A DNA stretch of 64,000 nucleotides from Caldilineaceae bacterium SB0661_bin_34 (GCA_009841145.1 VXMJ01000048.1:1-64000), one strand, 5' to 3'. Positions 1 through 64,000 are shown, counted from the first letter of the stretch. The notes: generated by a model from the letters alone, not told the origin. A program made the numbers and translations.

Positions 1-707
1 CTCCCCCCCCTCCACTCTGTCCCTGCCCCTGTCGCGGGGCCCCGCCCCCCCGTCCACCCCCCCCGCCCCCGCCGGGCGGCGCGCCGCCCGCCCCCCCCCC
101 CCCCCCGACATGTAGAAGGGCCGGGATGCAAAGTGGGCCCACTCGGCACCGGTCTCCAGAACCTACGCTAATCTGGCATGGTCCGAACCAATCGAACGTC
201 CATGATGGGCTGTCTGGTAGACGCTTCACGGACCGCGCGCCAGCTTCTCGGCTTGGCGTCTTACAGGTCTCCACGTCCATTTCTCCGCCGGCAGACCTGG
301 CCGGCCTGTGGGACTCGTTGAGATCGCGGGTCGGCCCCGGGTGACCCGTGAGCGCGTCCAGCACGATGTCCGCAGCCGACGGCGCGGCCTGGTTATGCCT
401 TCCGGCACGCGTGGCTATGGCACCGTACTTTGCCGACTGCGAACGGTCTGGACTGTAGAATGGGGTTCTGCCATTGGCAACCTCCGATTGCTGATAGGCG
501 GTTGAGAGTCCGGTTGCACCCGGGCTCTCTCTTGATTAGTGGGCATCGTACACGATCAACACAGATTGCAGCGAACGGTTACTACCCCTCCGGCACGCCT
601 GTCTGGGGGATTCGGTACAGCCTCGCTTCTGAACCCGTCTTCGCGCACCGCAGGCAACACCGACAGTTCAATGACCGGTGCGACTTGGCCTCGATTGTTT
701 GTGGACT
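1..707. other. Low-complexity contig edge and gene-free stretch
   Basis: Bases 1-110 are almost pure C with some G, unlike anything else in the window, and probably reflect a contig end or assembly noise. From about 120 to 707 I see no reading frame with recognisable protein motifs or plausible start signals, and no tRNA-like fold. The stretch lies downstream of guaA, so it may hold only its 3' untranslated region. Confidence 0.5.
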
Positions 708-2264
708 TCACTCCCACTCAATCGTGGCCGGCGGCTTGGTGCTCACGTCAAGCACCACCCGGTTGACTCCCGGCACCTCGTTGACGATGCGGGTACTCAC
801 TTGCGCCACCAGTTCCCACGGGAGCCGCGTCCACTCCGCCGTCATGAAGTCGCTCGTGCTGACAGCCCTGAGTGCAACCACATTCTGCAGCGTCCGGCCA
901 TCCCCCATCACGCCAACGCTTTGCACGGGCAGCAGCACCGCGAACGCCTGATCGGTCGCGGTGTACAGGTCCGCCCGGCGCAGTTCCTCCAGGAAGATGG
1001 CGTCGGCCCGGCGCAGTGTTTCCAACCGTTCCCACGTGACTTCCCCCGGTATGCGCACGGCTAGGCCGGGACCCGGAAAGGGATGTCGTTCGAGCAACGA
1101 GGCGGGAAGGCCGAGCCCGGCACCCAGCCGCCGCACCTCGTCCTTGAACAGCATGCGCAACGGCTCGATCAACTCGAAGTCCAGGTCGGGCGGCAGGCCG
1201 CCGACGTTGTGGTGGGTCTTGATGGTTTGGGCATGCGCCTCTCCACTACCCGAAGCGGACTCGATCACGTCCGGGTAGATGGTGCCCTGTACCAGGAAGC
1301 GGGGTACATCGGCCCCCCATGCCCCTGCCAGCCGCGCAGCCTCCCGCTCGAATATGCGGATGAAGCGGTGGCCGATGCAGGTTCGCTTGCGTTCAGGGTC
1401 CGCGACCCCTGCCAAGTCCTCCAGGAAATCCTCCACGGCATCGACGGGCTCGATGCGAAGCCGTGGATTCCACTCCCGCAGATCCCTCAGCACCTGGTCC
1501 GCCTCTCCCATCCGCAAGAGGCCATTGTTGACGAAGATGCAGGTCAGGCGATCGCCCACGGCCCGGTGGACCAGTGCCGCCGCGACACTGCTGTCAACGC
1601 CGCCGCTGAGTGCCAGCAGAACGTGCCCTTCCTCGGGCACACGCGCCCGAATGTCCCCGATGCATGTATCCGCCAGTTCCTCGGTGGTCCAGGTTGTGTC
1701 GCAACCGCAAATCCCGTACACGAAGTTGCCCAGGATGTCCATCCCGCGGACGGTGTGGCTAACCTCCGGATGGAACTGAAGACCAAAGATCCGGCCATCC
1801 TCCGCGGCCACGGCCGCATGCGGACTGCCCTGACTGGCGGCGATGGACCGACAGCCGTCGGGCAGGGACTCCACTCGGTCGCCGTGGCTCATCCAGACAC
1901 TTGATTCGGTCTCGATGTCCTGGAACAGCGCCGACTCCCCGGTGTGGCGAACCGAGGCCTGCCCAAATTCCCTGGTCGTGGCCGGTTCCACCCGTCCGCC
2001 CAGGGCCTGCATCAGCAGCTGCATGCCGTAGCAGATGCCAAGCACCGGCACTCCCCGGGCCAGCACGGAGGCCGGCAGCGACGGCGCCCCGTCCACATAG
2101 ACGCTTGCGGGACCGCCCGAAAGGACCACACCCCGAACCTCCCTGGTGTCGAGGAAGGTGTCCGCCTTTGGCCAGGAGACCAGTTCCGCCGGGACCTGCA
2201 GTTCGCGGATGCGGCGGCAAATCAGCTGGGAGTATTGGCTCCCGAAGTCGACAACTGCGATCAC
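708..2264 (-). CDS. guaA: GMP synthase (glutamine-hydrolysing)
   Basis: Converts XMP to GMP with ATP and glutamine, the last step of guanine nucleotide synthesis, in the cytoplasm. The 518-residue protein has the class I amidotransferase domain first (nucleophile Cys78 in GICYGMQ; His165 and Glu167 in FHPEVSH), then the ATP-pyrophosphatase loop SGGVDSS near residue 220, and ends with KPPATIEWE, the usual C-terminus. Length is normal for the family. The start is a GTG sixteen bases after the stop of the upstream glutamine synthetase, so the two are probably cotranscribed; both depend on glutamine. The ribosome binding site is weak, suggesting translational coupling. Confidence 0.96.
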
Positions 2265-2280
2265 GGGCCGGAAGCACAGG

Positions 2281-3627
2281 TTAGTAGGTGGCCAGGTATT
2301 GATTCAGCTCCCAGGTACTGACGTGTGTGCGGAACGCAATCCACTCCTGGGTCTTGGCTTCCACGTAGGTGTCGTGCAGGTGGGGTCCCAGCGCGTCCGC
2401 CAGAACATGATTGTCCCGGAGATATTCGATCGCGGCCCCCAGGCTGTCCGGCAGGGATTCGTAGCCGTGGCGGCGGTCCGTTACCTGGAACAGGTCCTCT
2501 TCCAGGGGATTGGGCGGCTGCATCTCCTTCTCGATTCCGTCCAGGCCCGCTGCCAGCATGACGGCGAAGGCCAGGTAGGGGTTGGCACTTGGATCGGGAC
2601 TGCGCAGTTCGCAGCGGGTGCTGATGCTTCGATCGCGCGTTGTGCGCGGCACCCGGATCAGGGCGCCCCGGTTAGTGCGGCCCCAGCAGATCTTGACCGG
2701 AGCCTCGAATCCGGACACCAGGCGCTTGTAGCTGTTGACCAGTGGAGCCACCACACAGGCCATGGCCTTGGCATGTTCCAGTTGGCCGGCGATGAAATGC
2801 AGGGCGGTCTGGCTCAACCGGTACGGATGCCCGTCGTCGTACATCAGGTTTCGGCCGGTCACCGGATCCAACAGGCTCTGGTGCACGTGCATGCCCGAGC
2901 CGGACTTCCCCGTCATCGGCTTGGGCAGGAAGGAGCAAAAGAGGCCGTGCTGGTGGGCCACGGCCTTGGCCGCGATGCGGGCCGTCACCGTGCTGTCAGC
3001 CAACTGCAGACCCGGACCGTAGCGCATGTCCAGTTCGTTCTGCCCTTCCGCCACTTCATGGTGAAAGGCGTTGATGACCACACCCATCTCAGCCAGCGAC
3101 TCGACAATCTTGCGCCGAATGCTGCGGCTGATGTCGATGGAGATGTCGAAGTAGCCGGCCTGGTCCAGTGGCTGCAAGGGCAGAACCTCTCCATCCTCGT
3201 GCCGTCGAAACAGGAAAAACTCCAGTTCGGGTGCAATGTTGTACTCGAAACCCATGCCGCGGGCCCGTTCCAGCTGCCGCTTCAGGACATAGCGGGGATC
3301 GCCGGGGAAGGGATCACCGTTGGGCAGGAGCACGTCGCAGATGACCCGTGCCGTACATGTTCCCGACTCCCATGGAATCAGCGCGAAGGTGGAGGGATCG
3401 GGCATCAGGTACATGTCGTTCTCGACCGTACGCGCAAACCCCTGGATGGAACTCCCGTCAAACCACTGACCGTGGTCCACCACCTCGGTCCACTGCCGTG
3501 CAGGAATCGTGATCTGCTTGATCTGGCCTTCAATGTCGCTGAACTGGAGCCAGACGAAGTCAACCCCTTCGGACCGAAGGAGTTGTCCCAACTTCTTGTT
3601 GGTGGGTACGGTAATGGCCTTGGCCAT
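2281..3627 (-). CDS. glnA: Glutamine synthetase type I (alpha-like)
   Basis: Makes glutamine from glutamate, ammonia and ATP. The 448 residues carry the beta-grasp N-terminus, the [11 protein letters not shown] segment, the GSGMHVHQS metal/ATP site and the [10 protein letters not shown] arginine motif. The short length and the C-terminal ending resemble the GSI-alpha subfamily (Bacillus type). At the position where adenylylated enzymes have the tyrosine of an NLYDLP-like motif, this protein reads EEDLFQV, with Phe, so it is probably not controlled by adenylylation (inference). It sits between a second glutamine synthetase (upstream) and guaA (downstream), all on the minus strand. Confidence 0.93.
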
Positions 3628-3667
3628 GGTCCGGATGCCTAAGCGAAAGGGGTGTACAACCCCCTAT

Positions 3668-3707
3668 TATGCAGGAGCCCGGTCCGATCGGACCGGGCTC
3701 CTGCATA
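3668..3707. repeat. Perfect 40-bp palindrome between the two glutamine synthetases
   Basis: Two 20-base arms, one reading TATGCAGGAGCCCGGTCCGA and the other its exact reverse complement, with no loop bases. It lies between two same-strand glutamine synthetase genes. There is no T-run on either side, so it is not a textbook intrinsic terminator. It may be a transcript-stabilising hairpin, an attenuator that sets the ratio of the two enzymes, or a protein-binding site. Confidence 0.85.
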
Positions 3708-3731
3708 CCAATATCAGACTGTCGGAACGAA

Positions 3732-5153
3732 CTAAATCCCGTAGTACATCACAAATTCTTCGGGATGCGGGCGCAGGCGAATGGCGTCCACTTCCTCATA
3801 GCGCTTGTACTCGACGTACGACTCGATGAGCTCCGGCGTGAAGACCCCGCCCCGCAGGAGGAACTCGTGGTCGTTCTCCAGTTCGTCCAGGACCTCGCCC
3901 AGCGAACCCTTGACCAAATCCACCTGAGACATGGCATCTTCTTCGTACAGGTCCATGTCACCCGGCTCACCCGGATCAATCTTGTTCTGAATGCCGTCCA
4001 GGCCCGCCATCAGCAGGGACGCAAAGGCCAGATAGGGGTTGGCACCGGGGTCCGGACAACGGAACTCCACGCGCTTGGCCTTGGGCGATCCGGAGTACAT
4101 CGGAATGCGGCAGGCAGCGGAACGGTTGCGGGCGGAGTAGGCCACCACCACCGGGGCCTCGTAGCCGGGCACCAGGCGCCGGTACGAATTGGTCAGGGGT
4201 GCCGCAAAGGCCAGCAGGGCGTTGATGTGCTTGAGCACGCCGCCGATGTAGTGCAAGCCCGTTTCGCTCAGCCCGGCGTAGCCGTCACCGGCAAAGGTGT
4301 TGTGACCGTCCTTCCAGATGCTCAGGTGGGTGTGCATGCCGGAACCGTTGTCCTCGAAGAGGGGCTTGGGCATGAAGGTCGCGGTCTTGCCGTTGGCCTT
4401 GGCGATGTTCTTGACGATGTACTTGTACAGCTGCATGTTGTCGGCCGAGCGCAGCAGCGTGTCGAACCGCAGATCGATCTCGGCCTGGCCGGCCGTGCCC
4501 ACCTCGTGATGGTGTACCTCAACCTCCAGCCCGGAGTCGATCATGGTTCGCACCATGTGGGACCGGATGTCCTGCATCGAGTCCGTTGGGGGCACGGGGA
4601 AATAGCCACCCTTCCAGCCAACCTTGTGGCCGCCACTGACCTCGCCGCCGGTCCAAGGGCCTTCCGAACTGTTGATCTCGTAGCCCTGGAAGTTGCGGCC
4701 CGTGGCGTAGGAGATGCTGTCGAAGATGAAGAACTCCGCCTCCGCGCCGATATAGGCGGTGTCGCCGATACCGGTGGACTTCAGATAGGCCTCGGCCTTC
4801 TCCGCCACGTTGCGGGGGCCCTTGCCGTAGGGCTCGTGGGTGATCGGGTCGTAGACATTGGCGATGAAGGCCAGCGTCGGGAACCGGTCGTCGGCAATCG
4901 GATCCAGGTGGGCGGTCGTCGGATCGCCCTTCAGGATCATGTCGCTGACATCGATGCTCTGGAAACCGCGGATGGAAGAGCCGTCGAATCCGAGACCCTC
5001 TTCAAATGCCTCTTCCGCATCAAAGGTCTCCGCCGGCAATGAGAAGTGGTGCCACTGGCCGAACGGGTCGGTGAACCGGACATCCACAATATTGACGCCG
5101 TTGGCCTTGATGGCCTCGATGACGTCAGCGCCGGTCTTGCAATCTAGGGCCAT
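3732..5153 (-). CDS. glnA: Glutamine synthetase type I (beta-like)
   Basis: A second glutamine synthetase, 473 residues from the chosen start. Motifs include FDGSSIRGFQ, GSGMHTHLS, NRSAACRIP and a C-terminus RPHPEEFVMYYGI that resembles actinobacterial GlnA1 and proteobacterial GSI-beta. The segment GDMDLYEEDA keeps a tyrosine where GSI-beta enzymes are adenylylated; whether it is modified here is unknown. The start at 5153 is supported by an AGGAG about ten bases upstream; the frame stays open a further eleven codons. It lies 104 bases upstream of the other glutamine synthetase and downstream of the zinc-ribbon gene. Confidence 0.93.
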   Translation of the reverse strand: MALDCKTGADVIEAIKANGVNIVDVRFTDPFGQWHHFSLPAETFDAEEAFEEGLGFDGSSIRGFQSIDVSDMILKGDPTTAHLDPIADDRFPTLAFIANVYDPITHEPYGKGPRNVAEKAEAYLKSTGIGDTAYIGAEAEFFIFDSISYATGRNFQGYEINSSEGPWTGGEVSGGHKVGWKGGYFPVPPTDSMQDIRSHMVRTMIDSGLEVEVHHHEVGTAGQAEIDLRFDTLLRSADNMQLYKYIVKNIAKANGKTATFMPKPLFEDNGSGMHTHLSIWKDGHNTFAGDGYAGLSETGLHYIGGVLKHINALLAFAAPLTNSYRRLVPGYEAPVVVAYSARNRSAACRIPMYSGSPKAKRVEFRCPDPGANPYLAFASLLMAGLDGIQNKIDPGEPGDMDLYEEDAMSQVDLVKGSLGEVLDELENDHEFLLRGGVFTPELIESYVEYKRYEEVDAIRLRPHPEEFVMYYGI

Positions 5154-5430
5154 GTCAGTAGTACTCCTGGTTTGGTACGCGGGCAAGGCTCCGCCCGTCG
5201 CGGCTGCAATTGCACAATCCTACAGCCGCCGGAACGAATTGGGTTTGGGCATATGTTACAAAACCAAGGCTCCGCGGGCATGCATTCTGTCCAACCAGTG
5301 TGCATCCGGTGGCCTTGCCATGGTGCATCAACGCCATGGATATGGCAGATCGGCACAAGGCAGTTCAGCCTGCGCCGCGATGTTGTGAACGGTCGCCGCG
5401 GTCGGTGATCCCGCCCGGGGACCTGAGAAA

Positions 5431-5979
5431 TCAGCGCCCGGGGACCTGCTCGGCAGACGCGGTCCGGGCATCGGGGGCGGAGGCTTGGTTCCAAGGTTCC
5501 GCCCCGGCCTCTGCCTGCGGATACTGCTGTGCGGGCTGGACACCGCGCGCGGTTCCGCACTGGGCACAGACCGTCCACTCGGGACGGACCGCATGGCCGC
5601 AGGCCGGGCACGCCTGCAACAACTGAACCTGGCAATGGGGGCAAAACACCCATGTGTCGCGCACCGGACGACTGCAGCCGGTACAGAAGAACGACACGTT
5701 CGCCTCGCGCAACAGCGCCTCCTCCTCGAGGGCCCGGTTGTAGGTATCCGCCAAGGTTTCGCGCGGCCTGACCAGGATGTAGACCACCAGGCCAGCAAAT
5801 GGAACCAGAATTACCAGGACAGCTGCCAGGATCATGGCCAGTACATCCCAGGACCTGGCCCGGATGTCGTTAATGGTCCAGACAACGGTCCCCGCCCACA
5901 GCGCGAACAGCATCGCACCCATGACGGTGACAGCCACTTCGAGCCAGACACCCAGCGTATTGATGAATTCGGGGGACAT
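5431..5979 (-). CDS. Membrane protein with double zinc ribbon
   Basis: A 182-residue protein of unknown role. Two hydrophobic segments (about residues 8-32 and 44-70) resemble the PLDc_N-type membrane hairpin, ending in YILVRPRETL. Then follow four CxxC pairs (CTGC, CPHC, CPAC, CAQC) that form two zinc ribbons, and a Pro/Ala/Gln-rich tail. It is 277 bases upstream of and on the same strand as the GSI-beta gene. A cytoplasmic metal-binding adaptor tethered to the membrane is possible; no enzyme motif is visible. Confidence 0.8.
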   Translation of the reverse strand: MSPEFINTLGVWLEVAVTVMGAMLFALWAGTVVWTINDIRARSWDVLAMILAAVLVILVPFAGLVVYILVRPRETLADTYNRALEEEALLREANVSFFCTGCSRPVRDTWVFCPHCQVQLLQACPACGHAVRPEWTVCAQCGTARGVQPAQQYPQAEAGAEPWNQASAPDARTASAEQVPGR

Positions 5980-6753
5980 GCAGGGACTGGAACTTCGGCG
6001 GGAATACCGGCTGCGATTCGGCCGCCGGGCCGGTTCGAACGCGGCGCAACAGCAGTATATCCCGGAACCTTGGCGAAACGCGGGCTCGATGGTCGATTTC
6101 TGGATCCGGAAAGCATCCCAATCTTCCGTCCGAGGCCGATAAGTTCGGAATCGGCCAATGTACAGGACCGGGCCTGTGTACGGATGTTGGCGGCCACAGC
6201 CACAACATCTTCCATATCCGCATTGCCAGCCGCGGCCGCCAGGGATCCGGTTCCGTCACACCCCATCCTCTCAGAAACCATCAAGTTTCAGCGAACAGTC
6301 AATACCCCCTGCCTTGTATCCGCTGTGCCGCGAGTCCAGTGGCAGCGGCCCGGGAGACATGCGGCCGTTTCGAGCCGGTGCGCTGGGAACTGTGGGAACT
6401 CCCCGCCAAAGGGGCGGGGCTCCTGCCCGCTTGGTTGGCGGAGGCCATGAACCCGGCCGCGTCGGCACCCGAGGAATGGCAGTAGCCGGTGCAGCACTGC
6501 CCGGACCGGTGGAACCGGATGCGCGGATCCACGGGCACGCTCAAGGAGTGTCGACCAGCGCCAAAGACCTGAAAAGACTCTTTGGCGGCCGAATCCCCGC
6601 GTGCGCGGTGCACAGGGCTTCCAGACGGAGGCCGACGCGCAACTTCCTTGCCTCCAGGCCATCAGCTCCGTATGCGCCTGACGGCTGTCGCCCAACCAAG
6701 GCGATGCCGCGTCGCCCACCCCTTGCGCGTTCCCGGAACCATTCCCGCGCTCA
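5980..6753. other. Gene-free stretch
   Basis: About 770 bases between the divergent zinc-ribbon gene and the amino-acid transporter. Frames on the plus strand contain short Trp/Leu-rich pieces broken by stops and may be a fully decayed gene, but nothing is recognisable. The last bases hold the transporter promoter. Confidence 0.4.
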
Positions 6754-6781
6754 TTGCAACAATCCTACACTGTTGTATAGT
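6754..6781 (+). promoter_or_regulatory. Sigma-70-like promoter of the amino-acid ABC operon
   Basis: TTGCAA at 6754-6759 and TATAGT at 6776-6781, spaced 16 bases, sit just upstream of an AGGAGGT ribosome binding site and the ATG at 6814. This is the best promoter match in the region. Confidence 0.6.
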
Positions 6782-6813
6782 GACAAATCACTACTTCAGG
6801 AGGTACGTTTACC

Positions 6814-7974
6814 ATGTTCCGAAAGTGGCTAATTCTGGCAGGGCTCTTGATGGCCATCTCCTTGGTTGTCATTGGTTGTGAGACTGTCGACACATCAGCC
6901 CTGGAAAACGAGATAAGCGAACGTGACGCGAAAATCGCCGAACTGGAAGCCATGGTGATGGACCTTGAGGCGACAGGCGAGATGCCGGCCGAGATGGCCG
7001 GTTCCCGTCTCCAAACAGTCCAAGACCGAGGCAAGCTCATTTGTGCCAGCCGCAACGACGTGCCGGGCTACGGCTACCTGGACGATGCCGGCAATAACGT
7101 CGGTTTCGATATCGACCTTTGCCGCGCGGTTGCCGCCGCCGTCCTAGGCGATGCAAATGCGTTCGAGATTCGACTGATCACCGCTGCCGAACGCGGACCC
7201 ACCATCCAGTCCGGCGAAGTGGACCTGTTGGTTCGCACCGTCACGTGGACCACGTCCCGGGACGCCCAGTGGGGCAACTACACCCAGACCATGTTCTACG
7301 ACGGCCAGGGGTTCATGGTGCAGAAGGACCTGGGCATCTCCAGTTCCCTGGAGCTTAAGGACGCCACTGTCTGTGTGACTCAGGGAACGACCACCGAGTT
7401 GAACCTGCAGGACTTCTCAAACCAGAACGACCTGAACATCAATGCCCTCACCTTCGAGGACACCGACGCGGTGGTGGCCGCATATCAGAGCCAGCAGTGC
7501 GACGCCTTCACCAACGATCGCTCCCAGTTGGCCGCTATTAGCAGTGCCTTCGAGGACCGGGATGCACATGTAATCCTTCCCGAGACCATCTCGGAAGAGC
7601 CGCTCGGCCCAGTGGTCCCTCACGGTGACGAGCAGTGGTTCGACATCGTGAAGACCGTCATGGCCATCCTGATCTACTCCGAGGCGTACAGCGTAACTTC
7701 CGACGCGGTACCGACCGAGAGTACCGGGGACACCAAGGTTGACCGTCTCTTCGGACTGGAAGGCTCCTTCGGCCAGGAAACCCTGGGACTCAGCCAGACC
7801 GTGGCCCAGGACGTGATCGGGAGCGTGGGCAACTACGGTGAAATCTACGACCGCAACCTTGGCCCGGGTGGCATCAATCTCCCTCGTGAAGGCGGCCGCA
7901 ATGCCCTGTGGGCCGACGCTGCTTGTTCGGACTGTCCCAAGGGCGGCCAGATTTACTCCGCTCCTCTTCGGTAA
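6814..7974 (+). CDS. Polar amino-acid ABC transporter, substrate-binding lipoprotein
   Basis: Extracytoplasmic binding protein of a PAAT-family importer, closest in appearance to AapJ/BztA (general L-amino acids). The 386 residues start with a lipoprotein signal (lipobox VIGC, Cys22), then a short charged coiled coil (about residues 25-50), then the SBP_bac_3 fold: GKLICASRNDVPGYGYLD, GFDIDLCRAVAAAVLGD and ERGPTIQSGEVDLLVRT. It is led by a strong AGGAGGT site and followed by two permeases and an ATPase on the same strand. Proximity to glutamine synthetases fits a role in organic nitrogen uptake. Confidence 0.9.
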   Translation: MFRKWLILAGLLMAISLVVIGCETVDTSALENEISERDAKIAELEAMVMDLEATGEMPAEMAGSRLQTVQDRGKLICASRNDVPGYGYLDDAGNNVGFDIDLCRAVAAAVLGDANAFEIRLITAAERGPTIQSGEVDLLVRTVTWTTSRDAQWGNYTQTMFYDGQGFMVQKDLGISSSLELKDATVCVTQGTTTELNLQDFSNQNDLNINALTFEDTDAVVAAYQSQQCDAFTNDRSQLAAISSAFEDRDAHVILPETISEEPLGPVVPHGDEQWFDIVKTVMAILIYSEAYSVTSDAVPTESTGDTKVDRLFGLEGSFGQETLGLSQTVAQDVIGSVGNYGEIYDRNLGPGGINLPREGGRNALWADAACSDCPKGGQIYSAPLR

Positions 7975-8007
7975 CCCTCTCGCTCCACTGTCGTAATCCT
8001 CTGCGCC

Positions 8008-9222
8008 ATGATCATGATTGAGGCGCTTCGAGGACTTACCTACTACAAGGGCGTGCCTCTCTGGCGGCACGCCCTTGTCCTACAGTGGGCGTTGCAGATA
8101 ATATCGGGCGTCATAGTGGTGGTCTTGGTCGCCACTTTCTTCACCAACATCACCAACACCATCGAAGACCGGGAGATTCCCCACGGGTTCAGTTTCCTGT
8201 CCCGCGAGTACCAGACCCCCATCGGGCAGCACTTTCTCCCCTACGAGTCCTCAGACTCCTTCCTCTACGCGTTTGGGGTTGCCGCTACCAACACCATCAT
8301 CGTCTCCATTGTGGGAGTCATTCTGGCCACGGCCTTGGGGATCGTGGTGGGTGTGGCCCGCATTTCGGGAAACTGGCTGGTGTCCAAGACCTCTCTGATC
8401 TACATTGAGGTCTTCCGCAACGTTCCCCTTTTGGTGCAACTGTTCTTCTGGTTCTACGTGGTACTGGCGTTGCCTCCGGTCCGCCAGGGATACGTCATCG
8501 CGGACAAGATATACATCAACAATGCGGGCTTGTCTCTGCCGTGGCCATCGCCGTCCAGTTGGGACGCTGCCTGGGTATGGCTGGCTGTTGCCTTGGCCTC
8601 GATCATTGCCGCCATGGTGCTGTACCGTGCATTGACCCAGCGCGAGGCCCTCACCGGGAGGTCGTCCTATCCCCTGGTTTCAGGCAGTGTCACAGCCATT
8701 GCAATCGCGGTTGCCGGGTGGCTGTTCGTCAGCACGGCGTTTGGAGACGCTCCCTTTGGCATCTCGGATCCGGCCCCACAGGGGACTTTCGGACGCATCG
8801 CCGGGGGCTTCACAATCTCCGGCGGCCTGATGGCGCTCTTGGCCGGACTGGTGATTTACACATCCTCGTTCATTGCGGAGATTGTCCGGGCCGGCATCCA
8901 ATCGGTAGGCCGAGGTCAGACGGAAGCAGCCCGGTCGCTGGGACTTGCGCCCATGGCGGCACTGCGCCATGTTACCTTCCCCCAGGCCCTGAGGGTTATC
9001 ATCCCCCCGCTGATCAGCCAATTCCTCAACCTGACCAAGAACAGCAGCCTGGCCGGAGCCATAGGCTACTCGGATCTGGCCAATGTCGCCAAGACCATGA
9101 CACAGACGGCTCCGGCAGTGTCCATCTATGTCCTGCTGGCGGCGGCCTACCTGGCCATGAGCCTGACCTATTCCTTGATCGGCAACATTTATAACCGGAG
9201 CATTCGGTTGGTAGGAAATTAG
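8008..9222 (+). CDS. Amino-acid ABC transporter permease (AapQ-like)
   Basis: Inner-membrane subunit of the importer, 404 residues, with the long insertion typical of AapQ/BztB between the first membrane segments. The motif VEVFRNVPLLVQLFF and the EAA loop with GRGQTEAARSLGLAPM identify an HisMQ-type permease. The start is uncertain: ATG at 8008 or 8014, neither with a clear ribosome binding site. The next permease begins four bases after the stop, showing an operon. Confidence 0.9.
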   Translation: MIMIEALRGLTYYKGVPLWRHALVLQWALQIISGVIVVVLVATFFTNITNTIEDREIPHGFSFLSREYQTPIGQHFLPYESSDSFLYAFGVAATNTIIVSIVGVILATALGIVVGVARISGNWLVSKTSLIYIEVFRNVPLLVQLFFWFYVVLALPPVRQGYVIADKIYINNAGLSLPWPSPSSWDAAWVWLAVALASIIAAMVLYRALTQREALTGRSSYPLVSGSVTAIAIAVAGWLFVSTAFGDAPFGISDPAPQGTFGRIAGGFTISGGLMALLAGLVIYTSSFIAEIVRAGIQSVGRGQTEAARSLGLAPMAALRHVTFPQALRVIIPPLISQFLNLTKNSSLAGAIGYSDLANVAKTMTQTAPAVSIYVLLAAAYLAMSLTYSLIGNIYNRSIRLVGN

Positions 9223-9226
9223 GCGA

Positions 9227-10477
9227 ATGGCATCTGCGACGGACACGCCGCCAGGCGTGGTACTCCCTCCTCCCATCACGGAACGCGGCGGCGTGGGCTG
9301 GGCCTATGCCAACCTGTTCAGCAATTGGTACAACACTGTCCTGACCTTCATATACGCCGCTTTACTGGGCGTGGCCTTGTGGTTTGGGCTGAGCTGGATA
9401 GTCCTGGAGGCCGACTGGAAGGTCATCGCGACCCTGGGAGGCCGGCTCATCATTGGCCAGTACAACACGGAGTTCGCCTGCCCCGGTCAGAACTGCTTCT
9501 GGAGACCACAGGCCTCCCTGCTGCTGGTATCGGTGCTGCTGGGCATGGCGTGGGCCGTGTCCGGGGACAAGGCTGCCAAACGCATCGCCATTGGCGTGGC
9601 GGCGATAACGGTCGCCTTTGCTTTTCTGCCCTACAGCATGGATCAGATGGGCCTGGACGTACGGCTGCTGCTGGCAGCGAACGTTCCCGCAGTGGCGGCG
9701 GGCTGGGTGCTGGCCCGGCGCACGCCCCTGGGCACGGTCCGCTGGATAGTCATGCTGGGAGTCCTCTTTTTCCTGGTTATCCTGGTCTTGATAGGGGGGG
9801 TGCCGGGAGTGCCGGGCCTGCAACCCGTGTCGACCATATACTGGGGTGGCCTGATGCTGAACCTGCTGCTGGCGGTGACCGGCATCACCCTCAGCCTGCC
9901 CATCGGCATCGCCCTGGCCCTGGGACGGCGCAGCAGCCTGCCGCTGGTCAAGCTGCTGTGCGTGGTGTTCATTGAGGTGATGCGGGGCATGCCGCTGATA
10001 ACGCTCCTGTTCATGTCCCAAGTGTTGGTGCCTTTGGCCTTCCCGCAGGACTTCTCCACCAATTCCCTGTTCCGGGCTGGGATAATTCTTACCCTTTTCA
10101 GCTCGGCGTACATGGCGGAAAATATTCGGGGAGGCTTGCAGGCGCTTCATCCCGGCCAAGTGGAGGCGGCGCGAGCATTGGGGCTGGCTGGCTGGCAGAC
10201 CACCGTGCTAATCTCGCTGCCCCAAGCCATCCGCAACGTCATACCCGCCATTGTGGGGCAGTTCATCTCCCTTTTCAAGGACACCCTCCTCGTATACATC
10301 ATTGGAATGTTGGACGTGGTTGAGTTCAGCCGGGCGTTTATACAGGGCAACGCGGAGTACCTGGCCAGCGCAAGGGAGCTGTTCCTGTTCCTGGCCTTGG
10401 TCTTCTGGATCTTTACCTACACCATGTCCTATGTCAGCAGGAGAGTCGAGGTACATCTCCGAGTCGGGCAACGATAG
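9227..10477 (+). CDS. Amino-acid ABC transporter permease (AapM-like)
   Basis: Second membrane subunit, 416 residues with about eight hydrophobic stretches. Motifs VFIEVMRGMPLITLLFM and the EAA loop HPGQVEAARALGLAGWQ match AapM/BztC proteins. It pairs with the preceding permease; start ATG is separated by only four bases from the upstream stop. The large periplasmic or membrane insert (about residues 60-190) is normal for this branch. Confidence 0.9.
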   Translation: MASATDTPPGVVLPPPITERGGVGWAYANLFSNWYNTVLTFIYAALLGVALWFGLSWIVLEADWKVIATLGGRLIIGQYNTEFACPGQNCFWRPQASLLLVSVLLGMAWAVSGDKAAKRIAIGVAAITVAFAFLPYSMDQMGLDVRLLLAANVPAVAAGWVLARRTPLGTVRWIVMLGVLFFLVILVLIGGVPGVPGLQPVSTIYWGGLMLNLLLAVTGITLSLPIGIALALGRRSSLPLVKLLCVVFIEVMRGMPLITLLFMSQVLVPLAFPQDFSTNSLFRAGIILTLFSSAYMAENIRGGLQALHPGQVEAARALGLAGWQTTVLISLPQAIRNVIPAIVGQFISLFKDTLLVYIIGMLDVVEFSRAFIQGNAEYLASARELFLFLALVFWIFTYTMSYVSRRVEVHLRVGQR

Positions 10478-10530
10478 GGCATCGGATCCGCGTAATCGGT
10501 TTCGATGTTGTCACTCGGCCTGCATTTGGA

Positions 10531-10548
10531 TTCCCGCTTTTGCGGGAA
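10531..10548. repeat. Small hairpin repeat in transporter intergenic region
   Basis: Stem TTCCCGC/GCGGGAA with a TTTT loop, in the 183-base gap between the second permease and the ATPase. It resembles the widespread intergenic repeat that pairs ATTCCCGC with GCGGGAAT. It may stabilise the upstream part of the message. Confidence 0.6.
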
Positions 10549-10660
10549 AGGCAGGCAGAAGCGGGAATGGAGCGGATGGAAGCAGGAAAAGCGAGTGAAC
10601 GCCACACCGATTTTGTAGACGCCTTTAAAGAAGCCTGGAACCAGTCGGAGCCTTAGCAAC

Positions 10661-11422
10661 ATGGCCGCGAGCGAATCAACAATCGATACTTCCGACATGA
10701 TCGTGTGCAGGGATGTACACAAATGGTACGGCAACTTCCACGCCTTGCGGGGCGTAACCACCACGGTGCGCAAGCGCGAGGTCGTGGTCGTCGTGGGACC
10801 ATCCGGGTCGGGCAAGTCCACCTTCATCCGTACCATCAACCGGCTGGAGGAGCACCAGCGCGGGGACATCATCGTCGACGGCATTGAGCTTTCCAACGAC
10901 GTGCGCAACATCGACGCCATCCGACGCGACGTAGGCATGGTCTTCCAGTCGTTCAATCTCTTCCCCCATCTGACGGCCATGGACAACATCACCCTCGCGC
11001 CCATGAAAGTGCGCAAGCTTCCGGCGCGTCAGGCAGAGGAAATTGCCGAACAACTCCTGGAGCGAGTGGGTATCGCCGAGCAGGCAGGCAAGTATCCGGG
11101 TCAGCTATCCGGTGGCCAGCAGCAACGGGTCGCCATTGCCCGCGCCCTAGCCATGCAGCCCAAAATCATGCTGTTCGACGAGCCAACCTCGGCCCTGGAC
11201 CCGGAGATGATCAAGGAAGTCCTGGATGTGATGCGTGAGTTGGCCGAGTCGGGCATGACGATGGTCGTCGTCTCCCATGAAATCGGATTCACTAGGGAGG
11301 TAGCCGACCGGGTCCTCATGTTCGATCACGGACAAATCATCGAAGAAAGCGCCACGGAAGAGTTTTTCGACAATCCAAAGGAAGACCGGACAAAGCTGTT
11401 CCTCTCCCAAATCCTGGCGTAG
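10661..11422 (+). CDS. Amino-acid ABC transporter ATP-binding protein (AapP/GlnQ-like)
   Basis: Cytoplasmic ATPase energising the importer, 253 residues. Walker [11 protein letters not shown]-loop [10 protein letters not shown], signature [15 protein letters not shown], Walker [14 protein letters not shown] and switch His in [16 protein letters not shown] are all intact. The start is either ATG 10661 or 10697 ([12 protein letters not shown]); the latter matches typical family N-termini. It closes the four-gene operon after a 183-base gap. Confidence 0.93.
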
Positions 11423-11800
11423 GCGGGGTGGACGGTTTCCCGGTCCACTGTAGTCACTTCCGGGCACGCCCCAGCACCGGGTTACGCATGATTACCATGT
11501 CCGCAGGACGTTGACAAAGTCGCGTCAGGGCGGGGATCCACCTCCAAAGCAGTGGTTTGACCACGGCCTGAGCACCGCGTCGTGGCAGAACATCCATAGG
11601 AGGTGAATCCAGCAAGGCACTGCCCATGATCCAAACTGGCGGTTCGGGCTCGCAGATCGTCTGTGCCACAAGAATGGCTGTCCTGCATCTTCATGTTTAG
11701 GGTCTCAACCACCAAGACGCGTCGCAACCCGCATGAACGCCAATATCCCATAGTTCGATATCCCATCCGCAGCGACGGTCACCGTCTGGTAGACGACCTG
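11423..11800. other. Gene-free stretch
   Basis: Nothing recognisable on either strand in these roughly 380 bases between the transporter ATPase and the degraded ATPase fragment. Confidence 0.4.
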
Positions 11801-12007
11801 ATGGCCAACCCGAACGTCATGCTGGACCTGACGCGGTCCGAGATGGCCCTGCTGGCGGCAACCCACGAAATGGGGTTCGCCCGCGAAGTGGCGAACCGGC
11901 TCGTGTTCATGGATGCCGACGAGATTGTGGAGATGGCCGGCGTGGCCATCTTCTTCGAAAATCCCGAAACCGAACGAGCCAAGGTGTTTCAGGAACAGAG
12001 CCTCTGA
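11801..12007 (+). pseudogene. C-terminal fragment of an amino-acid ABC ATPase
   Basis: The frame encodes THEMGFAREVANRLVFMDA followed by an FFENPETERAKVF tail, matching the last ~65 residues of GlnQ-type ATPases (switch histidine and C-terminal helix). Walker A, signature and Walker B are absent, so it cannot be functional. Its sequence differs enough from the intact ATPase at 10661 that it is not a recent copy of it. Confidence 0.75.
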
Positions 12008-12348
12008 CGCAACATGGCCCCCGATCGAGATCCGGATCCCTCCCTGCTTGTTCCCGTATCCCCATGCGACGCAACCTGGTTCTCAACAGGTTGCGGTTCC
12101 TTCCCCACGCGGCCGACTTCCGATTGAGCGAGGGAAGTTGCCCGTTGTTGGCCAGGATGGGGCCCCGACAGCACTGACTATTGCACAGACAGGCTGTCGT
12201 TGTCGGCATCCCTTCCGGCCAACCTGTACTCCGTCAGTAACTTGATACAAGGAATTTCCGGGCATTTTGTGCGATAACGCAGCACACCGGGGTCCGGCTC
12301 GCCCTCCATAGGTCAGTGTAGGATCGGGGCATTCAGTCCACAGGCGCT
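12008..12348. other. Gene-free stretch
   Basis: No supported gene in these 340 bases upstream of the AAA/PD-(D/E)XK gene; the promoter of that gene is expected here but I see no convincing pair of boxes. Confidence 0.4.
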
Positions 12349-14112
12349 GTGAACATGGTCATGTCCTCCGAACGTCCACAACCTTCCCTAAATCCGGGAC
12401 GGTCCGAATTCTTGCAGATTCGGCGCGGCGGTGGCCTCTACATCGACAAGACCCATCACTTCCGATCACTCTTGGCTTCCGAATCCAAGGATGTCTCCAC
12501 ACTCCGAAACCCGTACGTATTCCTGGCCCGTCCCCGACGCTTCGGCAAATCCCTGCTGGTGACAACCCTGGAGGCCTTCTTTCAGGGAGAAGTACCAATT
12601 GATCCGCGCTATCTTAACGGCCAAAACCCGCCACAAACCTTAAGCAAGACGGATCTATTCTGCGATACGGAGGTGGCAGATCTCGTGGAAAGCCGGGGGT
12701 TCCACCCGGTTGTGCGCCTGAACATGGCTAATACCCCCGCCGATACAGCAGAGCGACTGGAAGCCAATCTGCTGGAGATGCTGAGCAGCCAATATACCCA
12801 GTGGAACCAATACGGCATTGATGTGGGACTGGATCCCGTGGATGAATCCGGCGTTGTCACGTTCCCACCCCTTCCGGAAGTCAGCCCGGCCCAGCGCTTG
12901 GAAGAACTGGTGATCCGCCTCAAGGCCCATTACCAAGCCAACCCCGTCGTCCTGGTCGACGAGTACGATGCACCCCTAGTTCATCTGCTGGGCAAGAAGA
13001 CGGACTCCGAGCCCATCCTGGACATCCTGCGCACCTTTTACGTCAAGTTCAAGAGCCTCGAAAACCAACTGCACTTTGTCTTCGTCACCGGTATCACCCG
13101 CTTCGCCCGCGTCAGTCTGTTTTCAGCATTCAACAACTTGTGGGACATCTCCTGGGAACCCACCTACGCCACTCTGTGCGGCTTCACCGAACAGGAAGTG
13201 CGAACCGCACTGCATCCCCACCTCGTCACCGGTGCGGACCACCTCAACGTATCCCTTGAGAAACTGATGGACAAGGTGCGCCGCCACTACAACGGCTATT
13301 GCTTCGGCTTTCCCGAAGACAGCGAGCGCGTCTACAACCCCTTCACCCTCGCCTGTTGCCTCCGGGACATGCAGGACCGAAACCACGTCCGGAGATGGGC
13401 GATCACCGGATGGCCCAACCACTGGGCCGTCTCCGGCACACCCATGTTTCTCATCCGTCTCATGAAGGAGGGTCAGTATCCTCTGCCTGAGGATCCGCCC
13501 CCTTGGGACAACCTGATGAACACGGCCTACGGCCTGGACACGGTCGACTTTGTCTCTCTCATGTTCCAGACCGGCTACTACACCCTACGCCAAGACAAGG
13601 ACGGGGACCTGTACCTGGACTACCCCAATGACGAGGTGCGGCGAACCTACGGCCATGAACTGCTGGAGACCTACCGGCGACCACCCGACTCGCGGACCCT
13701 GCGGGCCATGCACCGCGCACTGGCCGACGAGGACCATAAGGAGTTCTGCGATCTCCTCCACACCTTTCTGGCCGGTATCCCCAGCGAGAAGTTGCGCCGC
13801 GAGACGGATTGCCACCTCGTCCTGCACGTGCTGTGCCAGCTGATGCAGGTGGAGTTCCAGTCGGAAGTGCACCAAGGCGGCGGCCGCTCCGACATGGAGG
13901 TCCGCTTCCCCGGACACGTCTGGGTTATGGAGTTCAAGTATGGGGAGTCGCGGGAGGCGGCCTTGGACCAGATTCGGTCGCACGACTATGGCCGCCGGCA
14001 CTTCGGTGGGACGCGCAAGGTATTGGCACTGGGTCTGAACTTCGTGCCCCGCACCGAGGACAAAGGGTTTTGCATAGAGTACGCCACCTACTCCGTGTAT
14101 CAACCCGACTGA
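12349..14112 (+). CDS. AAA-ATPase-like protein with PD-(D/E)XK nuclease domain
   Basis: A 587-residue protein of the AAA-ATPase_like (PF09820) plus PDDEXK_9 (PF08011) architecture, function unknown. The N-terminus has the family hallmark YIDKTHHFRSLL, a Walker A-like FLARPRRFGKSLL (about residues 58-70), Walker B PVVLVDEYDAPL, and FVFVTGITRFARVSLFSAFN. The C-terminus has DMEVRFPGHVWVMEFKYG, giving the D...ExK nuclease-like core. Start is GTG 12349 or ATG 12355. It stands alone. A diverged paralog lies at 23131. Such genes are often multicopy in symbiont genomes; a role in DNA processing or defence is only inferred. Confidence 0.88.
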   Translation: MNMVMSSERPQPSLNPGRSEFLQIRRGGGLYIDKTHHFRSLLASESKDVSTLRNPYVFLARPRRFGKSLLVTTLEAFFQGEVPIDPRYLNGQNPPQTLSKTDLFCDTEVADLVESRGFHPVVRLNMANTPADTAERLEANLLEMLSSQYTQWNQYGIDVGLDPVDESGVVTFPPLPEVSPAQRLEELVIRLKAHYQANPVVLVDEYDAPLVHLLGKKTDSEPILDILRTFYVKFKSLENQLHFVFVTGITRFARVSLFSAFNNLWDISWEPTYATLCGFTEQEVRTALHPHLVTGADHLNVSLEKLMDKVRRHYNGYCFGFPEDSERVYNPFTLACCLRDMQDRNHVRRWAITGWPNHWAVSGTPMFLIRLMKEGQYPLPEDPPPWDNLMNTAYGLDTVDFVSLMFQTGYYTLRQDKDGDLYLDYPNDEVRRTYGHELLETYRRPPDSRTLRAMHRALADEDHKEFCDLLHTFLAGIPSEKLRRETDCHLVLHVLCQLMQVEFQSEVHQGGGRSDMEVRFPGHVWVMEFKYGESREAALDQIRSHDYGRRHFGGTRKVLALGLNFVPRTEDKGFCIEYATYSVYQPD

Positions 14113-14211
14113 GGAAACACCTCCGGTGGCCGTTGATGAAACTGCGGGATAGGCAACTCACGGAGACAAGCTTGGAACAGCACAGATGGCCAGCATCCAT
14201 GTCGCGCGCGA

Positions 14212-14325
14212 GTGATGAACATGCGGCTCAACAATCCCCTTCCGGGGATGAATCCCTATTGGGAGCGTCCGGACTCGTGGCCCGACTTCCACAACACCCT
14301 CATTACCCAGCTGCGCGAGGATGTT
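14212..14325 (+). pseudogene. DUF4058 N-terminal fragment
   Basis: The frame starts with NNPLPGMNPYWERPDSWPDF followed by HNTLITQLRE, the conserved beginning of DUF4058 proteins (normally about 250 residues). Homology ends around 14325 and the frame then runs on into sequence overlapping the end of argJ. A 5' remnant only. Confidence 0.7.
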
Positions 14326-14430
14326 GTCTCAACAAGTTCCCCTGATCGGGCAACAGCATCGCGTGTCCCTTGGGTTTGGTGGTTTGCGCCCGCCCAGCCG
14401 ACGGAACGCTCCGAGAGCCCAGGAAGTAGT

Positions 14431-15672
14431 TCAGGTTCTGTAGTCGCCGTTGATGGTCACGTACTCGTGACTGAAGTCGCAGGTCCAGACGGTGGCCTCT
14501 CCCTGTCCCAATCCCAGGTCGATCCTGACCCCCACCTCGGTCTCGGCAAAGATGGCGGCGGCATCCTCTTCGGCGTAGTTCAGCGGGGTGCCCTGAGCCA
14601 CCAGTTGCAACTCGGGACCGCCATTGGCAGCAATGAACAGATTGGTCTCCTCCGGAGCGATTTCGGCCTCCGAGTTTCCGGCCGCACACAGAATGCGACC
14701 CCAGTTGGCATCGCCGCCGTAGAAAGCGGTCTTGACCAACGGGCTGATCGAAACCCGACGGGCCGCATTGTGGGCATCCTCGTCGGATTTGGCACCTACC
14801 ACTTCGATTGAAACCACCTTGGTGGCCCCTTCCCCGTCGCGCACGATGGCCCGGGAGAGCTCAATGGAAGCTTCCGTCAACCCGGCCAGGAACGCGTCCC
14901 ACAGCGGACCTGCGGCCTTGTCGATGACCGGCGCCGAACCCTGGCCGCTGGCCAGCAGCAGGACCGTGTCGTTGGTACTCGTGTCGCCGTCGACGCTAAT
15001 GCAGTTGAAGCTCTTGCGCACTGCGGCCGACAGAGCCTCCTGGAGCACCGGTGCGGTGACCGCGGCATTGGTTGTCATCACGCTCAGCATGGTCGCCATG
15101 TCGGGATGAATCATGCCGGCGCCCTTGGAAATGCCGGAGATCCGAACCTCCTCGCCGGCCAGGGCCACACCACCCGTGTACAGCTTGGGAAAGGTGTCCG
15201 TGGTCATAATGCCGCGGGCAGCATCGTGCCAGCCTTCGGGTTTCAGCTTGTCCACGGCATCCGGAATGCCGGCCCGAATGCGATCCATGGGCAGCTGCAC
15301 GCCAATCACGCCGGTGCTCATGACCAGCGTGGTCGAATCACCGCTGCCGATGGCCTTCTCCAGGGATTCGGCCATCATGCGGGCGTTGGCCATGCCCTCC
15401 GGGCCGGTGCAGGCGTTGGCACAGCCGCTGTTGACCACCACCCCGTGAATACCCGAAGGGTTGAAGTCCACCACCTGCCGGTCATACAGAACCGGGGCGG
15501 CCGGGAACTTGCATTGCGTGAAAGTAGCCGCGGCCGTGCAGGGAGTCGGGCTGGCAATCACCGACATGTCCAGATCCCCGGTCGGCTTGATGCCGGCCGC
15601 CACCCCGGCCGCATCGAATCCGGGAACGGCAGCCTGTGCCCCTGTGTATCCGATTTCTCCGCCTACGGCCAT
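14431..15672 (-). CDS. argJ: Bifunctional ornithine acetyltransferase / N-acetylglutamate synthase
   Basis: Transfers the acetyl group from N-acetylornithine to glutamate in the cyclic arginine pathway. The 413-residue precursor is expected to cleave itself before the nucleophile Thr194 in DMATMLSVMT; the preceding KGAGMIHP segment is also conserved. The C-terminus (INGDYRT) is normal for the family. It lies 59 bases downstream of argG in the leuS-HIT-argG-argJ operon. Confidence 0.95.
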   Translation of the reverse strand: MAVGGEIGYTGAQAAVPGFDAAGVAAGIKPTGDLDMSVIASPTPCTAAATFTQCKFPAAPVLYDRQVVDFNPSGIHGVVVNSGCANACTGPEGMANARMMAESLEKAIGSGDSTTLVMSTGVIGVQLPMDRIRAGIPDAVDKLKPEGWHDAARGIMTTDTFPKLYTGGVALAGEEVRISGISKGAGMIHPDMATMLSVMTTNAAVTAPVLQEALSAAVRKSFNCISVDGDTSTNDTVLLLASGQGSAPVIDKAAGPLWDAFLAGLTEASIELSRAIVRDGEGATKVVSIEVVGAKSDEDAHNAARRVSISPLVKTAFYGGDANWGRILCAAGNSEAEIAPEETNLFIAANGGPELQLVAQGTPLNYAEEDAAAIFAETEVGVRIDLGLGQGEATVWTCDFSHEYVTINGDYRT

Positions 15673-15731
15673 CGGGTTGCTCCTTGTCTTGGCAGGGGTG
15701 CCGGATTGGCCGGCTCCCTGAATTCAGTGGT

Positions 15732-16967
15732 TCAGTCGGAAGCGGCCCCGTCGGACCGCACCAGGGCCTGCACCTTGAGCGGCAGGCCGAACAGGCGAAT
15801 GAAACCCTCCGCGTCCTCCTGATCGTAGACGTCGTCCTCCTCGAAGGTCACGTAGTCCTCGCGATACAGGCTGTGCGGGCTGCGCCGGCCGGCCAGGATG
15901 ACATTCCCCTTGTACAGCTTCAGACGCACCTCGCCCGTGACCGTGGCCTGTGTACTCTCCACATAGGCGGTGATGGCCTCCCGAAGGGGGGTGTACCACT
16001 GGCCGTTGTAGACCAGTTCCGCGAACTTCAGGCCCATCTGCTCCTTGTGGTGCAGGGTCTCCCGGTCCAGGCACAATTGCTCCAGGGCCTGGTGTCCGCG
16101 ATAGAGAATGGTGCCGCCCGGAGTTTCGTACACGCCCCGGCTCTTCATGCCGACCAGGCGGTTCTCGACCAGATCGACCCGTCCCACCCCGTGAATCGCG
16201 CCCAAGGCGTTGAGTTCCTTGAGCAGGGACACGGGATCCATGTCCTGTCCGTTCAGAAAGCACGGAACACCCTTGACATAGCCCAGCGTTAGTTCAACCG
16301 GCTTGTCTGGAGCATCCTCGGGGGCCGCCGTCCACTCGAACATGTCCTTGGGCGGCTCGTTCCAAGGATCCTCCAGCGGACCGCCCTCGTTGCTGAGGTG
16401 CCACAGGTTCGTGTCCTGGCTGTAGATGCGGTCGGCCGTGGCCTTGACCGGCACGTTCCACTCCTCAGCGTATTCCAGGGCGTCCACGCGTCCCCTGATG
16501 TTCCACTCGCGCCACGGTGCAATGATGCGCAGGGACGGTTCCAGGGCCATGACGGTCAGCTCGAAGCGAACCTGGTCGTTACCCTTGCCGGTGGCACCGT
16601 GGGCAATGGCGTCGCAGCCTTCCGCGCGCGCCACGTCCACCAGGTGCTTGGCAATCAGGGGACGGGCCATCGAGGTTCCGAGCAGGTAGTCCCGTTCGTA
16701 GATGGCACCGGCCCGCAGGGTCGGAAAGGCGAAGTCGGTCAGGAACTCCTCCCTGACATCACGCACGATGCACTTGCTGGCCCCGGATGCCCTGGCCTTG
16801 TCTTCCAGGCCATCCAGTTCGTCCTCCTGGCCGAGATTGGCACAGAAGCACACCACCTCGCATCCGTAGTTGTTGCGCAGCCAGGGCACGGCCACGCTCG
16901 TATCCAACCCGCCCGAATAGGCGAGGGCGGTCTTCCGAACCTTCTTGTCGCTGCCAGTCATGCCCAT
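15732..16967 (-). CDS. argG: Argininosuccinate synthase
   Basis: Condenses citrulline and aspartate using ATP. The 411-residue protein has the ATP-pyrophosphatase motif [10 protein letters not shown] near residue 16 and the conserved [14 protein letters not shown]. The start at 16967 is supported by GAAGGGAA a few bases upstream; an upstream in-frame start at 16997 lacks one. It is the third gene of the minus-strand operon with leuS, a HIT protein and argJ. Confidence 0.96.
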
Positions 16968-17016
16968 GTGGTTCCCTTCGGTCCGGACTCCGGCCACCGC
17001 CGCTTCCGGTTGAATA

Positions 17017-17373
17017 TCAGTCGATGAACGCGCTCAGCATGGGGCCGAGCGGCTTGCCGGCCAGCAGATGGAAGTGGGTGTGCATCACGATCTGATTGGC
17101 GTCCGGCCCGGTGTTGACCAGCGTACGGTAGCCGCTTGCGGCCACGCCTTCCTGCTCCGCCACCCTGTTCAGCACCGCCACGACGCGCCCAAGGCTTTCG
17201 GCATCCGCATCGCCCATCTCCGCCAAGCTCTCGGAATGCCGGTTGGGCACCACCAAGATGTGGACGGGAGCCTGGGGATCGATGTCGTGGAAGGCGGTCA
17301 CCAAGTCGTCCTGGTAGGCGATCTTCGCCGGCAGTTCGCCCTTGATGATGCGGCAGAACAGGCAGTCGTCCAT
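17017..17373 (-). CDS. HIT family nucleotide-binding protein
   Basis: A 118-residue Hint-type hydrolase/transferase acting on purine nucleotide phosphoramidates. Visible marks are the N-terminal [14 protein letters not shown], the HILVVPNRH strand and the histidine triad MHTHFHLL. N-terminal cysteines C5 and C8 may bind zinc with later histidines. It is located between leuS and argG; the reason for this linkage is not evident from sequence. Confidence 0.93.
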
Positions 17374-17419
17374 GCAGAGTCTCCGTTGGAGAAACAGTCG
17401 AGGCGGAATTTAGGGCGGC

Positions 17420-19897
17420 TCAAACCACCAGGTTGACGAGCTTGTCCGGGACCACGATGGCCTTGCGCAGTTCCCTACCGTCCAGGTAGGGCTGCACGTT
17501 GGGCTGTTCCAGCGCCAGCGCCTCCAGGCCTTCCCGGGCCATGCCCTGCTCGACCTCCACGGTTGCGCGGACCTTGCCGTTGACCTGCACCACGATGGTA
17601 ATCTCGTTGGCCCGGGCCAGTTCCTCGTCGTGGACGGGCCAGCTCTGCAGGTGGACACTGTCCTTGTGGCCCGTGAGATGCCAGAGCTCCTCGGCAATGT
17701 GAGGGAAGAACGGCGCCATCATCAGGCACATCGAATCCACGGCCTGCGTCCAAAGCGCAGTGTCGGCAACCGCGGTCGTCCTAACCTTCATCATCTGGTT
17801 GTTGAGCTCCATCAGGGCCGAGATGGCCGTGTTGAAGCGGAAGTGATCCAGATCGGCGGTCACCTTGGCAATGGTGGCATGCAGCTTCTGTTCCAGCTGG
17901 CGCGCGGCGGATGCATCCTGCGAACTCACCTCGACCGGCTCTGTCACCACGGTCCAAACCCGGTTGAGAAAACGGCGTACGCCCTCAATACGCTGCGGAT
18001 CCCACGGTCCGCCCTGATCCCAGGGTCCGATGAACATCAGGTAGCCGCGCACCGTGTCCGCGCCGTATCGCTGTACGACATCGTCCGGATCCACCACGTT
18101 GCCTCGGCTCTTGGACATCTTCTCGGAATCGGCACCCAGAATCATGCCCTGGTTGAAGAGCCGGTCCATTGGTTCATCGAAATCCACCACGCCCAGATCG
18201 CGCAGGGCCTTGGTGAAGAACCGGGTGTAGAGCAGGTGCATGGTGGCATGTTCGATGCCGCCGGTGTACTGATCCACGGGCAGCCAGTAGTTCCCGGCCT
18301 CGCGGCTCCAAGGGCGCGCGTCGCGGGTCAGGGGCCTGCCATCGCCCCAGTAGGGGGCCACGTAGGCGTACTGGTACCACGACGAGCACATGAAGGTGTC
18401 CATCGTGTCGGTTTCGCGTTGGGCTGCGTTGCCGCACTTGGGACATTCCGTGTTCAGGAATGCAGGGGTATACAGCAGGGCGTTCTCGCCGGAAGGCTGG
18501 AACTCGGTCTCCTCGGGCAGGCACACAGGCAGTTGATCGTAGGGCACCGGCACCGTACCGCAATGGTCGCAGTAGACAATCGGGATGGGCGTGCCCCACA
18601 TGCGCTGGCGGGAGATGAGCCAGTCGTGCAGCCGGTAGTTGACCTGGGCGCGGCCCTTGCCGGTTTCCTCCAGCCAGGCAATGACCTTGTCCGCGGCCCC
18701 CGCCACCGGGGTGCCGTCGAACTCGCCGCTGTTCATCATGGCGCCATCTTCCTTGGAGGGCCAGGCCTCGGTCAGGGGTCCCGTGGCTCCGTCCGGACCC
18801 GAAATCACCCGCACGATATCCAGGCCAAACTGCTCGGCGAATGCGAAGTCGCGCTCGTCATGACCGGGCACGGCCATGATGGCACCCGTGCCATAGCCCA
18901 GCATCACATAGTCCGCAATCCAAATGGGAATACGGGCCCCGTTAACGGGGTTGACGGCATAGCCCCCCGTGAATTCGCCGGTCTTCTCTCGGCCAATGTC
19001 CGTGCGGACGGCTTCGTTGAGGCGGGACGAACGCTCAACATAGGCCTCGACTGTCGCCCGCCGGTCTTCGGTCGTGATCTCGGCAACCAGAGGGTGCTCC
19101 GGTGCCAGCACCATGAACGTGGCTCCCCACAGCGTATCCGGGCGCGTCGTGAAGACCTCAATGGGCTTGCCGTCCTCCGTATGAAAGGCCACTTGGGCAC
19201 CCGTACTGCGGCCAATCCAGTTGGTCTGCATGATCTTGACCGGATCGGGCCACTCAATGGTTTCCAGGTCCTGGAGCAGCTCGTCCGCAAAGTTGGTGAT
19301 GCGGAACTTCCACTGTTCCAGTTCCTTCTGGATAACCGGGGTGTCACATCGTTCGCAATGCTTGTCTTCTCCCCAAACCTGCTCGCGGGCCAGGGTCGTG
19401 TTGCAGCGCGGACACCAGTCCACAGGGGCTTTCTCACGGTAGGCGAGATCCGCCTCCAGCAGGCGTAGGAAGAACCACTGCGACCACTTGTAGTACCCCG
19501 GTTCGCAGGTGATCGCCTCGCGGTCCCAAGCCCACATCGCGCCCATTTGCCGCAGTTGACGGCGCATGTTGTCGATGTTGTCATACGTCCAGATCCGAGG
19601 ATGAATGCCATGTTCAATGGCCGCGTTCTCTGCCGGCAGACCAAACGCGTCGAACCCAATCGGGAAGAAGACGTTGGCTCCCTGCATCCGTCGGTAGCGC
19701 GCCGCGGTGTCACTGGGCGTCATGGCGTACCAGTGCCCCACATGCAGGTCCCCCGAGGGATAGGGGAGCATGGTCAGGGCGTACCACTTGGGCCTGTCGG
19801 AATCCTCCACGGTCCGATACAAGCCCAACCGTTCCCATTCCTGCTGCCACTTGGCCTCGATGGCCGCCGGGTTGTAGCGGGGAATTTCGGTAGACAT
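17420..19897 (-). CDS. leuS: Leucyl-tRNA synthetase
   Basis: Charges tRNA-Leu. The 825-residue protein has the HIGH-like motif PSGDLHVGHW, two zinc-binding Cys clusters, the CP1 editing domain (including FTTRPDTLWGATFMV and GTGAIMAVPGHDERD), KMSKSRGN, and the anticodon-binding and C-terminal domains. The start MSTEIPRYNPAAIEAKWQ fits family N-termini; the frame continues open upstream to 20143 but that part has no homologous look. First gene of the leuS-HIT-argG-argJ operon. A TATACT box lies about 50 bases upstream, but no T-box leader is visible. Confidence 0.97.
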   Translation of the reverse strand: MSTEIPRYNPAAIEAKWQQEWERLGLYRTVEDSDRPKWYALTMLPYPSGDLHVGHWYAMTPSDTAARYRRMQGANVFFPIGFDAFGLPAENAAIEHGIHPRIWTYDNIDNMRRQLRQMGAMWAWDREAITCEPGYYKWSQWFFLRLLEADLAYREKAPVDWCPRCNTTLAREQVWGEDKHCERCDTPVIQKELEQWKFRITNFADELLQDLETIEWPDPVKIMQTNWIGRSTGAQVAFHTEDGKPIEVFTTRPDTLWGATFMVLAPEHPLVAEITTEDRRATVEAYVERSSRLNEAVRTDIGREKTGEFTGGYAVNPVNGARIPIWIADYVMLGYGTGAIMAVPGHDERDFAFAEQFGLDIVRVISGPDGATGPLTEAWPSKEDGAMMNSGEFDGTPVAGAADKVIAWLEETGKGRAQVNYRLHDWLISRQRMWGTPIPIVYCDHCGTVPVPYDQLPVCLPEETEFQPSGENALLYTPAFLNTECPKCGNAAQRETDTMDTFMCSSWYQYAYVAPYWGDGRPLTRDARPWSREAGNYWLPVDQYTGGIEHATMHLLYTRFFTKALRDLGVVDFDEPMDRLFNQGMILGADSEKMSKSRGNVVDPDDVVQRYGADTVRGYLMFIGPWDQGGPWDPQRIEGVRRFLNRVWTVVTEPVEVSSQDASAARQLEQKLHATIAKVTADLDHFRFNTAISALMELNNQMMKVRTTAVADTALWTQAVDSMCLMMAPFFPHIAEELWHLTGHKDSVHLQSWPVHDEELARANEITIVVQVNGKVRATVEVEQGMAREGLEALALEQPNVQPYLDGRELRKAIVVPDKLVNLVV

Positions 19898-20087
19898 GTG
19901 GTTCGTCCGTGAAAGGTCCTTGGGACAAGGTGGATACAGTCCGCCAAGTATAAGGAAATTTCCTGCACATACCGCACAATGCCCAGTACTTGGCCGTTTC
20001 AATTCGCGTGGAATTGGGTACGGTGGCGCGTAAGGGGGCCAAGCAAAAGGAAGTGGCCACTCCATCACAATCTGCACCGGTTCCCTC

Positions 20088-20528
20088 CTAATGCCCATCA
20101 TTGGACAGTTGCGCGACCACGGATTCGCGGATGAATGTCCCACATCGGGTACTCTGCCCCCACTGCACCTCCATCTGCAGCCGCGGCACGTCCCGCCACA
20201 GGCTGGTGGGGCTTACGAAGCAACCCAGGACCTCCGGGCTAGCAGAGGTCGCGCGCAGACTGACGCCGAGCCAGTACAGACGCATCAGAATCTCCTGCCA
20301 GGGCCACGTGCGCTGCTGGCGAGTCACGCCGTCCGGCGAGGGCGAGTGCGTACGCCCACACGTCTGGCAGCGCCAGCGCTGTACGCGGCAGGGGTCCAGC
20401 GGCAGCCGATGGCGTTCGTAGCAGCCGTTGCGCCAAGAGGCGCGCTTGCCGCAGTAGGGACACGCCTCCGGCGGACCGGGGTCCGCGAGTTGACGCGCGG
20501 GATCTTCAGGGACTACCGTGAAAGACAT
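20088..20528 (-). pseudogene. Transposase, N-terminal zinc-ribbon part
   Basis: Encodes an N-terminal two-CxxC zinc ribbon (CPYCGKRASWRNGCYER, then RWRCQTCGRTHSPSPDG) followed by the helix QEILMRLYWLGVSLRATS, typical of the first ~110 residues of zinc-ribbon transposases of IS elements. The catalytic domain is missing, so it is a 5' fragment. Upstream it keeps an imperfect leader hairpin and a terminal repeat. Its probable C-terminal counterpart with the opposite end is at 59.8-60.1 kb. The IS family was not identified. Confidence 0.7.
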
Positions 20529-20531
20529 GGT

Positions 20532-20582
20532 GAGAAGCCCTTGCCTGGTTGCATGTGTCAAACCAAGGCTACAGGGCTTCTC
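20532..20582. repeat. Inverted repeat in the transposase leader
   Basis: Arms GAGAAGCCCT (20532-20541) and AGGGCTTCTC (20573-20582) flank 31 bases just ahead of the transposase start codon. In an mRNA they would form a stem that begins close to the start codon, which many IS elements use to limit translation; here this is inference. Confidence 0.55.
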
Positions 20583-20607
20583 GTCTTGTTCCGGGACTGA
20601 ACCGTTT

Positions 20608-20645
20608 TCAACGAAAGTGAAACAGTGCCAAAGTGAAACAGTACC
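20608..20645. repeat. IS terminal repeat with a second partial copy
   Basis: The 22 bases at 20608-20629 read on the minus strand GGCACTGTTTCACTTTCG then TTGA. They form an inverted match to the ends at 47601, 49475, 49865 and 60127. A partial copy (AAGTGAAACAGTACC) follows immediately at 20631-20645, as if two element ends were joined. Confidence 0.7.
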
Positions 20646-20674
20646 GTTCCTGAGATTGATGTTACAATCTCCCT

Positions 20675-20733
20675 GCGTCTAGGTAGAATCGCCAAGCGTC
20701 TCTTCTCGGGGCTCACGCCCCGACCCTAGTCGC
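20675..20733 (+). ncRNA. Candidate structured leader RNA upstream of DUF3800 gene
   Basis: An outer stem GCGTCTAGG (20675-20683) pairs with CCTAGTCGC (20725-20733) with one mismatch. It encloses a small CGC-CAA-GCG hairpin and a strong hairpin TCGGGGC-TCAC-GCCCCGA (20706-20723). A T-rich run follows, then the DUF3800 start 25 bases later. Structured RNAs (the DUF3800 motifs from comparative studies) are known upstream of genes of this family; whether this one belongs to any of them was not tested. A terminator-like attenuator is an alternative. Confidence 0.55.
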
Positions 20734-20758
20734 CTTTTTGTTTTGTTGGGTCGTTCCG

Positions 20759-21638
20759 ATGCATCTTTGCTACCTTGACGAGTCAGGTACACCGGACATC
20801 CCTGGCAACACATCGCACTACATCCTGGCAGGCCTCTCGGTGCCAGACACCCACTGGAAGCAGCACCACGGGCAACTCGAACGTATCAAGCAACGCTACG
20901 GTCTGGAGGAAGCCGAGATTCATGTCGCCTGGATGATGAGGTCCTATCTCGAACAGAAGTTGATCCCGGGCTTTGAAACCAGATCCTATGATGAGCGAAG
21001 GGCTGCGGTACACCAGCGGCGAACCGCGGAACTCCTCCGACTACAAAAAGTAAGCAGCAAAACTTACAGACAAACTCGAAAAAATTACCGGAAGACAGCT
21101 GCATATATTCCATCTCACACTGCAAGAAAGACGGCAGATCGTAACAGAACTGGCAGAACTTATATCCGATTGGGGTGTAGTCAGACTTTTTGCTGAATGC
21201 ATCGACAAAGTACATTTTGACCCCGTGAGAACCTCTACTACTGTTCACGAGCAAGCTTTTGAGCAAGTCGTGTCGCGCTTCGAGCGATACCTGCAAAACC
21301 GTGACACGGGTTACGGCCTGCTCATCCATGACAACAATGAGACTGTGGCCAAGAGACATACGGAACTAATGAAGACCTTCCTGCGCGAAGGCACGCTCTG
21401 GACAAAAATTCACCATGTGATTGAAACTCCCATGTTTGTGGACAGTCAGTTGACCAACATGGTGCAGCTGGCCGACCTGTGTGCCTATGCGCTCAGGCGC
21501 TATCTTGAGAACGATGAGGAAACGCTGTTTGACCTTGTGTTTCAAAGGGCTGACAGAATTGGGACAACAACCGTTGGAGTCAGGCATTTCACAAGTCACG
21601 GTTGTATGTGCAAGATTTGCGCCGCCCGTGTTTCCTGA
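20759..21638 (+). pseudogene. DUF3800 family protein, frameshifted
   Basis: Begins MHLCYLDESGTPDIPGN, the DUF3800 hallmark with acidic YLDESG. It continues in frame to about 21050, then the homologous sequence moves to another frame (AAKLTDKLEKITGRQLHIFH, later TNMVQLADLCAYALRRYLEN) and ends at 21638. The two halves add up to about 290 residues, near family size. The shift falls near CTACAAAAAG, so a homopolymer slip or sequencing error is possible. DUF3800 proteins are of unknown function, with an RNase H-like fold suggested. Confidence 0.75.
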
Positions 21639-21914
21639 GCTTCACTGCCGCAGGGATCCTGACCTCTTCGATCCCCTACAGACCCGATAAACCGATACCA
21701 AGCTGGACTTTGTCAAAGCCATCCCGCCTGCCCAAGCGGTCAGTAGGTCCAGAGAGTGGGCATCACATTGAAATGGCGCGTCCCCCGATTTCCGGGTCCG
21801 TGTCAATGCGGAACTGACCCTTTTGGGCTTTGCCATTCCTGACCACCAACGGGTTGGCCTGCCGCAGCAAATTCCGGTTGGGGCGTGTCTGTGAAGGGAT
21901 CTCTCCTCTAGTCG

Positions 21915-22325
21915 TCATGCCGCCGATTTGTCAAGATCGGCCTGTAAGGTGTCCCATCCCTGCCCGTTCATGGTCAGTTCGGTCTCAACAGTTTGCAAGG
22001 TACGCGGATCGTACCGGCACCATTCCATACCGGAGCCGTCGGGGCGCACGTCAAGACTGTGTTCAATCACACCCCGCTCCCAGCTGATGCTGACCCCACC
22101 GTCAGAGGTGGGGCAGATGTCGGGGATGCCAAGGCTGGCGTGCCAGTGCTTTCCGAGCCAATCAGCGGTCAGGTCAAGAAGAGCAGGTTCCGGCGTGGTG
22201 CTGCCTGGACCGTCCCACTCCGGCCCCAACTGTTTCAGCTCGTTTATCTGCCTGATACTCGCCGTATGAGCGGCTCTCACCACCGGGCCCGAGACATGCT
22301 TATTGCGTAGGGGCTGAGACTGCAT
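21915..22325 (-). CDS. Hypothetical protein with GWDG-like motif
   Basis: A 136-residue protein with no assigned function. The segment GPEWDGPGSTTPEPALLDLT resembles a short motif (L..GWDGyGa..P...al) found in small proteins near toxin-antitoxin and mobile genes; DGGVSISWE and GMEWCRYD look like beta strands. It lies alone between the DUF3800 remnant and a transposase fragment. No signal peptide or membrane segment. Confidence 0.55.
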   Translation of the reverse strand: MQSQPLRNKHVSGPVVRAAHTASIRQINELKQLGPEWDGPGSTTPEPALLDLTADWLGKHWHASLGIPDICPTSDGGVSISWERGVIEHSLDVRPDGSGMEWCRYDPRTLQTVETELTMNGQGWDTLQADLDKSAA

Positions 22326-22620
22326 GGGGATTCACCAAGTTCCAGCTTGTAGCCTAGACCGACGCGCACCGAACTGCAACTGTGGTGTCAAACGCCGCGG
22401 TTTGAAGTTGGTGCGGTTCGTCATCCGCACACTCCTTACACTCACCATTGCGGTACCTGCTCCATGACACCACACCAAGATTTGCATGGAGTGTACATCG
22501 CCACCAATTGGCACTGTCCTATGCAATGGACACTCCATCAGGGCAATCACACGCCAATTGGACCAGTGATTTCTGCGGGTAGGATGGACCATTTTGACCT
22601 TGTCTGGCACGCCTGACATC

Positions 22621-22875
22621 TCCGCCATCCCCGTCCCCCTGGTTTCCCTGCTGACCGAGGTCGACGATCCCAGTCGGCCCCAGGAATAGCACCATTCCCT
22701 GGAGGCCATCCTCTTGCTCGCGACGCTGGCCGTCATCTGCGGTGCCAACAACTGGACCGAGGTTGAGTGCGTCGGTCGCCGGAAGCAGACCTGGCTGGAG
22801 ATGTTCCTCGACCTACCGCACGGCATCCTCTCGCACGACTCCTTCGGGCGCGTCTTCGGAGAACGCAGATCGGCC
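22621..22875 (+). pseudogene. ISAs1-family transposase N-terminal fragment
   Basis: The frame reads PSRPQE-stop-HHSLEAILLLATLAVICGAN followed by NWTEVE, GRRKQTWLEMF and LPHGILSHDSFGRVF, the N-terminal region of ISAs1 (H-repeat) transposases. An in-frame TAG interrupts it at 22687 and the catalytic part is absent after about 22875. Clearly dead. Confidence 0.75.
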
Positions 22876-23130
22876 CCTATCCCCGAAATCAGTTGGGCTT
22901 CCAAGGAATGCCGCAACGCCCCATGCACCAGATCCTCAAGTTCGGAGGCCGCGCCAACGCTTGGCAAACTTGGTCTCGTATCCGAGGCAAAGTTCGGAAG
23001 ACACGACAGTTGGCGCGTGGTGCGCCCAACACTGCTGGTATCCGGCTTGGACCTGTGCCGGTCCAAACAGCGCACTACAATCCAATGGGCTTGACACCAA
23101 CTCGGCCCCTCCGACCTGACGCAGTGCACG

Positions 23131-24933
23131 ATGACGGACGAACCGGACATCCATACCAATCCAGACGAGACGCAAGGGCAATCCCCGACCGTTCCGAGAC
23201 TACGCCCCGGGATCTCCGACTACACGCGTCTGCGGCGCGAGCATCACGCCTACGTCGACAAGACCAGCGAACTGGCTCAACTGCTGGATACCGGCGAGTT
23301 CCTATTCCTGTCCCGGCCGCGCCGCTTCGGCAAAACCCTGATGCTCTCGACCATTGAGTGCATGTTCCAAGGCGACTTGCCGAGAGTAAGACACCCCGAT
23401 CGTTCAACGATTCGGGCGATGCCCAAGGTTCAGGACGAACAGCTTTTCGCCGTCACGGCATGGGAGCAGCCGTTCACAACCTCTGCGCGCCATCCAGTCA
23501 TTCGGCTTGACCTGAGCAGGATTTCCGGTTCCAGCGTCGGTCAAATGGAGCTGTCCCTCAAAAGGCATGTTGCCCAACAGGCCCTGCTCTGGTACTGCAG
23601 GGGGTACAACCCCGGCATTGACTTGAAGCACCTGCGTGATCCAACGAGCTATCGGTTTGCAGCCCAGGACATGCTTGACGAACTGATCCAGTCGCTGCAG
23701 GTGGAATGCAACGACCCGGTGGTGCTGGTGGACGAGTACGATACCCCGCTGCTGTCGCTCCTTGGCCGGAGGCCATCGGAGGTTGACCCGTATTTCCGAT
23801 TGTTTCGCGACTTTTTTCGGGTCCTCAAGCAATGTGACGGCATTCTCCACAAGGTCCTGATCACCGGCATCACACGCCGCGCCTACGGAGAACTGTTCTC
23901 GGCACTCAACAACCTGCAGGACTGCACCTGGCGTGCGGATCTCGGCAGTGTGTGCGGATTCACCGAGGACCAGCTAGACCAACCCCCTCTGTCAAACATC
24001 GTCCAGGCGGCGGCACAGGGTCTGAGGCAATCCAACGACGAGTTGCGTGCGTCGCTTCAAACCTATTACAACGGATATCGATTCGATCGCGACGGACAGG
24101 GGCCGGCGGTCTACAACCCGTGGTCGCTGTGCAATACCCTTTCCGACCTGTTGACCCCGGCTGTGCGGGAAGGCATCAGGAAGCATGGATTGCCGTCGCA
24201 CTGGTCGGACTCGGGGGTATCCAAGACACTGGTGGATGCCCTGAGGCAACAACCCAACTCGGTGAACTCGATTCCGTTCGCACATCCCGACGAGTTGGAT
24301 GCCGACTTCTACAGCAACAAGGCAACGGGCCTCAAGTCGCTCATGCTGCAAAGCGGCTACCTGACACACCATCCTGCCCAGAATGGACACCCGGCACGCC
24401 TGGGTTGGCCCAACCGCGAGGTCTCGCGGACCATGCTCAGGGATCTGGCCCTTGGCCATGTGGGTGAGCAGCTGCCGGGCGTCGAGCGTGTGCGCAAGTG
24501 CCTGGTGTCAGGAAAGTACGAGGATCTTCCAACAGCTCTGTTGGACTGCCTGTATGCCTTTCCCTACCACATCATGGACGACGAGTTCTCCTACCATGCA
24601 GCACTGCATGGACTGTTCATGGGCATGGGTATCATGCCGCGTTCGGAACAAGCCGAACTGGCAGGACGCTACGACTTGGCAACCATATGTGGGGGCCGGA
24701 TCGCCGTTATGGAACTGAAATACAACCGCAGCCTGCAGGAAGCACAAGACCAGACTGCACTCAAGCAATACGGCCGGGGCCTGCTCGTGGAACTGGACAA
24801 TAGGGCGGATGCGACCTGTATAGCCCTCCATATTGCGAAGACACGGGAAGGCGGGATTTCGATCGAGGGTGCAGTGCGCTCCGTGCACGGTATCGACAAC
24901 GATTGGACTTCCCTAAGGTCGCACCAGCGCTAA
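23131..24933 (+). CDS. AAA-ATPase-like protein with PD-(D/E)XK nuclease domain (second copy)
   Basis: A 600-residue paralog of the protein at 12349, same architecture: YVDKTSELAQLLD, FLSRPRRFGKTLMLSTIECM (Walker A-like), DPVVLVDEYDTPLLSLLG (Walker B), VLITGITRRAYGELFSALNN, and a C-terminal ATICGGRIAVMELKYN with the ExK of the nuclease fold. The two copies differ throughout, so they are old paralogs or separate acquisitions. It stands alone between a transposase fragment and the AbiE-like pair. Confidence 0.88.
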   Translation: MTDEPDIHTNPDETQGQSPTVPRLRPGISDYTRLRREHHAYVDKTSELAQLLDTGEFLFLSRPRRFGKTLMLSTIECMFQGDLPRVRHPDRSTIRAMPKVQDEQLFAVTAWEQPFTTSARHPVIRLDLSRISGSSVGQMELSLKRHVAQQALLWYCRGYNPGIDLKHLRDPTSYRFAAQDMLDELIQSLQVECNDPVVLVDEYDTPLLSLLGRRPSEVDPYFRLFRDFFRVLKQCDGILHKVLITGITRRAYGELFSALNNLQDCTWRADLGSVCGFTEDQLDQPPLSNIVQAAAQGLRQSNDELRASLQTYYNGYRFDRDGQGPAVYNPWSLCNTLSDLLTPAVREGIRKHGLPSHWSDSGVSKTLVDALRQQPNSVNSIPFAHPDELDADFYSNKATGLKSLMLQSGYLTHHPAQNGHPARLGWPNREVSRTMLRDLALGHVGEQLPGVERVRKCLVSGKYEDLPTALLDCLYAFPYHIMDDEFSYHAALHGLFMGMGIMPRSEQAELAGRYDLATICGGRIAVMELKYNRSLQEAQDQTALKQYGRGLLVELDNRADATCIALHIAKTREGGISIEGAVRSVHGIDNDWTSLRSHQR

Positions 24934-25278
24934 CGCTGCAGCACCCTTCCCCGCTGGTCCGGCATCGGGTCTTGGTGTCGGAGTGCAGAAATTCCGGCAT
25001 CACTGTCCACTGCGCGGGCCCAATTTCTCCGGTCCATCTGATCCTCTCCTGAAGGAGCAAGGGTGTCGTAAACGCGGTGAGCGACTCTCCCCGCGCACGG
25101 CCGTGGCTTCGATACGGTCTCTCCGTACGTTAGCGAGGCCCTGCTGCGCCAGGATGGCATCCCTGGCCGCCGTCGTCTCCTCTTGGACGCGTAGTAGAAG
25201 TAGCCATGACGGAGGTTTCAGGCAGGGGCAATTCCCGCGCCTGCCCTGCCCGCAAGTGCCTCCAATTGGAATGCGATT
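24934..25278. other. Gene-free stretch
   Basis: About 345 bases with no convincing gene on either strand. Minus-strand frames are open but have no recognisable motif. Confidence 0.4.
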
Positions 25279-25301
25279 GGCTTGGTGTTTCACACCAAGC
25301 C
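25279..25301. repeat. Perfect hairpin upstream of AbiEi-like gene
   Basis: Arms GGCTTGGTGT and ACACCAAGCC with a three-base loop TTC, 55 bases before the preferred AbiEi start. It could be an operator or an mRNA structure of the toxin-antitoxin leader. Confidence 0.6.
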
Positions 25302-25346
25302 AAAGTAACCGGCTCATCCTTGACAGAAAGTGTTGCAGAATTTACA

Positions 25347-25369
25347 CTGTTTCGCATGATGCGAAACAG
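25347..25369. promoter_or_regulatory. Palindromic operator overlapping AbiEi start codon
   Basis: Arms CTGTTTCGCAT and ATGCGAAACAG are exact reverse complements around one central G. The ATG at 25356 lies inside the palindrome. AbiEi antitoxins of known systems repress their own promoter through inverted repeats, so an autoregulatory operator is likely; position over the start codon suggests a leaderless or very short-leader transcript. Confidence 0.6.
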
Positions 25370-26486
25370 GCCTATATCTGAAACAAAGCTGATAGACACG
25401 GCCATCAAGGCAATAGGCAAGCACTTGCCTCCACGGTGGCTCCTGCTCGACCGTGAGAGAGAGGCAACCGGGTGGTCCCCACAGAATGCCACCCGCATTG
25501 CCGGCGCCATCTGGGAACTCCGCGGCCCTGACGGACTCTCATCTGACATCATCGTGGAGGTCAAGGCAAATCCGGTGGAGCCCAGGATGGTCGACCGTAT
25601 AGCCTCCCAACTGCAGGCACTGTCAAATTCGAGACATGAGCAGGCTGGCGTAACCCCTGCCTGCATGCTGATCTCGACCTACCTGAGCCCTTTGACTAAG
25701 GAGCGCTTAATGGAAGCCGGAATCAGCTACGCCGACGCAACCGGAAACATCAGGTTCGCCGTTGACCGTCCCGCGGTGTACATCGAGATCCAAGGGGCGG
25801 ACAGGAACCCCTTTAGGGAGGAACGTCCGCTCCACTCGCTCAAGGGAGGCCGCGCTGCCCGTGTGGCCAGAGGGCTCCTGGACTACCGGCCTCCCTTCGG
25901 GACGCGGGAGCTGGCCGGCAAGACCGGAAGCTCGGCGGCCATGGTTTCGAGGGTATCCAGCCTGTTGGAGCCCGACGAGATCGTCACCAAGGAGAGCCCG
26001 CGGGGTCGCATTGTCTGGGTGGACTGGGAGGCCTTGGCCCGCCGATGGGCCATGGACTACGACTTCGCCACCTCCAACGCCCTGACGATGTGGCTTGAAC
26101 CGAGAGGAACCCGGGCGCTGTTCTCCCGGCTTCGCGACACGGGCATCCGGTACGCCGTGACCGGATCGTTTGCCGGGTATCGCTTTGCGCCCGTTGCGGA
26201 GCCGCGTCTGGCGGCACTCTACGTCGACGACCCTGACACCACCGCCCAGTCGCTGGGGTTGCGCCCAGCGGAGACCGGAGGCAATGTCCTCCTGGTGCAC
26301 CCATTCGACCCCGTGGCGTTCGAACGGACCGAATACGAAGACGGCATCACATTCGCCCGCGTGACCCAGGTCCTGCTGGACCTCATGACAGGGCGGGGGC
26401 GAGGACCGGCGGAGGCAGAGGCCCTTCTTGCGTGGATGCGGGACCATGAGGACCTATGGAAACTTCCCTTGACCGACACTACATAG
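25356..26486 (+). CDS. Type IV antitoxin, AbiEi-like
   Basis: A 376-residue protein that resembles AbiEi-family antitoxin/transcription factors: an N-terminal nuclease-like fold (LSSDIIVEVKANPVEPRMVD), a central winged helix (GTRELAGKTGSSAAMVSRVS, SLLEPDEIVTKE) and a C-terminal ALFSRLRDTGIRYAVTGSFA plus LLVHPFDPVAFER region. The start at 25356 places the start codon in a palindrome; an upstream start at 25206 is possible but adds a Cys-rich segment that looks unreal. Its partner gene overlaps its end by 31 bases but is truncated. Confidence 0.7.
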   Translation: MMRNRPISETKLIDTAIKAIGKHLPPRWLLLDREREATGWSPQNATRIAGAIWELRGPDGLSSDIIVEVKANPVEPRMVDRIASQLQALSNSRHEQAGVTPACMLISTYLSPLTKERLMEAGISYADATGNIRFAVDRPAVYIEIQGADRNPFREERPLHSLKGGRAARVARGLLDYRPPFGTRELAGKTGSSAAMVSRVSSLLEPDEIVTKESPRGRIVWVDWEALARRWAMDYDFATSNALTMWLEPRGTRALFSRLRDTGIRYAVTGSFAGYRFAPVAEPRLAALYVDDPDTTAQSLGLRPAETGGNVLLVHPFDPVAFERTEYEDGITFARVTQVLLDLMTGRGRGPAEAEALLAWMRDHEDLWKLPLTDTT

Positions 26487-26638
26487 AAGCCCGGGAGACG
26501 CTGCTCAACGCGGTCGAGGTGCTGGGAACGCACCGCGATGCGGCCCTCCTGGTGGGTTCCCAAGCGGTATACGTACATACAGCGAGGGAGCGGACATGGC
26601 GGACAGTACTGGACAACCCAAGGCTGACCGTGCTGTAG
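26456..26638 (+). pseudogene. Truncated AbiEii-like nucleotidyltransferase toxin
   Basis: The first ~45 codons read EARETLLNAVEVLGTHRDAA and LLVGSQAVYVHT, the N-terminus of nucleotidyltransferase toxins of AbiEii type. After AREs the frame continues in unrelated sequence and stops at 26638 after 60 residues; the catalytic acidic residues and the rest (normally about 250 residues) are gone. It overlaps the antitoxin gene, the usual arrangement. Confidence 0.65.
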
Positions 26639-26792
26639 CACACACTGATGCGACGGCGGTCAAGCCGAGGGTGCCCCGGATCGCAGTAAACCCCAGACAG
26701 ATAGAACACGAGCATTAACACCATGTATCGTTGTATGATACTCCCTACAGGGTGTGCATACACGGTGGAGAGCCAGTCGCAAAGGACTGCAC

Positions 26793-27029
26793 ATGCCGAC
26801 TGTAGTGGTGGAAGGCCAGTTCCGGTTTGTTGTGAACACCAGGGAAAACAGTTTCGAACCGCCTCACGTACATGCCTGGGTGGGCAACCAAGACGTATGC
26901 CGCGTGGAACTCAACGGGGGTACTTTCATGGAGCCGCCTCCGGCTGGAACCTTCAGAAACATCATGAAAGCCTATACAAAATATGCAGAGAGAATCAGAA
27001 TGGTGTGGGACGCCATTCACGGGAGGTAA
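26793..27029 (+). CDS. DUF4160 protein
   Basis: A 78-residue protein of the DUF4160 family: MPTVVVEGQFRFVVNTREN followed by EPPHVHAWVGNQDVCRVELN. The conserved EPPHVHV-like motif is nearly intact. An AAAGGA lies just upstream of the ATG. It is followed after seven bases by a DUF2442 gene; such DUF4160/DUF2442 pairs are common and are suspected toxin-antitoxin modules, but the function is not established. Confidence 0.8.
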   Translation: MPTVVVEGQFRFVVNTRENSFEPPHVHAWVGNQDVCRVELNGGTFMEPPPAGTFRNIMKAYTKYAERIRMVWDAIHGR

Positions 27030-27036
27030 GGAGACA

Positions 27037-27633
27037 ATGGAAACCGTTCTGGTCAATAACGCTTATCGGATGATGACGGTCGCCCATTTGCTGAAGAATT
27101 CAATCGAAATCGGCTTTGCAGATGGGGCCAGAGGACGCATCCCCTACAAGGACATACCCGAGATTGAGGAGCGCACAGCGTTATCCAGTCTGGCATTGCC
27201 GAATCCGTACGAAATGGTTCTGGGGACGGTCCGCGGCGAGACAGTCGAGATTCCCTGGGACTTCGCCCGCCACTACTGCGATGCTGCCTATCGCCCCGCG
27301 ATTGAGGCCATTGCCATGAAAGGAAGACGGACCCTCGGTGAACGCATCCGGGACTTTCGCGAGTCTGCAGGTTTGACGCAAGCGGCACTCGCCCAGGCGG
27401 CCAACATAGGGCGGGTGACCTTGGTGCGATTGGAGAAGGGAGAGCAGTCACCCCGATTCAAGACCCTTGACGCGATCGCCAAGGCCTTGGGCCGACACAC
27501 CACCGATCTGTTGGTGGAACCGGAGTCACTGTTCCCACCGGCGACTCAACACCCTGGAGCGATACCCAAGCAGTCTGACCCACAGTACGGTCCAGGTAGA
27601 AACGGCAGTGAAGGGTTGATTCCTGTTGGATAG
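27037..27633 (+). CDS. DUF2442-HTH (XRE) fusion protein
   Basis: 198 residues with two parts. Residues 1-90 look like DUF2442 (VLVNNAYRMMTVAHLLKNS, then IEIGFADGARGRI). Residues 95-160 are a Cro/C1-type helix-turn-helix (LGERIRDFRESAGLTQAALA, then GRVTLVRLEKGEQSPRFKTL). Start ATG follows an AAGGAG. The gene is seven bases downstream of the DUF4160 gene. The fused DNA-binding domain suggests it is the regulator/antitoxin half of the pair. The last ~35 residues are polar and probably disordered. Confidence 0.8.
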   Translation: METVLVNNAYRMMTVAHLLKNSIEIGFADGARGRIPYKDIPEIEERTALSSLALPNPYEMVLGTVRGETVEIPWDFARHYCDAAYRPAIEAIAMKGRRTLGERIRDFRESAGLTQAALAQAANIGRVTLVRLEKGEQSPRFKTLDAIAKALGRHTTDLLVEPESLFPPATQHPGAIPKQSDPQYGPGRNGSEGLIPVG

Positions 27634-27770
27634 GGTGCTGCCGACCGTTCGATGCTTGGCACTCCGTGTGCACACTCAATCTGCTCTGCTACAGCTCAGA
27701 TTCCAATTTCCGTGATCAAGGTTTGACGACTCAATACGGTTGCTGAACTGTTGCTTCGGGCACGCCCCAG

Positions 27771-29273
27771 CTATGCAAGCAGCATGAATGTGGAAAGCGG
27801 CATGCTGACAACATGCGGTGCATCCTCGGTTGGGGTGTCGGTTTGGGTAATGAGCAGCCCGAAGGGGGCGCGGTTGGCCGCCTTCTCCACAAACGATCGG
27901 ATGCCCAAGGTGTCCCGTACCGGATCAATACGGCGTTGATACTTCACTTCGACCGGCAACCGTCGGTCGCCGACAGTAAAGACAAAGTCAACCTCACGGT
28001 CCAAGCCACGCTCCGGCTGGTGGGCAATGCCCAGGCCGGGAATGCCGGAGGCTGTGGCACCAAGTGTGCTCTCGGCAATGTGGCCGGCCATGGTACTCAG
28101 CTCCGGACTTGCCGCCAACGCCTCCGGGGCCAGCGGGATTTGCTCCTGGAGCCAACTAGCCCGGAGACCGTGGTCAACCAGGCACAGTTTGGGGCTGCCC
28201 CGGCGTCGCTTGAGACGCAGTTCCAAAGGCGGTATCAGGTGCAGCAGCATGGTGTCGGCGAGGAACCTCAGGTAGTTTGCAACCCTCTGGCGCCCCACAT
28301 CGGCACCCATCGACAACCGAGCCTCATCGGCAAGCAAATCGTAGGAAGGAGTCAAACCGGCATAGCGGCAGGCCAACCTGAAGAGTTCCTCCAGGAGAAA
28401 GGCGTCGCGGCGACGGCCACGGTTCCCCAATCGCAGGTCATGCTGAATCACGCGCTGGATGACGGTTTCGTTCAATTGGTCGGCCAGCAGGGACCAGTCG
28501 ACCTCGGCACGGTTGTGGGCTATGGGGTATCCACCGCGATCCGAGAAATGCCGGAAGGCCTGGTCGCGGAATCCAGAGTGGCTACGTCCGTGTTCAGCGA
28601 GCTCCTGCCAGAATTCCTTGCGCAACAGATGACCCAGACCATTGTCAGGGAGGAACGGGTCCGGATGGTCCAACTGGCGAAACCTGCCGATCTCTGTGAG
28701 TGAAAGAGCTCCGGCTTCCACAGTGTGGATACGTCCGGCCAGACTATCCCTCCCCCTTTCAATGCGCAGGGTGGAACTACCAGTTACGAGAACCTTGACC
28801 CCGACGGTGTCCACCAGGAACTTGAGTTGCGCGCTCCAGTTGTCAAGGTTCTGCACTTCGTCAAGAAACAGGTAGGCCTTGTGCCCCTGCTGGTCCAGCG
28901 CATTGAAGCGATCGGTAGCGATGTTTTCTTCAAACCAGTAGGCGATGCGGAGGATGGGATCGATCAGCCGATCAGTGGATACCAATTCATCGAACTGGGT
29001 CCGCAGAATGCTGGTAGGGAGAACTCCTTCGCCAAGCAGATCGGCGATGAGTTGCAACTGGATAGTGGTCTTGCCCACCTGGCGTGGTCCGCGCACCGCC
29101 ACAATGGGGGCTATGTCAACATCGAGGCGTCGCCGTACCCAAGCCGCCAAGTGACGACGAGTGACAGGAATCCGTGCAGCCGGTTGGTCCGTCCACCAAG
29201 GGTTGAGTCGGTGAAGGTCAGCAATCAGCTCAGGTGGGATGCTGGTCGGAGCAGCCGGTTCGGATGTGTTCAT
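27771..29273 (-). CDS. AAA+ ATPase with DUF4143 domain
   Basis: A 500-residue ATPase of unknown role: Walker A VRGPRQVGKTTIQLQL (about residues 60-75), Walker B KAYLFLDEVQNLDNW, sensor VLVTGSSTLRI, and the C-terminal DUF4143 nuclease-like segment REVDFVFTVGDRRLPVEVKY. The start at 29273 was chosen because family proteins begin shortly before the Walker A helix; the frame runs upstream to 29483. It stands alone and convergent to the upstream modules. The family is widespread in accessory regions. Confidence 0.88.
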   Translation of the reverse strand: MNTSEPAAPTSIPPELIADLHRLNPWWTDQPAARIPVTRRHLAAWVRRRLDVDIAPIVAVRGPRQVGKTTIQLQLIADLLGEGVLPTSILRTQFDELVSTDRLIDPILRIAYWFEENIATDRFNALDQQGHKAYLFLDEVQNLDNWSAQLKFLVDTVGVKVLVTGSSTLRIERGRDSLAGRIHTVEAGALSLTEIGRFRQLDHPDPFLPDNGLGHLLRKEFWQELAEHGRSHSGFRDQAFRHFSDRGGYPIAHNRAEVDWSLLADQLNETVIQRVIQHDLRLGNRGRRRDAFLLEELFRLACRYAGLTPSYDLLADEARLSMGADVGRQRVANYLRFLADTMLLHLIPPLELRLKRRRGSPKLCLVDHGLRASWLQEQIPLAPEALAASPELSTMAGHIAESTLGATASGIPGLGIAHQPERGLDREVDFVFTVGDRRLPVEVKYQRRIDPVRDTLGIRSFVEKAANRAPFGLLITQTDTPTEDAPHVVSMPLSTFMLLA

Positions 29274-29406
29274 GATGTAATTATCTGTGACTGTTCGGCA
29301 AACTGGATTGGATGTCAAGCCTTTATGTCCGACTTGTCCGCAGTTCCGAAACCCAGCCAAACGGCGAGAATTTAACTCCGATCCAACCCAAAGGCAACAT
29401 GGGGAC

Positions 29407-29600
29407 ATGAGCCGTTTGGAACGCATCACTTTGAAGCCAGACAAACGAGACGGCAAGCCTTGCATTCGCGGGCTCGGAATCACAGTGTACGAGGTTCTCG
29501 ATTGGGGTCTGGAACGACGGAAACCGCAATCCTGGCGGATTTTCCAGACCTTGAACCGGAAGGCATCCAGGCAGTACTGACATTCGCGGCGGAGCGTTAG
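29407..29600 (+). pseudogene. DUF433 antitoxin-like gene, frameshifted
   Basis: Starts MSRLERITLKPDKRDGKPC then IRGLGITVYEVLDWG, the DUF433 (VapB-like HTH) consensus. After about 29508 the homologous sequence (ETAILADFPDLEPEGIQAVL) moves to another frame and stops at 29600. Total about 64 residues, near family length, so a single indel broke it. No adjacent toxin gene is seen. Confidence 0.75.
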
Positions 29601-29689
29601 CGCAGGTTCGTTTCAACTCCACCCGGGCAAAGCTCCTCATTTGACGAGAACCTGTCCCCACTACTTGTCACCATCCTCACAGACACCCC

Positions 29690-29716
29690 AATTTGCCAGA
29701 CACTGTCTGGCAAATT
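29690..29716. repeat. Palindrome 1 of CAGAC...GTCTG family
   Basis: Arms AATTTGCCAGACA and TGTCTGGCAAATT around one C, perfect over 27 bases. Shares its core with two further palindromes downstream, while the outer arms differ in a compensated way. Confidence 0.85.
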
Positions 29717-29742
29717 CTCCAAAGCGCACCTTAGTAGTCACG

Positions 29743-29767
29743 ATTCTCCAGACGGTGTCTGAAGAAT
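29743..29767. repeat. Palindrome 2 of CAGAC...GTCTG family
   Basis: Arms ATTCTCCAGACG and TGTCTGAAGAAT around a central G, ten of twelve pairs matched. Located 26 bases after palindrome 1. Confidence 0.7.
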
Positions 29768-30505
29768 TCCTTCCGGGTGACCTGCAAGGCAAACAGATAC
29801 ATGAATCGAACATGGTAGTGCGCGAAGTGATTTCTTGACCGACAACCATCATTCCGGCCGTCTGGACCATGGATCACTTGGCGGAATTCACCTCGCAAGA
29901 CCATCTGGACCCGGCGCGGCAACTTACACCACGACGGACATTGCGACGTTGCAGAGCTTGACGGCCCGGGCTTCTCGCCTCCGGTACCGAGACGGATACG
30001 GCGCAACTGGTACCCTCGTAGGCATCCACGATCGCGGTGCGGTCGCAGGGGTGGTCAGCCCTGAACACCACCGCCACCAGATTCTGCAGACAGTGTCTGC
30101 AGAATCTGAACACACAGGTGCTCCACATGCACTTGTCAAATGACTGGTAGGAGGAAGGAGGACTACCTACCGGCCCACCTCACCAAATCCGGAGCCAACC
30201 ACTCGAGGACCTCAAACCCCATGAATGGCTCGGGCTTTGCCTACATCCTGACTCTGGGCCATGCTGGTGATGGGCCGTGATAGGAAACCCACTACGGAAG
30301 AGGTGATACCTCCGCCAAGTGGCAGGCCGCCAGTATCCGCAAGGCCAATTCCTAACTGGGTGTAGGTGCAGCTTTCTCGATCCACTAATACCAACTTACC
30401 GAACCGGACGTTCAGAACCCCTGTGGTTCCACCACGAGCAGGGTTCCGTCGGACAGCAAGCGACCACGTCGCTGTCTGGATTGAGCAGCTCCCCGCGCAT
30501 CTACC
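29768..30505. other. Gene-free stretch around palindrome 3
   Basis: About 740 bases upstream of the Fic gene. Frames on both strands are open for up to 100 codons but show no family motif; palindrome 3 falls in it. Its role may be regulatory or it may be remnant DNA. Confidence 0.4.
30078..30108. repeat. Palindrome 3 of CAGAC...GTCTG family
   Basis: Arms CAGATTCTGCAGACA and TGTCTGCAGAATCTG around one G, perfect over 31 bases. Outer arm differs from palindrome 1 but stays paired. Confidence 0.85.
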
Positions 30506-30549
30506 GAAACGATCGTTTCCTTGTGATGTATATAAGCAACGATCGTTTC
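30506..30549 (+). promoter_or_regulatory. Paired palindromic operators upstream of Fic gene
   Basis: GAAACGATCGTTTC (30506-30519, perfect palindrome) and GCAACGATCGTTTC (30536-30549, one mismatch) lie 30 bases apart, about three helical turns on the same face. They flank TGTATATAAG, a possible -10 region. They end 18 bases before the chosen Fic start. The Fic protein carries its own C-terminal winged helix, so autoregulation is likely. Confidence 0.6.
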
Positions 30550-30567
30550 TTAACCTATTGCGTAGGA

Positions 30568-31743
30568 ATGGAGAGTTTCTTACCTGTGACTCGTCAAACA
30601 GGGCGATACCACATCACCCGCACCGCAGGAGAAGAGGTACGCGCGTTTGTGCCTTTTCCGCTACCTCCGGCCGATCCTCCATTGGAGATGGATGGTCCGA
30701 CATCCGATCTCCATTCCGCTGCCATGACGGAACTGGCACGACTCGCGGTCGCGGGTTCGATGGTACCGACCTCGGACTGGTTCCTCTACGGATTCGGCCG
30801 CAAGGAGGCAGTGATCACGTCGCAGATCGAAGGGACTCAGGCAACGTTCCAAGACGTTGTGGCATTCGAAGCCACCAGCCACAGTGACCGTCCAGATGAT
30901 GTACGTGAAGTCTGCAACTATGTGGCTGCACTGGAACATGCTCGTGCCCAGGTTGCGGATCCAAACGGACTGCCGCTCAGCATCCGCTTGTTGTGCGAGG
31001 CACACCACATTCTGATGGCCGGGGTTCACGGCGAAAACAAGCTGCCGGGAGAAGTCCGCCGTTCACAGAACTGGATCGGTGGCAGCCGTCCTGGCAACGC
31101 CTGTTTCGTGTCACCGCCACCGGATGAGGTAGTTGATGCACTCGGCACTCTGGAGCGATGGTTCCATGAGGAGAATGACCTACCGCCTCTTGTGAGGGTC
31201 GGTCTGGCACATGTGCAGTTTGAGACGATCCATCCGTTCCTGGACGGCAACGGGCGCATCGGGCGACTGTTGATGGCTCTGCTACTGGAGCATTGGGGCC
31301 TGCTCGATCAGCCCCTGCTCTACGTCAGTTTGGCCTTGAAACGGAACCAGGAAAAGTATTACGCATGTTTGGATGCCGTACGCCGTCTTGGAGATTGGGA
31401 AGATTGGATCCGGTTTTTTCTTGGCTGTGTGCGGACAGCCGCTGCCGACGGTGTGCGTCTCGCTCAGGCTCTCCACGCGTTGGTTGGACGTGACCGTGAC
31501 CGTCTGCTCGCCCATGGCCGTCCGACCGTCGCGTCCATTCAGTTACTCGATCTCCTGCCTTCCAATCCGGTCGTCACTGTCCCCAGTGCTTCAAAGTTAC
31601 TCGGCCTGACGGTGCCACCAGCCAGCAAGGCGATAGGCCTGTTGGAGAACCTTGGCATATTGCGCGAGATCACGGGCAGGCAACGCGGCCGGGCCTACGA
31701 GTACCAAGAGTACTTGCAGGCTCTGACAGAAGACAATCTGTGA
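30568..31743 (+). CDS. Fic family protein with C-terminal winged helix
   Basis: Likely AMP-transferase acting on proteins, 391 residues. An N-terminal Fic_N-like helix carries VITSQIEGTQATFQD, resembling the inhibitory (S/T)xxxE(G/N) motif. The Fic core motif HPFLDGNGRIGR starts at His222. A C-terminal wHTH (SASKLLGLTVPPASKAIGLL) could bind DNA. This layout matches stand-alone class II Fic proteins. Start ATG 30568 is preferred because palindromic operators end 18 bases upstream; an earlier ATG at 30526 lies between them. Confidence 0.85.
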   Translation: MESFLPVTRQTGRYHITRTAGEEVRAFVPFPLPPADPPLEMDGPTSDLHSAAMTELARLAVAGSMVPTSDWFLYGFGRKEAVITSQIEGTQATFQDVVAFEATSHSDRPDDVREVCNYVAALEHARAQVADPNGLPLSIRLLCEAHHILMAGVHGENKLPGEVRRSQNWIGGSRPGNACFVSPPPDEVVDALGTLERWFHEENDLPPLVRVGLAHVQFETIHPFLDGNGRIGRLLMALLLEHWGLLDQPLLYVSLALKRNQEKYYACLDAVRRLGDWEDWIRFFLGCVRTAAADGVRLAQALHALVGRDRDRLLAHGRPTVASIQLLDLLPSNPVVTVPSASKLLGLTVPPASKAIGLLENLGILREITGRQRGRAYEYQEYLQALTEDNL

Positions 31744-31800
31744 GCCAAAAGACAATCTGACTGTAACTGTGACTATTGCAATCCCAGTGTGTCCGGGCGC

Positions 31801-32313
31801 TTACCGCGTTCTGACCAGGGTGAATATGGCGACAGCGGCGCGTTCGCTCTGGCTGGCTTGAAGAAAATTGGTAATGGCATCGTCAGCCTTGTTCAACCAG
31901 GTGGCTGCAGTCTGAGTGGTGAAAGTCGCCCGGGGATCGTAGTCTGCGTTGTGACGTTCGTTCTGGAGGTCGCGCAAGAGGTCGACGAAGACTTGCACAT
32001 TGGCGGAAAAGCGGGACCGGTTCTGTTGAAGTTGAGAGCGAACCTGATTGTGGTTCAGGCCACGATAGATCCGAATCCAGGCATCGGCAGTCAGCGAATC
32101 GTAGACAGGACCGGCCAGCACGTCGGCGTTGCTGGCGGTAAAGGCATGGAACGCTGCGTAGTATGCGGTGCTGATGGCCCGTCGTATTGCCGCTGGAGCC
32201 GGTTGAGTAGCTGGGGGCTGAGGAACCAGATTTGCCCGGCCAGCGGCGATGAGTTCGCTCCAACTAATGGGCGCAGGGAGTTGAAAGGGCGGCTGGGCAA
32301 CGCCGGTAGTCAT
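31801..32313 (-). CDS. HEPN-like protein
   Basis: 170 residues, helix-rich. AIRRAISTAYYAAFHAFTA and LQNERHNADYDPRATF fit HEPN-domain proteins, in which an R...ADY-type motif often marks an RNA-cleaving active site; a clear Rx4-6H is not seen, so catalysis is uncertain. The start codon overlaps the stop of the upstream gene by ATGA, showing coupling. A toxin role in a two-gene module is inferred. Confidence 0.65.
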   Translation of the reverse strand: MTTGVAQPPFQLPAPISWSELIAAGRANLVPQPPATQPAPAAIRRAISTAYYAAFHAFTASNADVLAGPVYDSLTADAWIRIYRGLNHNQVRSQLQQNRSRFSANVQVFVDLLRDLQNERHNADYDPRATFTTQTAATWLNKADDAITNFLQASQSERAAVAIFTLVRTR

Positions 32314-32597
32314 GCCGGGATCTCGCTTCTGTTTGCGTAGGCGATAGTCGGTCGGTCAAAACCTTTCGCCTTGCACAGGGGATCAATGTGGGTGGAAAAC
32401 TTGTTCAGCGCACGCGCGTCGAGCTCGGGATGGTCGTCTTCGAAGATTACGATGGTTCTGATGTAGTCGTCGCCGTCGGGACCCGGCAGAATTTCCGAGG
32501 TCACCTCTGCGATGATGAAAGCATCGGAAAGGAATCCGGTGAGTTCCGTACGTACCAAGTCGGAAACGTGGCCTAATGTTTCGTGATCGGTAGTCAT
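32310..32597 (-). CDS. Small acidic partner of the HEPN-like protein
   Basis: 95 residues, unrecognised. The sequence DDYIRTIVIFEDDHPELDAR suggests an alpha/beta fold with many acidic residues; no classical nucleotidyltransferase GSxxxG is visible. The start at 32597 has GGAGGT about eight bases upstream. It precedes and overlaps the HEPN gene, the position an antitoxin would hold. No DNA-binding motif seen. Confidence 0.6.
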   Translation of the reverse strand: MTTDHETLGHVSDLVRTELTGFLSDAFIIAEVTSEILPGPDGDDYIRTIVIFEDDHPELDARALNKFSTHIDPLCKAKGFDRPTIAYANRSEIPA

Positions 32598-33059
32598 GGC
32601 GTTGACCTCCATGCCGGATTGGGTACTCGAAGTGTAACTGCTTGGCACCTGTTTTGAAGGTCACGCCTCAATGACCATGGGCGTTGGCACAGAATCCGAT
32701 CACGGTGTCGGTACATCTGGATCCACTTCCCCGGACTGCATCCGAAAGTTCAGGCCTGAAAGTTTCTCGCTCGCGTCCAGACCTTCCCTGGCATGATTAT
32801 GGATGCCGACAAGCGCAAGTTAATAGACAGGTCCGGTTGGCAACGCTCACTACGCGAGGCCAGCCGGTTGGCTTTGACTGCATCGGGATCAACGGGCACG
32901 GTACTTTACCCGTCCACCTTTGCACCTCTTGAACGGGTACACTCCGGTTGCTCCGCTGGCAGCCAGGTACCCTTGACTTGCCAAGCAGATCGCCGTTGGG
33001 TCAGCAGTCCACCTGGCTTATCGGCGGAAACGAGGCAAACAACGGTCGGTTCTGCGCGG
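32598..33059. other. Gene-free stretch upstream of HTH gene
   Basis: About 460 bases. The plus-strand frame that ends at 33122 is open through most of it but only its last 20 codons look like protein; the rest probably replaced the missing toxin gene. Confidence 0.4.
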
Positions 33060-33122
33060 AGTGCCAACGGCCTCTACGATGAACATTCAGCAGAACCGCG
33101 AAAGAAGGGGCTAATCAGATGA
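33060..33122 (+). pseudogene. C-terminal remnant of a RelE/HigB-type toxin
   Basis: The last codons read NGLYDEHSAEPRKKGLIR before a stop that overlaps the next ATG. Toxins paired with HigA2-type antitoxins commonly end in LYDEHL.EL.KEGLI. No toxin core is present upstream, so only the tail survives. Confidence 0.45.
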
Positions 33123-33460
33123 GTGGACGCCATCCGTTCAACGAGCTGATCAAGGACTTCTCGCCGAAGCGCCGACGGCGCATCGACGGCATGAAGAGGG
33201 AGTTACTCGCTGAAATGCCACTGCACGAACTGTGCCGGGCGATGGCCCTAACCCAACGGGACCTGGCAAAGAAGCCGATGGTGAACCAGCCCGTCGTATC
33301 CAAGCTGGAGCAGCGGGCTGACATGTACGTATCAAGCCTCCGGTCCTACGTCGAGGCAATGGGCGGGCAGCTGAAGATTGTGGCCGAGTTTCCCGAGGGC
33401 GAGGTCTCAATCACTAACCTCTCCGACGCGGGAGAGGACCGAAAGCCGCTGACAGAGTGA
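33119..33460 (+). CDS. XRE-family antitoxin (HigA2-like)
   Basis: 113 residues. The helix-turn-helix is MALTQRDLAKKPMVNQPVVSK, followed by LEQRADMYVSSLRSYVEAMG and LKIVAEFPEGEVSI, hallmarks of antitoxins that pair with RelE/HigB toxins. The start overlaps the stop of a toxin-tail remnant by ATGA. It is therefore an orphan antitoxin. Confidence 0.8.
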   Translation: MSGRHPFNELIKDFSPKRRRRIDGMKRELLAEMPLHELCRAMALTQRDLAKKPMVNQPVVSKLEQRADMYVSSLRSYVEAMGGQLKIVAEFPEGEVSITNLSDAGEDRKPLTE

Positions 33461-33495
33461 GCCTGTCCCCGAGAGGTACTTCTCGGGGACAGGCT
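33460..33495. terminator. Strong hairpin between convergent genes
   Basis: Arms AGCCTGTCCCCGAGA and TCTCGGGGACAGGCT, perfect over 15 pairs with a six-base loop. The stem begins in the stop codon of the HTH gene and lies between it and the convergent desaturase. No T-run, so a bidirectional terminator or roadblock role is probable but unproven. Confidence 0.6.
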
Positions 33496-33618
33496 TCGTC
33501 CAACAAATATCACGGCCCGGCCGGATGTTTCGCCGGCAACCGCACGGAGGCCAGGCAGCCGGCTAGGAACTGCAGCGAATACCAGAAAGGGCAACCACTG
33601 GCATTCACCAAGCTGCGG

Positions 33619-34641
33619 TCACACGTTGTGCACGGCCCGCCTCTTCGCCCGCATCTGCTCATGTGCTTCGGCGGAGCCGTCATGGCTCGTGCCGAACCAG
33701 TGGTCGAACGGAATGTCCGGTTCCCCGTAGTTGCACTCGAAGTAGCGATGGTGCAGTTGGTGGAAGTAGGAGCCGGCCGGGATTTTCCCCTTCTCCCCGA
33801 CCACCACGTGCTCGAACCCCACATGGCCCTGGGCCGGAGTGAAGGACGCGTGCTGCGCGTTCAGGATCATGTGGATGGGATGAGATGGCACCACCCAGTG
33901 GATCAGGATGCAGCTGTAGTACAGGATGTGCTCGATCGGATGCATGGCCAAGCCGGACCAAGGACCGATGTTGATGTTCTTGTGGTGCAGGTAGTGGCCG
34001 GCCTTGTAGAGGGGCGGCCAGTGCAGAAGCCGATGCACCCAGTAGAAGTGGAACAGCCTGAACAGCGGAATGGCCGCCAGGATTAGGACGAACCAGACAA
34101 TCTGCAGGGGTCCGGCCGCGGGATCCAGGTAGGGGATGATGCCCTTGCCGTAGGCCCACAGCATCAGGACTTCGTAGGCGGTCCAGGTGATGCCGCCACT
34201 GACGCAGCTCCAGAAGACGTTGTCGCGCACCTGGTTGTTCCACAGGAACTGGCGCTTGCCGGCGCCCATCCAGTCCGAGGTGTACTTGTACTGCATCCCC
34301 TGGGATTTCTTGACCCACAGCCAGATGTGCCATGCGCTCACGATGACGATCAGCATCACCTGGTTGCGGAGAAAGACCTGCAGGATCCAGTCCCAGCGGA
34401 ACTCGGCCGTGCGCGTCAGGTCCGGTGTCAGGAAGTACCAGGTGAGCGTGGCGAGGGCCGCGTAGATGAGGTTCCAGGGGTAGATGTAGTCCTTGAGCCA
34501 GATCAGGGCCTCCTTCGGCTTCAGGGGCCAAGTCAAGAACGGATTGGGATCCGCCGTCCCGTCCTCGGGCTGCCAGAATCCCCGCGCGTCGCGGGGCATC
34601 CCGTCAACCAGTTCCTCTCGTTCCGTCAGTATGTTCTGCAT
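33619..34641 (-). CDS. Sterol desaturase / fatty acid hydroxylase family protein
   Basis: Integral membrane di-iron oxygenase, 340 residues with about five hydrophobic segments. Histidine boxes are HFYWVHRLLHW (HxxxH), HYLHHKN (HxxHH) and HQLHHRYFE (HxxHH), as in the family. A GGAGGT site lies seven bases upstream of the ATG. It is downstream of and on the same strand as a sugar ABC transporter, 103 bases away. Substrate unknown; lipid or sterol-like molecules are likely by family. Confidence 0.9.
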   Translation of the reverse strand: MQNILTEREELVDGMPRDARGFWQPEDGTADPNPFLTWPLKPKEALIWLKDYIYPWNLIYAALATLTWYFLTPDLTRTAEFRWDWILQVFLRNQVMLIVIVSAWHIWLWVKKSQGMQYKYTSDWMGAGKRQFLWNNQVRDNVFWSCVSGGITWTAYEVLMLWAYGKGIIPYLDPAAGPLQIVWFVLILAAIPLFRLFHFYWVHRLLHWPPLYKAGHYLHHKNINIGPWSGLAMHPIEHILYYSCILIHWVVPSHPIHMILNAQHASFTPAQGHVGFEHVVVGEKGKIPAGSYFHQLHHRYFECNYGEPDIPFDHWFGTSHDGSAEAHEQMRAKRRAVHNV

Positions 34642-34744
34642 GGGAGACCTCCGGGCCGAGTCGGCCGGACCTCATCGGATTGCACTAAACCAAGTCGAAC
34701 TCAATCCCTCCAGTGGGCGAATACCCCCTCCAAATGATGCGGGA

Positions 34745-35623
34745 TCAGCCCTTGACCCCGGTGATGACCACGCCCTGGATGAACAGGCGCTGGGTGAAGA
34801 AGAAGACCACCAGCATCGGGGCCACGGCCATTGTGGCGGCGGCCATCATCAGGGCAAAGTTCGCATACTGCTCGGTCTGGAACGAGGCGATGCCCATGGC
34901 CACCGGGAACTTCATCTGCGAACGCAGGTAGATCAACGGGCCCAGCAGATCGTTCCAGTAGAAGAAGAACGAGAAAATGGCCACGGTGGCCAGGGCCGGA
35001 ACGGACAACGGCATCAGAATCCGGAAGAACACCCCGAAGGAGGAACAGCCGTCGATCCGGGCCGAGTCCTCGATCTCCACCGGTACGCTGAGGAAGAACT
35101 GCCGCATCAGGAACGTGAAGAACGGAACGGCGAAGTAGGCCGGAAGCAGGATCGGCAGGTAGGTGTCCAGCCAGCCGAGTCGGGAAAACATGACGAAGGT
35201 CGGCACCATGGTCACCCAGACGGGCACCATCATCGTGCTCAGCATCATGATGAAGAAAAAAGAACGGCCCGGATAGCGCAGCCGGGCAAAGCTGAAGGCC
35301 GCCAGCGAACTGCCGGCCATGTTGCCGATGATCCCCAGCACCGACAGTACGAAAGAGTTCCAGAGGTACCGGGCAAAGGGCACCTTCTTGAAGACTTCAA
35401 TGTAGTTCTCGAAGACGATCTGGGACGGAATCCAGATGATCGGATAGCTGTACACCTCGTCCAACGGCTTGAGGCTGGTCGACAACATCCACGCAAACGG
35501 AAACATGAGCCCAATGGCCCCGGCCAGAATAACGATGTAGGTGACGATCGTCTCCGCCGTACCCAGCTTGCGACCTTCGTCGTCGGCGGAAGTCTGGACA
35601 ATCTGTTCCGTGCCGACTGTCAC
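34745..35623 (-). CDS. Carbohydrate ABC transporter permease (MalG-type)
   Basis: Inner-membrane subunit, 292 residues, six hydrophobic segments. MLSTSLKPLDEVYSYP near the start, the EAA loop DSARIDGCSSFGVFFRI and C-terminal QGVVITGVKG are typical of CUT1 permeases. The start is GTG 35623, in a GTGA overlap with the upstream permease stop, with AAGGAGG about eleven bases ahead. The same frame is open much further upstream but that part is antisense-phase shadow of the neighbour. Confidence 0.92.
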   Translation of the reverse strand: MTVGTEQIVQTSADDEGRKLGTAETIVTYIVILAGAIGLMFPFAWMLSTSLKPLDEVYSYPIIWIPSQIVFENYIEVFKKVPFARYLWNSFVLSVLGIIGNMAGSSLAAFSFARLRYPGRSFFFIMMLSTMMVPVWVTMVPTFVMFSRLGWLDTYLPILLPAYFAVPFFTFLMRQFFLSVPVEIEDSARIDGCSSFGVFFRILMPLSVPALATVAIFSFFFYWNDLLGPLIYLRSQMKFPVAMGIASFQTEQYANFALMMAAATMAVAPMLVVFFFTQRLFIQGVVITGVKG

Positions 35624-36534
35624 GCCGCTTCCTCCTTTTCGCCCGCATAGAAAACCCAGAACTTCGCCGACCGGAACAGCAACAGTGTCAGCAGGAAGAT
35701 CAACACGAACAACAGCCAGGCCAGGGCCGAGGCATAGCCGAAGCGCAACGACACGAAGGTCGTGTTGTAGATGTTGACACTGAAGAAATAGGTCGCGTAG
35801 TTGGGTCCACCCCGCGTCATGATGTACGCGGTGGTGAAGATCTGGAACGTCTTGATCAGCGCCGTCACCAGCACGAAGAACAGGGTCGGAGACATCATGG
35901 GGATCGTGACGTTCCAGAACCGCCGCATGCGCCGGGCGCCGTCGATGGAAGCCGCCTCGTACAACTCCGTCGGAATGCCCTGCAGGCCGGCGAGGTAGAT
36001 GATCATCCCGTCGCCCACCCCCCAGAGGCCCATGATGATGAAGGCAACCATGACCCAGCGCGAGTTGAAGAGCCACGAGATGGGCGTGACCCCGAACCAC
36101 TCCAGAACTGAATTGAGGATGCCGAATTCCTTGTGGAATACGAAACCCCACAGCACGGCCACGGCCACGCCCGTGATGACCGAGGGCAGGTAGTAGATGG
36201 TCCGGAAGATGCTGACGCCCTTGACGCGCTGGTTCATCAACAGGGCAATGCCGAAGCCCAGCGCCATACCCGGCGGCAGAAAGCCCACGGCGTAGATAAC
36301 TGTGACTTTCAGGGACTGCCAGAAAAGCTCGTCCTGGAACAGCTTCGTAAAGTTGGCGAACCCGATCCAGTCCGGCCAACTGCGGTCTCCGCGGTAGGAG
36401 GTGAATCCCAGGTAAAACGAAGCCAGCAAGGGTCCGGCTGTAAACAGCAGAAACCCCAGCAGCCAAGGCAGCAGGAAGATATAGCCTTCCAGCGCCTCAC
36501 GCCGGGCCCTGGGAGTCTTGGGCAGGGCAATCAA
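35620..36534 (-). CDS. Carbohydrate ABC transporter permease (MalF-type)
   Basis: Partner permease, 304 residues. YIFLLPWLLGFLLFTAGPLL at the N-terminus and the EAA loop ELYEAASIDGARRMRRFWNV identify a CUT1 MalF-like subunit. It lies 89 bases downstream of the binding protein and overlaps the MalG-type gene by four bases. The ATPase is not encoded here; a shared MsiK-like ATPase elsewhere is usual for such operons. Confidence 0.92.
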   Translation of the reverse strand: MIALPKTPRARREALEGYIFLLPWLLGFLLFTAGPLLASFYLGFTSYRGDRSWPDWIGFANFTKLFQDELFWQSLKVTVIYAVGFLPPGMALGFGIALLMNQRVKGVSIFRTIYYLPSVITGVAVAVLWGFVFHKEFGILNSVLEWFGVTPISWLFNSRWVMVAFIIMGLWGVGDGMIIYLAGLQGIPTELYEAASIDGARRMRRFWNVTIPMMSPTLFFVLVTALIKTFQIFTTAYIMTRGGPNYATYFFSVNIYNTTFVSLRFGYASALAWLLFVLIFLLTLLLFRSAKFWVFYAGEKEEAA

Positions 36535-36549
36535 CGGTCGGACAGCATT

Positions 36550-38100
36550 GTTGAATCAGGGACGGCGGGGCCGCGCGTGGCGACCCCGCCTTTCGGCGAC
36601 CAACCCATTCAGGGTCAGTCGCACTAGTAACTGGCAATAAGCTCGTTGACCTCGTCCTGGAACTTGGCCAGGGACTCGGCCACATCCAGCGAAGGATCTC
36701 CGCCCGCAATCAGCGGTGCCACCCGATTGAACCAGATCGTCTCCAGATCCTTAAAGTAGGCTGGGAACGGCGCCGAGTAGGCATCCTCCATCATTTCGGC
36801 GAAGACTTCGACGTTCCGCGGTGGCAGATCTTCGCGGGCAGCCGCCTCTGTCCAAGCCGGTACTGAGGACTTGCGTCCCGGGATGGAGCGGACCGGTTCG
36901 GAGATCAGGATGTTGGTCGACTCCGTGCTGGTCAGGTGCACATTGAACTGCCAGGTCTCTTCAATGTGATTGGAGTTGGTGGCAATGCCCCATGCTCCAC
37001 CACCGGCAGAGACAGCCCGTCGTCCTTCGGACCCAAATGGATAGGCAGTCACATCCCAGTCGAATTTGTCGCCAATCACCCCGCGGCGCCACTGCGTCGC
37101 CCAGGAACCCATCGTGGTCATGGCAAGAAGGCCGGCGGAGAACCCCTCCACCCCCTGTGGCATGGCACCCTGCTCCGGAATGATACCGTCGGACCAGAGG
37201 CCTTTGAAGAAGCTGAGGGTCTCGATGTTTTCGGGTGAGTTCATCACGCACTCGGTCTGATCCTCGTTGAGAAGAGCTCCTCCGTTGGCCGCAATGATGC
37301 CAATCCAGACCCAAGGCCAGGGGTGGGCGGACCACCCCCAACGGGTGGTGCGGCCGTCTTCCCGAATCGTGAGCGATTCGGCCAGGCTGCGCAGACCGTC
37401 CCAGTCCCAACTGCCGTCCGGAACCTCTATGCCCTCTTCGTTGAAGATGTCGATGTTGTAGGCAACGCCCAGGTTTGAGAAGTCGTAGGGAAGGGCATAC
37501 AGATCGCCCTGGTAGACGATTTGCTCTAATTCAGCTTCCCAAAAGTCGTCGAAATCAATGTTGTCGCGCTCAGCAAGGGGTTGCAGGTTGACGGTCCACT
37601 CCTTGGAGGCGTAGGGAACCACGTCCCAAGTCCGGGTATAGAAAATGTCCGGAAGATCGCCTCCCACACCTTGCGTGTTGATCTTGGTGTAGTACTCCGC
37701 GGAGACATTCAGCAAGTCAACCTGGATGTGCGGGTTGGCATCAGTGAAGTTGTCCACCACCTGCTGGAAAAAGGGTTGTTCAGCGTCACCGTGATTGGTC
37801 ACGAACTGAATCTGGATATCCTCCATGGCAGCTTCCCCGGCATCGCCGGCGGGAGCGGCGGGCACACAGGCCGCCAGGCCCGTGGCGATGGCTCCGGCAC
37901 CGGCCAGGGTGAGGAACTGCCTGCGGTTCAGGCGCGTTGACACTTTGCTCATGCTTTTACTCCAGTCTAGGTTGAACGATGGCTCGGTACGGTGGCCAAT
38001 CGGGAGTCTGCCGGTACCTGCGAAGAAAAATTTTACCCGATCCTGAAACGGGTTCGAAGCACGGTGGCTTTGGCTGCCATATCAACAGGCGATGGGAGGT
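36550..38100. repeat. Tandem duplication, copy 1 (binding-protein segment)
   Basis: From GTTGAATCAGGGA near 36550 through the binding-protein gene and its upstream leader (GGCTGCCATATCAACAGGC near 38073) this segment matches 38252-39812 closely, including noncoding flanks. This shows a duplication of about 1.55 kb rather than independent paralogs. Confidence 0.8.
36624..37952 (-). CDS. Sugar ABC transporter substrate-binding lipoprotein (copy 1)
   Basis: Extracytoplasmic binding protein, 442 residues. The N-terminus has a twin-arginine-type NRRQFLTLAGAGAIATGLAA followed by lipobox-like LAAC (Cys29). The SBP_bac_1 body includes PDIFYTRTWDVVPYASKEWT and LPYDFSNLGVAYNIDIFNEE. It is almost identical to the copy at 38323 except for scattered substitutions and the last residues. 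It is the copy next to the permeases, hence probably the main one. Specificity unknown. Confidence 0.9.
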   Translation of the reverse strand: MSKVSTRLNRRQFLTLAGAGAIATGLAACVPAAPAGDAGEAAMEDIQIQFVTNHGDAEQPFFQQVVDNFTDANPHIQVDLLNVSAEYYTKINTQGVGGDLPDIFYTRTWDVVPYASKEWTVNLQPLAERDNIDFDDFWEAELEQIVYQGDLYALPYDFSNLGVAYNIDIFNEEGIEVPDGSWDWDGLRSLAESLTIREDGRTTRWGWSAHPWPWVWIGIIAANGGALLNEDQTECVMNSPENIETLSFFKGLWSDGIIPEQGAMPQGVEGFSAGLLAMTTMGSWATQWRRGVIGDKFDWDVTAYPFGSEGRRAVSAGGGAWGIATNSNHIEETWQFNVHLTSTESTNILISEPVRSIPGRKSSVPAWTEAAAREDLPPRNVEVFAEMMEDAYSAPFPAYFKDLETIWFNRVAPLIAGGDPSLDVAESLAKFQDEVNELIASY

Positions 38101-38143
38101 GTGGCAAGCCAACACATGGCGTCGAGCAGGACAAGACTGCACT

Positions 38144-38233
38144 ATGGAGGAAGTGACGAAGGTGTGGTTGAGCCAAGCCGACTGGCATTCGCTGCAGTTC
38201 CCTGACCAGCCGGACAGCCGCGGGAACCCATAA
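38144..38233 (+). pseudogene. Uma2 C-terminal remnant
   Basis: Encodes QADWHSLQFPDQPDSRGNP before the stop, matching QADWRSLLFPDQPNSRGNE at the end of the intact Uma2 protein at 39883. Only about 30 codons remain. It lies where the duplication predicts a Uma2 gene, so most of that gene was deleted. Confidence 0.8.
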
Positions 38234-38251
38234 ACCCAGCCGTCGGAGTTG

Positions 38252-39812
38252 AATCAGGGAAGGCGGGGTCGCGGCGTGGCGGCCCCGCCTCTCGGCGACC
38301 AACCCATACAGAGCCAACCGCATTAGGAAATGGCTATGAGCTCGTTGACCTCGTCCTGGAACTTGCCCAGTGACTCGGCGACATCCACCGAAGGATCTCC
38401 GCCCGAAATCAGCGGTGCCACCCGATTGAACCAGATCGTCTCCAGGTCCTTCCAATAGGCCGGGAACGGTGCCGAGTAGGCATCCTCCATCATTTCGGCG
38501 AAGACTTCGACGTTCCGCGGCGGCAGATCCTCGCGGGCAGCCGCCGCTGTCCAGGCCGGCACCGAGGACTTGCGTCCCGGGATGGAGCGGACCGGTTCGG
38601 AGATCAGGATGTTGGTCGACTCCGTGCTGGTCAGGTGAACATTGAACTGCCAGGTCTCCTCCACATGGTCGGAGTTGGTCGCAATGCCCCAGGCGCCACC
38701 TGCGGCCGAAACGGCCCGGCGCCCCTCGGAACCGAACGGGTAGGCGGTCACATCCCAGTCGAAACTGTCGCCGATGGCCGCGCGGCGCCACTGCGTGGCC
38801 CAGGAACCCATCGTGGTCATGGCCAGAATGCCGGCGGAGAACCCCTCCACCCCCTGTGGCATGGCACCTTGTTCCGGGATGGTGCCGTCGGACCAGAGGC
38901 CTTTAAAGAAGCTGAGGGTCTCGATGTTTTCGGGCGAGGCCATGATGCATTCGGTCTGATCCTCGTTGAGGATGCCGCCGCCGTTGGCCGCAATGATGCC
39001 AACCCAGACCCAGGGCCAGGGGTGGGCGGCCCACCCCCAGCGGGTGGTGCGACCGTCTTCCCGAGTCGTAAGCGATTCGGCCACGGTGCGCAGGCCGTCC
39101 CAATCCCAACCGCCGTCCGGAACCTCTAGGCCCGCCTCGTTGAAGATGTTGATGTTGTAGGCAACGCCCAGGTTTGAGAAGTCATAGGGAAGGGCATACA
39201 GATCGCCCTGGTACGTGATCTGTTCCACTTCGGCTTCCCAGAAATCGTCGGTGTCGACACTGTCCCGCTCCACCAGCGGCTGCAGGTTGACCGTCCACTC
39301 CTTGGAGGCGTAGGGAACCACATCGAACGTCCGGGTGTAGAAGATGTCCGGCAGATCGCCCCCGACCCCCTGCGTGTTGATCTTGGTGTAGTACTCCGTG
39401 GAAACATTCAGCAGGTCGATCTGGACGTGGGGATTGGCTTCGGTGAAGTTATCCACTACCTGCTGGAAGAACGGAATCTCGACATCGCCGTGATTGGTCA
39501 CGAACTGCAACTGGACATCCTCCATGGCACCGTCCCCGGCATCACCGACGGGCGCGGCAGGCACACAGGCCGCCAGTCCCGTAGCGATGGCTCCGGCGCC
39601 GGCCAAGGTGAGGAACTGCCTGCGGTTCAGGCGCGCTGACGACTTGCTCATACGGTTACTCCTGTCTAGGTTGGACAATGGCTTGGTGCGGCGGGCGCTC
39701 AGAAATCGACCGGCACCTGCCAAGCCCAATTTTAACGGAACCCTTTAGCGGAACCCGCAACAGGTTCGAAACACCGTGGTTTTTGGCTGCCATATCAACA
39801 GGCAATGGGAGG
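38252..39812. repeat. Tandem duplication, copy 2 (binding-protein segment)
   Basis: Matches 36550-38100 over coding and noncoding parts; the upstream leader GGCTGCCATATCAACAGGC is also present (near 39786). Synonymous differences are common, so the duplication is not recent. Confidence 0.8.
38323..39651 (-). CDS. Sugar ABC transporter substrate-binding lipoprotein (copy 2)
   Basis: Near-duplicate of the protein at 36624, 442 residues, with the same RR-type signal and lipobox. The start at 39651 matches copy 1 (MSKSSARLNRRQFLTL); the frame extends upstream to 39729 without a counterpart. Its C-terminus ends ELIAIS instead of ELIASY. No permease follows directly, so it would have to share those of copy 1. 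Confidence 0.9.
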   Translation of the reverse strand: MSKSSARLNRRQFLTLAGAGAIATGLAACVPAAPVGDAGDGAMEDVQLQFVTNHGDVEIPFFQQVVDNFTEANPHVQIDLLNVSTEYYTKINTQGVGGDLPDIFYTRTFDVVPYASKEWTVNLQPLVERDSVDTDDFWEAEVEQITYQGDLYALPYDFSNLGVAYNINIFNEAGLEVPDGGWDWDGLRTVAESLTTREDGRTTRWGWAAHPWPWVWVGIIAANGGGILNEDQTECIMASPENIETLSFFKGLWSDGTIPEQGAMPQGVEGFSAGILAMTTMGSWATQWRRAAIGDSFDWDVTAYPFGSEGRRAVSAAGGAWGIATNSDHVEETWQFNVHLTSTESTNILISEPVRSIPGRKSSVPAWTAAAAREDLPPRNVEVFAEMMEDAYSAPFPAYWKDLETIWFNRVAPLISGGDPSVDVAESLGKFQDEVNELIAIS

Positions 39813-39882
39813 CGTGGCAGGCCGCCGATTCGGGGGGTACTACAATGGCAGACCAACACTTGGAGTGAGCAGGAGCGCGGCC

Positions 39883-41016
39883 ATGGCCACGCCGAAGGCA
39901 CGGGAACAGGAACGGACCGGAACTGAAGGCGACGCCGCGAACGGGACGGCGGACCGGCCCTTCAACGGGGCTGCAACCGTTGCACTGCCACAATTGCCTG
40001 CCGCGCCGGTGCCCGGCAGTGCGGCCTGGTGGGCGGCAATCAGAGCCCTGACCCACTACGACCCGGCCTACCCCTACGACCCGACCCATGAGTACGACGA
40101 CGAATACACGACGGATCCGGACTACGGCGTGGACGGGGTTACCTACTTGACCACCGAACCGCACAAAGAAGCACTTGCATCCTTCAAATACACCGTGGAT
40201 GCCCTGCGGGGCCCATGTGCATGGCGCGAATTTACGGTGCACCTGTCGGACGCGGTCCGGCAGGCTCTGCCACCGGACCACGAGTTCAGGAACAAGGGAC
40301 ACCTCATCCCTGACGTGGCCGTACTGTCGGAGGTGTTCATGCCCGGTGAACCGCTGCCCCGCGCCTGCAGGCTGGAAGTGGATCCACCCCCGCTGCTGGT
40401 ACTGGAGGTCCTCTCCGAATCCACGTGGCAGTCGGACCTGGGACCCAAGCTGGACACCTATGCCGCCATGGGCATTGCGGAGTACTGGCTGTACGACCCG
40501 GAGGGCCATGCACCGCCGGCGTACGCGGACGGCGTTTCGTTCTGGGGCTGGCGGCTAGACGACACGGGCAGCTATGTCCGTATCCCGCGACAGCCGGGGA
40601 AAGGGGAATGGGCCGTGTACCACAGCGAAGTACTGGCTGCCGACATCCGTATGCTGCCGGCCGCGGCCCGCGACATGGATGTCGGCATGCCGGACGAAAC
40701 GGAAAGCCGACATTGGCTGCAGTGGTGGGATCCGGATCAGGGTCTCTGGCGTGACCGCGAGGTGGATGCCGAGAGGAGACACCAGGCGGAAGCCGAGCGC
40801 AAGACGCAGGAGGCCCGGCTGGACGAGCGCGTTGCCGGCATGCACTCGCTGCTGGAGACGGAATTGTCCGGTGCGTTGCTGGCACAAATCGAGGCCAACT
40901 GGCACCGGGCGGGACAAGGCCGCACCGCGTCGGAAGTGGCAGCGGTACTGTTGGGCCAGGCCGACTGGCGTTCGCTGCTGTTTCCCGACCAGCCGAACAG
41001 CCGCGGAAACGAATAA
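39883..41016 (+). CDS. Uma2 family (DUF820) PD-(D/E)XK protein
   Basis: 377 residues. The Uma2 nuclease-like core is visible: HLIPDVAVLSEVFMPGE, then LLVLEVLSESTWQSDLGPKL and AMGIAEYWLYDPE, giving the D...ExK-type site. The C-terminal ~90 residues are a charged coiled coil (ERRHQAEAERKTQEARLDER). AGGAG precedes the ATG by eight bases. It diverges from the duplicated binding protein; a deleted relative is at 38144. Function of Uma2 proteins is not established. Confidence 0.88.
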   Translation: MATPKAREQERTGTEGDAANGTADRPFNGAATVALPQLPAAPVPGSAAWWAAIRALTHYDPAYPYDPTHEYDDEYTTDPDYGVDGVTYLTTEPHKEALASFKYTVDALRGPCAWREFTVHLSDAVRQALPPDHEFRNKGHLIPDVAVLSEVFMPGEPLPRACRLEVDPPPLLVLEVLSESTWQSDLGPKLDTYAAMGIAEYWLYDPEGHAPPAYADGVSFWGWRLDDTGSYVRIPRQPGKGEWAVYHSEVLAADIRMLPAAARDMDVGMPDETESRHWLQWWDPDQGLWRDREVDAERRHQAEAERKTQEARLDERVAGMHSLLETELSGALLAQIEANWHRAGQGRTASEVAAVLLGQADWRSLLFPDQPNSRGNE

Positions 41017-41068
41017 GCCCGGCCGTTCCCAATCCTGGCTCCCGCGTGCCAGGCAAACAGCATTGAGG

Positions 41069-41956
41069 CTAGCCTTTGACCCCGGTAATCACAATGCCCT
41101 GAATGAAACGGGCTTGGGCAAGGTAGAACACGAGCAGGACGGGGATCAGGGCCACCATCGTCATGGCCATGGTTTCCGCCATGTACTGGGACTGCTGGGT
41201 CTCGAACAGGCGCAGGCCAATCGCCACGGTGTACTTGCGGGTCTCGTTGATGTAGATGAGCGGATACAGGAAGTTGTTCCAGTTCCAGGTGAAGGCCATG
41301 ATGGCCAACACCCCCAGGGCCGGCTTGGACAGGGGCATGAGTACCCGCGCGTAGATCATCAGCCATCCGGCCCCGTCAATGCGCGCGGCATCGTCCAGTT
41401 CCAGGTTGATGCTCATGAAGAACTGGCGCAGCAGGAACACGTTGAAGGCGTTGGTCAGGAATTCCGGAATGATGAGGGGCCAATAGGTGTTGACGAAACC
41501 CAGGCGGCTCCAGAAGACGTAGATGGGAATCATGGTGACCTGCTGGGGCAGCATCATCGTGGAGAGCAGCACCAGGAAAATCCACTCGCGTCCCCAAAAT
41601 CGAATGCGGGCGAAGCCAAAGGCCACCAGCGAGCTGGAGAGCAGCAGGCCAAAGATGTTGACGACGGTCAGATAGGTGGTGTTGATGTAGAACTGGGGGA
41701 AGTCCAGGTAGCGCCAGCCCTCGATGTAGTTCTGGTAATCGAAGGTTTCCGGTATCCATTCAATGGGAACGTTGTAGACCTGGTGCTCGGGCTTGAAGGA
41801 CGTGGAAAGCATCCACAACAGCGGCGCGAGAAAGATCAGCCCGCCCACAAGCAGGACGATGTACAGGAGTGTCTTGCCGACAACCCGGCGGGCCAGAAGG
41901 GAGGTCCGCGAAGGATAGGCCTGTGGTGCGGGAAGGGGGGTGGCAGGAGCGCTAAT
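41069..41956 (-). CDS. Carbohydrate ABC transporter permease (MalG-type)
   Basis: About 295 residues. PLLWMLSTSFKPEHQVYNVP, the EAA loop DDAARIDGAGWLMIYARVLM and C-terminal QGIVITGVKG are typical CUT1 features. The start is unusual: no ATG, GTG or TTG fits near the upstream stop; an ATT overlapping that stop (ATTAG at 41952-41956) lies behind GAGGGGGA at a proper distance. A TTG at 42016 would overlap the neighbour by 65 bases. Confidence 0.88.
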   Translation of the reverse strand: MSAPATPLPAPQAYPSRTSLLARRVVGKTLLYIVLLVGGLIFLAPLLWMLSTSFKPEHQVYNVPIEWIPETFDYQNYIEGWRYLDFPQFYINTTYLTVVNIFGLLLSSSLVAFGFARIRFWGREWIFLVLLSTMMLPQQVTMIPIYVFWSRLGFVNTYWPLIIPEFLTNAFNVFLLRQFFMSINLELDDAARIDGAGWLMIYARVLMPLSKPALGVLAIMAFTWNWNNFLYPLIYINETRKYTVAIGLRLFETQQSQYMAETMAMTMVALIPVLLVFYLAQARFIQGIVITGVKG

Positions 41957-42875
41957 TGTTGGTTTCCCCCTCGTAGTGCACCCAGGTGCTGGAGGTACGC
42001 ACGACCAGGATGGCAAAGATGAACGTCACGCAGAAAAGACCCCAGGCGATGGCCGAGGCATAGCCAAACTGGAAATTCTGGAATCCCTCCCGATAGAGCA
42101 GGAGCACCAGGGTCAGGGTGGCGTTGTTGGGCCCTCCGGCCGTAAGGATCAGAGCCTGGGTGAAGACCTGGAAGGAAGCAATGATGCTGATCAGGACATT
42201 GAAGTAGATCGTCGGGGTCAGCATGGGAATCGTGACGGCAAAGAACTTGCGCACGGAACCCGCGCCGTCCAGGTCGGCCGCCTCGTACAGATGGGTGGGA
42301 ATCCCCTGCAGACCGGCCAGGTAGAGCAGCATGGCGCCGCCGGCGCCCCACAGGCCCATGAGAATGAAGCCGGGCACCGCCCAGTCTTCCGAAAAGAGCC
42401 ACCGGGGCCCGTCGTCGATGCCGATGAGTTCCAGTCCCTGGTTCAGCAGTCCGAACCGCGGGTTGAGCACATAGCCCCACAGAACCGCGACGGCCACGCC
42501 CTGGACCACGGAGGGCAGGTAGTACACGGTGCGCCAGACCCCCAGTGCCTTGACTTTCTGGTTCATGAGCACGGCGATGGTGAGGGCCAGGATGACGCTG
42601 GCCGGAACCAGGACAAAGGTGTAGTACGACGTGACGCGCAGGGCTTTCCAGAACAACTCGTCCTGAAACATGTCGCGCCAGTTGCCGAATCCCACAAACT
42701 CAAAACCGGTCAGGAAATCGGTCTTGAAGAAGCTGATGCCCATGGAGAAAACCATGGCGCCCGCAATCAGGAACACAAAATGGATCAGCCAGGGCGCAAT
42801 GAAAAGGAACCCGGCGATGTTGTCCCGGGCCTGGATGCTCATGCGCGAGGCGGAAGCCTTGGAAGTGACGGCCAT
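41952..42875 (-). CDS. Carbohydrate ABC transporter permease (MalF-type)
   Basis: 307 residues. FLFIAPWLIHFVFLIAGAMV near the N-terminus and the EAA loop HLYEAADLDGAGSVRKFFAV mark it as CUT1 MalF-like. It is 86 bases downstream of its binding protein and overlaps the next permease. The set (SBP 42962, this, 41069) forms a complete transporter without ATPase. Confidence 0.92.
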   Translation of the reverse strand: MAVTSKASASRMSIQARDNIAGFLFIAPWLIHFVFLIAGAMVFSMGISFFKTDFLTGFEFVGFGNWRDMFQDELFWKALRVTSYYTFVLVPASVILALTIAVLMNQKVKALGVWRTVYYLPSVVQGVAVAVLWGYVLNPRFGLLNQGLELIGIDDGPRWLFSEDWAVPGFILMGLWGAGGAMLLYLAGLQGIPTHLYEAADLDGAGSVRKFFAVTIPMLTPTIYFNVLISIIASFQVFTQALILTAGGPNNATLTLVLLLYREGFQNFQFGYASAIAWGLFCVTFIFAILVVRTSSTWVHYEGETNN

Positions 42876-42961
42876 CAGAGGCGGGACGGAACCGATGGTG
42901 ACTAGGGCCGGAGGCGGGCCGACGAACGGCTCCGCCCCCGGCTGCTAACAACGGGAAGCGG

Positions 42962-44314
42962 TCAGGACTGCTGCGCTTCCGTAATCTCGGCGGCGATGTC
43001 GATCAGGTATTCCGGACCCACATCCCCCACGATATAGACCTTCTCCAGTGCGGGCACCAGAAGTTCGCTGGCCGCGTTGGAGTTCTTGAACCAGAATGAA
43101 TCCTCGGCGTAACCCCAGTCCAGGATTTCGGCGATGGTCTCCAAGCGCACGTCTGCGAGACTCGGGCGTTGGGCCCGCATGTCGTCGATGAAGGAGGCAA
43201 TCAGGGACTTGCGCACCGGAATGATGCCTTCGACCCCCACGACGACCTTGCGCTGGAAGTGCGGCCCGGCCACGTAGTTCAGGACTTCCCAGGCCTCGTC
43301 CGGCACCTGGGACTGCTTGGTGATGGACCAGGCATCGGAGGTGCCCAGGACCTTGCGGATTCCGGTCGGCCCCACCGGAACATGGCGCATGTCCCAACTG
43401 AAGTTCTCGCCCAGAGCCCGGTCCGTATTGCCGGGATAGGTGCCGCTTTCGGCCATGGCCACGAAACCGGGGTTCATCACGTTGTGGAACCACTGGTTTT
43501 CAACCTGGCCGGGCTGGGCGAACGTGTTGTCCGCCCACATGCGATCCCAGGACCACTGCAGGCCCGCCTGCGATTCGGGGGTGTCCAGTTGGCAGACCAG
43601 ACCGTACTTCTCGTCGACGACGCTGCCACCGAACATGTCCACCCGGTACCAGAAACGATCCCAGTTCCAGGCCGGATACCAGGCACCCCAGAAATCCTCG
43701 TTGCCCTGCGCCCGGGCCGCCTGGGTCAGTTGATCGGCGATCGCGGCGTAGTCGTCATGGTTCCAGTCGCCGTCCTCCGGCGGCAGCTCTACTTCCAGTT
43801 CGGCGAACAGGTCCTTGTTGACCGTGACCGTCATCAGATTGATGTATTTCGGCAGGCCCGCGCGGATGCCCAGGATTTCCAGGCCTGTCCACTGGAATTC
43901 GTTGAAGTCCGCTACATCCTCGACCGACATGAAGCCGTCCACGTAGGGCTGCACATCCAGGATCAGGTCGCGTTCCGTCCAGTTGAAGAAGATGTTGCCC
44001 CAGGCCTGGAAGATGTCGGGGGCCGTGCCGGCCACCATCTGGGTCAGCAGCAGATCGATCCAGCCTTCCGGAGCCGGTTCCACCTGAACCTGAATGTTCG
44101 GGAATTCCTCGCGAAAATCGTTGCCCAGTGTGTCTTCGTATCCGCCGATGTTGGCACCGGAGCGGGACATGAAGCGCACGACCGTGGCATCGTCCGCGGC
44201 CTGGCCTGAATCCCCTTCATCACCGGCCGGAGCGGGTGCCGCGCAAGCCGCCAGCGCCAAACCGGCACCCACAAGGCCAGTGGCTTTCAGAAAATGTCTG
44301 CGCGTAAGTTCCAT
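42962..44314 (-). CDS. Sugar ABC transporter substrate-binding lipoprotein
   Basis: 450 residues. Twin-arginine-type start TRRHFLKATGLVGAGLALAA with lipobox Cys24. The body carries SBP_bac_1 patterns such as PDIFQAWGNIFFNWTERDLI and WDMRHVPVGPTGIRKVLGTS. AAAGGAG lies ahead of the ATG. It is not a close relative of the duplicated pair at 36-39 kb, so the two transporters have different substrates, which cannot be named from sequence. Confidence 0.9.
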   Translation of the reverse strand: MELTRRHFLKATGLVGAGLALAACAAPAPAGDEGDSGQAADDATVVRFMSRSGANIGGYEDTLGNDFREEFPNIQVQVEPAPEGWIDLLLTQMVAGTAPDIFQAWGNIFFNWTERDLILDVQPYVDGFMSVEDVADFNEFQWTGLEILGIRAGLPKYINLMTVTVNKDLFAELEVELPPEDGDWNHDDYAAIADQLTQAARAQGNEDFWGAWYPAWNWDRFWYRVDMFGGSVVDEKYGLVCQLDTPESQAGLQWSWDRMWADNTFAQPGQVENQWFHNVMNPGFVAMAESGTYPGNTDRALGENFSWDMRHVPVGPTGIRKVLGTSDAWSITKQSQVPDEAWEVLNYVAGPHFQRKVVVGVEGIIPVRKSLIASFIDDMRAQRPSLADVRLETIAEILDWGYAEDSFWFKNSNAASELLVPALEKVYIVGDVGPEYLIDIAAEITEAQQS

Positions 44315-44506
44315 TGCGTCTCTCCTTTCTTTACTTGGAGGGTTGATTGGATACTGCGAGGCTCCCCGCGGGCATACAGCGGCTCGCCAAGCGAACTATG
44401 GCACATGTACGAATCTGTATTGCAGGAAGCAGGAGGCGCATTATAGCCACATTCCGAGCGGCGGGGGAAATTGGGGCTGAAACCGGGCTGCTTGATCGGG
44501 GAACCG

Positions 44507-45322
44507 TCAAGCCAGCAAATGGCGACGGCAAAAGGCCCGGATGGCCTCGCCCTGTTCGGCCTCGTGGAACTCCGGACCGCCGTGGCCGGCCTGACCGAGC
44601 AGCCTGAACTCGACATGGGACCCGTTGTCCGCCAGGACATCGGCCAACAGCCGACTCTGCTGCCAGGGGATGATCATGTCCGCCTTGCCGTGGAGAATGA
44701 GAAATGGACAGGTGTCGTCCGAAATCCAGGTAATGGGATTGGCCATGGCCGCGCGGTCCGGATGTTCGGCCACGGCACCGCCGAGCAGCAACCCCTCCGG
44801 CGAGTCGGGCGCGGCATGGTCGAGATCACTGGGGTGGTCCGGCAGGCGCATGAAGTCCGTGGGGCCGAACAAGTCGACCACCGCCTGGACCGAACTGGAC
44901 TGATCCCGGTGCTCGCCCAGATCGCCCTCCAGGGCCGCCTGTCCGTTGGAGGTCCCCAGCAAGGCCGCCAGGTGTCCGCCGGCGGATGCACCCAGGACAC
45001 CGATCCGCTCGGCATTGAAGCCAAAACGCGCCGCCTGGGCCCGCAGCCAGCGAATGGCCGCCTTGCACTGGTGAATCTGGGCCGGGAACAGGGCCTCGTG
45101 GCTGAAGTGGTACTGGATGCTGGCCAGAGCCCAACCCTCGTCAACCATAGGCAGCACGGGAGAATCCGACTTGTCCCCGTGCATCCAGGCCCCACCGTGG
45201 ATCCAGACCAGCAGCGGTGCCGGATGATCGGTCCGGGGCAGGTACAGATCCAGCCTCAGATCCCGGGCCTGCTCGTACCTTAGGTAGGGAAGACCTATGT
45301 GTCTAAACTCCTTGTCGGACAT
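44507..45322 (-). CDS. Alpha/beta hydrolase (BD-FAE/esterase-like)
   Basis: 271 residues with oxyanion-hole motif WIHGGAW, nucleophile elbow GASAGG (Ser), GPTDF, and C-terminal ILHGKADMIIPWQQS and GQAGHGGP (acid and His). The layout resembles feruloyl/carbohydrate esterases and kynurenine-formamidase-like hydrolases. The start at 45322 has GGAGG five bases upstream; the frame continues open further into ilvE but without meaning. It lies 13 bases after ilvE and upstream of the sugar transporter. Confidence 0.88.
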   Translation of the reverse strand: MSDKEFRHIGLPYLRYEQARDLRLDLYLPRTDHPAPLLVWIHGGAWMHGDKSDSPVLPMVDEGWALASIQYHFSHEALFPAQIHQCKAAIRWLRAQAARFGFNAERIGVLGASAGGHLAALLGTSNGQAALEGDLGEHRDQSSSVQAVVDLFGPTDFMRLPDHPSDLDHAAPDSPEGLLLGGAVAEHPDRAAMANPITWISDDTCPFLILHGKADMIIPWQQSRLLADVLADNGSHVEFRLLGQAGHGGPEFHEAEQGEAIRAFCRRHLLA

Positions 45323-45335
45323 GGTGCCTCCGGTT

Positions 45336-46262
45336 TCAATCAAGCGGAACGGCCTCAAGCCAGCCCCATTCGTCGTGGGCGCCGTCCTCCACGATGCCAA
45401 AGAAGGTCGCCTGGATCTCCCTGGTGATCGGACCCCGCCGTCCACTGCCCACCGGCATCCGGTCCACCGAACGGACCGGCGTAATCTCGGCGGCCGTGCC
45501 CGAGAAGAAAATCTCGGCGGCGAGGTACAGCATCTCCCGCGAAATAAACTCCTCCCGCACTTCAAACCCCTTGCTTTGCGCAATGGTGATGGCGCTGTCG
45601 CGCGTGATGCCATGCAGGATTGAACCGGCCATCGGCGGCGTATAGATCCGGTCATCGATGACCAGGAATATGTTCTCGCCACTGCCTTCCGACACACGGT
45701 CGTTGGCATCCAGAGCGATTCCCTCGACAAACCCGTTGTCCTTGGCTTCCATTACCAGATTCTGGCTATTGACGTACTGGCCGCCAATCTTCGCCATGGG
45801 ACTGAAGCTGTTGGATGCAACACGCCGCCAGCTGGATACCTGGATGTCCACCCCCTGTTCAATGGCCTCCTCGCCCAAGTACCGGCCCAACGGAATTGCC
45901 CCCAAAATCGCATCCACAGGACAACCCCGGCCGTCCACGCCCAGCGAATCGTAACCCCGGAAGACCAGCGGCCGGATGTAGGCGGCGGCCAGCCGGTTGG
46001 CCCGCAGGATCTGTTTGGTCGCTTCAATCCACCCGTCCACATCGAGCGGCGACGCCATGCGGGCCACCTTGCAGCTAAACAGAAGCCGTTCGTAGTGCTC
46101 CCGGACCCGGAACAGGTGCGGGGTCCCGTCGATGTCGTAGGCGCGGATGCCCTCGAAGGCACTGGAACCGTAGTGCAGGGCGTGGGTGAAGACATGAACG
46201 GTCGCCTGGTCCCACGGCATCACTTCGCCATTCATCCAGATGTAGTCGGCACGCATGGTCAT
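45336..46262 (-). CDS. ilvE: Branched-chain amino-acid aminotransferase (copy 1)
   Basis: Fold-type IV PLP enzyme interconverting branched-chain amino and keto acids, 308 residues. The Schiff-base lysine is Lys158 in SPMAKIGGQYVNSQ; EGIALDANDRVSEGSGENIF and FFSGTAAEITPV bind the cofactor phosphate. It is highly similar to the gene at 46522. Downstream hydrolase starts 13 bases after its stop. Confidence 0.93.
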   Translation of the reverse strand: MTMRADYIWMNGEVMPWDQATVHVFTHALHYGSSAFEGIRAYDIDGTPHLFRVREHYERLLFSCKVARMASPLDVDGWIEATKQILRANRLAAAYIRPLVFRGYDSLGVDGRGCPVDAILGAIPLGRYLGEEAIEQGVDIQVSSWRRVASNSFSPMAKIGGQYVNSQNLVMEAKDNGFVEGIALDANDRVSEGSGENIFLVIDDRIYTPPMAGSILHGITRDSAITIAQSKGFEVREEFISREMLYLAAEIFFSGTAAEITPVRSVDRMPVGSGRRGPITREIQATFFGIVEDGAHDEWGWLEAVPLD

Positions 46263-46521
46263 GGGCCTGGACCGGTCCTCCGTATGTGCGCCGAGCGACT
46301 ACGGCCTGTCAACTGTCGGGCAGATCCGAGCGGAAAGAGATATCCGGTCATCGGCTCAACACCTCGTCGGCAGCCGCGGTCTGCGCCTGACGATTTCGGT
46401 CACAGGCAGGAAGAACGGCTCCAGCCTCGGAGCCCGGTCGAACCTGAGCCGGGAAAGACCTTTCTGCCTGTTCGCCGCCCAACGCGACCTATTCCAAACC
46501 TTGAAGCGGCAACCTGGCAAA

Positions 46522-47448
46522 TCAGTCAAGCGGGACGGCCTCAAGCCAGCCCCATTCGTCGTGGGTGCCATCCTCCACGATTCCAAAGAAGGTCGCCTGG
46601 ATCTCCTGGGTGACCGGACCCCGCTGTCCGCTGCCCACCGGCATGCGGTCCACCGACCGGACCGGCGTGATCTCGGCAGCCGTCCCGGAGAAGAAAATCT
46701 CGTCGGCGAGGTACAGCATCTCGCGCGAAATGAATTCCTCGCGCACCTCAAACCCCTTGCTGCGCGCAATTTTGATGGCACTGTCGCGGGTGATGCCCCG
46801 CAGGATCGAACTGGCCACCGGCGGGGTATAGATTCGGTCGTCGATGACCAGGAAAATGTTCTCGCCGCTGCCTTCGGACACGTTGTCGTTGGCATCCAGC
46901 ACGATTCCTTCGACGAAGCCGTTGTCCTTGGCCTCCATCACCACGTTCTGGCTGTTGACGTACTGGCCGCCAATCTTGGCCATGGGGCTGAAGCTGTTGG
47001 AGGACATGCGGCGCCAGCTGGACACTTGGACGTCCACCCCCTGTTCGATGGCCTCCTCGCCCAGGTACTTACCCCAGGGCACCGCACCCAGGATGGCATC
47101 GATGGGGCAACCCCGGCCGTCCACACCCAGCGAATCGTAGCCCCGGAACACCAGCGGCCGGATGTAGGCGCCGGCCAGCTTGTTGGCCCGCAGGACCTGT
47201 TTGGTCACGTCGATCCATCCGTCCACGTCGAGCGGCGACTCCATGTGAGCTACCTTGCAGCTGAACAAGAGTCTTTCGTAGTGCTCCCGGGCCCGAAACA
47301 GGTGCGGGGTCCCGTTGATTTCATAGGCCCGAATGCCCTCGAAGGCGCTTGAGCCGTAGTGCAGGGCATGGGCAAAGACATGAACGGTGGCCTTGTCCCA
47401 CGGCATCACTTCGCCGTTCATCCAGATGTAGTCGGCACGCATGGTCAT
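46522..47448 (-). CDS. ilvE: Branched-chain amino-acid aminotransferase (copy 2)
   Basis: 308 residues, same length and active-site motifs as copy 1 (Lys158 in SPMAKIGGQYVNSQ, EGSGENIF, FSGTAAEITPV). Most amino-acid differences are conservative while codons differ often, implying an old tandem duplication kept by selection or gene conversion. The 259-base gap between the copies holds no gene and may carry a separate promoter. Confidence 0.93.
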   Translation of the reverse strand: MTMRADYIWMNGEVMPWDKATVHVFAHALHYGSSAFEGIRAYEINGTPHLFRAREHYERLLFSCKVAHMESPLDVDGWIDVTKQVLRANKLAGAYIRPLVFRGYDSLGVDGRGCPIDAILGAVPWGKYLGEEAIEQGVDVQVSSWRRMSSNSFSPMAKIGGQYVNSQNVVMEAKDNGFVEGIVLDANDNVSEGSGENIFLVIDDRIYTPPVASSILRGITRDSAIKIARSKGFEVREEFISREMLYLADEIFFSGTAAEITPVRSVDRMPVGSGQRGPVTQEIQATFFGIVEDGTHDEWGWLEAVPLD

Positions 47449-47600
47449 GGGCCTGTACCTGCACTCCTAATAAATGTATATGCACTGTGGCATCCGGCTT
47501 GTCGGCAACCAGAAAGCCCGCCTAAAAAACACAGGCGCCGCGCGCCCGAAGCGGGATTATACAACCCGCGGACGGACTCGGTCCGCGGATGGCAAAGTCC

Positions 47601-47768
47601 GGGGCACTGTTTCAATCCCGTTGATTTGGGTATCCGTTCATTGCAAGGGGTCGGCGTCGCTGCGACCCCTTGCGTTCGGTACCAACTGATTTGACGGCAT
47701 TCAGTACCGGGTGCCCGTTGCCACCTTTGGCTTCCCGAGCCAATCAACGTAAGGTGAAACCGTGCCCC
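47601..47768. mobile_element. Miniature element (MITE-like), 168 bp
   Basis: Left end GGGGCACTGTTTCAATCCCG then TTGATT (47601-47626); right end AATCAACGTAAGGTGAAACC then GTGCCCC (47742-47768), an inverted match with a few differences. Inside is a perfect hairpin GCAAGGGGTCG/CGACCCCTTGC (47643-47673). No coding capacity. Ends match the transposase fragments at 20.6 and 60.1 kb. Confidence 0.7.
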
Positions 47769-47774
47769 GTTGCA

Positions 47775-49451
47775 CTACTGGGACATGGGGGCCAATAGAC
47801 AGCCCGTATCATATTCGGCCGAAAACCAGATGGGAATGCACCACGGCTTGAACTCCGCCACTTTCCCACCGCGGACCTCCACCTCGTAACTGCCATCGTC
47901 CATGCGGCTGACCGCGACGGTGACGCCACTCCCAATCTCCCGCCTTTCACCATCGCCGATCAGCGAGTAGTCGTCCCGGCCCCAACCGACATCATGCAAA
48001 AATGTCTCATTGGCGGGATTGTACAGCGCAGGTCCCAAACGGGCATTCACTCCCGTTCCCGTGGTCTGGTCATACCGGCTCACGAGCACACCCTCATAGC
48101 GTACGGGACGGCGCTGCCCGGGGACTGAGGCATCGTAGGCCTGGGGCCACTCATCCACATAGTCCAAGGGGCGCGCGGGCAAGACTTCCAGCGTTGTGAA
48201 CGCGTAGGGACGGCCCGAGTGGACAACCAGGAACTGATGCCCCGAGACCAAGGGCGGGCTCAGCCTGTAAACCCCGTTGTCGGACAGATGGAGGGCCACG
48301 GCCTCCGGGGCAACCCAGCCAGCCGAATAGCGATTGACGGCCAGCGTAGGCGGTAGGTCCTGCCGCCATCCGAGGACGGGAACGCCTATCCTCAGGGCCG
48401 ACATCATGTCAAACGGGTTGCTGTAGGGGTTGGGTGGCTCCAGCTCATCACCGAGGACAGGCTCCCAAAGCAGCTCGGTGTAGGAGTGGGGCCAACCCAT
48501 CCACCCATGTCCGATTTCGTGGACAATGGTTTCCATGTTGGCCTCACGCAGACTGACGAGTCCCAAGTGGGCAAATCCGTTGTACGCATCACCGCCGCTG
48601 TCGTTCGCCACATCGTTGAACAGCAGCCGGTTCAGTCCTCCAGGCTGGCCCAGATCACAGCAGCCCGGTTCCACGACCAGACCAAGCCATTGTTCCTCCA
48701 CAGCCTGCACTGTGCCATTCCCAGCCACTTGAAAGTCGAAACCGCCCCGAAACGTGATGCGCAAGGCACCCTCCGACATCTGTCGGTAATAGGGTGCCAC
48801 ATGGGCATTCAGCAATGCGACTGCTTCTTCCAGGCTCATCGCGATGCGAGTGCCGTCGTCCATGAACCACCCCTCGGCATCTGTCGGGACACGGGCAATG
48901 TCGACCCATATCTCCAAGTCACCCAGTGAGTAATAGGTGGGATCGGCCGGCGGATCCAGGTGGGTGCGGTCAGGATATCGAACCATGGGAGTACAGCCTA
49001 TAAATCCCATATGGCCATAGCGCAGATAACTGCCGTTCCCGTAATAGCGGATCAAGGAAAGCGGATCGCTGCCGCCCAGATCGAGCAGGCCCGCCCCAAC
49101 CCACGGCGACGCGGGATTCGGGGAGGGCGTGCAGGAGTAGGGCTGCGAGGCGCGCCACCAGGATTGGGGTTCCAGATCGTTCCATTCCTCAAAGGAGGGA
49201 TCGCCGGACGGAAGGTCGACAGGCGCGTCTGGTGTCGCGGCCGGTGCACCGGCGGCAATCTGGACGGGTGTTGACGTCCAGGTGGGCACGGGCTCCACAA
49301 CTTCGTCCGCCATGGTGGAAGTAGGCACAATATCCTGACTTGCCTGTGGACCGGACCTGGTTCTGCCGCGGCCACAACCTGCCAGACAGGTGGCTGCAAC
49401 AAGCAGCAGGATTCCTGTGCACATGGCCAGTTTCAATCTTGATGCTGTCAT
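47775..49451 (-). CDS. Lipoprotein zinc metallopeptidase (M6/metzincin-like)
   Basis: 558 residues from the chosen start, which begins a lipoprotein signal (ILLLVAATCLAGC, Cys26). A Pro/Thr/Ala-rich linker to about residue 85 is followed by the catalytic domain: HEIGHGWMGWPHSY at 311-324 gives HExxH plus a third His, and NPFDMMSALRIG resembles the Met-turn of immune-inhibitor-A-like enzymes. The C-terminal part is beta-rich. It is exported and surface-bound; substrate unknown. Its stop is six bases from one miniature element and its start 23 bases from another. Confidence 0.8.
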   Translation of the reverse strand: MTASRLKLAMCTGILLLVAATCLAGCGRGRTRSGPQASQDIVPTSTMADEVVEPVPTWTSTPVQIAAGAPAATPDAPVDLPSGDPSFEEWNDLEPQSWWRASQPYSCTPSPNPASPWVGAGLLDLGGSDPLSLIRYYGNGSYLRYGHMGFIGCTPMVRYPDRTHLDPPADPTYYSLGDLEIWVDIARVPTDAEGWFMDDGTRIAMSLEEAVALLNAHVAPYYRQMSEGALRITFRGGFDFQVAGNGTVQAVEEQWLGLVVEPGCCDLGQPGGLNRLLFNDVANDSGGDAYNGFAHLGLVSLREANMETIVHEIGHGWMGWPHSYTELLWEPVLGDELEPPNPYSNPFDMMSALRIGVPVLGWRQDLPPTLAVNRYSAGWVAPEAVALHLSDNGVYRLSPPLVSGHQFLVVHSGRPYAFTTLEVLPARPLDYVDEWPQAYDASVPGQRRPVRYEGVLVSRYDQTTGTGVNARLGPALYNPANETFLHDVGWGRDDYSLIGDGERREIGSGVTVAVSRMDDGSYEVEVRGGKVAEFKPWCIPIWFSAEYDTGCLLAPMSQ

Positions 49452-49474
49452 GTCAAGGCAACCCTTTCCCACCA

Positions 49475-49888
49475 GGGCACTGTTGCAATCCCGTTGATGT
49501 TGGTTCAAGGCTGGAACGACCAGGAACCCCATACCTGGTTCCGAACAACCAAAAACCCAAGGGGCTCCTCGTGGCGGACAGCATCCCTGTGCACCTCGGG
49601 AGAGGGACGCACACATTCCAGACACCGGCCTGCCACAACATGAACAACTCCCTCGTGCCCTGCCGCTCGGAGCCGGACCTGGGAGCCATCCGTGCAGGCT
49701 GGGCGAAAATCCTGGTAGAAGGATACGTGAGCTATCGTGAACTACAAGTGACTAGTGAGCAAGTGGGTATCTGTAGCGGCCGCCCGGCATGGATGGCGGC
49801 TGGGACCGATGTCTTGAGGCGTGTCCGCCTGGGGACGTCAGGCAGGACCCGACACCCGGCCCACCATCAACGACAGTGAAACAGTGCC
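49475..49888. mobile_element. Short element with IS-like inverted ends, about 414 bp
   Basis: Left end GGGCACTGTTGCAATCCCG then TTGATG (49475-49499); right end CATCAACGACAGTGAAACAG then TGCC (49865-49888). The ends match the family at 20608, 47601 and 60127. The interior has no recognisable transposase. It fills the gap between the metallopeptidase and the VWA gene. Confidence 0.65.
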
Positions 49889-49897
49889 AAAGGCCGG

Positions 49898-51280
49898 TCA
49901 GCGGGTCAGCAGCTCGTCAACCGCCGCGGTCAGTTCCGCCATGGTCTGCACCTGCAGCACGTGGTCGCAGAAGGGCAGGTACTCGTTCATGTCACTGTCC
50001 CCGGTACCCCACAGCATGGGCGGTTCCGGGTTGAGCCAGATGGTCCGGGTGCAGCGCCGGGCCATCTCCTGAAAGATGCCCGTCTCCGGATCCCTGAAGT
50101 TGTTGCGTCCGTCGCCGACCATCAGGAGGGTGGTCCGGTGGTTGACCAGGTCAAGCCACTCGCGGTCGAACTCGGCCAGGCTGCCGCCCAGGTCCGTACT
50201 GTAGTGGCCGGGCGGCATGCGGACCAGCACGCGGTCCACCGCCTCCTGGGCCGAACCATGGGCCAGATCGGGGGTTATGTATTCCAGATGGTCGTTGAAG
50301 GCGAAGGCATAGGTGCGCGAGATTTGGTCCTGCATGGCGTGGATCAGGCCCAGCATGAGCTCGGTGCAGTAGCGCATCGAGGTCGACACGTCGCAGATGA
50401 CCACCAGCCGCGGCTTCTTTTGGCGCCGCTTGTAGCTGAGGGTGAACGGCACACCCCCGTGCCCCAGGTTCCGGCGGATGGTGGACTTCAGGTCCAGGGT
50501 TCCGGTCTTCTGCCGTTTCTGCCGCAGCGAAATCCGGCTTCTGAGCGCCGCCGATAGACGGCGCACCTCCTGACGCAGAACGTTCATTTCGTCCTCGCCC
50601 AGACGGCCGAACGGGGCGTGCAGCAAATCCTCGACATCCTCGGACGGAGGCCTGGCCTGCATGTTGTCCGTGATGCGCTGGCCGGCGAAGTTCTGCAACT
50701 GGCCGGTCTCGGCCTCGATGTTGGCCTGCAGCATTGCGCGCAGTTCGTCGAGGCGTTCCTTGGAGAAGCCGACCTGCTCCAGAAGCTTGGCAATCTCCGC
50801 CATGGCCCGGCGCACGCTGTCGTGCTTCAAGGCGGCTTGCATGCGCCGTACCATCCATTCGTTCCAGCGCATGTTGCGAGCCCGGTCCAGGCCCGTCATC
50901 GCCGCCAGTTGATTGAGGTCCTGCCGCGTCAGGGGTTCGCCCCGCAGCAGACGGCGCAGGCTGTCGGCGATGTCGTCCTTCAGTTGTCTGAGCGCCAATG
51001 CCAACTGCTCCGCCTCCTCGTCCGACAGGTTTTCCAGGGCGTTGTCCATGTCGGGCGGAAGTTCGGCCTTGCCGTCGAAGAAGATGGGGAACAGTTCGTC
51101 GAAGACCGGCAGGTGAATGGTGCGCTTGATTAGCGTGGAACGCAGGCTGATGCGGAATGGTTCCCGATCCTTGATGCCCAGAGCGGTGAGGGCTCCCGCC
51201 GCATCCACCGTTTCGGCCATGCTCACCGGCACGCCGGCGGCCCGCAACGCACGGGCGAACTGCATTAGACGGGTTTCCAT
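49898..51280 (-). CDS. VWA domain protein (CoxE-like)
   Basis: 460 residues. The C-terminal von Willebrand factor A domain has the MIDAS motif VICDVSTSMRY and the later TTLLMVGDGRNNF; the helical, charged N-terminus (LSDEEAEQLALALRQLKDDI) matches CoxE/VWA-CoxE proteins. It is 37 bases downstream of a MoxR ATPase; such pairs act as metal-cofactor-insertion or protein-complex chaperones. No target enzyme operon is adjacent, so its client is unknown. Confidence 0.9.
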   Translation of the reverse strand: METRLMQFARALRAAGVPVSMAETVDAAGALTALGIKDREPFRISLRSTLIKRTIHLPVFDELFPIFFDGKAELPPDMDNALENLSDEEAEQLALALRQLKDDIADSLRRLLRGEPLTRQDLNQLAAMTGLDRARNMRWNEWMVRRMQAALKHDSVRRAMAEIAKLLEQVGFSKERLDELRAMLQANIEAETGQLQNFAGQRITDNMQARPPSEDVEDLLHAPFGRLGEDEMNVLRQEVRRLSAALRSRISLRQKRQKTGTLDLKSTIRRNLGHGGVPFTLSYKRRQKKPRLVVICDVSTSMRYCTELMLGLIHAMQDQISRTYAFAFNDHLEYITPDLAHGSAQEAVDRVLVRMPPGHYSTDLGGSLAEFDREWLDLVNHRTTLLMVGDGRNNFRDPETGIFQEMARRCTRTIWLNPEPPMLWGTGDSDMNEYLPFCDHVLQVQTMAELTAAVDELLTR

Positions 51281-51317
51281 GTTCCAGCTCCACTGACTGA
51301 TTCGAGCATCCCGTGCA

Positions 51318-52286
51318 CTATAGGTACCGGGACTGGTCGTCTTCGTCTTCGGGTCCCTGATACTCGGGACCGTCCCCGGACATGGGTTCCAGGCGCTGCT
51401 GCACCCTTTTCAGATCCCGCTCGTGCTTGAGCAGGACGTTGAGTGTGTCGGACACCAGACCCCGGTCCAGCCGCTCGGCGTTGAGAACCACGAGCGTACG
51501 CGCCCAATCCAGGGTTTCGCTGATGCTCGGATGCTTGCGCAGGTCCAGGTTGCGCAGGCCCTGCACCATCTCCACGGCCTGCCGGGTCAACGCGCCGTCC
51601 AGTTCCGGCACCTTCAGGTTGACCACGTCAATCTCCTGCTCCAGTTCCGGGTAGTTGAGGAAAAGATAGAGACACCTGCGCTTGAGGGCCTCGGACAGTT
51701 CGCGCGTGTTGTTGCTGGTCAGAAACACCAGCGGCTGCACCCGGGCCGTAAGTGTGCCGAGTTCGGGCACGCTGACCTGGAAGTCGCTCAGGATCTCCAG
51801 CAGGAACGCTTCGAACTCGGCATCCGCCCGGTCGATCTCGTCAATCAAAAGCACCACCGGTTCCGGGCTGAGCAGGGCCTTGAGCAGGGGCCGTTGCAAC
51901 AGAAAGCGCATCGAGAAAAACACGTTCTCCTCGGCGGCAATCCGGTCCGCCGACTCGGCCAGGCTGCCGGCGGATGCCAGCACCTCCTGCAGCTTGTCCC
52001 GCAGTAGCTGTGTGTACAGGAGCTGCTTGGCGTACTCCCACTCGTAGAGTGCCTTGGTCTCGTCCAGACCCTCATAGCACTGCAGGCGGATCAGCTCGCG
52101 CCCGGTGGCGGCTGCCACGACCTTGGCCAGCTCGGTCTTGCCGACGCCGGCCGGCCCCTCAATCAACAGGGGCTTGTCCAGTTGATCGCTGAGGTAGGTG
52201 ATCGTGGCGATTTCGGACGAACAGACGTACCCCTGGTCGTGCAGCGACTCCCGAACCTGGTTTGGAGAAGAAAAGGCGTCGGGCAT
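51318..52286 (-). CDS. MoxR-family AAA+ ATPase
   Basis: 322 residues. Walker A LLIEGPAGVGKTELAK (about residues 40-55), Walker B VVLLIDEIDRAD, sensor LVFLTSNNTRELSEALKRRC with arginine finger. It is the usual partner of VWA-CoxE proteins, and the two probably work as a chaperone pair in the cytoplasm. A gene-free 514 bases lies upstream. Confidence 0.92.
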   Translation of the reverse strand: MPDAFSSPNQVRESLHDQGYVCSSEIATITYLSDQLDKPLLIEGPAGVGKTELAKVVAAATGRELIRLQCYEGLDETKALYEWEYAKQLLYTQLLRDKLQEVLASAGSLAESADRIAAEENVFFSMRFLLQRPLLKALLSPEPVVLLIDEIDRADAEFEAFLLEILSDFQVSVPELGTLTARVQPLVFLTSNNTRELSEALKRRCLYLFLNYPELEQEIDVVNLKVPELDGALTRQAVEMVQGLRNLDLRKHPSISETLDWARTLVVLNAERLDRGLVSDTLNVLLKHERDLKRVQQRLEPMSGDGPEYQGPEDEDDQSRYL

Positions 52287-52800
52287 TGGGCAGGCTCGAT
52301 GTTGGCTTGATGAAGTTGCCGCCAGCCGAGACGGACGGCAGGTAGCGGTCGCACGGGCCTCACGGCCCGCGTTGTGGCCGCAGCGCGGGAACCAGCCTGG
52401 ATGCAGGTGGACAGCACCTTGCAGTTTAATGCCTTCGCCGAAGCACTACACAGGGTCTCGCTGCCGGATGGTTTCAGGCTTCAGAGAGGATGTCGTACAG
52501 AGAGAATTCCAGGATGTCGCCGTAGTCCACGCTCTGCCAGCCAAGATAGCGTGGCCAGTCGAGAATAGCTTCCCGTTCGGTACTTTGGACGATAACGGCA
52601 ACCGTAGAGACAGGACAATCGCATTCTGTGGGACAGGCCCCTGGCAGGTCCTGGTTCTTCCGGCTGGCTGCTTGCGTTGGGCCGCGAGACTGCCCTTGTC
52701 AGTGGTCTTCCGGTAAAGCAGGTGAAGGCTTGGTGCCACAGGAACGACAATGTTATCCACGGCGTGGGCGGCCAGTGACGCGACATGCTACATTGGGGCC
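52287..52800. other. Gene-poor stretch
   Basis: About 510 bases between divergent MoxR and HigB. One minus-strand frame ends with EREAILDWPRYLGWQSVDYG then ILEFSLYDILSEA before a stop near 52475; it looks protein-like but lacks a good start and known motif, and may be a remnant. Promoters of both neighbours should lie here. Confidence 0.35.
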
Positions 52801-53073
52801 ATGAAGATCCGGCACAAGGGACTGCGGGCGCTCCATGAGCAAAACAATCAGGCTCGGCTCCCGGCAAATCTGGTGCCCCGGCTTCGACGCATTCTGTTCC
52901 GACTACAAGAAGCGGCGAATCCCGGCAGTGCCGACGCCCCCGGGTTTCGGTTGCATCCGTTGAAGGGAAACCGAGCAGGCCAGTGGAGTGTGCGAGTATC
53001 AGGCAACTGGCGTGTCGTGTTCCGCTTCGAGGCCGGCGAAGTCGTGGATGTGGATCTGGTTGACTACCACTGA
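52801..53073 (+). CDS. higB: HigB-type (RelE/ParE superfamily) toxin
   Basis: 90 residues, likely ribosome-dependent mRNA interferase. RLRRILFRLQEAANPGSADA, FRLHPLKGNRAGQWSVRVSG and NWRVVFRFEAGEVVDVDLVD are family patterns, with the YH C-terminus. The ATG at 52801 fits family starts. The antitoxin begins 17 bases downstream, the reversed order typical of higBA. Confidence 0.92.
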   Translation: MKIRHKGLRALHEQNNQARLPANLVPRLRRILFRLQEAANPGSADAPGFRLHPLKGNRAGQWSVRVSGNWRVVFRFEAGEVVDVDLVDYH

Positions 53074-53090
53074 TGGGAAGGAGAAAGGTG

Positions 53091-53411
53091 ATGGATGGTA
53101 CCGACAGCGAGCGCGTAGGGCCAATGCTGACCCCCCCGCACCTGGGCGAATTGATCCGAGAGAGCATGGACGCGGTCGGATGGAATGTGACCGAGACAGC
53201 GGCGCATCTGGGGTGCGAGCGGGGAACCCTGTCCCGTCTCCTAAACGGCAAGACGGGGGTGTCCGCGAACATGGCTCTTGCCCTGGAGGCGGTTGGCTGG
53301 GGTACGGCCGATCATTGGATGCGCATGCAGGCGAGCTATGAACTCGCCCAGGCACGCAGGGCACGCGGATGGCAGGAAGAGATGAAATCACGCGACGCGG
53401 TCGCGCGATAA
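53091..53411 (+). CDS. higA: HigA-type antitoxin
   Basis: 106 residues with a Cro/C1 helix-turn-helix: LTPPHLGELIRESMDAVGWN, ETAAHLGCERGTLSRLLNGK and ALALEAVGWGTADHWMRMQA, the HigA/VapI pattern. Start ATG follows AAGGAGAAAGG. It neutralises HigB and represses the operon in known systems. This is the only intact, classical toxin-antitoxin pair in the window. Confidence 0.92.
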   Translation: MDGTDSERVGPMLTPPHLGELIRESMDAVGWNVTETAAHLGCERGTLSRLLNGKTGVSANMALALEAVGWGTADHWMRMQASYELAQARRARGWQEEMKSRDAVAR

Positions 53412-53900
53412 CGCGGTGGAATCGGGGTGCACATCGAGACTCACCTTCGATCGGACCGCTGGCACGCAAACATGACCACGAAGACACAGATTGACGGGGA
53501 GTCCATGGCCAAGATCGAGATCACCAAGCCAATCACATTCTGAACAGGGCAATGGCACGCATGGGAAGAAACATGGCGCCGGACATCGAAAATCCGATGC
53601 CGTGCCGGTGCAACGCGCCGCTTGGGACATGGTGGCTGCGTTCGAACAGGTCAAATGGCATTGCAAATACCTGCTCAAGAACCCAGCCAAACGGGATGCG
53701 ATTGTCCCAACTGCATAGGTCGCAACGAAAACTGCCGAAAGTAGGGAAGACCACACCGCCTATCCTGCAGGCACCGCGCCCAAACCAGCATTCCACTGCT
53801 CTATCCTGACCGGCAGGTAACCCGATTCGGGCAACGCGCACGGGTATATAATCGAGGCATCGTCCCGGTTGCCGATGGGTCCGGGACACCTGTTCATGCA
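53412..53900. other. Gene-poor stretch with promoter-like box
   Basis: About 490 bases. A 23-codon frame begins at 53472 and another frame ends FEQVKWHCKYLLKNPAKRDA near 53718, but neither is convincing. TATAAT at 53847-53852 is a likely -10 box for the NfeD/band-7 operon; no clear -35 is seen. Confidence 0.4.
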
Positions 53901-54365
53901 TTGGACGCGGCCGTGAACCTTCCGTATTTGCTGGATGGCCACTGGATTTGGGCCTCCGTCGCCGTGGTTTTCCTGATCGCGGAGATCTTCACCGGTGGCA
54001 CCTATATGCTGCCCCTGGCCGTCGCGGCGGCGGCCGCCGCCATCATCAGCTACTTCACCGGCTTGGGCCCAGTGGTCGAGGTGCTGGTCTTCTGCGGCGT
54101 CACGGTGATTGCGTACTTTGCGATGCGGCCCTTCGCCGCACGCGTCACCAATGCCCCCGACGTGAGTTTCGGCGTGGATCGTCTCGTCGGCATGAGCGGT
54201 ACCGTCACCAAGGACATTGATGGCGTCGACACCTCCGGCATGGTGAAGATCCGTGGAGAGGAATGGCGGGCCCGGTCCGTAGACGGCTCTGCCATTCCCG
54301 AAGGCTCCGAAGTCGTCGTCCAGTCCGTGGACGGTGCCCACCTTCAAGTGTCGCCCCCTGCCTGA
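53901..54365 (+). CDS. NfeD family membrane protein
   Basis: 154 residues. Three or four membrane segments (from about residue 14 to 72) followed by a soluble OB-fold (LVGMSGTVTKDIDGVDTSGM, GEEWRARSVDGSAIPEGSEV), as in the short NfeD form. Start is TTG 53901 or GTG 53913; neither has a strong ribosome site. It precedes a band-7 protein by 61 bases; NfeD/SPFH pairs act together in membrane organisation. Confidence 0.88.
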   Translation: MDAAVNLPYLLDGHWIWASVAVVFLIAEIFTGGTYMLPLAVAAAAAAIISYFTGLGPVVEVLVFCGVTVIAYFAMRPFAARVTNAPDVSFGVDRLVGMSGTVTKDIDGVDTSGMVKIRGEEWRARSVDGSAIPEGSEVVVQSVDGAHLQVSPPA

Positions 54366-54426
54366 CCGGCGGGATTAACTGCCCCAGTCGAACCCAACCC
54401 GCCACCGGCCGAGGAGCCAACCCTCC

Positions 54427-55314
54427 ATGGAATACCTTCCGATAATTCTTCTTTTGGTCCTGGTGCTGGTCTTCATCGTCCAGGGCCTCAAGATCATCAC
54501 CCCATACCAGAGGGGCGTCGTGGAGCGCCTGGGCCGCTACAAGCGCACCGCCCAGCCGGGCGTGAACCTGCTCATCCCGTTCATCGACACCCTGCGCCGG
54601 GTGGACATGCGCGAACAGGTCATCGACGTGCCGCCGCAGGACGTCATCACCAAGGACAACGTGGCCGTGCAGGTGGACGCCGTGATCTATCACGAGGCCA
54701 CCGATCCCGTGAAGCTCATCTACAACGTGGAGAATTTCCTGGTCGCCATCATCAAGCTGGCCCAGACCAACCTGCGCAACCTGGTGGGCGAGATGCAGCT
54801 GGACCAGGCCCTGACCTCGCGGGACGCCATCAACACCAGTCTGCGCAACGTGCTCGACGAAGCCACCGACAAGTGGGGAGTCAGGGTCGTGCGGGTCGAA
54901 ATCCAGCGGATTGAACCGCCGGCCGACGTTACCGACTCGATGCACCGGCAAATGAAGGCCGAGCGCGAAAAGCGGGCGGCCATTCTGGAGTCCGAAGGCC
55001 AGCGGCAGGCCGCCATTCTGCAGGCGGAGGGCGAGGCCGAAGCCGTGCGCCTGGCCGCGGACGCCAGGCGGTATCAGGTTGAGACCGAAGCGACCGGCGA
55101 ATCCAATGCCATCACCGTGGTCTTCAACGCCATTCGGGATGCACAGCCGGACGATCGCCTGATTGCAGTCCGCTACCTCGACACCCTGGAGGCCATTTCA
55201 CAGGGTGATTCCAACAAGATATTCATCCCCTACGAAGCCTCCGGTGTTCTCGGAGCCCTGGGCGGCATCAAGGAACTGTTCAACAAGGACGACGAGAACA
55301 CGGCGTCCAGTTGA
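54427..55314 (+). CDS. SPFH/band-7 (QmcA/slipin-like) membrane protein
   Basis: 295 residues. One N-terminal membrane anchor ([19 protein letters not shown]), then the band-7 domain ([40 protein letters not shown]) and a long Ala/Glu coiled coil (residues ~170-240). It forms oligomeric membrane scaffolds in characterised relatives and is coupled to NfeD here. Confidence 0.92.
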
Positions 55315-55660
55315 GCCAAGGCCTGAACCCGGCCTCACGACGACAATTCCACAATCCTCAGGTTTGGACAGGGCACACCTGAGAATTTTTGGTTAACGGA
55401 AGCGCCTTCCGGCGGGTGTTTCCGCGCGTTGTGCACCATGCAAGAAGGTTGGTGTCGCCAATCGGTGGTCGGCGTTCCCCCACCCCAAAGCCAAACCGAC
55501 GTATTGGGACAACCGCGACCCGGTTGCCGCGCTGGAATGGTGCCTGCGGACCTCGGCGCGCCCCGGGCCGGTCCCGCCCACTTGTCCCAAACCGGACCGA
55601 CCGCGTTCCCGAGCCATGGAATCCGGCTGGGAATCAAAGTCGGCTTCAGGATTCTGCAAC
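55315..55660. other. Gene-free stretch
   Basis: About 345 bases between the band-7 gene and the operator region of the next operon. No recognisable gene on either strand. Confidence 0.4.
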
Positions 55661-55718
55661 CATCAACACTGTGAGTTGCGTATATCGTAGTGTTGATGTG
55701 ATATTATCAATGTATACT
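55661..55718 (+). promoter_or_regulatory. Operator/promoter of the DUF2089-SHOCT-ABC operon
   Basis: CATCAACACT (55661-55670) and AGTGTTGATG (55689-55698) are perfect inverted repeats around 18 bases. A second overlapping one, TTGAT (55693-55697) and ATCAA (55706-55710), surrounds TATTAT. TATACT follows at 55713. An AAGGAGG site and start codon lie about 25-35 bases downstream. The layout suggests a repressed promoter. Confidence 0.6.
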
Positions 55719-55748
55719 TCAATAATTCTGAAGGACAAGGAGGCAGAC

Positions 55749-55829
55749 ATGAAGATTCCGAAAGTGCAGACTCAAAACCGTTGCACCTGCACCGGAACCA
55801 TGCGGGCGGCCCTCGGGCCGGAGGCCTGA
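55749..55829 (+). CDS. Short leader peptide (26 residues)
   Basis: The frame MKIPKVQTQNRCTCTGTM followed by RAALGPEA starts behind AAGGAGG at good spacing and stops two bases before the DUF2089 start. Two Cys (CTC) are the only notable residues. No known homolog recognised. It may be a leader that couples translation of the operon, or a small protein of its own. Confidence 0.5.
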   Translation: MKIPKVQTQNRCTCTGTMRAALGPEA

Positions 55830-55831
55830 CC

Positions 55832-56221
55832 ATGCCCGAGCTGCCGGCCCAATGCCCCATTACCGGGGGGCCTGTGATCGTGACCCGTTTCTACAGCCCG
55901 GACGGGGATGTCACGTTCGACGGCCGCTTCGAGGTCAAGTCGCCGTTCCTGGCGCTGGACCAGAACCAAATCGAGTTTGTGCTGACCTTCATCCAGTGTG
56001 AAGGCAAGTTCAACCGCATGCAGGAGGAACTCAACCTTTCCTATCCAACGCTCAGGTCCCGGCTCAAGGAGATTATCCAGGCCCTGGGACTCGAAGCGGC
56101 ATCCGGTACCGACGGGTTTGACTCTGAACCGGACCGCATGGACGTACTGACCCAGGTGGAATCCGGCCAGCTGAGCGTTGACGAAGCGTTGATCAGCCTG
56201 GGATCGCGCGACCACCAATAG
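55832..56221 (+). CDS. DUF2089 family protein
   Basis: 129 residues. CPITGGPVIVTRFYSPDGDV carries a zinc-ribbon-like beginning; LDQNQIEFVLTFIQCEGKFN, MQEELNLSYPTLRSRLKEII is a helix-turn-helix core; a C-terminal LSVDEALISL looks like a short SHOCT-type helix pair. Likely a transcription regulator that could bind the palindromic operator upstream (inference). First main gene of the operon with two SHOCT-like proteins and an ABC exporter. Confidence 0.85.
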   Translation: MPELPAQCPITGGPVIVTRFYSPDGDVTFDGRFEVKSPFLALDQNQIEFVLTFIQCEGKFNRMQEELNLSYPTLRSRLKEIIQALGLEAASGTDGFDSEPDRMDVLTQVESGQLSVDEALISLGSRDHQ

Positions 56222-56258
56222 AACCGGGCCTGACGAACCCCAACACAAGAGGATAACC

Positions 56259-57455
56259 ATGAACACAACCTCGCTAACGGTCAACAGCGACAGCCCCAAA
56301 CTGTTCATTCGTTCCGGTAAGAATTGCTCCCTGGTCGTCCGGGGCCGGGACATTGAGGACGTGCAGGTCAGCGGCAAGGGAGCCAAGACTCTGGAATGGG
56401 AGGACCGACACGAGACGTTCCACCTGCGCATCCGACGTGATGCAACCGTGGAGGTACCGCGCCAAAGCCGTGTGGATCTTGAGGACTGCCGGGGCCATGT
56501 GGATGTCTCCGAGCTGCCCGAAGGCGTGACGGGAGGCGCGATCGGCGGCCACGCCCGTCTCGGAAGCTTGGGCTCGGTGGCCCTGAAGGACATTGGCGGC
56601 CACTGCTCAGTGGCACGGGTGGAACAGGACGTATCCACCGGATCCGTCGGCGGACACCTGAACGCCGAAGCCATCGGCGGGGATCTTTCCACCCCCAATG
56701 TGGGAGGCCATGCCAGAGGCCGCGACATTAAGGGGCGCATGCTCCTGGGCAACGTGGGCGGCCACATCGAGTTCCAGGATATCAACAGCATGGACGGCCT
56801 GAACGCGGGCGGCCACGCCAAACTGAAGCTGTCGGCGCTCCGCGACTCCGATTACTCGGTGAACGCAGGCGGCAACATTGCATTGAACCTCCCCGTCGAT
56901 GCCGGAGCCACCGTGCACATGTCGAGCGGCATCGGCAATTCAGTACAGGTGTTCGGTGACGGATCGGCCAACTTCCAGCTCAACGCCGGCGGCATGATTT
57001 CGCTGTCCACAGGCCACCGCCCGGGGGCGAACAGCGAAGCCAAGGCGGCATCCAGCGGTCCCGGACCGATCGAGAACATCGCCCAGCAGGTGCGTCGCCA
57101 CATCGAACAGGTGATTGAAACCGCAACCAGCCGCTTGACCTCGGTTATGGACGAGCAGGGGCTGACATCGGACAAACGGGCCGACCTGCAGGAGCAGTTT
57201 ACCGAGATCCAGGAGGAGGCGGTCAAGGCGGCGCAGGAGGCCATGGAGACCGTTCAGACGCGGTCCCGCACTGTGTGGGAACAGGAAGTGAAACCCAATC
57301 TGGACTTCCTGACCCGCGAATCCGAACCCGTACAAACCCCGCCCGTATCGCCGGAGGCACAGGCCAAGGAAAGAATGATGATCCTGCGCATGCTGGAGGA
57401 GGGGAAGATTTCCGTTGAGGAAGCCAACCAGCTGCTCCAGGCGCTCGGTTCCTGA
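56259..57455 (+). CDS. DUF4097-like beta-solenoid protein with C-terminal SHOCT-like domain
   Basis: 398 residues. Residues 1-260 form a repeated beta pattern with recurrent GGH units (AIGGHARLGSLG, DIGGHCSV, SVGGHLNAE, NVGGHARG, NVGGHIEF, NAGGHAKL), like the polymeric putative-adhesin family. Residues 275-360 are helical and charged. The end MMILRMLEEGKISVEEANQL is a SHOCT-like motif of the YvlB/LiaX type. No signal peptide, so cytoplasmic or membrane-associated. Confidence 0.8.
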   Translation: MNTTSLTVNSDSPKLFIRSGKNCSLVVRGRDIEDVQVSGKGAKTLEWEDRHETFHLRIRRDATVEVPRQSRVDLEDCRGHVDVSELPEGVTGGAIGGHARLGSLGSVALKDIGGHCSVARVEQDVSTGSVGGHLNAEAIGGDLSTPNVGGHARGRDIKGRMLLGNVGGHIEFQDINSMDGLNAGGHAKLKLSALRDSDYSVNAGGNIALNLPVDAGATVHMSSGIGNSVQVFGDGSANFQLNAGGMISLSTGHRPGANSEAKAASSGPGPIENIAQQVRRHIEQVIETATSRLTSVMDEQGLTSDKRADLQEQFTEIQEEAVKAAQEAMETVQTRSRTVWEQEVKPNLDFLTRESEPVQTPPVSPEAQAKERMMILRMLEEGKISVEEANQLLQALGS

Positions 57456-57504
57456 GTCGAGGCCGGCTCACGTTGCACTGCATTCCACCTTCACAGGTTC
57501 ACCC

Positions 57505-58464
57505 ATGCACGCCATTGCCATCGAAAATCTGTCCAAGTCCTATCGGGCTTCGCGCAACAAGACCGTGCAGGCGGTCTCCAACCTGGATCTGACCGTGTCA
57601 ACAGGGGAGGTGATCGGCTTCCTGGGCCCTAACGGTGCCGGCAAGACGACCACCATCAAGTTGATATGCGGATTGGTCCTGCCGGACCAGGGCACCGTCA
57701 CGGTCCTCAACCACGATGTCCATCGCCAGACCCGCCGGGTCATGCAGCTGATGGGCGCCGTCCTGGAAGGGACGCGCAACATCTACTGGCGGCTGACTCC
57801 CCTGCAGAACTTGGCCTATTCAGCTCGAATCAAGGGCATCCCCGCCACTGCCGTCCACAATTGGGGCCGCGTGCTGCTGGAGGACCTGGATCTTTGGGAC
57901 CGCCGCAATGATCCGGTGCGCATGTTCTCGCGCGGCATGCAGCAAAAGACCGCCATCGCCTGCGCCTTGATCCACAGACCCAGCCTCGTGCTGCTGGACG
58001 AACCCACGCTGGGATTGGACGTCGAGGCAGCGGTCACAGTGAAGGAATGGATCCGCACCCTGTCCATCCGCTATGGCATGACCTTGGTTCTAACCACCCA
58101 CCAACTGGACCTGGCCGAGGAGCTGTGCCAACGCGTGGTCATCATCCAGAACGGAGTGAAGGTGACCGACCAGGCAGTGGCGGACCTGAAGCGCTTGCAC
58201 AAGCAGGAACTCTTCCTGGTGCAGGCGGAGGGCGATCCGGTTGAAATCGGCTGGCGGGCCTCGGTGCAGTGGCCGGGAGCAACCGTCAAACAGGAGGAAG
58301 ACGGAGCACAAATCAGCATCCCGGCCAACGGCAATACATCGTTGACCGCCATCGCAACCGCGATGAACGACTGGCCGGCGCGCATCAACTCCATTGCTCA
58401 GGCCATGCCGTCACTCGAGGACATCTTTATCCAGGAAACCCGAAGGACTGCCAACCATGAATGA
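57505..58464 (+). CDS. ABC-2 type exporter ATP-binding protein
   Basis: 319 residues. Walker A GPNGAGKTTTIKL, signature FSRGMQQKTAIACALI, Walker B LVLLDEPTLGLD, switch His in VLTTHQLDLAEELC. The sequence is of the CcmA/NatA type, with a C-terminal extension from residue 230. It overlaps the permease gene by eight bases. Export of a lipid-like or peptide compound is possible; the substrate is not visible. Confidence 0.92.
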   Translation: MHAIAIENLSKSYRASRNKTVQAVSNLDLTVSTGEVIGFLGPNGAGKTTTIKLICGLVLPDQGTVTVLNHDVHRQTRRVMQLMGAVLEGTRNIYWRLTPLQNLAYSARIKGIPATAVHNWGRVLLEDLDLWDRRNDPVRMFSRGMQQKTAIACALIHRPSLVLLDEPTLGLDVEAAVTVKEWIRTLSIRYGMTLVLTTHQLDLAEELCQRVVIIQNGVKVTDQAVADLKRLHKQELFLVQAEGDPVEIGWRASVQWPGATVKQEEDGAQISIPANGNTSLTAIATAMNDWPARINSIAQAMPSLEDIFIQETRRTANHE

Positions 58465-59323
58465 GATGGCCATTCACCATCCCACCGGACACGAAGCTCA
58501 GCCGCTGTCGGCTTCACTGCGTCCCGTTCCGCCGGGACTGAACCATGTCATGAGCATTGCTGCGGAAACGTGGAAGGGCCTGCAACTGATGTGGACCTTC
58601 AAGTTCAACGTGGTGTCCGAAGTCCTGGGCCTGTTCATGGTGTTTCTGGGCATCAACTTCTTCATCGGCAACGGCGCGTTTAACAGCGAGGATCTGGCCT
58701 TCACCCTGGTCGGGTTCTGCATCTGGACCTACTCGATCTTCGCCATCTCGAACATGAGCTTTGCCTTGCGGGAAGAACAGCAGCAGGGCACAATCGAGCA
58801 GATGTTCATGGGCTCGACCCCTTTTGCCGCGCTACTGTTTGGTCGCACCCTTTCCAACTTCGCATGGACGACGGCCGTCATCCTGCTGGGGGGCGGCACG
58901 GTCACGCTGGCGTTCGGCCTGGACTTGGGCCTCAACTGGCGCCTGGTCCCAGTCCTGGGCCTGACAATGTTCGGCCTGTACGGCCTTGGATTTGTCGTGG
59001 CCGGCCTGACCATCCTGTTCAAGAACATCCTGTCATTCGCCAACCTCATCCAAAACGTGTTGCTGTTCCTGAACGGCGCCATCGTTCCGGTCACCGTCTT
59101 CCCCGCCTGGATGACGACGGCCACCCGGGCCCTCCCTTCCACGCTGAGCATCGAGGTGGCCAGGTTGGTCACGCTGGACGATCTGACCCTGGCCGCCGCG
59201 TGGGCCGACGGCCTGCTCCCATTGCTGGTGATCCACTCGTTGATATGGTTTGTCCTGGGCCTGTCGCTCTACCTGGTGGCGGAACGGATCGCCCGCCGGA
59301 AGGGACTGCTGGGCCAGTTCTAA
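58457..59323 (+). CDS. ABC-2 type exporter permease
   Basis: 288 residues with about six membrane segments (GLFMVFLGINFFIGNG, AWTTAVILLGGGTVTLAF, LFLNGAIVPVTVFPAW). The conserved REEQQQGTIEQMFM segment is typical of ABC-2 membrane proteins. Start ATG overlaps the ATPase gene. Works with that ATPase in the cytoplasmic membrane. Confidence 0.9.
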   Translation: MNEMAIHHPTGHEAQPLSASLRPVPPGLNHVMSIAAETWKGLQLMWTFKFNVVSEVLGLFMVFLGINFFIGNGAFNSEDLAFTLVGFCIWTYSIFAISNMSFALREEQQQGTIEQMFMGSTPFAALLFGRTLSNFAWTTAVILLGGGTVTLAFGLDLGLNWRLVPVLGLTMFGLYGLGFVVAGLTILFKNILSFANLIQNVLLFLNGAIVPVTVFPAWMTTATRALPSTLSIEVARLVTLDDLTLAAAWADGLLPLLVIHSLIWFVLGLSLYLVAERIARRKGLLGQF

Positions 59324-59382
59324 CCACACTGGTTGCCTGTTGCAAGATGAAGGCCGCCTAAGCCCCTAGTGTTGTGCCATCC

Positions 59383-59775
59383 ATGCCCGTTCAAGAGCAG
59401 GAACGCCTGCAAGTCCTCAAGATGATTGATGCGGGAACCATTACAGTGGACGAAGCCTTTCGCCTGCTGGATGCCCTGGACCGGTCCGCGGGGCCGGAAG
59501 ACACGGTTGCCGCCCGCCTCGCGACCAAGACACTGGCCGGCAAGGTGGTCAGGTTGAAGGTCAGCAACCTGCACAACGGGCAGGTCAAGGCCCAGGCGCA
59601 GTTGCCCGTTCAACTGCTGGAACTGGGTTTGCGCATCGGTTCCCAGTACGCGCCCGGGGTCAAGGCCATTGACGTGGATGAACTGGTCGCCGGGTTAGCG
59701 GACGGTGTTGGCGGCAAGATTGTCGAAGTCACCGACCACGAAAACAGCATCCGCGTGGAAGTTCTGATCGAGTAA
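59383..59775 (+). CDS. SHOCT-like small protein (YvlB/LiaX-type N-terminus)
   Basis: 130 residues. The N-terminus QERLQVLKMIDAGTITVDEAFRLLDAL is read in two parts, ERLQVLKMIDAGTI and TVDEAFRLLDAL; it matches the SHOCT-like module. The rest (GKVVRLKVSNLHNGQVKAQA, LPVQLLELGLRIGSQYAPGV) looks like a DUF-type beta/alpha domain. Placed last in the operon after the exporter, mirroring the SHOCT-bearing protein upstream. Confidence 0.8.
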   Translation: MPVQEQERLQVLKMIDAGTITVDEAFRLLDALDRSAGPEDTVAARLATKTLAGKVVRLKVSNLHNGQVKAQAQLPVQLLELGLRIGSQYAPGVKAIDVDELVAGLADGVGGKIVEVTDHENSIRVEVLIE

Positions 59776-59829
59776 CCACGCCGGTACGGGAACGACCGCC
59801 GGAGGCGGGACCCAACTGCTAAACCTCCG

Positions 59830-60148
59830 GGAAGCGGTTATGCAGGGGTGGGTACGCCTGAAACGGAGGTGCAGGCCCTGCTGCAGCACCTCGTAGAATG
59901 CTGGTACGACACGGTGCACAGCGAGCTGGCAGCTGCCATGCCCGCCCCGTCAACCGCTTCGAGGGATGGTTCGGCCGCTTCAATCCCAGGGACCGCCTAG
60001 TGCGGAGGCTGAAGACCAAGGTGGGCACCCTCAACTTCGTGCGTTTGATGGTCCGCGGCATGGCCTGAACCGACGCACGGAATCCCCGCTTGTATGGAGA
60101 TTGCCCATAACGGCCCGCAACCAATATCAACGAGATTGAAACAGTGCC
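59830..60148 (+). pseudogene. Transposase C-terminal fragment with right IS end
   Basis: The frame PVNRFEGWFGRFNPRDRLVR and LKTKVGTLNFVRLMVRGMA, stopping at 60068, is the tail of an IS transposase; upstream LLQHLVECWYDTVHSELA in another frame implies a frameshift. Fifty-eight bases later the inverted end TCAACGAGATTGAAACAGTG then CC (60127-60148) is intact. It may be the 3' part of the same IS type whose 5' part is at 20.1-20.6 kb. Confidence 0.65.
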
Positions 60149-60397
60149 GATCTCTGGGTGGCTGTCATATATGTGTCACAATTGACTGATAATGGCTTAG
60201 ATGAGTGTTGTTTGTTCGAAGTCACTGCCTCAATGCATCCTTCTTCGCGAACGGGAATCCATTGGACTGCAAGAGAGATACGCAAACGGATTCGTGCAAT
60301 CAACCGATATTCGAAGGCGAGCGACTGAGAAATCCTTGGCGGATCCAGTGTGGCTCTTGGCAATGCGCAGGAATCAATGTGGGACCAAGAGGCACTC

Positions 60398-60724
60398 ATG
60401 AACGACTTGATCGCCAGATTCGATACCAACCGGCCGCTGCTCCGCACGATGTATGGTGGACAGGAAGCTCGACGGGGTGAATGCAGTTCGGACGATCTCC
60501 CGCCTAATTCGCATGTACCCCGCGGTACGAAGGGCAGGAGGATATTCGACTCCGCTAACCCGGCCCGGGAGAGCCGAGATGCGTTCGAGTTCTACTGGGA
60601 GACTGTCCTGTTCTTGAAAAAGACAGATCCCAAACTACTTGGATTCAACCTAATCCTGGACAGCGCATTCCACAAGATCGTGGACACTGTGAGGCCGGGT
60701 GTGGCTTGGAGGCGCAGTCAATGA
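60398..60724 (+). CDS. Small unknown protein preceding double-ATPase gene
   Basis: 108 residues, unrecognised. The N-terminus (MNDLIARFDTNRPLLRTM) and middle are polar; the C-terminal part FEFYWETVLFLKKTDPKLLG and FNLILDSAFHKIVDTVRPG looks helical and conserved in character. A GAGG lies six bases before ATG 60398; ATG 60377 is an alternative. Its stop overlaps the next start by ATGA, showing tight coupling to the ATPase. Confidence 0.6.
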   Translation: MNDLIARFDTNRPLLRTMYGGQEARRGECSSDDLPPNSHVPRGTKGRRIFDSANPARESRDAFEFYWETVLFLKKTDPKLLGFNLILDSAFHKIVDTVRPGVAWRRSQ

Positions 60725-62922
60725 ACGTATCTGACGCGTCGGAACTTACGAGTAATACCGACGACAATGACAAAATGCGAGTTGCCTTTCGCTTCCACTC
60801 CAGGGTCCTTGCGGCACTCGGCCGCGACCTGGTGACAAACGATGTGGTCGCAGTCATGGAGCTGGTCAAGAATGCGTACGACGCGCTCGCGACCCAGGTT
60901 GAGGTACGCATCCGTCCGGAAGCCCGTGGCGGAGAGGGACCCTCCATCGAAATCATCGACAACGGACAAGGGATGGACCACACCACGATCGTGGATGTTT
61001 GGTGTGTGATCGCAACTCCCTTCCGACAAGAACGCCCCATCTCGAAGACCAGCCGATATTCGCGTGCCGTTACCGGCGAGAAAGGTCTCGGTCGCCTCTC
61101 GGCGGCCAGACTCGGGCGAACACTCAGTGTTGTCACAAGAGCCCGGAATAGCCCCGTGTTGGGATTCTCCTTGGACTGGGACGAGATGATGGAGGTGGAT
61201 GACTTGGCCGATGCGGCCTTCGAAGTGTCCCACCTGCCCCCTGACTCATTTGATGGACAACACGGTACCCGGATTCGGATCGACGGACTGAGGAGTACTT
61301 GGGACAGGAAAAAGATTGATGATCTGCGTGAAAATCTGGTGCGGCTCGTGTCACCGTTCTCGACTGCGGAGGACTTCGCGCTGAGCCTCAATGTTGCGGA
61401 TCTCTACGAGGAGCCGACGCTGAGGATCACCGCTCCAGAGTTCATGGCGGAGCCCAAGTACGCGATCGAGGGTTGTGTTGATGATGACGGGACGATTCGG
61501 GCCCTGTATCGGTATCATCCCGTCGGCCGTCCGATCGCACGCGAACACGTGTTGCGCGAGGAGTGGGTGAAACCTGTACCGGCTGGATCTCTGTTCAATG
61601 CATCGGAGCTGAGTGGGCACCGTCCTGAATGTGGTCCGTTTCAGTTTGAGATCCGGGTGTGGGATCTCACCAAGGACGACACGCGCGACATTGCCGAACA
61701 CTTCGGTGAGAATCGGAGCAGGATCCGCGGTCTGATTGCATCGCGACGCGGGATATCCGTCTATCGCGACAGTGTTCTTGTGCTGCCTAAATCGGAAGGC
61801 ACCCGCGATTGGCTGGGACTAGACATCAGAAGGGTGAGCAAGGTCGGGCCGCGTTTGAGCACTAGTCAGGTTGTCGGATACGTCCGGATCACGAAGGAGG
61901 ACAACCCCGGGATCGTCGACACGAGTGATCGAGAGGGCCTCGTGTCGAGCACTGCCACGGCAACCTTCCGGGACCTCATTCTCCGAATCGTGGAATTGCT
62001 GGAGGTTGAACGGCACGCCGACCGCATGCAGGAGAAGGACACGGATACTGCGCAGGAACTGTTTGCGAACCTGAGCGCGGAACCCCTCGTCACCAGACTG
62101 GAAGAACTGCGCAAGGCTGGAGGAGGCATGTCGGATGCCATTGAGGTTACCAAGGACTTTGGGCAGGAACTGGAACGAAGTCGCGCCGACATCGAGCGGC
62201 GTTTCGGGTACTACAATCGCTTGGCGGTCATCGGCACCATAGCCCAGATGGTCATTCATGAGATACGGAACCGGACAACCGTCATTGGACGAGGGCTCCG
62301 AAAGGCCGAAGAGTTGGCCGACCGGGTCCAGGACTTAGTTGTTGGCCGGGCATTAGAGATGGCAAAGGAATCAGTGATGTCTTTGGAGTCTCTAGCCGAT
62401 CGCTTCGCACCGCTTGCCAGCCGAGGTTACCGTCCAGGCCGACGCACATCGGTCGTGGAGGAATCCATCGACCGTTGTCTCGCGATGCAAAAACGGGCGA
62501 TCAGTGCCAGTCAAGTTGCCATTGAGGCCCCATCCGATTCCTGCACCGCCGTGCGTATCGATCCGGGTGAGATCGACGCGGTGATCCTCAACCTGCTTGC
62601 CAACGCTTTGTATTGGCTGCAACGATACGAAGGGGAACGTAGACTCCGCTTCAGATTGGCAGAAGACTCGGTTTCTGGACGGGTTACGGTGTCGGTGGAC
62701 GACTCCGGTCCGGGAATCGATCCCGAAGACCGGGAACGAGTGTTCTGGCCCGGAGTCACGCGCAAGCCGGATGGCTTCGGCATGGGGCTGACGGTCGCGT
62801 CGGAACTCGTTGATGGACACGGAGGCAAGATGAAAACGACGGTGCCGGGAGATTTAGGCGGGGCAACGTTCCAGTTCGATCTCCCGCTCGTTGAAAAAGC
62901 AGGCGAGGATAGGCATTCGTGA
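60721..62922 (+). CDS. Dual GHKL ATPase: HSP90-like N-terminus plus histidine-kinase C-terminus
   Basis: 733 residues. First ATPase: N-box ELVKNAYDA (47-55, Asn51), EIIDNGQGMD (77-86), GEKGLGRLSA (119-128), a HATPase_c_3 fold as in HSP90/MutL/MORC. A ~300-residue middle region follows. Second part: VIHEIRNRTTVI with His513 as the likely phosphoacceptor, N-box NLLANALYWL (Asn628), DDSGPGIDP and GFGMGLTVASELV, a full histidine-kinase catalytic domain. No membrane segment or signal peptide: a cytoplasmic sensor. It overlaps genes on both sides by four bases; the response regulator follows. Substrate or stimulus unknown. Confidence 0.85.
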   Translation: MNVSDASELTSNTDDNDKMRVAFRFHSRVLAALGRDLVTNDVVAVMELVKNAYDALATQVEVRIRPEARGGEGPSIEIIDNGQGMDHTTIVDVWCVIATPFRQERPISKTSRYSRAVTGEKGLGRLSAARLGRTLSVVTRARNSPVLGFSLDWDEMMEVDDLADAAFEVSHLPPDSFDGQHGTRIRIDGLRSTWDRKKIDDLRENLVRLVSPFSTAEDFALSLNVADLYEEPTLRITAPEFMAEPKYAIEGCVDDDGTIRALYRYHPVGRPIAREHVLREEWVKPVPAGSLFNASELSGHRPECGPFQFEIRVWDLTKDDTRDIAEHFGENRSRIRGLIASRRGISVYRDSVLVLPKSEGTRDWLGLDIRRVSKVGPRLSTSQVVGYVRITKEDNPGIVDTSDREGLVSSTATATFRDLILRIVELLEVERHADRMQEKDTDTAQELFANLSAEPLVTRLEELRKAGGGMSDAIEVTKDFGQELERSRADIERRFGYYNRLAVIGTIAQMVIHEIRNRTTVIGRGLRKAEELADRVQDLVVGRALEMAKESVMSLESLADRFAPLASRGYRPGRRTSVVEESIDRCLAMQKRAISASQVAIEAPSDSCTAVRIDPGEIDAVILNLLANALYWLQRYEGERRLRFRLAEDSVSGRVTVSVDDSGPGIDPEDRERVFWPGVTRKPDGFGMGLTVASELVDGHGGKMKTTVPGDLGGATFQFDLPLVEKAGEDRHS

Positions 62923-64000
62923 ACACCGTTAGAGTGCTGATCATCGACGACGAGGAATCTCCTAGGCAGACCCTCCGCGACACGTTGATGGAGGAGACTG
63001 GGTGGGTTGTGGAGGACCACGGATTCGAGGTCCTCGAAGAAACTCTTGTTCGTTTTCGGCCCGATATAGTTGTCCTTGATCTCATGGAAGGCAACCCTCC
63101 CGAGCGCACAGACACCGGGAACAGATCGTTCGATCAGATCCGTGAGACTTGGTTCTGTCCCGTTGTTGTCTACTCTGCTTTTCCAGATGAGCAGCACTTC
63201 AAGCACCCGCTTGTGGAAATGATCGTCAAGGGTTCAGACAGCGATGTGCAAGTGCGGGATTGCTTGAAGGGGTTCGTTCCGCAAGCAGAGATGATTCGAT
63301 CCGTGCATGACGATTTTGACGCGCGTGTCCGCGAGGCACTGCGTGATTCTGTCCACGCACTCGGCGAGCAGATGGGCACAGAGACCAATGGCTCTGCTGA
63401 TTCGACTCTTGCGCGCGCTGTGCGCCGGCTGGTAGCAGCCCGTGTCGATGCCGGAGCTTCGGCGGACGCAACGCTGCATGCTTGGGAGCGATGGATCGTG
63501 CCACCGCTAGGCGATCACCTGCTCACGGCGGATTTGCTAAGGCTCAAGCAGGAGGATTGGGAAAACCAGAAAGCCTTCCGCTTGGTTCTTACGCCCTCTT
63601 GCGATCTGGCTACCAGTCACGACCGAGAGCCGAAGGTCGGAAAGGTCTTGGTCGCCTGCTGTGAGCCCATGAAGCAGTTCGGAAGGATCCAGCTACAAAT
63701 GGGCCAGAGGCTCCGTCCACGGGTGCAGAATCAGTTGAGCTCGATTCTGACCGAGGGGATGGCCGACAACATCCTTCCCATTCCCGGCTTCCGCGGTCAC
63801 GTTCCGCTGATGGTTGCCAACCTCAAACGTTTGGAACTCATCGAGTGGAGCAGGATCGATCTCGGAGTGGAGGATGACGATGCCGAGAAGGCACACCCCG
63901 AGTTTTGTCGCGTGGCTTCGACCGACAGCCCGTTTCGGGAAATGGTGGTCTGGGCGTACCTTCGGGTCACGGGCCGCCCCGGAGTCCCCAATATCGATGT
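62919..64000 (+). CDS. Response regulator with unusual C-terminal domain (partial at window end)
   Basis: At least 360 residues, running past the end of the window. GTG start overlaps the kinase stop (GTGA). Receiver domain: VRVLIIDDEE (Asp10/11), VVLDLMEG (phosphoacceptor Asp54), VVYSAF (Ser86) and IVKGSDSD (Lys104). After a helical linker the region ends in FRLVLTPSCDLATSHDREPK with Cys228; a CDL-type motif like this occurs in uncharacterised proteins of conflict and restriction loci. No HTH output domain is seen. Likely output of the upstream dual ATPase. Confidence 0.75.
   Translation, partial: MNTVRVLIIDDEESPRQTLRDTLMEETGWVVEDHGFEVLEETLVRFRPDIVVLDLMEGNPPERTDTGNRSFDQIRETWFCPVVVYSAFPDEQHFKHPLVEMIVKGSDSDVQVRDCLKGFVPQAEMIRSVHDDFDARVREALRDSVHALGEQMGTETNGSADSTLARAVRRLVAARVDAGASADATLHAWERWIVPPLGDHLLTADLLRLKQEDWENQKAFRLVLTPSCDLATSHDREPKVGKVLVACCEPMKQFGRIQLQMGQRLRPRVQNQLSSILTEGMADNILPIPGFRGHVPLMVANLKRLELIEWSRIDLGVEDDDAEKAHPEFCRVASTDSPFREMVVWAYLRVTGRPGVPNID

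Follow-up and report, generated by a model that had tools for sequence, protein, structure and literature searches.

A stretch of 64,000 nucleotides from Caldilineaceae bacterium SB0661_bin_34 (the window; it covers positions 1-64000 of a contig 72,730 bases long) ends in the genes of a soluble, dual-ATPase kinase and of a response regulator whose C-terminal part resembles no ordinary output domain. The question that this locus raises is what such a pair responds to and what it does in return. Our analysis points to a defence module akin to restriction-modification but with a two-component pathway in the place of the restriction enzyme, so that immunity would be gated by methylation and carried out by a toxin- or nuclease-like effector, a reading to which we assign a probability of roughly 0.4.

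The operon and its place in a defence island

The kinase gene (60721..62922, plus strand) encodes 733 residues from the ATG at 60721, the most likely translation start within an open reading frame spanning 60706-62922. Pfam searches recovered both of the GHKL ATPases that a sequence-only reading of this DNA had placed in one protein: an N-terminal paraMORC/HSP90-type domain (HATPase_c_3, E 3e-16; 60847..61191, plus strand) and a C-terminal histidine-kinase ATPase (HATPase_c, E 5e-24; 62560..62889, plus strand). In an alignment with 29 relatives the first keeps E47, N51, D54, D80, G82, G84, G119, K121, G122 and G124 invariant and the second, across 29 family members, N624, N628, D661, G663, G665, G685, G687 and G689. 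The phosphoacceptor proposed earlier, His513 of an HEIRN motif (ATG numbering; 62257..62259, plus strand), is retained in 29/29 family members. In PADLOC and NCBIfam searches the first ATPase was matched to restriction enzymes of the BbrUII/HgiDII type. The highest 19-residue Kyte-Doolittle mean in the kinase is 1.06, in agreement with the earlier claim that it has no membrane segment.

The regulator gene begins at 62919, overlapping the kinase stop codon, occupies 62919..64000 of the window on the plus strand and runs on to contig position 64058 (379 residues). Following the contig beyond 64000 revealed that its stop codon overlaps in turn the start of a C5-cytosine methyltransferase, the third gene of the operon (contig 64055-65086, beyond the window), with intact PCQ and ENV motifs. 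The same order of kinase, regulator and methylase occurs in a congeneric Caldilineaceae metagenome-assembled genome, with 83% identity for the regulator and 89% for the kinase. Between this genome and the window dN/dS is 0.24 for the kinase, 0.25 for the regulator and 0.07 for the methylase, and the operon appears from these substitutions to be under purifying selection.

The 124-residue small protein that had been taken for the first gene of the module did not survive this comparison. Its reading frame (60398..60724, plus strand; 60350/60398-60724) shows no trace of selection, with a dN/dS of 1.28 and substitutions that show no preference for third codon positions. It carries FDxxRPLLRTMY in one frame and VDRKLDGVNAVRTISRLIRMYP in the next, which match consecutive HsdR residues (about 696-727), and it aligns to the HsdR encoded 5 kb downstream with 31.2 bits, where none of 60 shuffled sequences scored above 20.8. 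We therefore rejected it as a component of the module: these are pieces of HsdR in shifted frames, the remains of a broken type I restriction subunit. The proposed coupling of three genes by start/stop overlaps thus stands for kinase and regulator, with the methylase and not the small protein making up the third.

The genes downstream of the operon encode HsdR, HsdS and a reverse transcriptase of the DRT1a type (E 1.7e-196). The left edge of the region is a repetitive element (59778..60149, unstranded) that recurs dozens of times in congeneric genomes, and synteny with two congeners (G002 and G003) ends at window position about 59784; both genomes run straight into other shared genes at this site and lack the island. 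The operon thus shares a defence island with genes of type I restriction-modification and of the DRT1 type, and the earlier suggestion of a defence setting holds up well. Across the 14.7 kb surrounding the operon no significant match to Vsr or to an HhH-GPD protein was found.

The regulator and the predicted fold of its output domain

The receiver domain (62919..63302, plus strand) is intact, as had been claimed: D54 (codon 63078-63080) is invariant in 30/30 sequences, D11, S/T86 and K104 are also retained in the family, and in VIA a model of an orthologue with 83% identity aligns to receivers of solved structure with a Z of about 16. The C-terminal part has its own invariant residues (D205, P226, C228, D229, P338, R353 and G355) across 30 sequences from many phyla. 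Three of these lie in a TPSCD motif (T225-D229; 63591..63605, plus strand) in which P226, C228 and D229 are kept in 30/30, while the Leu that follows D229 in T225-P226-x-C228-D229-L varies to Met or Phe. The Cys and Asp of the "Cys-Asp-Leu" singled out in the sequence-only reading are accordingly conserved and the Leu is not.

The last 19 residues of the regulator fall beyond the window, and we therefore modelled the output domain (residues 199-354; 63513..63980, plus strand) from the 83%-identical orthologue, the window protein entering as one row of the alignment. A VIA search of the PDB with the full-length regulator returned only receivers, as expected, and so the output domain was modelled on its own (pLDDT 85.6). 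The top 50 Foldseek matches to this model are all MazF/PemK/Kid-type toxins, bar one CptIN (ToxN-type) chain, with E values from 1.3e-3 and probabilities mostly of 0.99-1.0. VIA-align superposed it on MazF-mt3 with a Z of 10.8 (102 residues aligned, rmsd 2.9 A) and on CcdB with a Z of 10.6, and phage PemK-like proteins were matched as well. The modelling therefore predicts a toxin fold of the MazF/CcdB type for the output domain. The claim that the regulator has no DNA-binding output agrees with these results, the Foldseek comparison having brought up toxins of this fold and no common transcription-output or housekeeping domain.

Sequence comparisons set a limit on this prediction. Pfam, including PF02452, gave no match to the output domain in the 30 members searched, the domain matched no solved structure in the PDB by sequence, and candidate DNA-binding or known enzymatic outputs were rejected after searches of Pfam, NCBIfam, PADLOC and PDB sequences. 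Direct homology to MazF was rejected too, since hhalign against PemK-family sequences gave a probability of 1.1%. Because of this result, and because the alignment position of the MazF catalytic Arg is variable in the family, we claim the fold alone; with that Arg unconserved, any toxin or RNase chemistry is conjectured from the fold. The domain is like the MazF/PemK/CcdB toxins in its modelled fold and unlike them in having a different invariant set (GD, TPxCD, RxG) and in being fused to a receiver. It also occurs in standalone forms of about 185 residues, several of them downstream of a TIGR04255 protein. Our literature searches found nothing that joins the MazF fold to a response regulator; as far as they went, a predicted MazF-fold output on a methylase-linked regulator appears to be new, and neither the domain with its predicted fold nor its standalone versions seem to have been described before.

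Relatives across phyla and a proposed mechanism

A scan of 84,980 species genomes yielded 36 loci, of which we counted the 31 whose regulator and flanking sequence were usable. The kinase is adjacent to the regulator at every one of them, in many phyla, and a C5 methylase lies within 6 kb at 28, often with overlapping genes; the three loci without one are all from Streptomyces. The homologs are not confined to conserved core loci with a known two-component role. Gene order is a compact kinase-regulator-methylase in the window's branch and methylase-kinase-regulator in others. A Vsr or HhH-GPD mismatch glycosylase is present as a separate gene at 14/31 loci, and one longer methylase that we tested has a C-terminal HhH-GPD/EndIII-like part, a weak match. 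Kinase and regulator distances correlate with r 0.94, and each with the methylase at 0.65-0.69: the pair is inherited together, and the methylase in part follows an evolutionary course of its own. Family relatives occur on conjugative Campylobacter plasmids, beside dcm, and more distant ones, reached via other family members, in Campylobacter, Enterobacter, Hymenobacter and Fusobacterium records; none of the window regulator's close relatives was found on a plasmid or phage.

Defence islands gather unrelated genes, and the repeat-rich, mobile edge of this one would allow the pair to be an ordinary stress-response system that lies beside restriction-modification genes since both are mobile. The presence of a methylase at 28 of the 31 loci across so many phyla, often in overlapping genes, argues against such chance company, as do the strong linkage and restriction-modification enrichment already published (PMC8011034), and we regard this explanation as quite improbable.

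What would serve as the attack arm is less plain. An all-against-all comparison of neighbours brought up no recurrent restriction nuclease beside the operons, save for MORC/Z1/PD-(D/E)XK sets in a few, a gene set described by Iyer et al. 2008 (PMC2292703). The full set occurs at locus L079 and on a Hymenobacter plasmid (L064), and part of it at L088; at these three loci the pair could be a regulator instead of the attack arm. With no nuclease family recurring, the pair is therefore the only candidate for the attack arm in the minimal system.

The authors of the 2021 study (PMC8011034) propose another role, namely that the phosphorylated regulator tunes the expression or activity of the methylase or of neighbouring restriction-modification genes and is not itself a weapon. 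Their case for restriction-modification under the control of signalling gains from the constant linkage to C5 methylases and from the pairs found beside MORC/Z1 or MORC/Z1/PD-(D/E)XK genes in Hymenobacter, an archaeon and a Streptomyces. It sits less easily with minimal systems that offer no recognisable nuclease to control, and with an output domain that matches no known DNA-binding or protein-interaction domain and whose predicted fold is that of toxins; we consider it unlikely. A different possibility is that phosphorylation activates a DNA nuclease in the output domain, the pair amounting to a two-part restriction enzyme. In its favor, the methylase calls for an attack arm to match it while the neighbourhoods offer no other recurrent nuclease, and Cys, Asp and Arg residues are invariant in the effector, but its predicted fold belongs to RNA-cutting and gyrase-targeting toxins and not to PD-(D/E)XK, HNH or PLD nucleases, and it has no apparent metal-site signature. 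Direct DNA restriction seems to us more unlikely still.

We favor instead the restriction-modification-like module with a toxin-type effector, and envision the following scenario. The C5-cytosine methylase would mark host DNA as self, and the paraMORC/HSP90-like clamp of the kinase would inspect DNA, or a complex bound to it. On meeting unmarked or invading DNA, or another sign of infection, the kinase would autophosphorylate on His513 and pass the phosphate to Asp54 of the regulator, which would free or dimerise the C-terminal MazF/CcdB-fold domain to act as a toxin- or nuclease-like effector. Residues that every phosphotransfer and catalytic step would need are present. That the kinase senses foreign nucleic acid, as had been suggested, is something we infer, along with the signal more generally, the direction of control, the chemistry of the effector and the protective outcome; judged from the modelled fold, RNA cleavage or growth arrest is more likely than DNA cutting.

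The pair may not be tied to one kind of mark. The profile of the kinase N-terminal region also picks up kinases whose neighbours are phosphorothioation-type genes (for a DndA-like desulfurase, a DUF4007-like protein and a PAPS-reductase-like protein), and at two further loci the kinase is accompanied by an N6-type methylase and an MBL-fold protein, the gene identities at both kinds of locus having been assigned by eye and not by profile. Regulators at the phosphorothioation-type loci are 714-722 residues long, with weak profile scores, and carry ...NxxCDL...RLPFA...RVG[LM]P, the order of these signatures being that of the MazF-fold domain. Because they bear similar C-D and R-V-G signatures, the signalling pair seems to have been combined with different DNA-marking systems. 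This leads us to put forward, tentatively, a widespread immune class in which a MORC-like clamp kinase would read the modification state of DNA and signal by phosphotransfer to a MazF-fold toxin domain under receiver control, which would stand in for the restriction enzyme, the pair being combined with C5 methylation and with phosphorothioation-type genes; we think this broader proposal possible but somewhat more likely wrong than right.

If true, our model would join restriction-modification marking, two-component signalling and toxin-type effectors, which are normally kept apart, and would explain how paraMORC ATPases act in restriction-like systems without a recognisable restriction enzyme. 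Such a system could also offer a simple bacterial model of MORC ATPases reading DNA methylation.

Comparison with known systems

The nearest described relatives are the HEF_HK (PF19191)/Response_reg_2 (PF19192) pairs linked to restriction-modification genes and C5 methylases by Bellieny-Rabelo et al. 2021 (PMC8011034), a description that reported no output domain or effector and left the role of these two-component pairs open. The predicted MazF/CcdB-type fold, together with motifs invariant in 30 relatives, provides a first concrete and testable idea of their output. Those pairs resemble the window system in their soluble kinase of HATPase_c_3, His-helix and HATPase_c, their adjacent regulator and their C5 methylase. 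They differ in size and detail, the window kinase having 733 residues versus about 1000 and an HEIRN His motif, and its regulator 379 versus 555-617; Vsr is often next door to them, whereas the 14.7 kb around the window operon gave no match to it. At a threshold of E 1 the window kinase does not match PF19191 and the window regulator does not match PF19192, while control proteins match at 6e-7 and 1.5e-14, respectively, and PF19192 was found in 0/201 genomes of the phylum (Chloroflexota). Our family kinase profile nevertheless matches HEF_HK controls at E 1e-69 to 1e-73. When a small database was searched with the regulator profile, PF19192 proteins were matched over both their receiver and their C-terminal regions, the best domain reaching an i-E of 1.6e-7, and hhalign gave 87% with a 3-row template. 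PF19192 controls have the same genes side by side and a CD-motif region near the regulator end, with YWLCLSPACDLV in the C-terminal part of 2/3. Because the controls share the gene layout, the kinase-profile match and the CD-motif region, the window system is a divergent branch of the same kind, missed by those Pfam models. The earlier reading, of a putative phosphorelay that runs within the cytoplasm from an HSP90/MORC-like clamp to an effector other than a transcription factor, in a defence setting, holds up well, with the reservation that the association of kinase, regulator and C5 methylase was already in print in 2021 (PMC8011034).

The paraMORC families, notably paraMORC1 with its C-terminal extension, likewise place GHKL plus S5-type ATPases in restriction-modification neighbourhoods with C5 methylases and Vsr (Iyer et al. 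2008, PMC2292703). In the window kinase the extension is a complete histidine-kinase module that has a partner receiver protein, an arrangement absent from the available portion of that account. The window kinase, a candidate member of paraMORC1, has GHKL motifs and lies in a restriction-modification context.

Two-component defence ending in toxicity has its own example in Detocs, whose best-described effector is an ATP-cleaving nucleosidase and which, to our knowledge, is not methylase-linked. No Pfam match to a nucleosidase of this type (PNP, PF01048) was found on the window regulator or the 30 members. The likeness lies in the design, as Detocs is a three-gene two-component phage defence that ends in a cell-toxic effector (PMC11249213). 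VcSduA of Shedu type I-D (paraMORC3), unlike the window system, has its ATPase fused straight to a nuclease, with no kinase, receiver or methylase; it offers a parallel in its GHKL ATPase, which is essential for phage defence (PMC12137116).

The island downstream of the operon

Two features lie on the contig past the window (L002). A reverse transcriptase at L002:12906-14702 (contig positions 70906-72702) matches the DRT1a models at E 1.7e-196, although at 598 aa, against about 1176 aa for these models, it corresponds to half their length only; its partner half may be absent or may lie past the contig end. An HsdS specificity subunit and a C-terminal DUF4160 domain share one frame at L002:10766-12460, adjoined by a DUF2442-like protein, and this ORF represents either a fusion of an uncommon kind or a junction created by a frameshift.

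Standalone relatives of the regulator output domain

Five loci (L153, L154, L156, L157 and L158) encode standalone proteins of about 185 aa that share the GD...SQSCDL...RVGLP signatures with the output domain, and in three of them two further proteins, one TIGR04255-like and one small, are encoded directly upstream. Pfam, NCBIfam and PADLOC assigned neither of the two proteins tested to a family, and together the five may represent an uncharacterised MazF-fold family.

Kinase relatives in other settings

The Campylobacter coli conjugative plasmid pCCDM224L (L063) bears kinase, regulator and dcm, and 41 Campylobacter plasmid records hold related kinases. Elsewhere, with genes identified by eye, two distant genomes (L056, L059) carry a set of four encoding an N6-type methylase, a paraMORC-kinase, a receiver protein of 237 aa and a protein of the metallo-beta-lactamase fold. 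Similarly identified, a paraMORC-kinase and a 714-722-aa regulator sit inside phosphorothioation-type clusters (L054, L055) with DndA-like, DUF4007-like and PAPS-reductase-like genes. At L052:6821-10869, with no intervening regulator gene, a paraMORC-kinase is followed directly downstream by a DrmA-like DISARM helicase.
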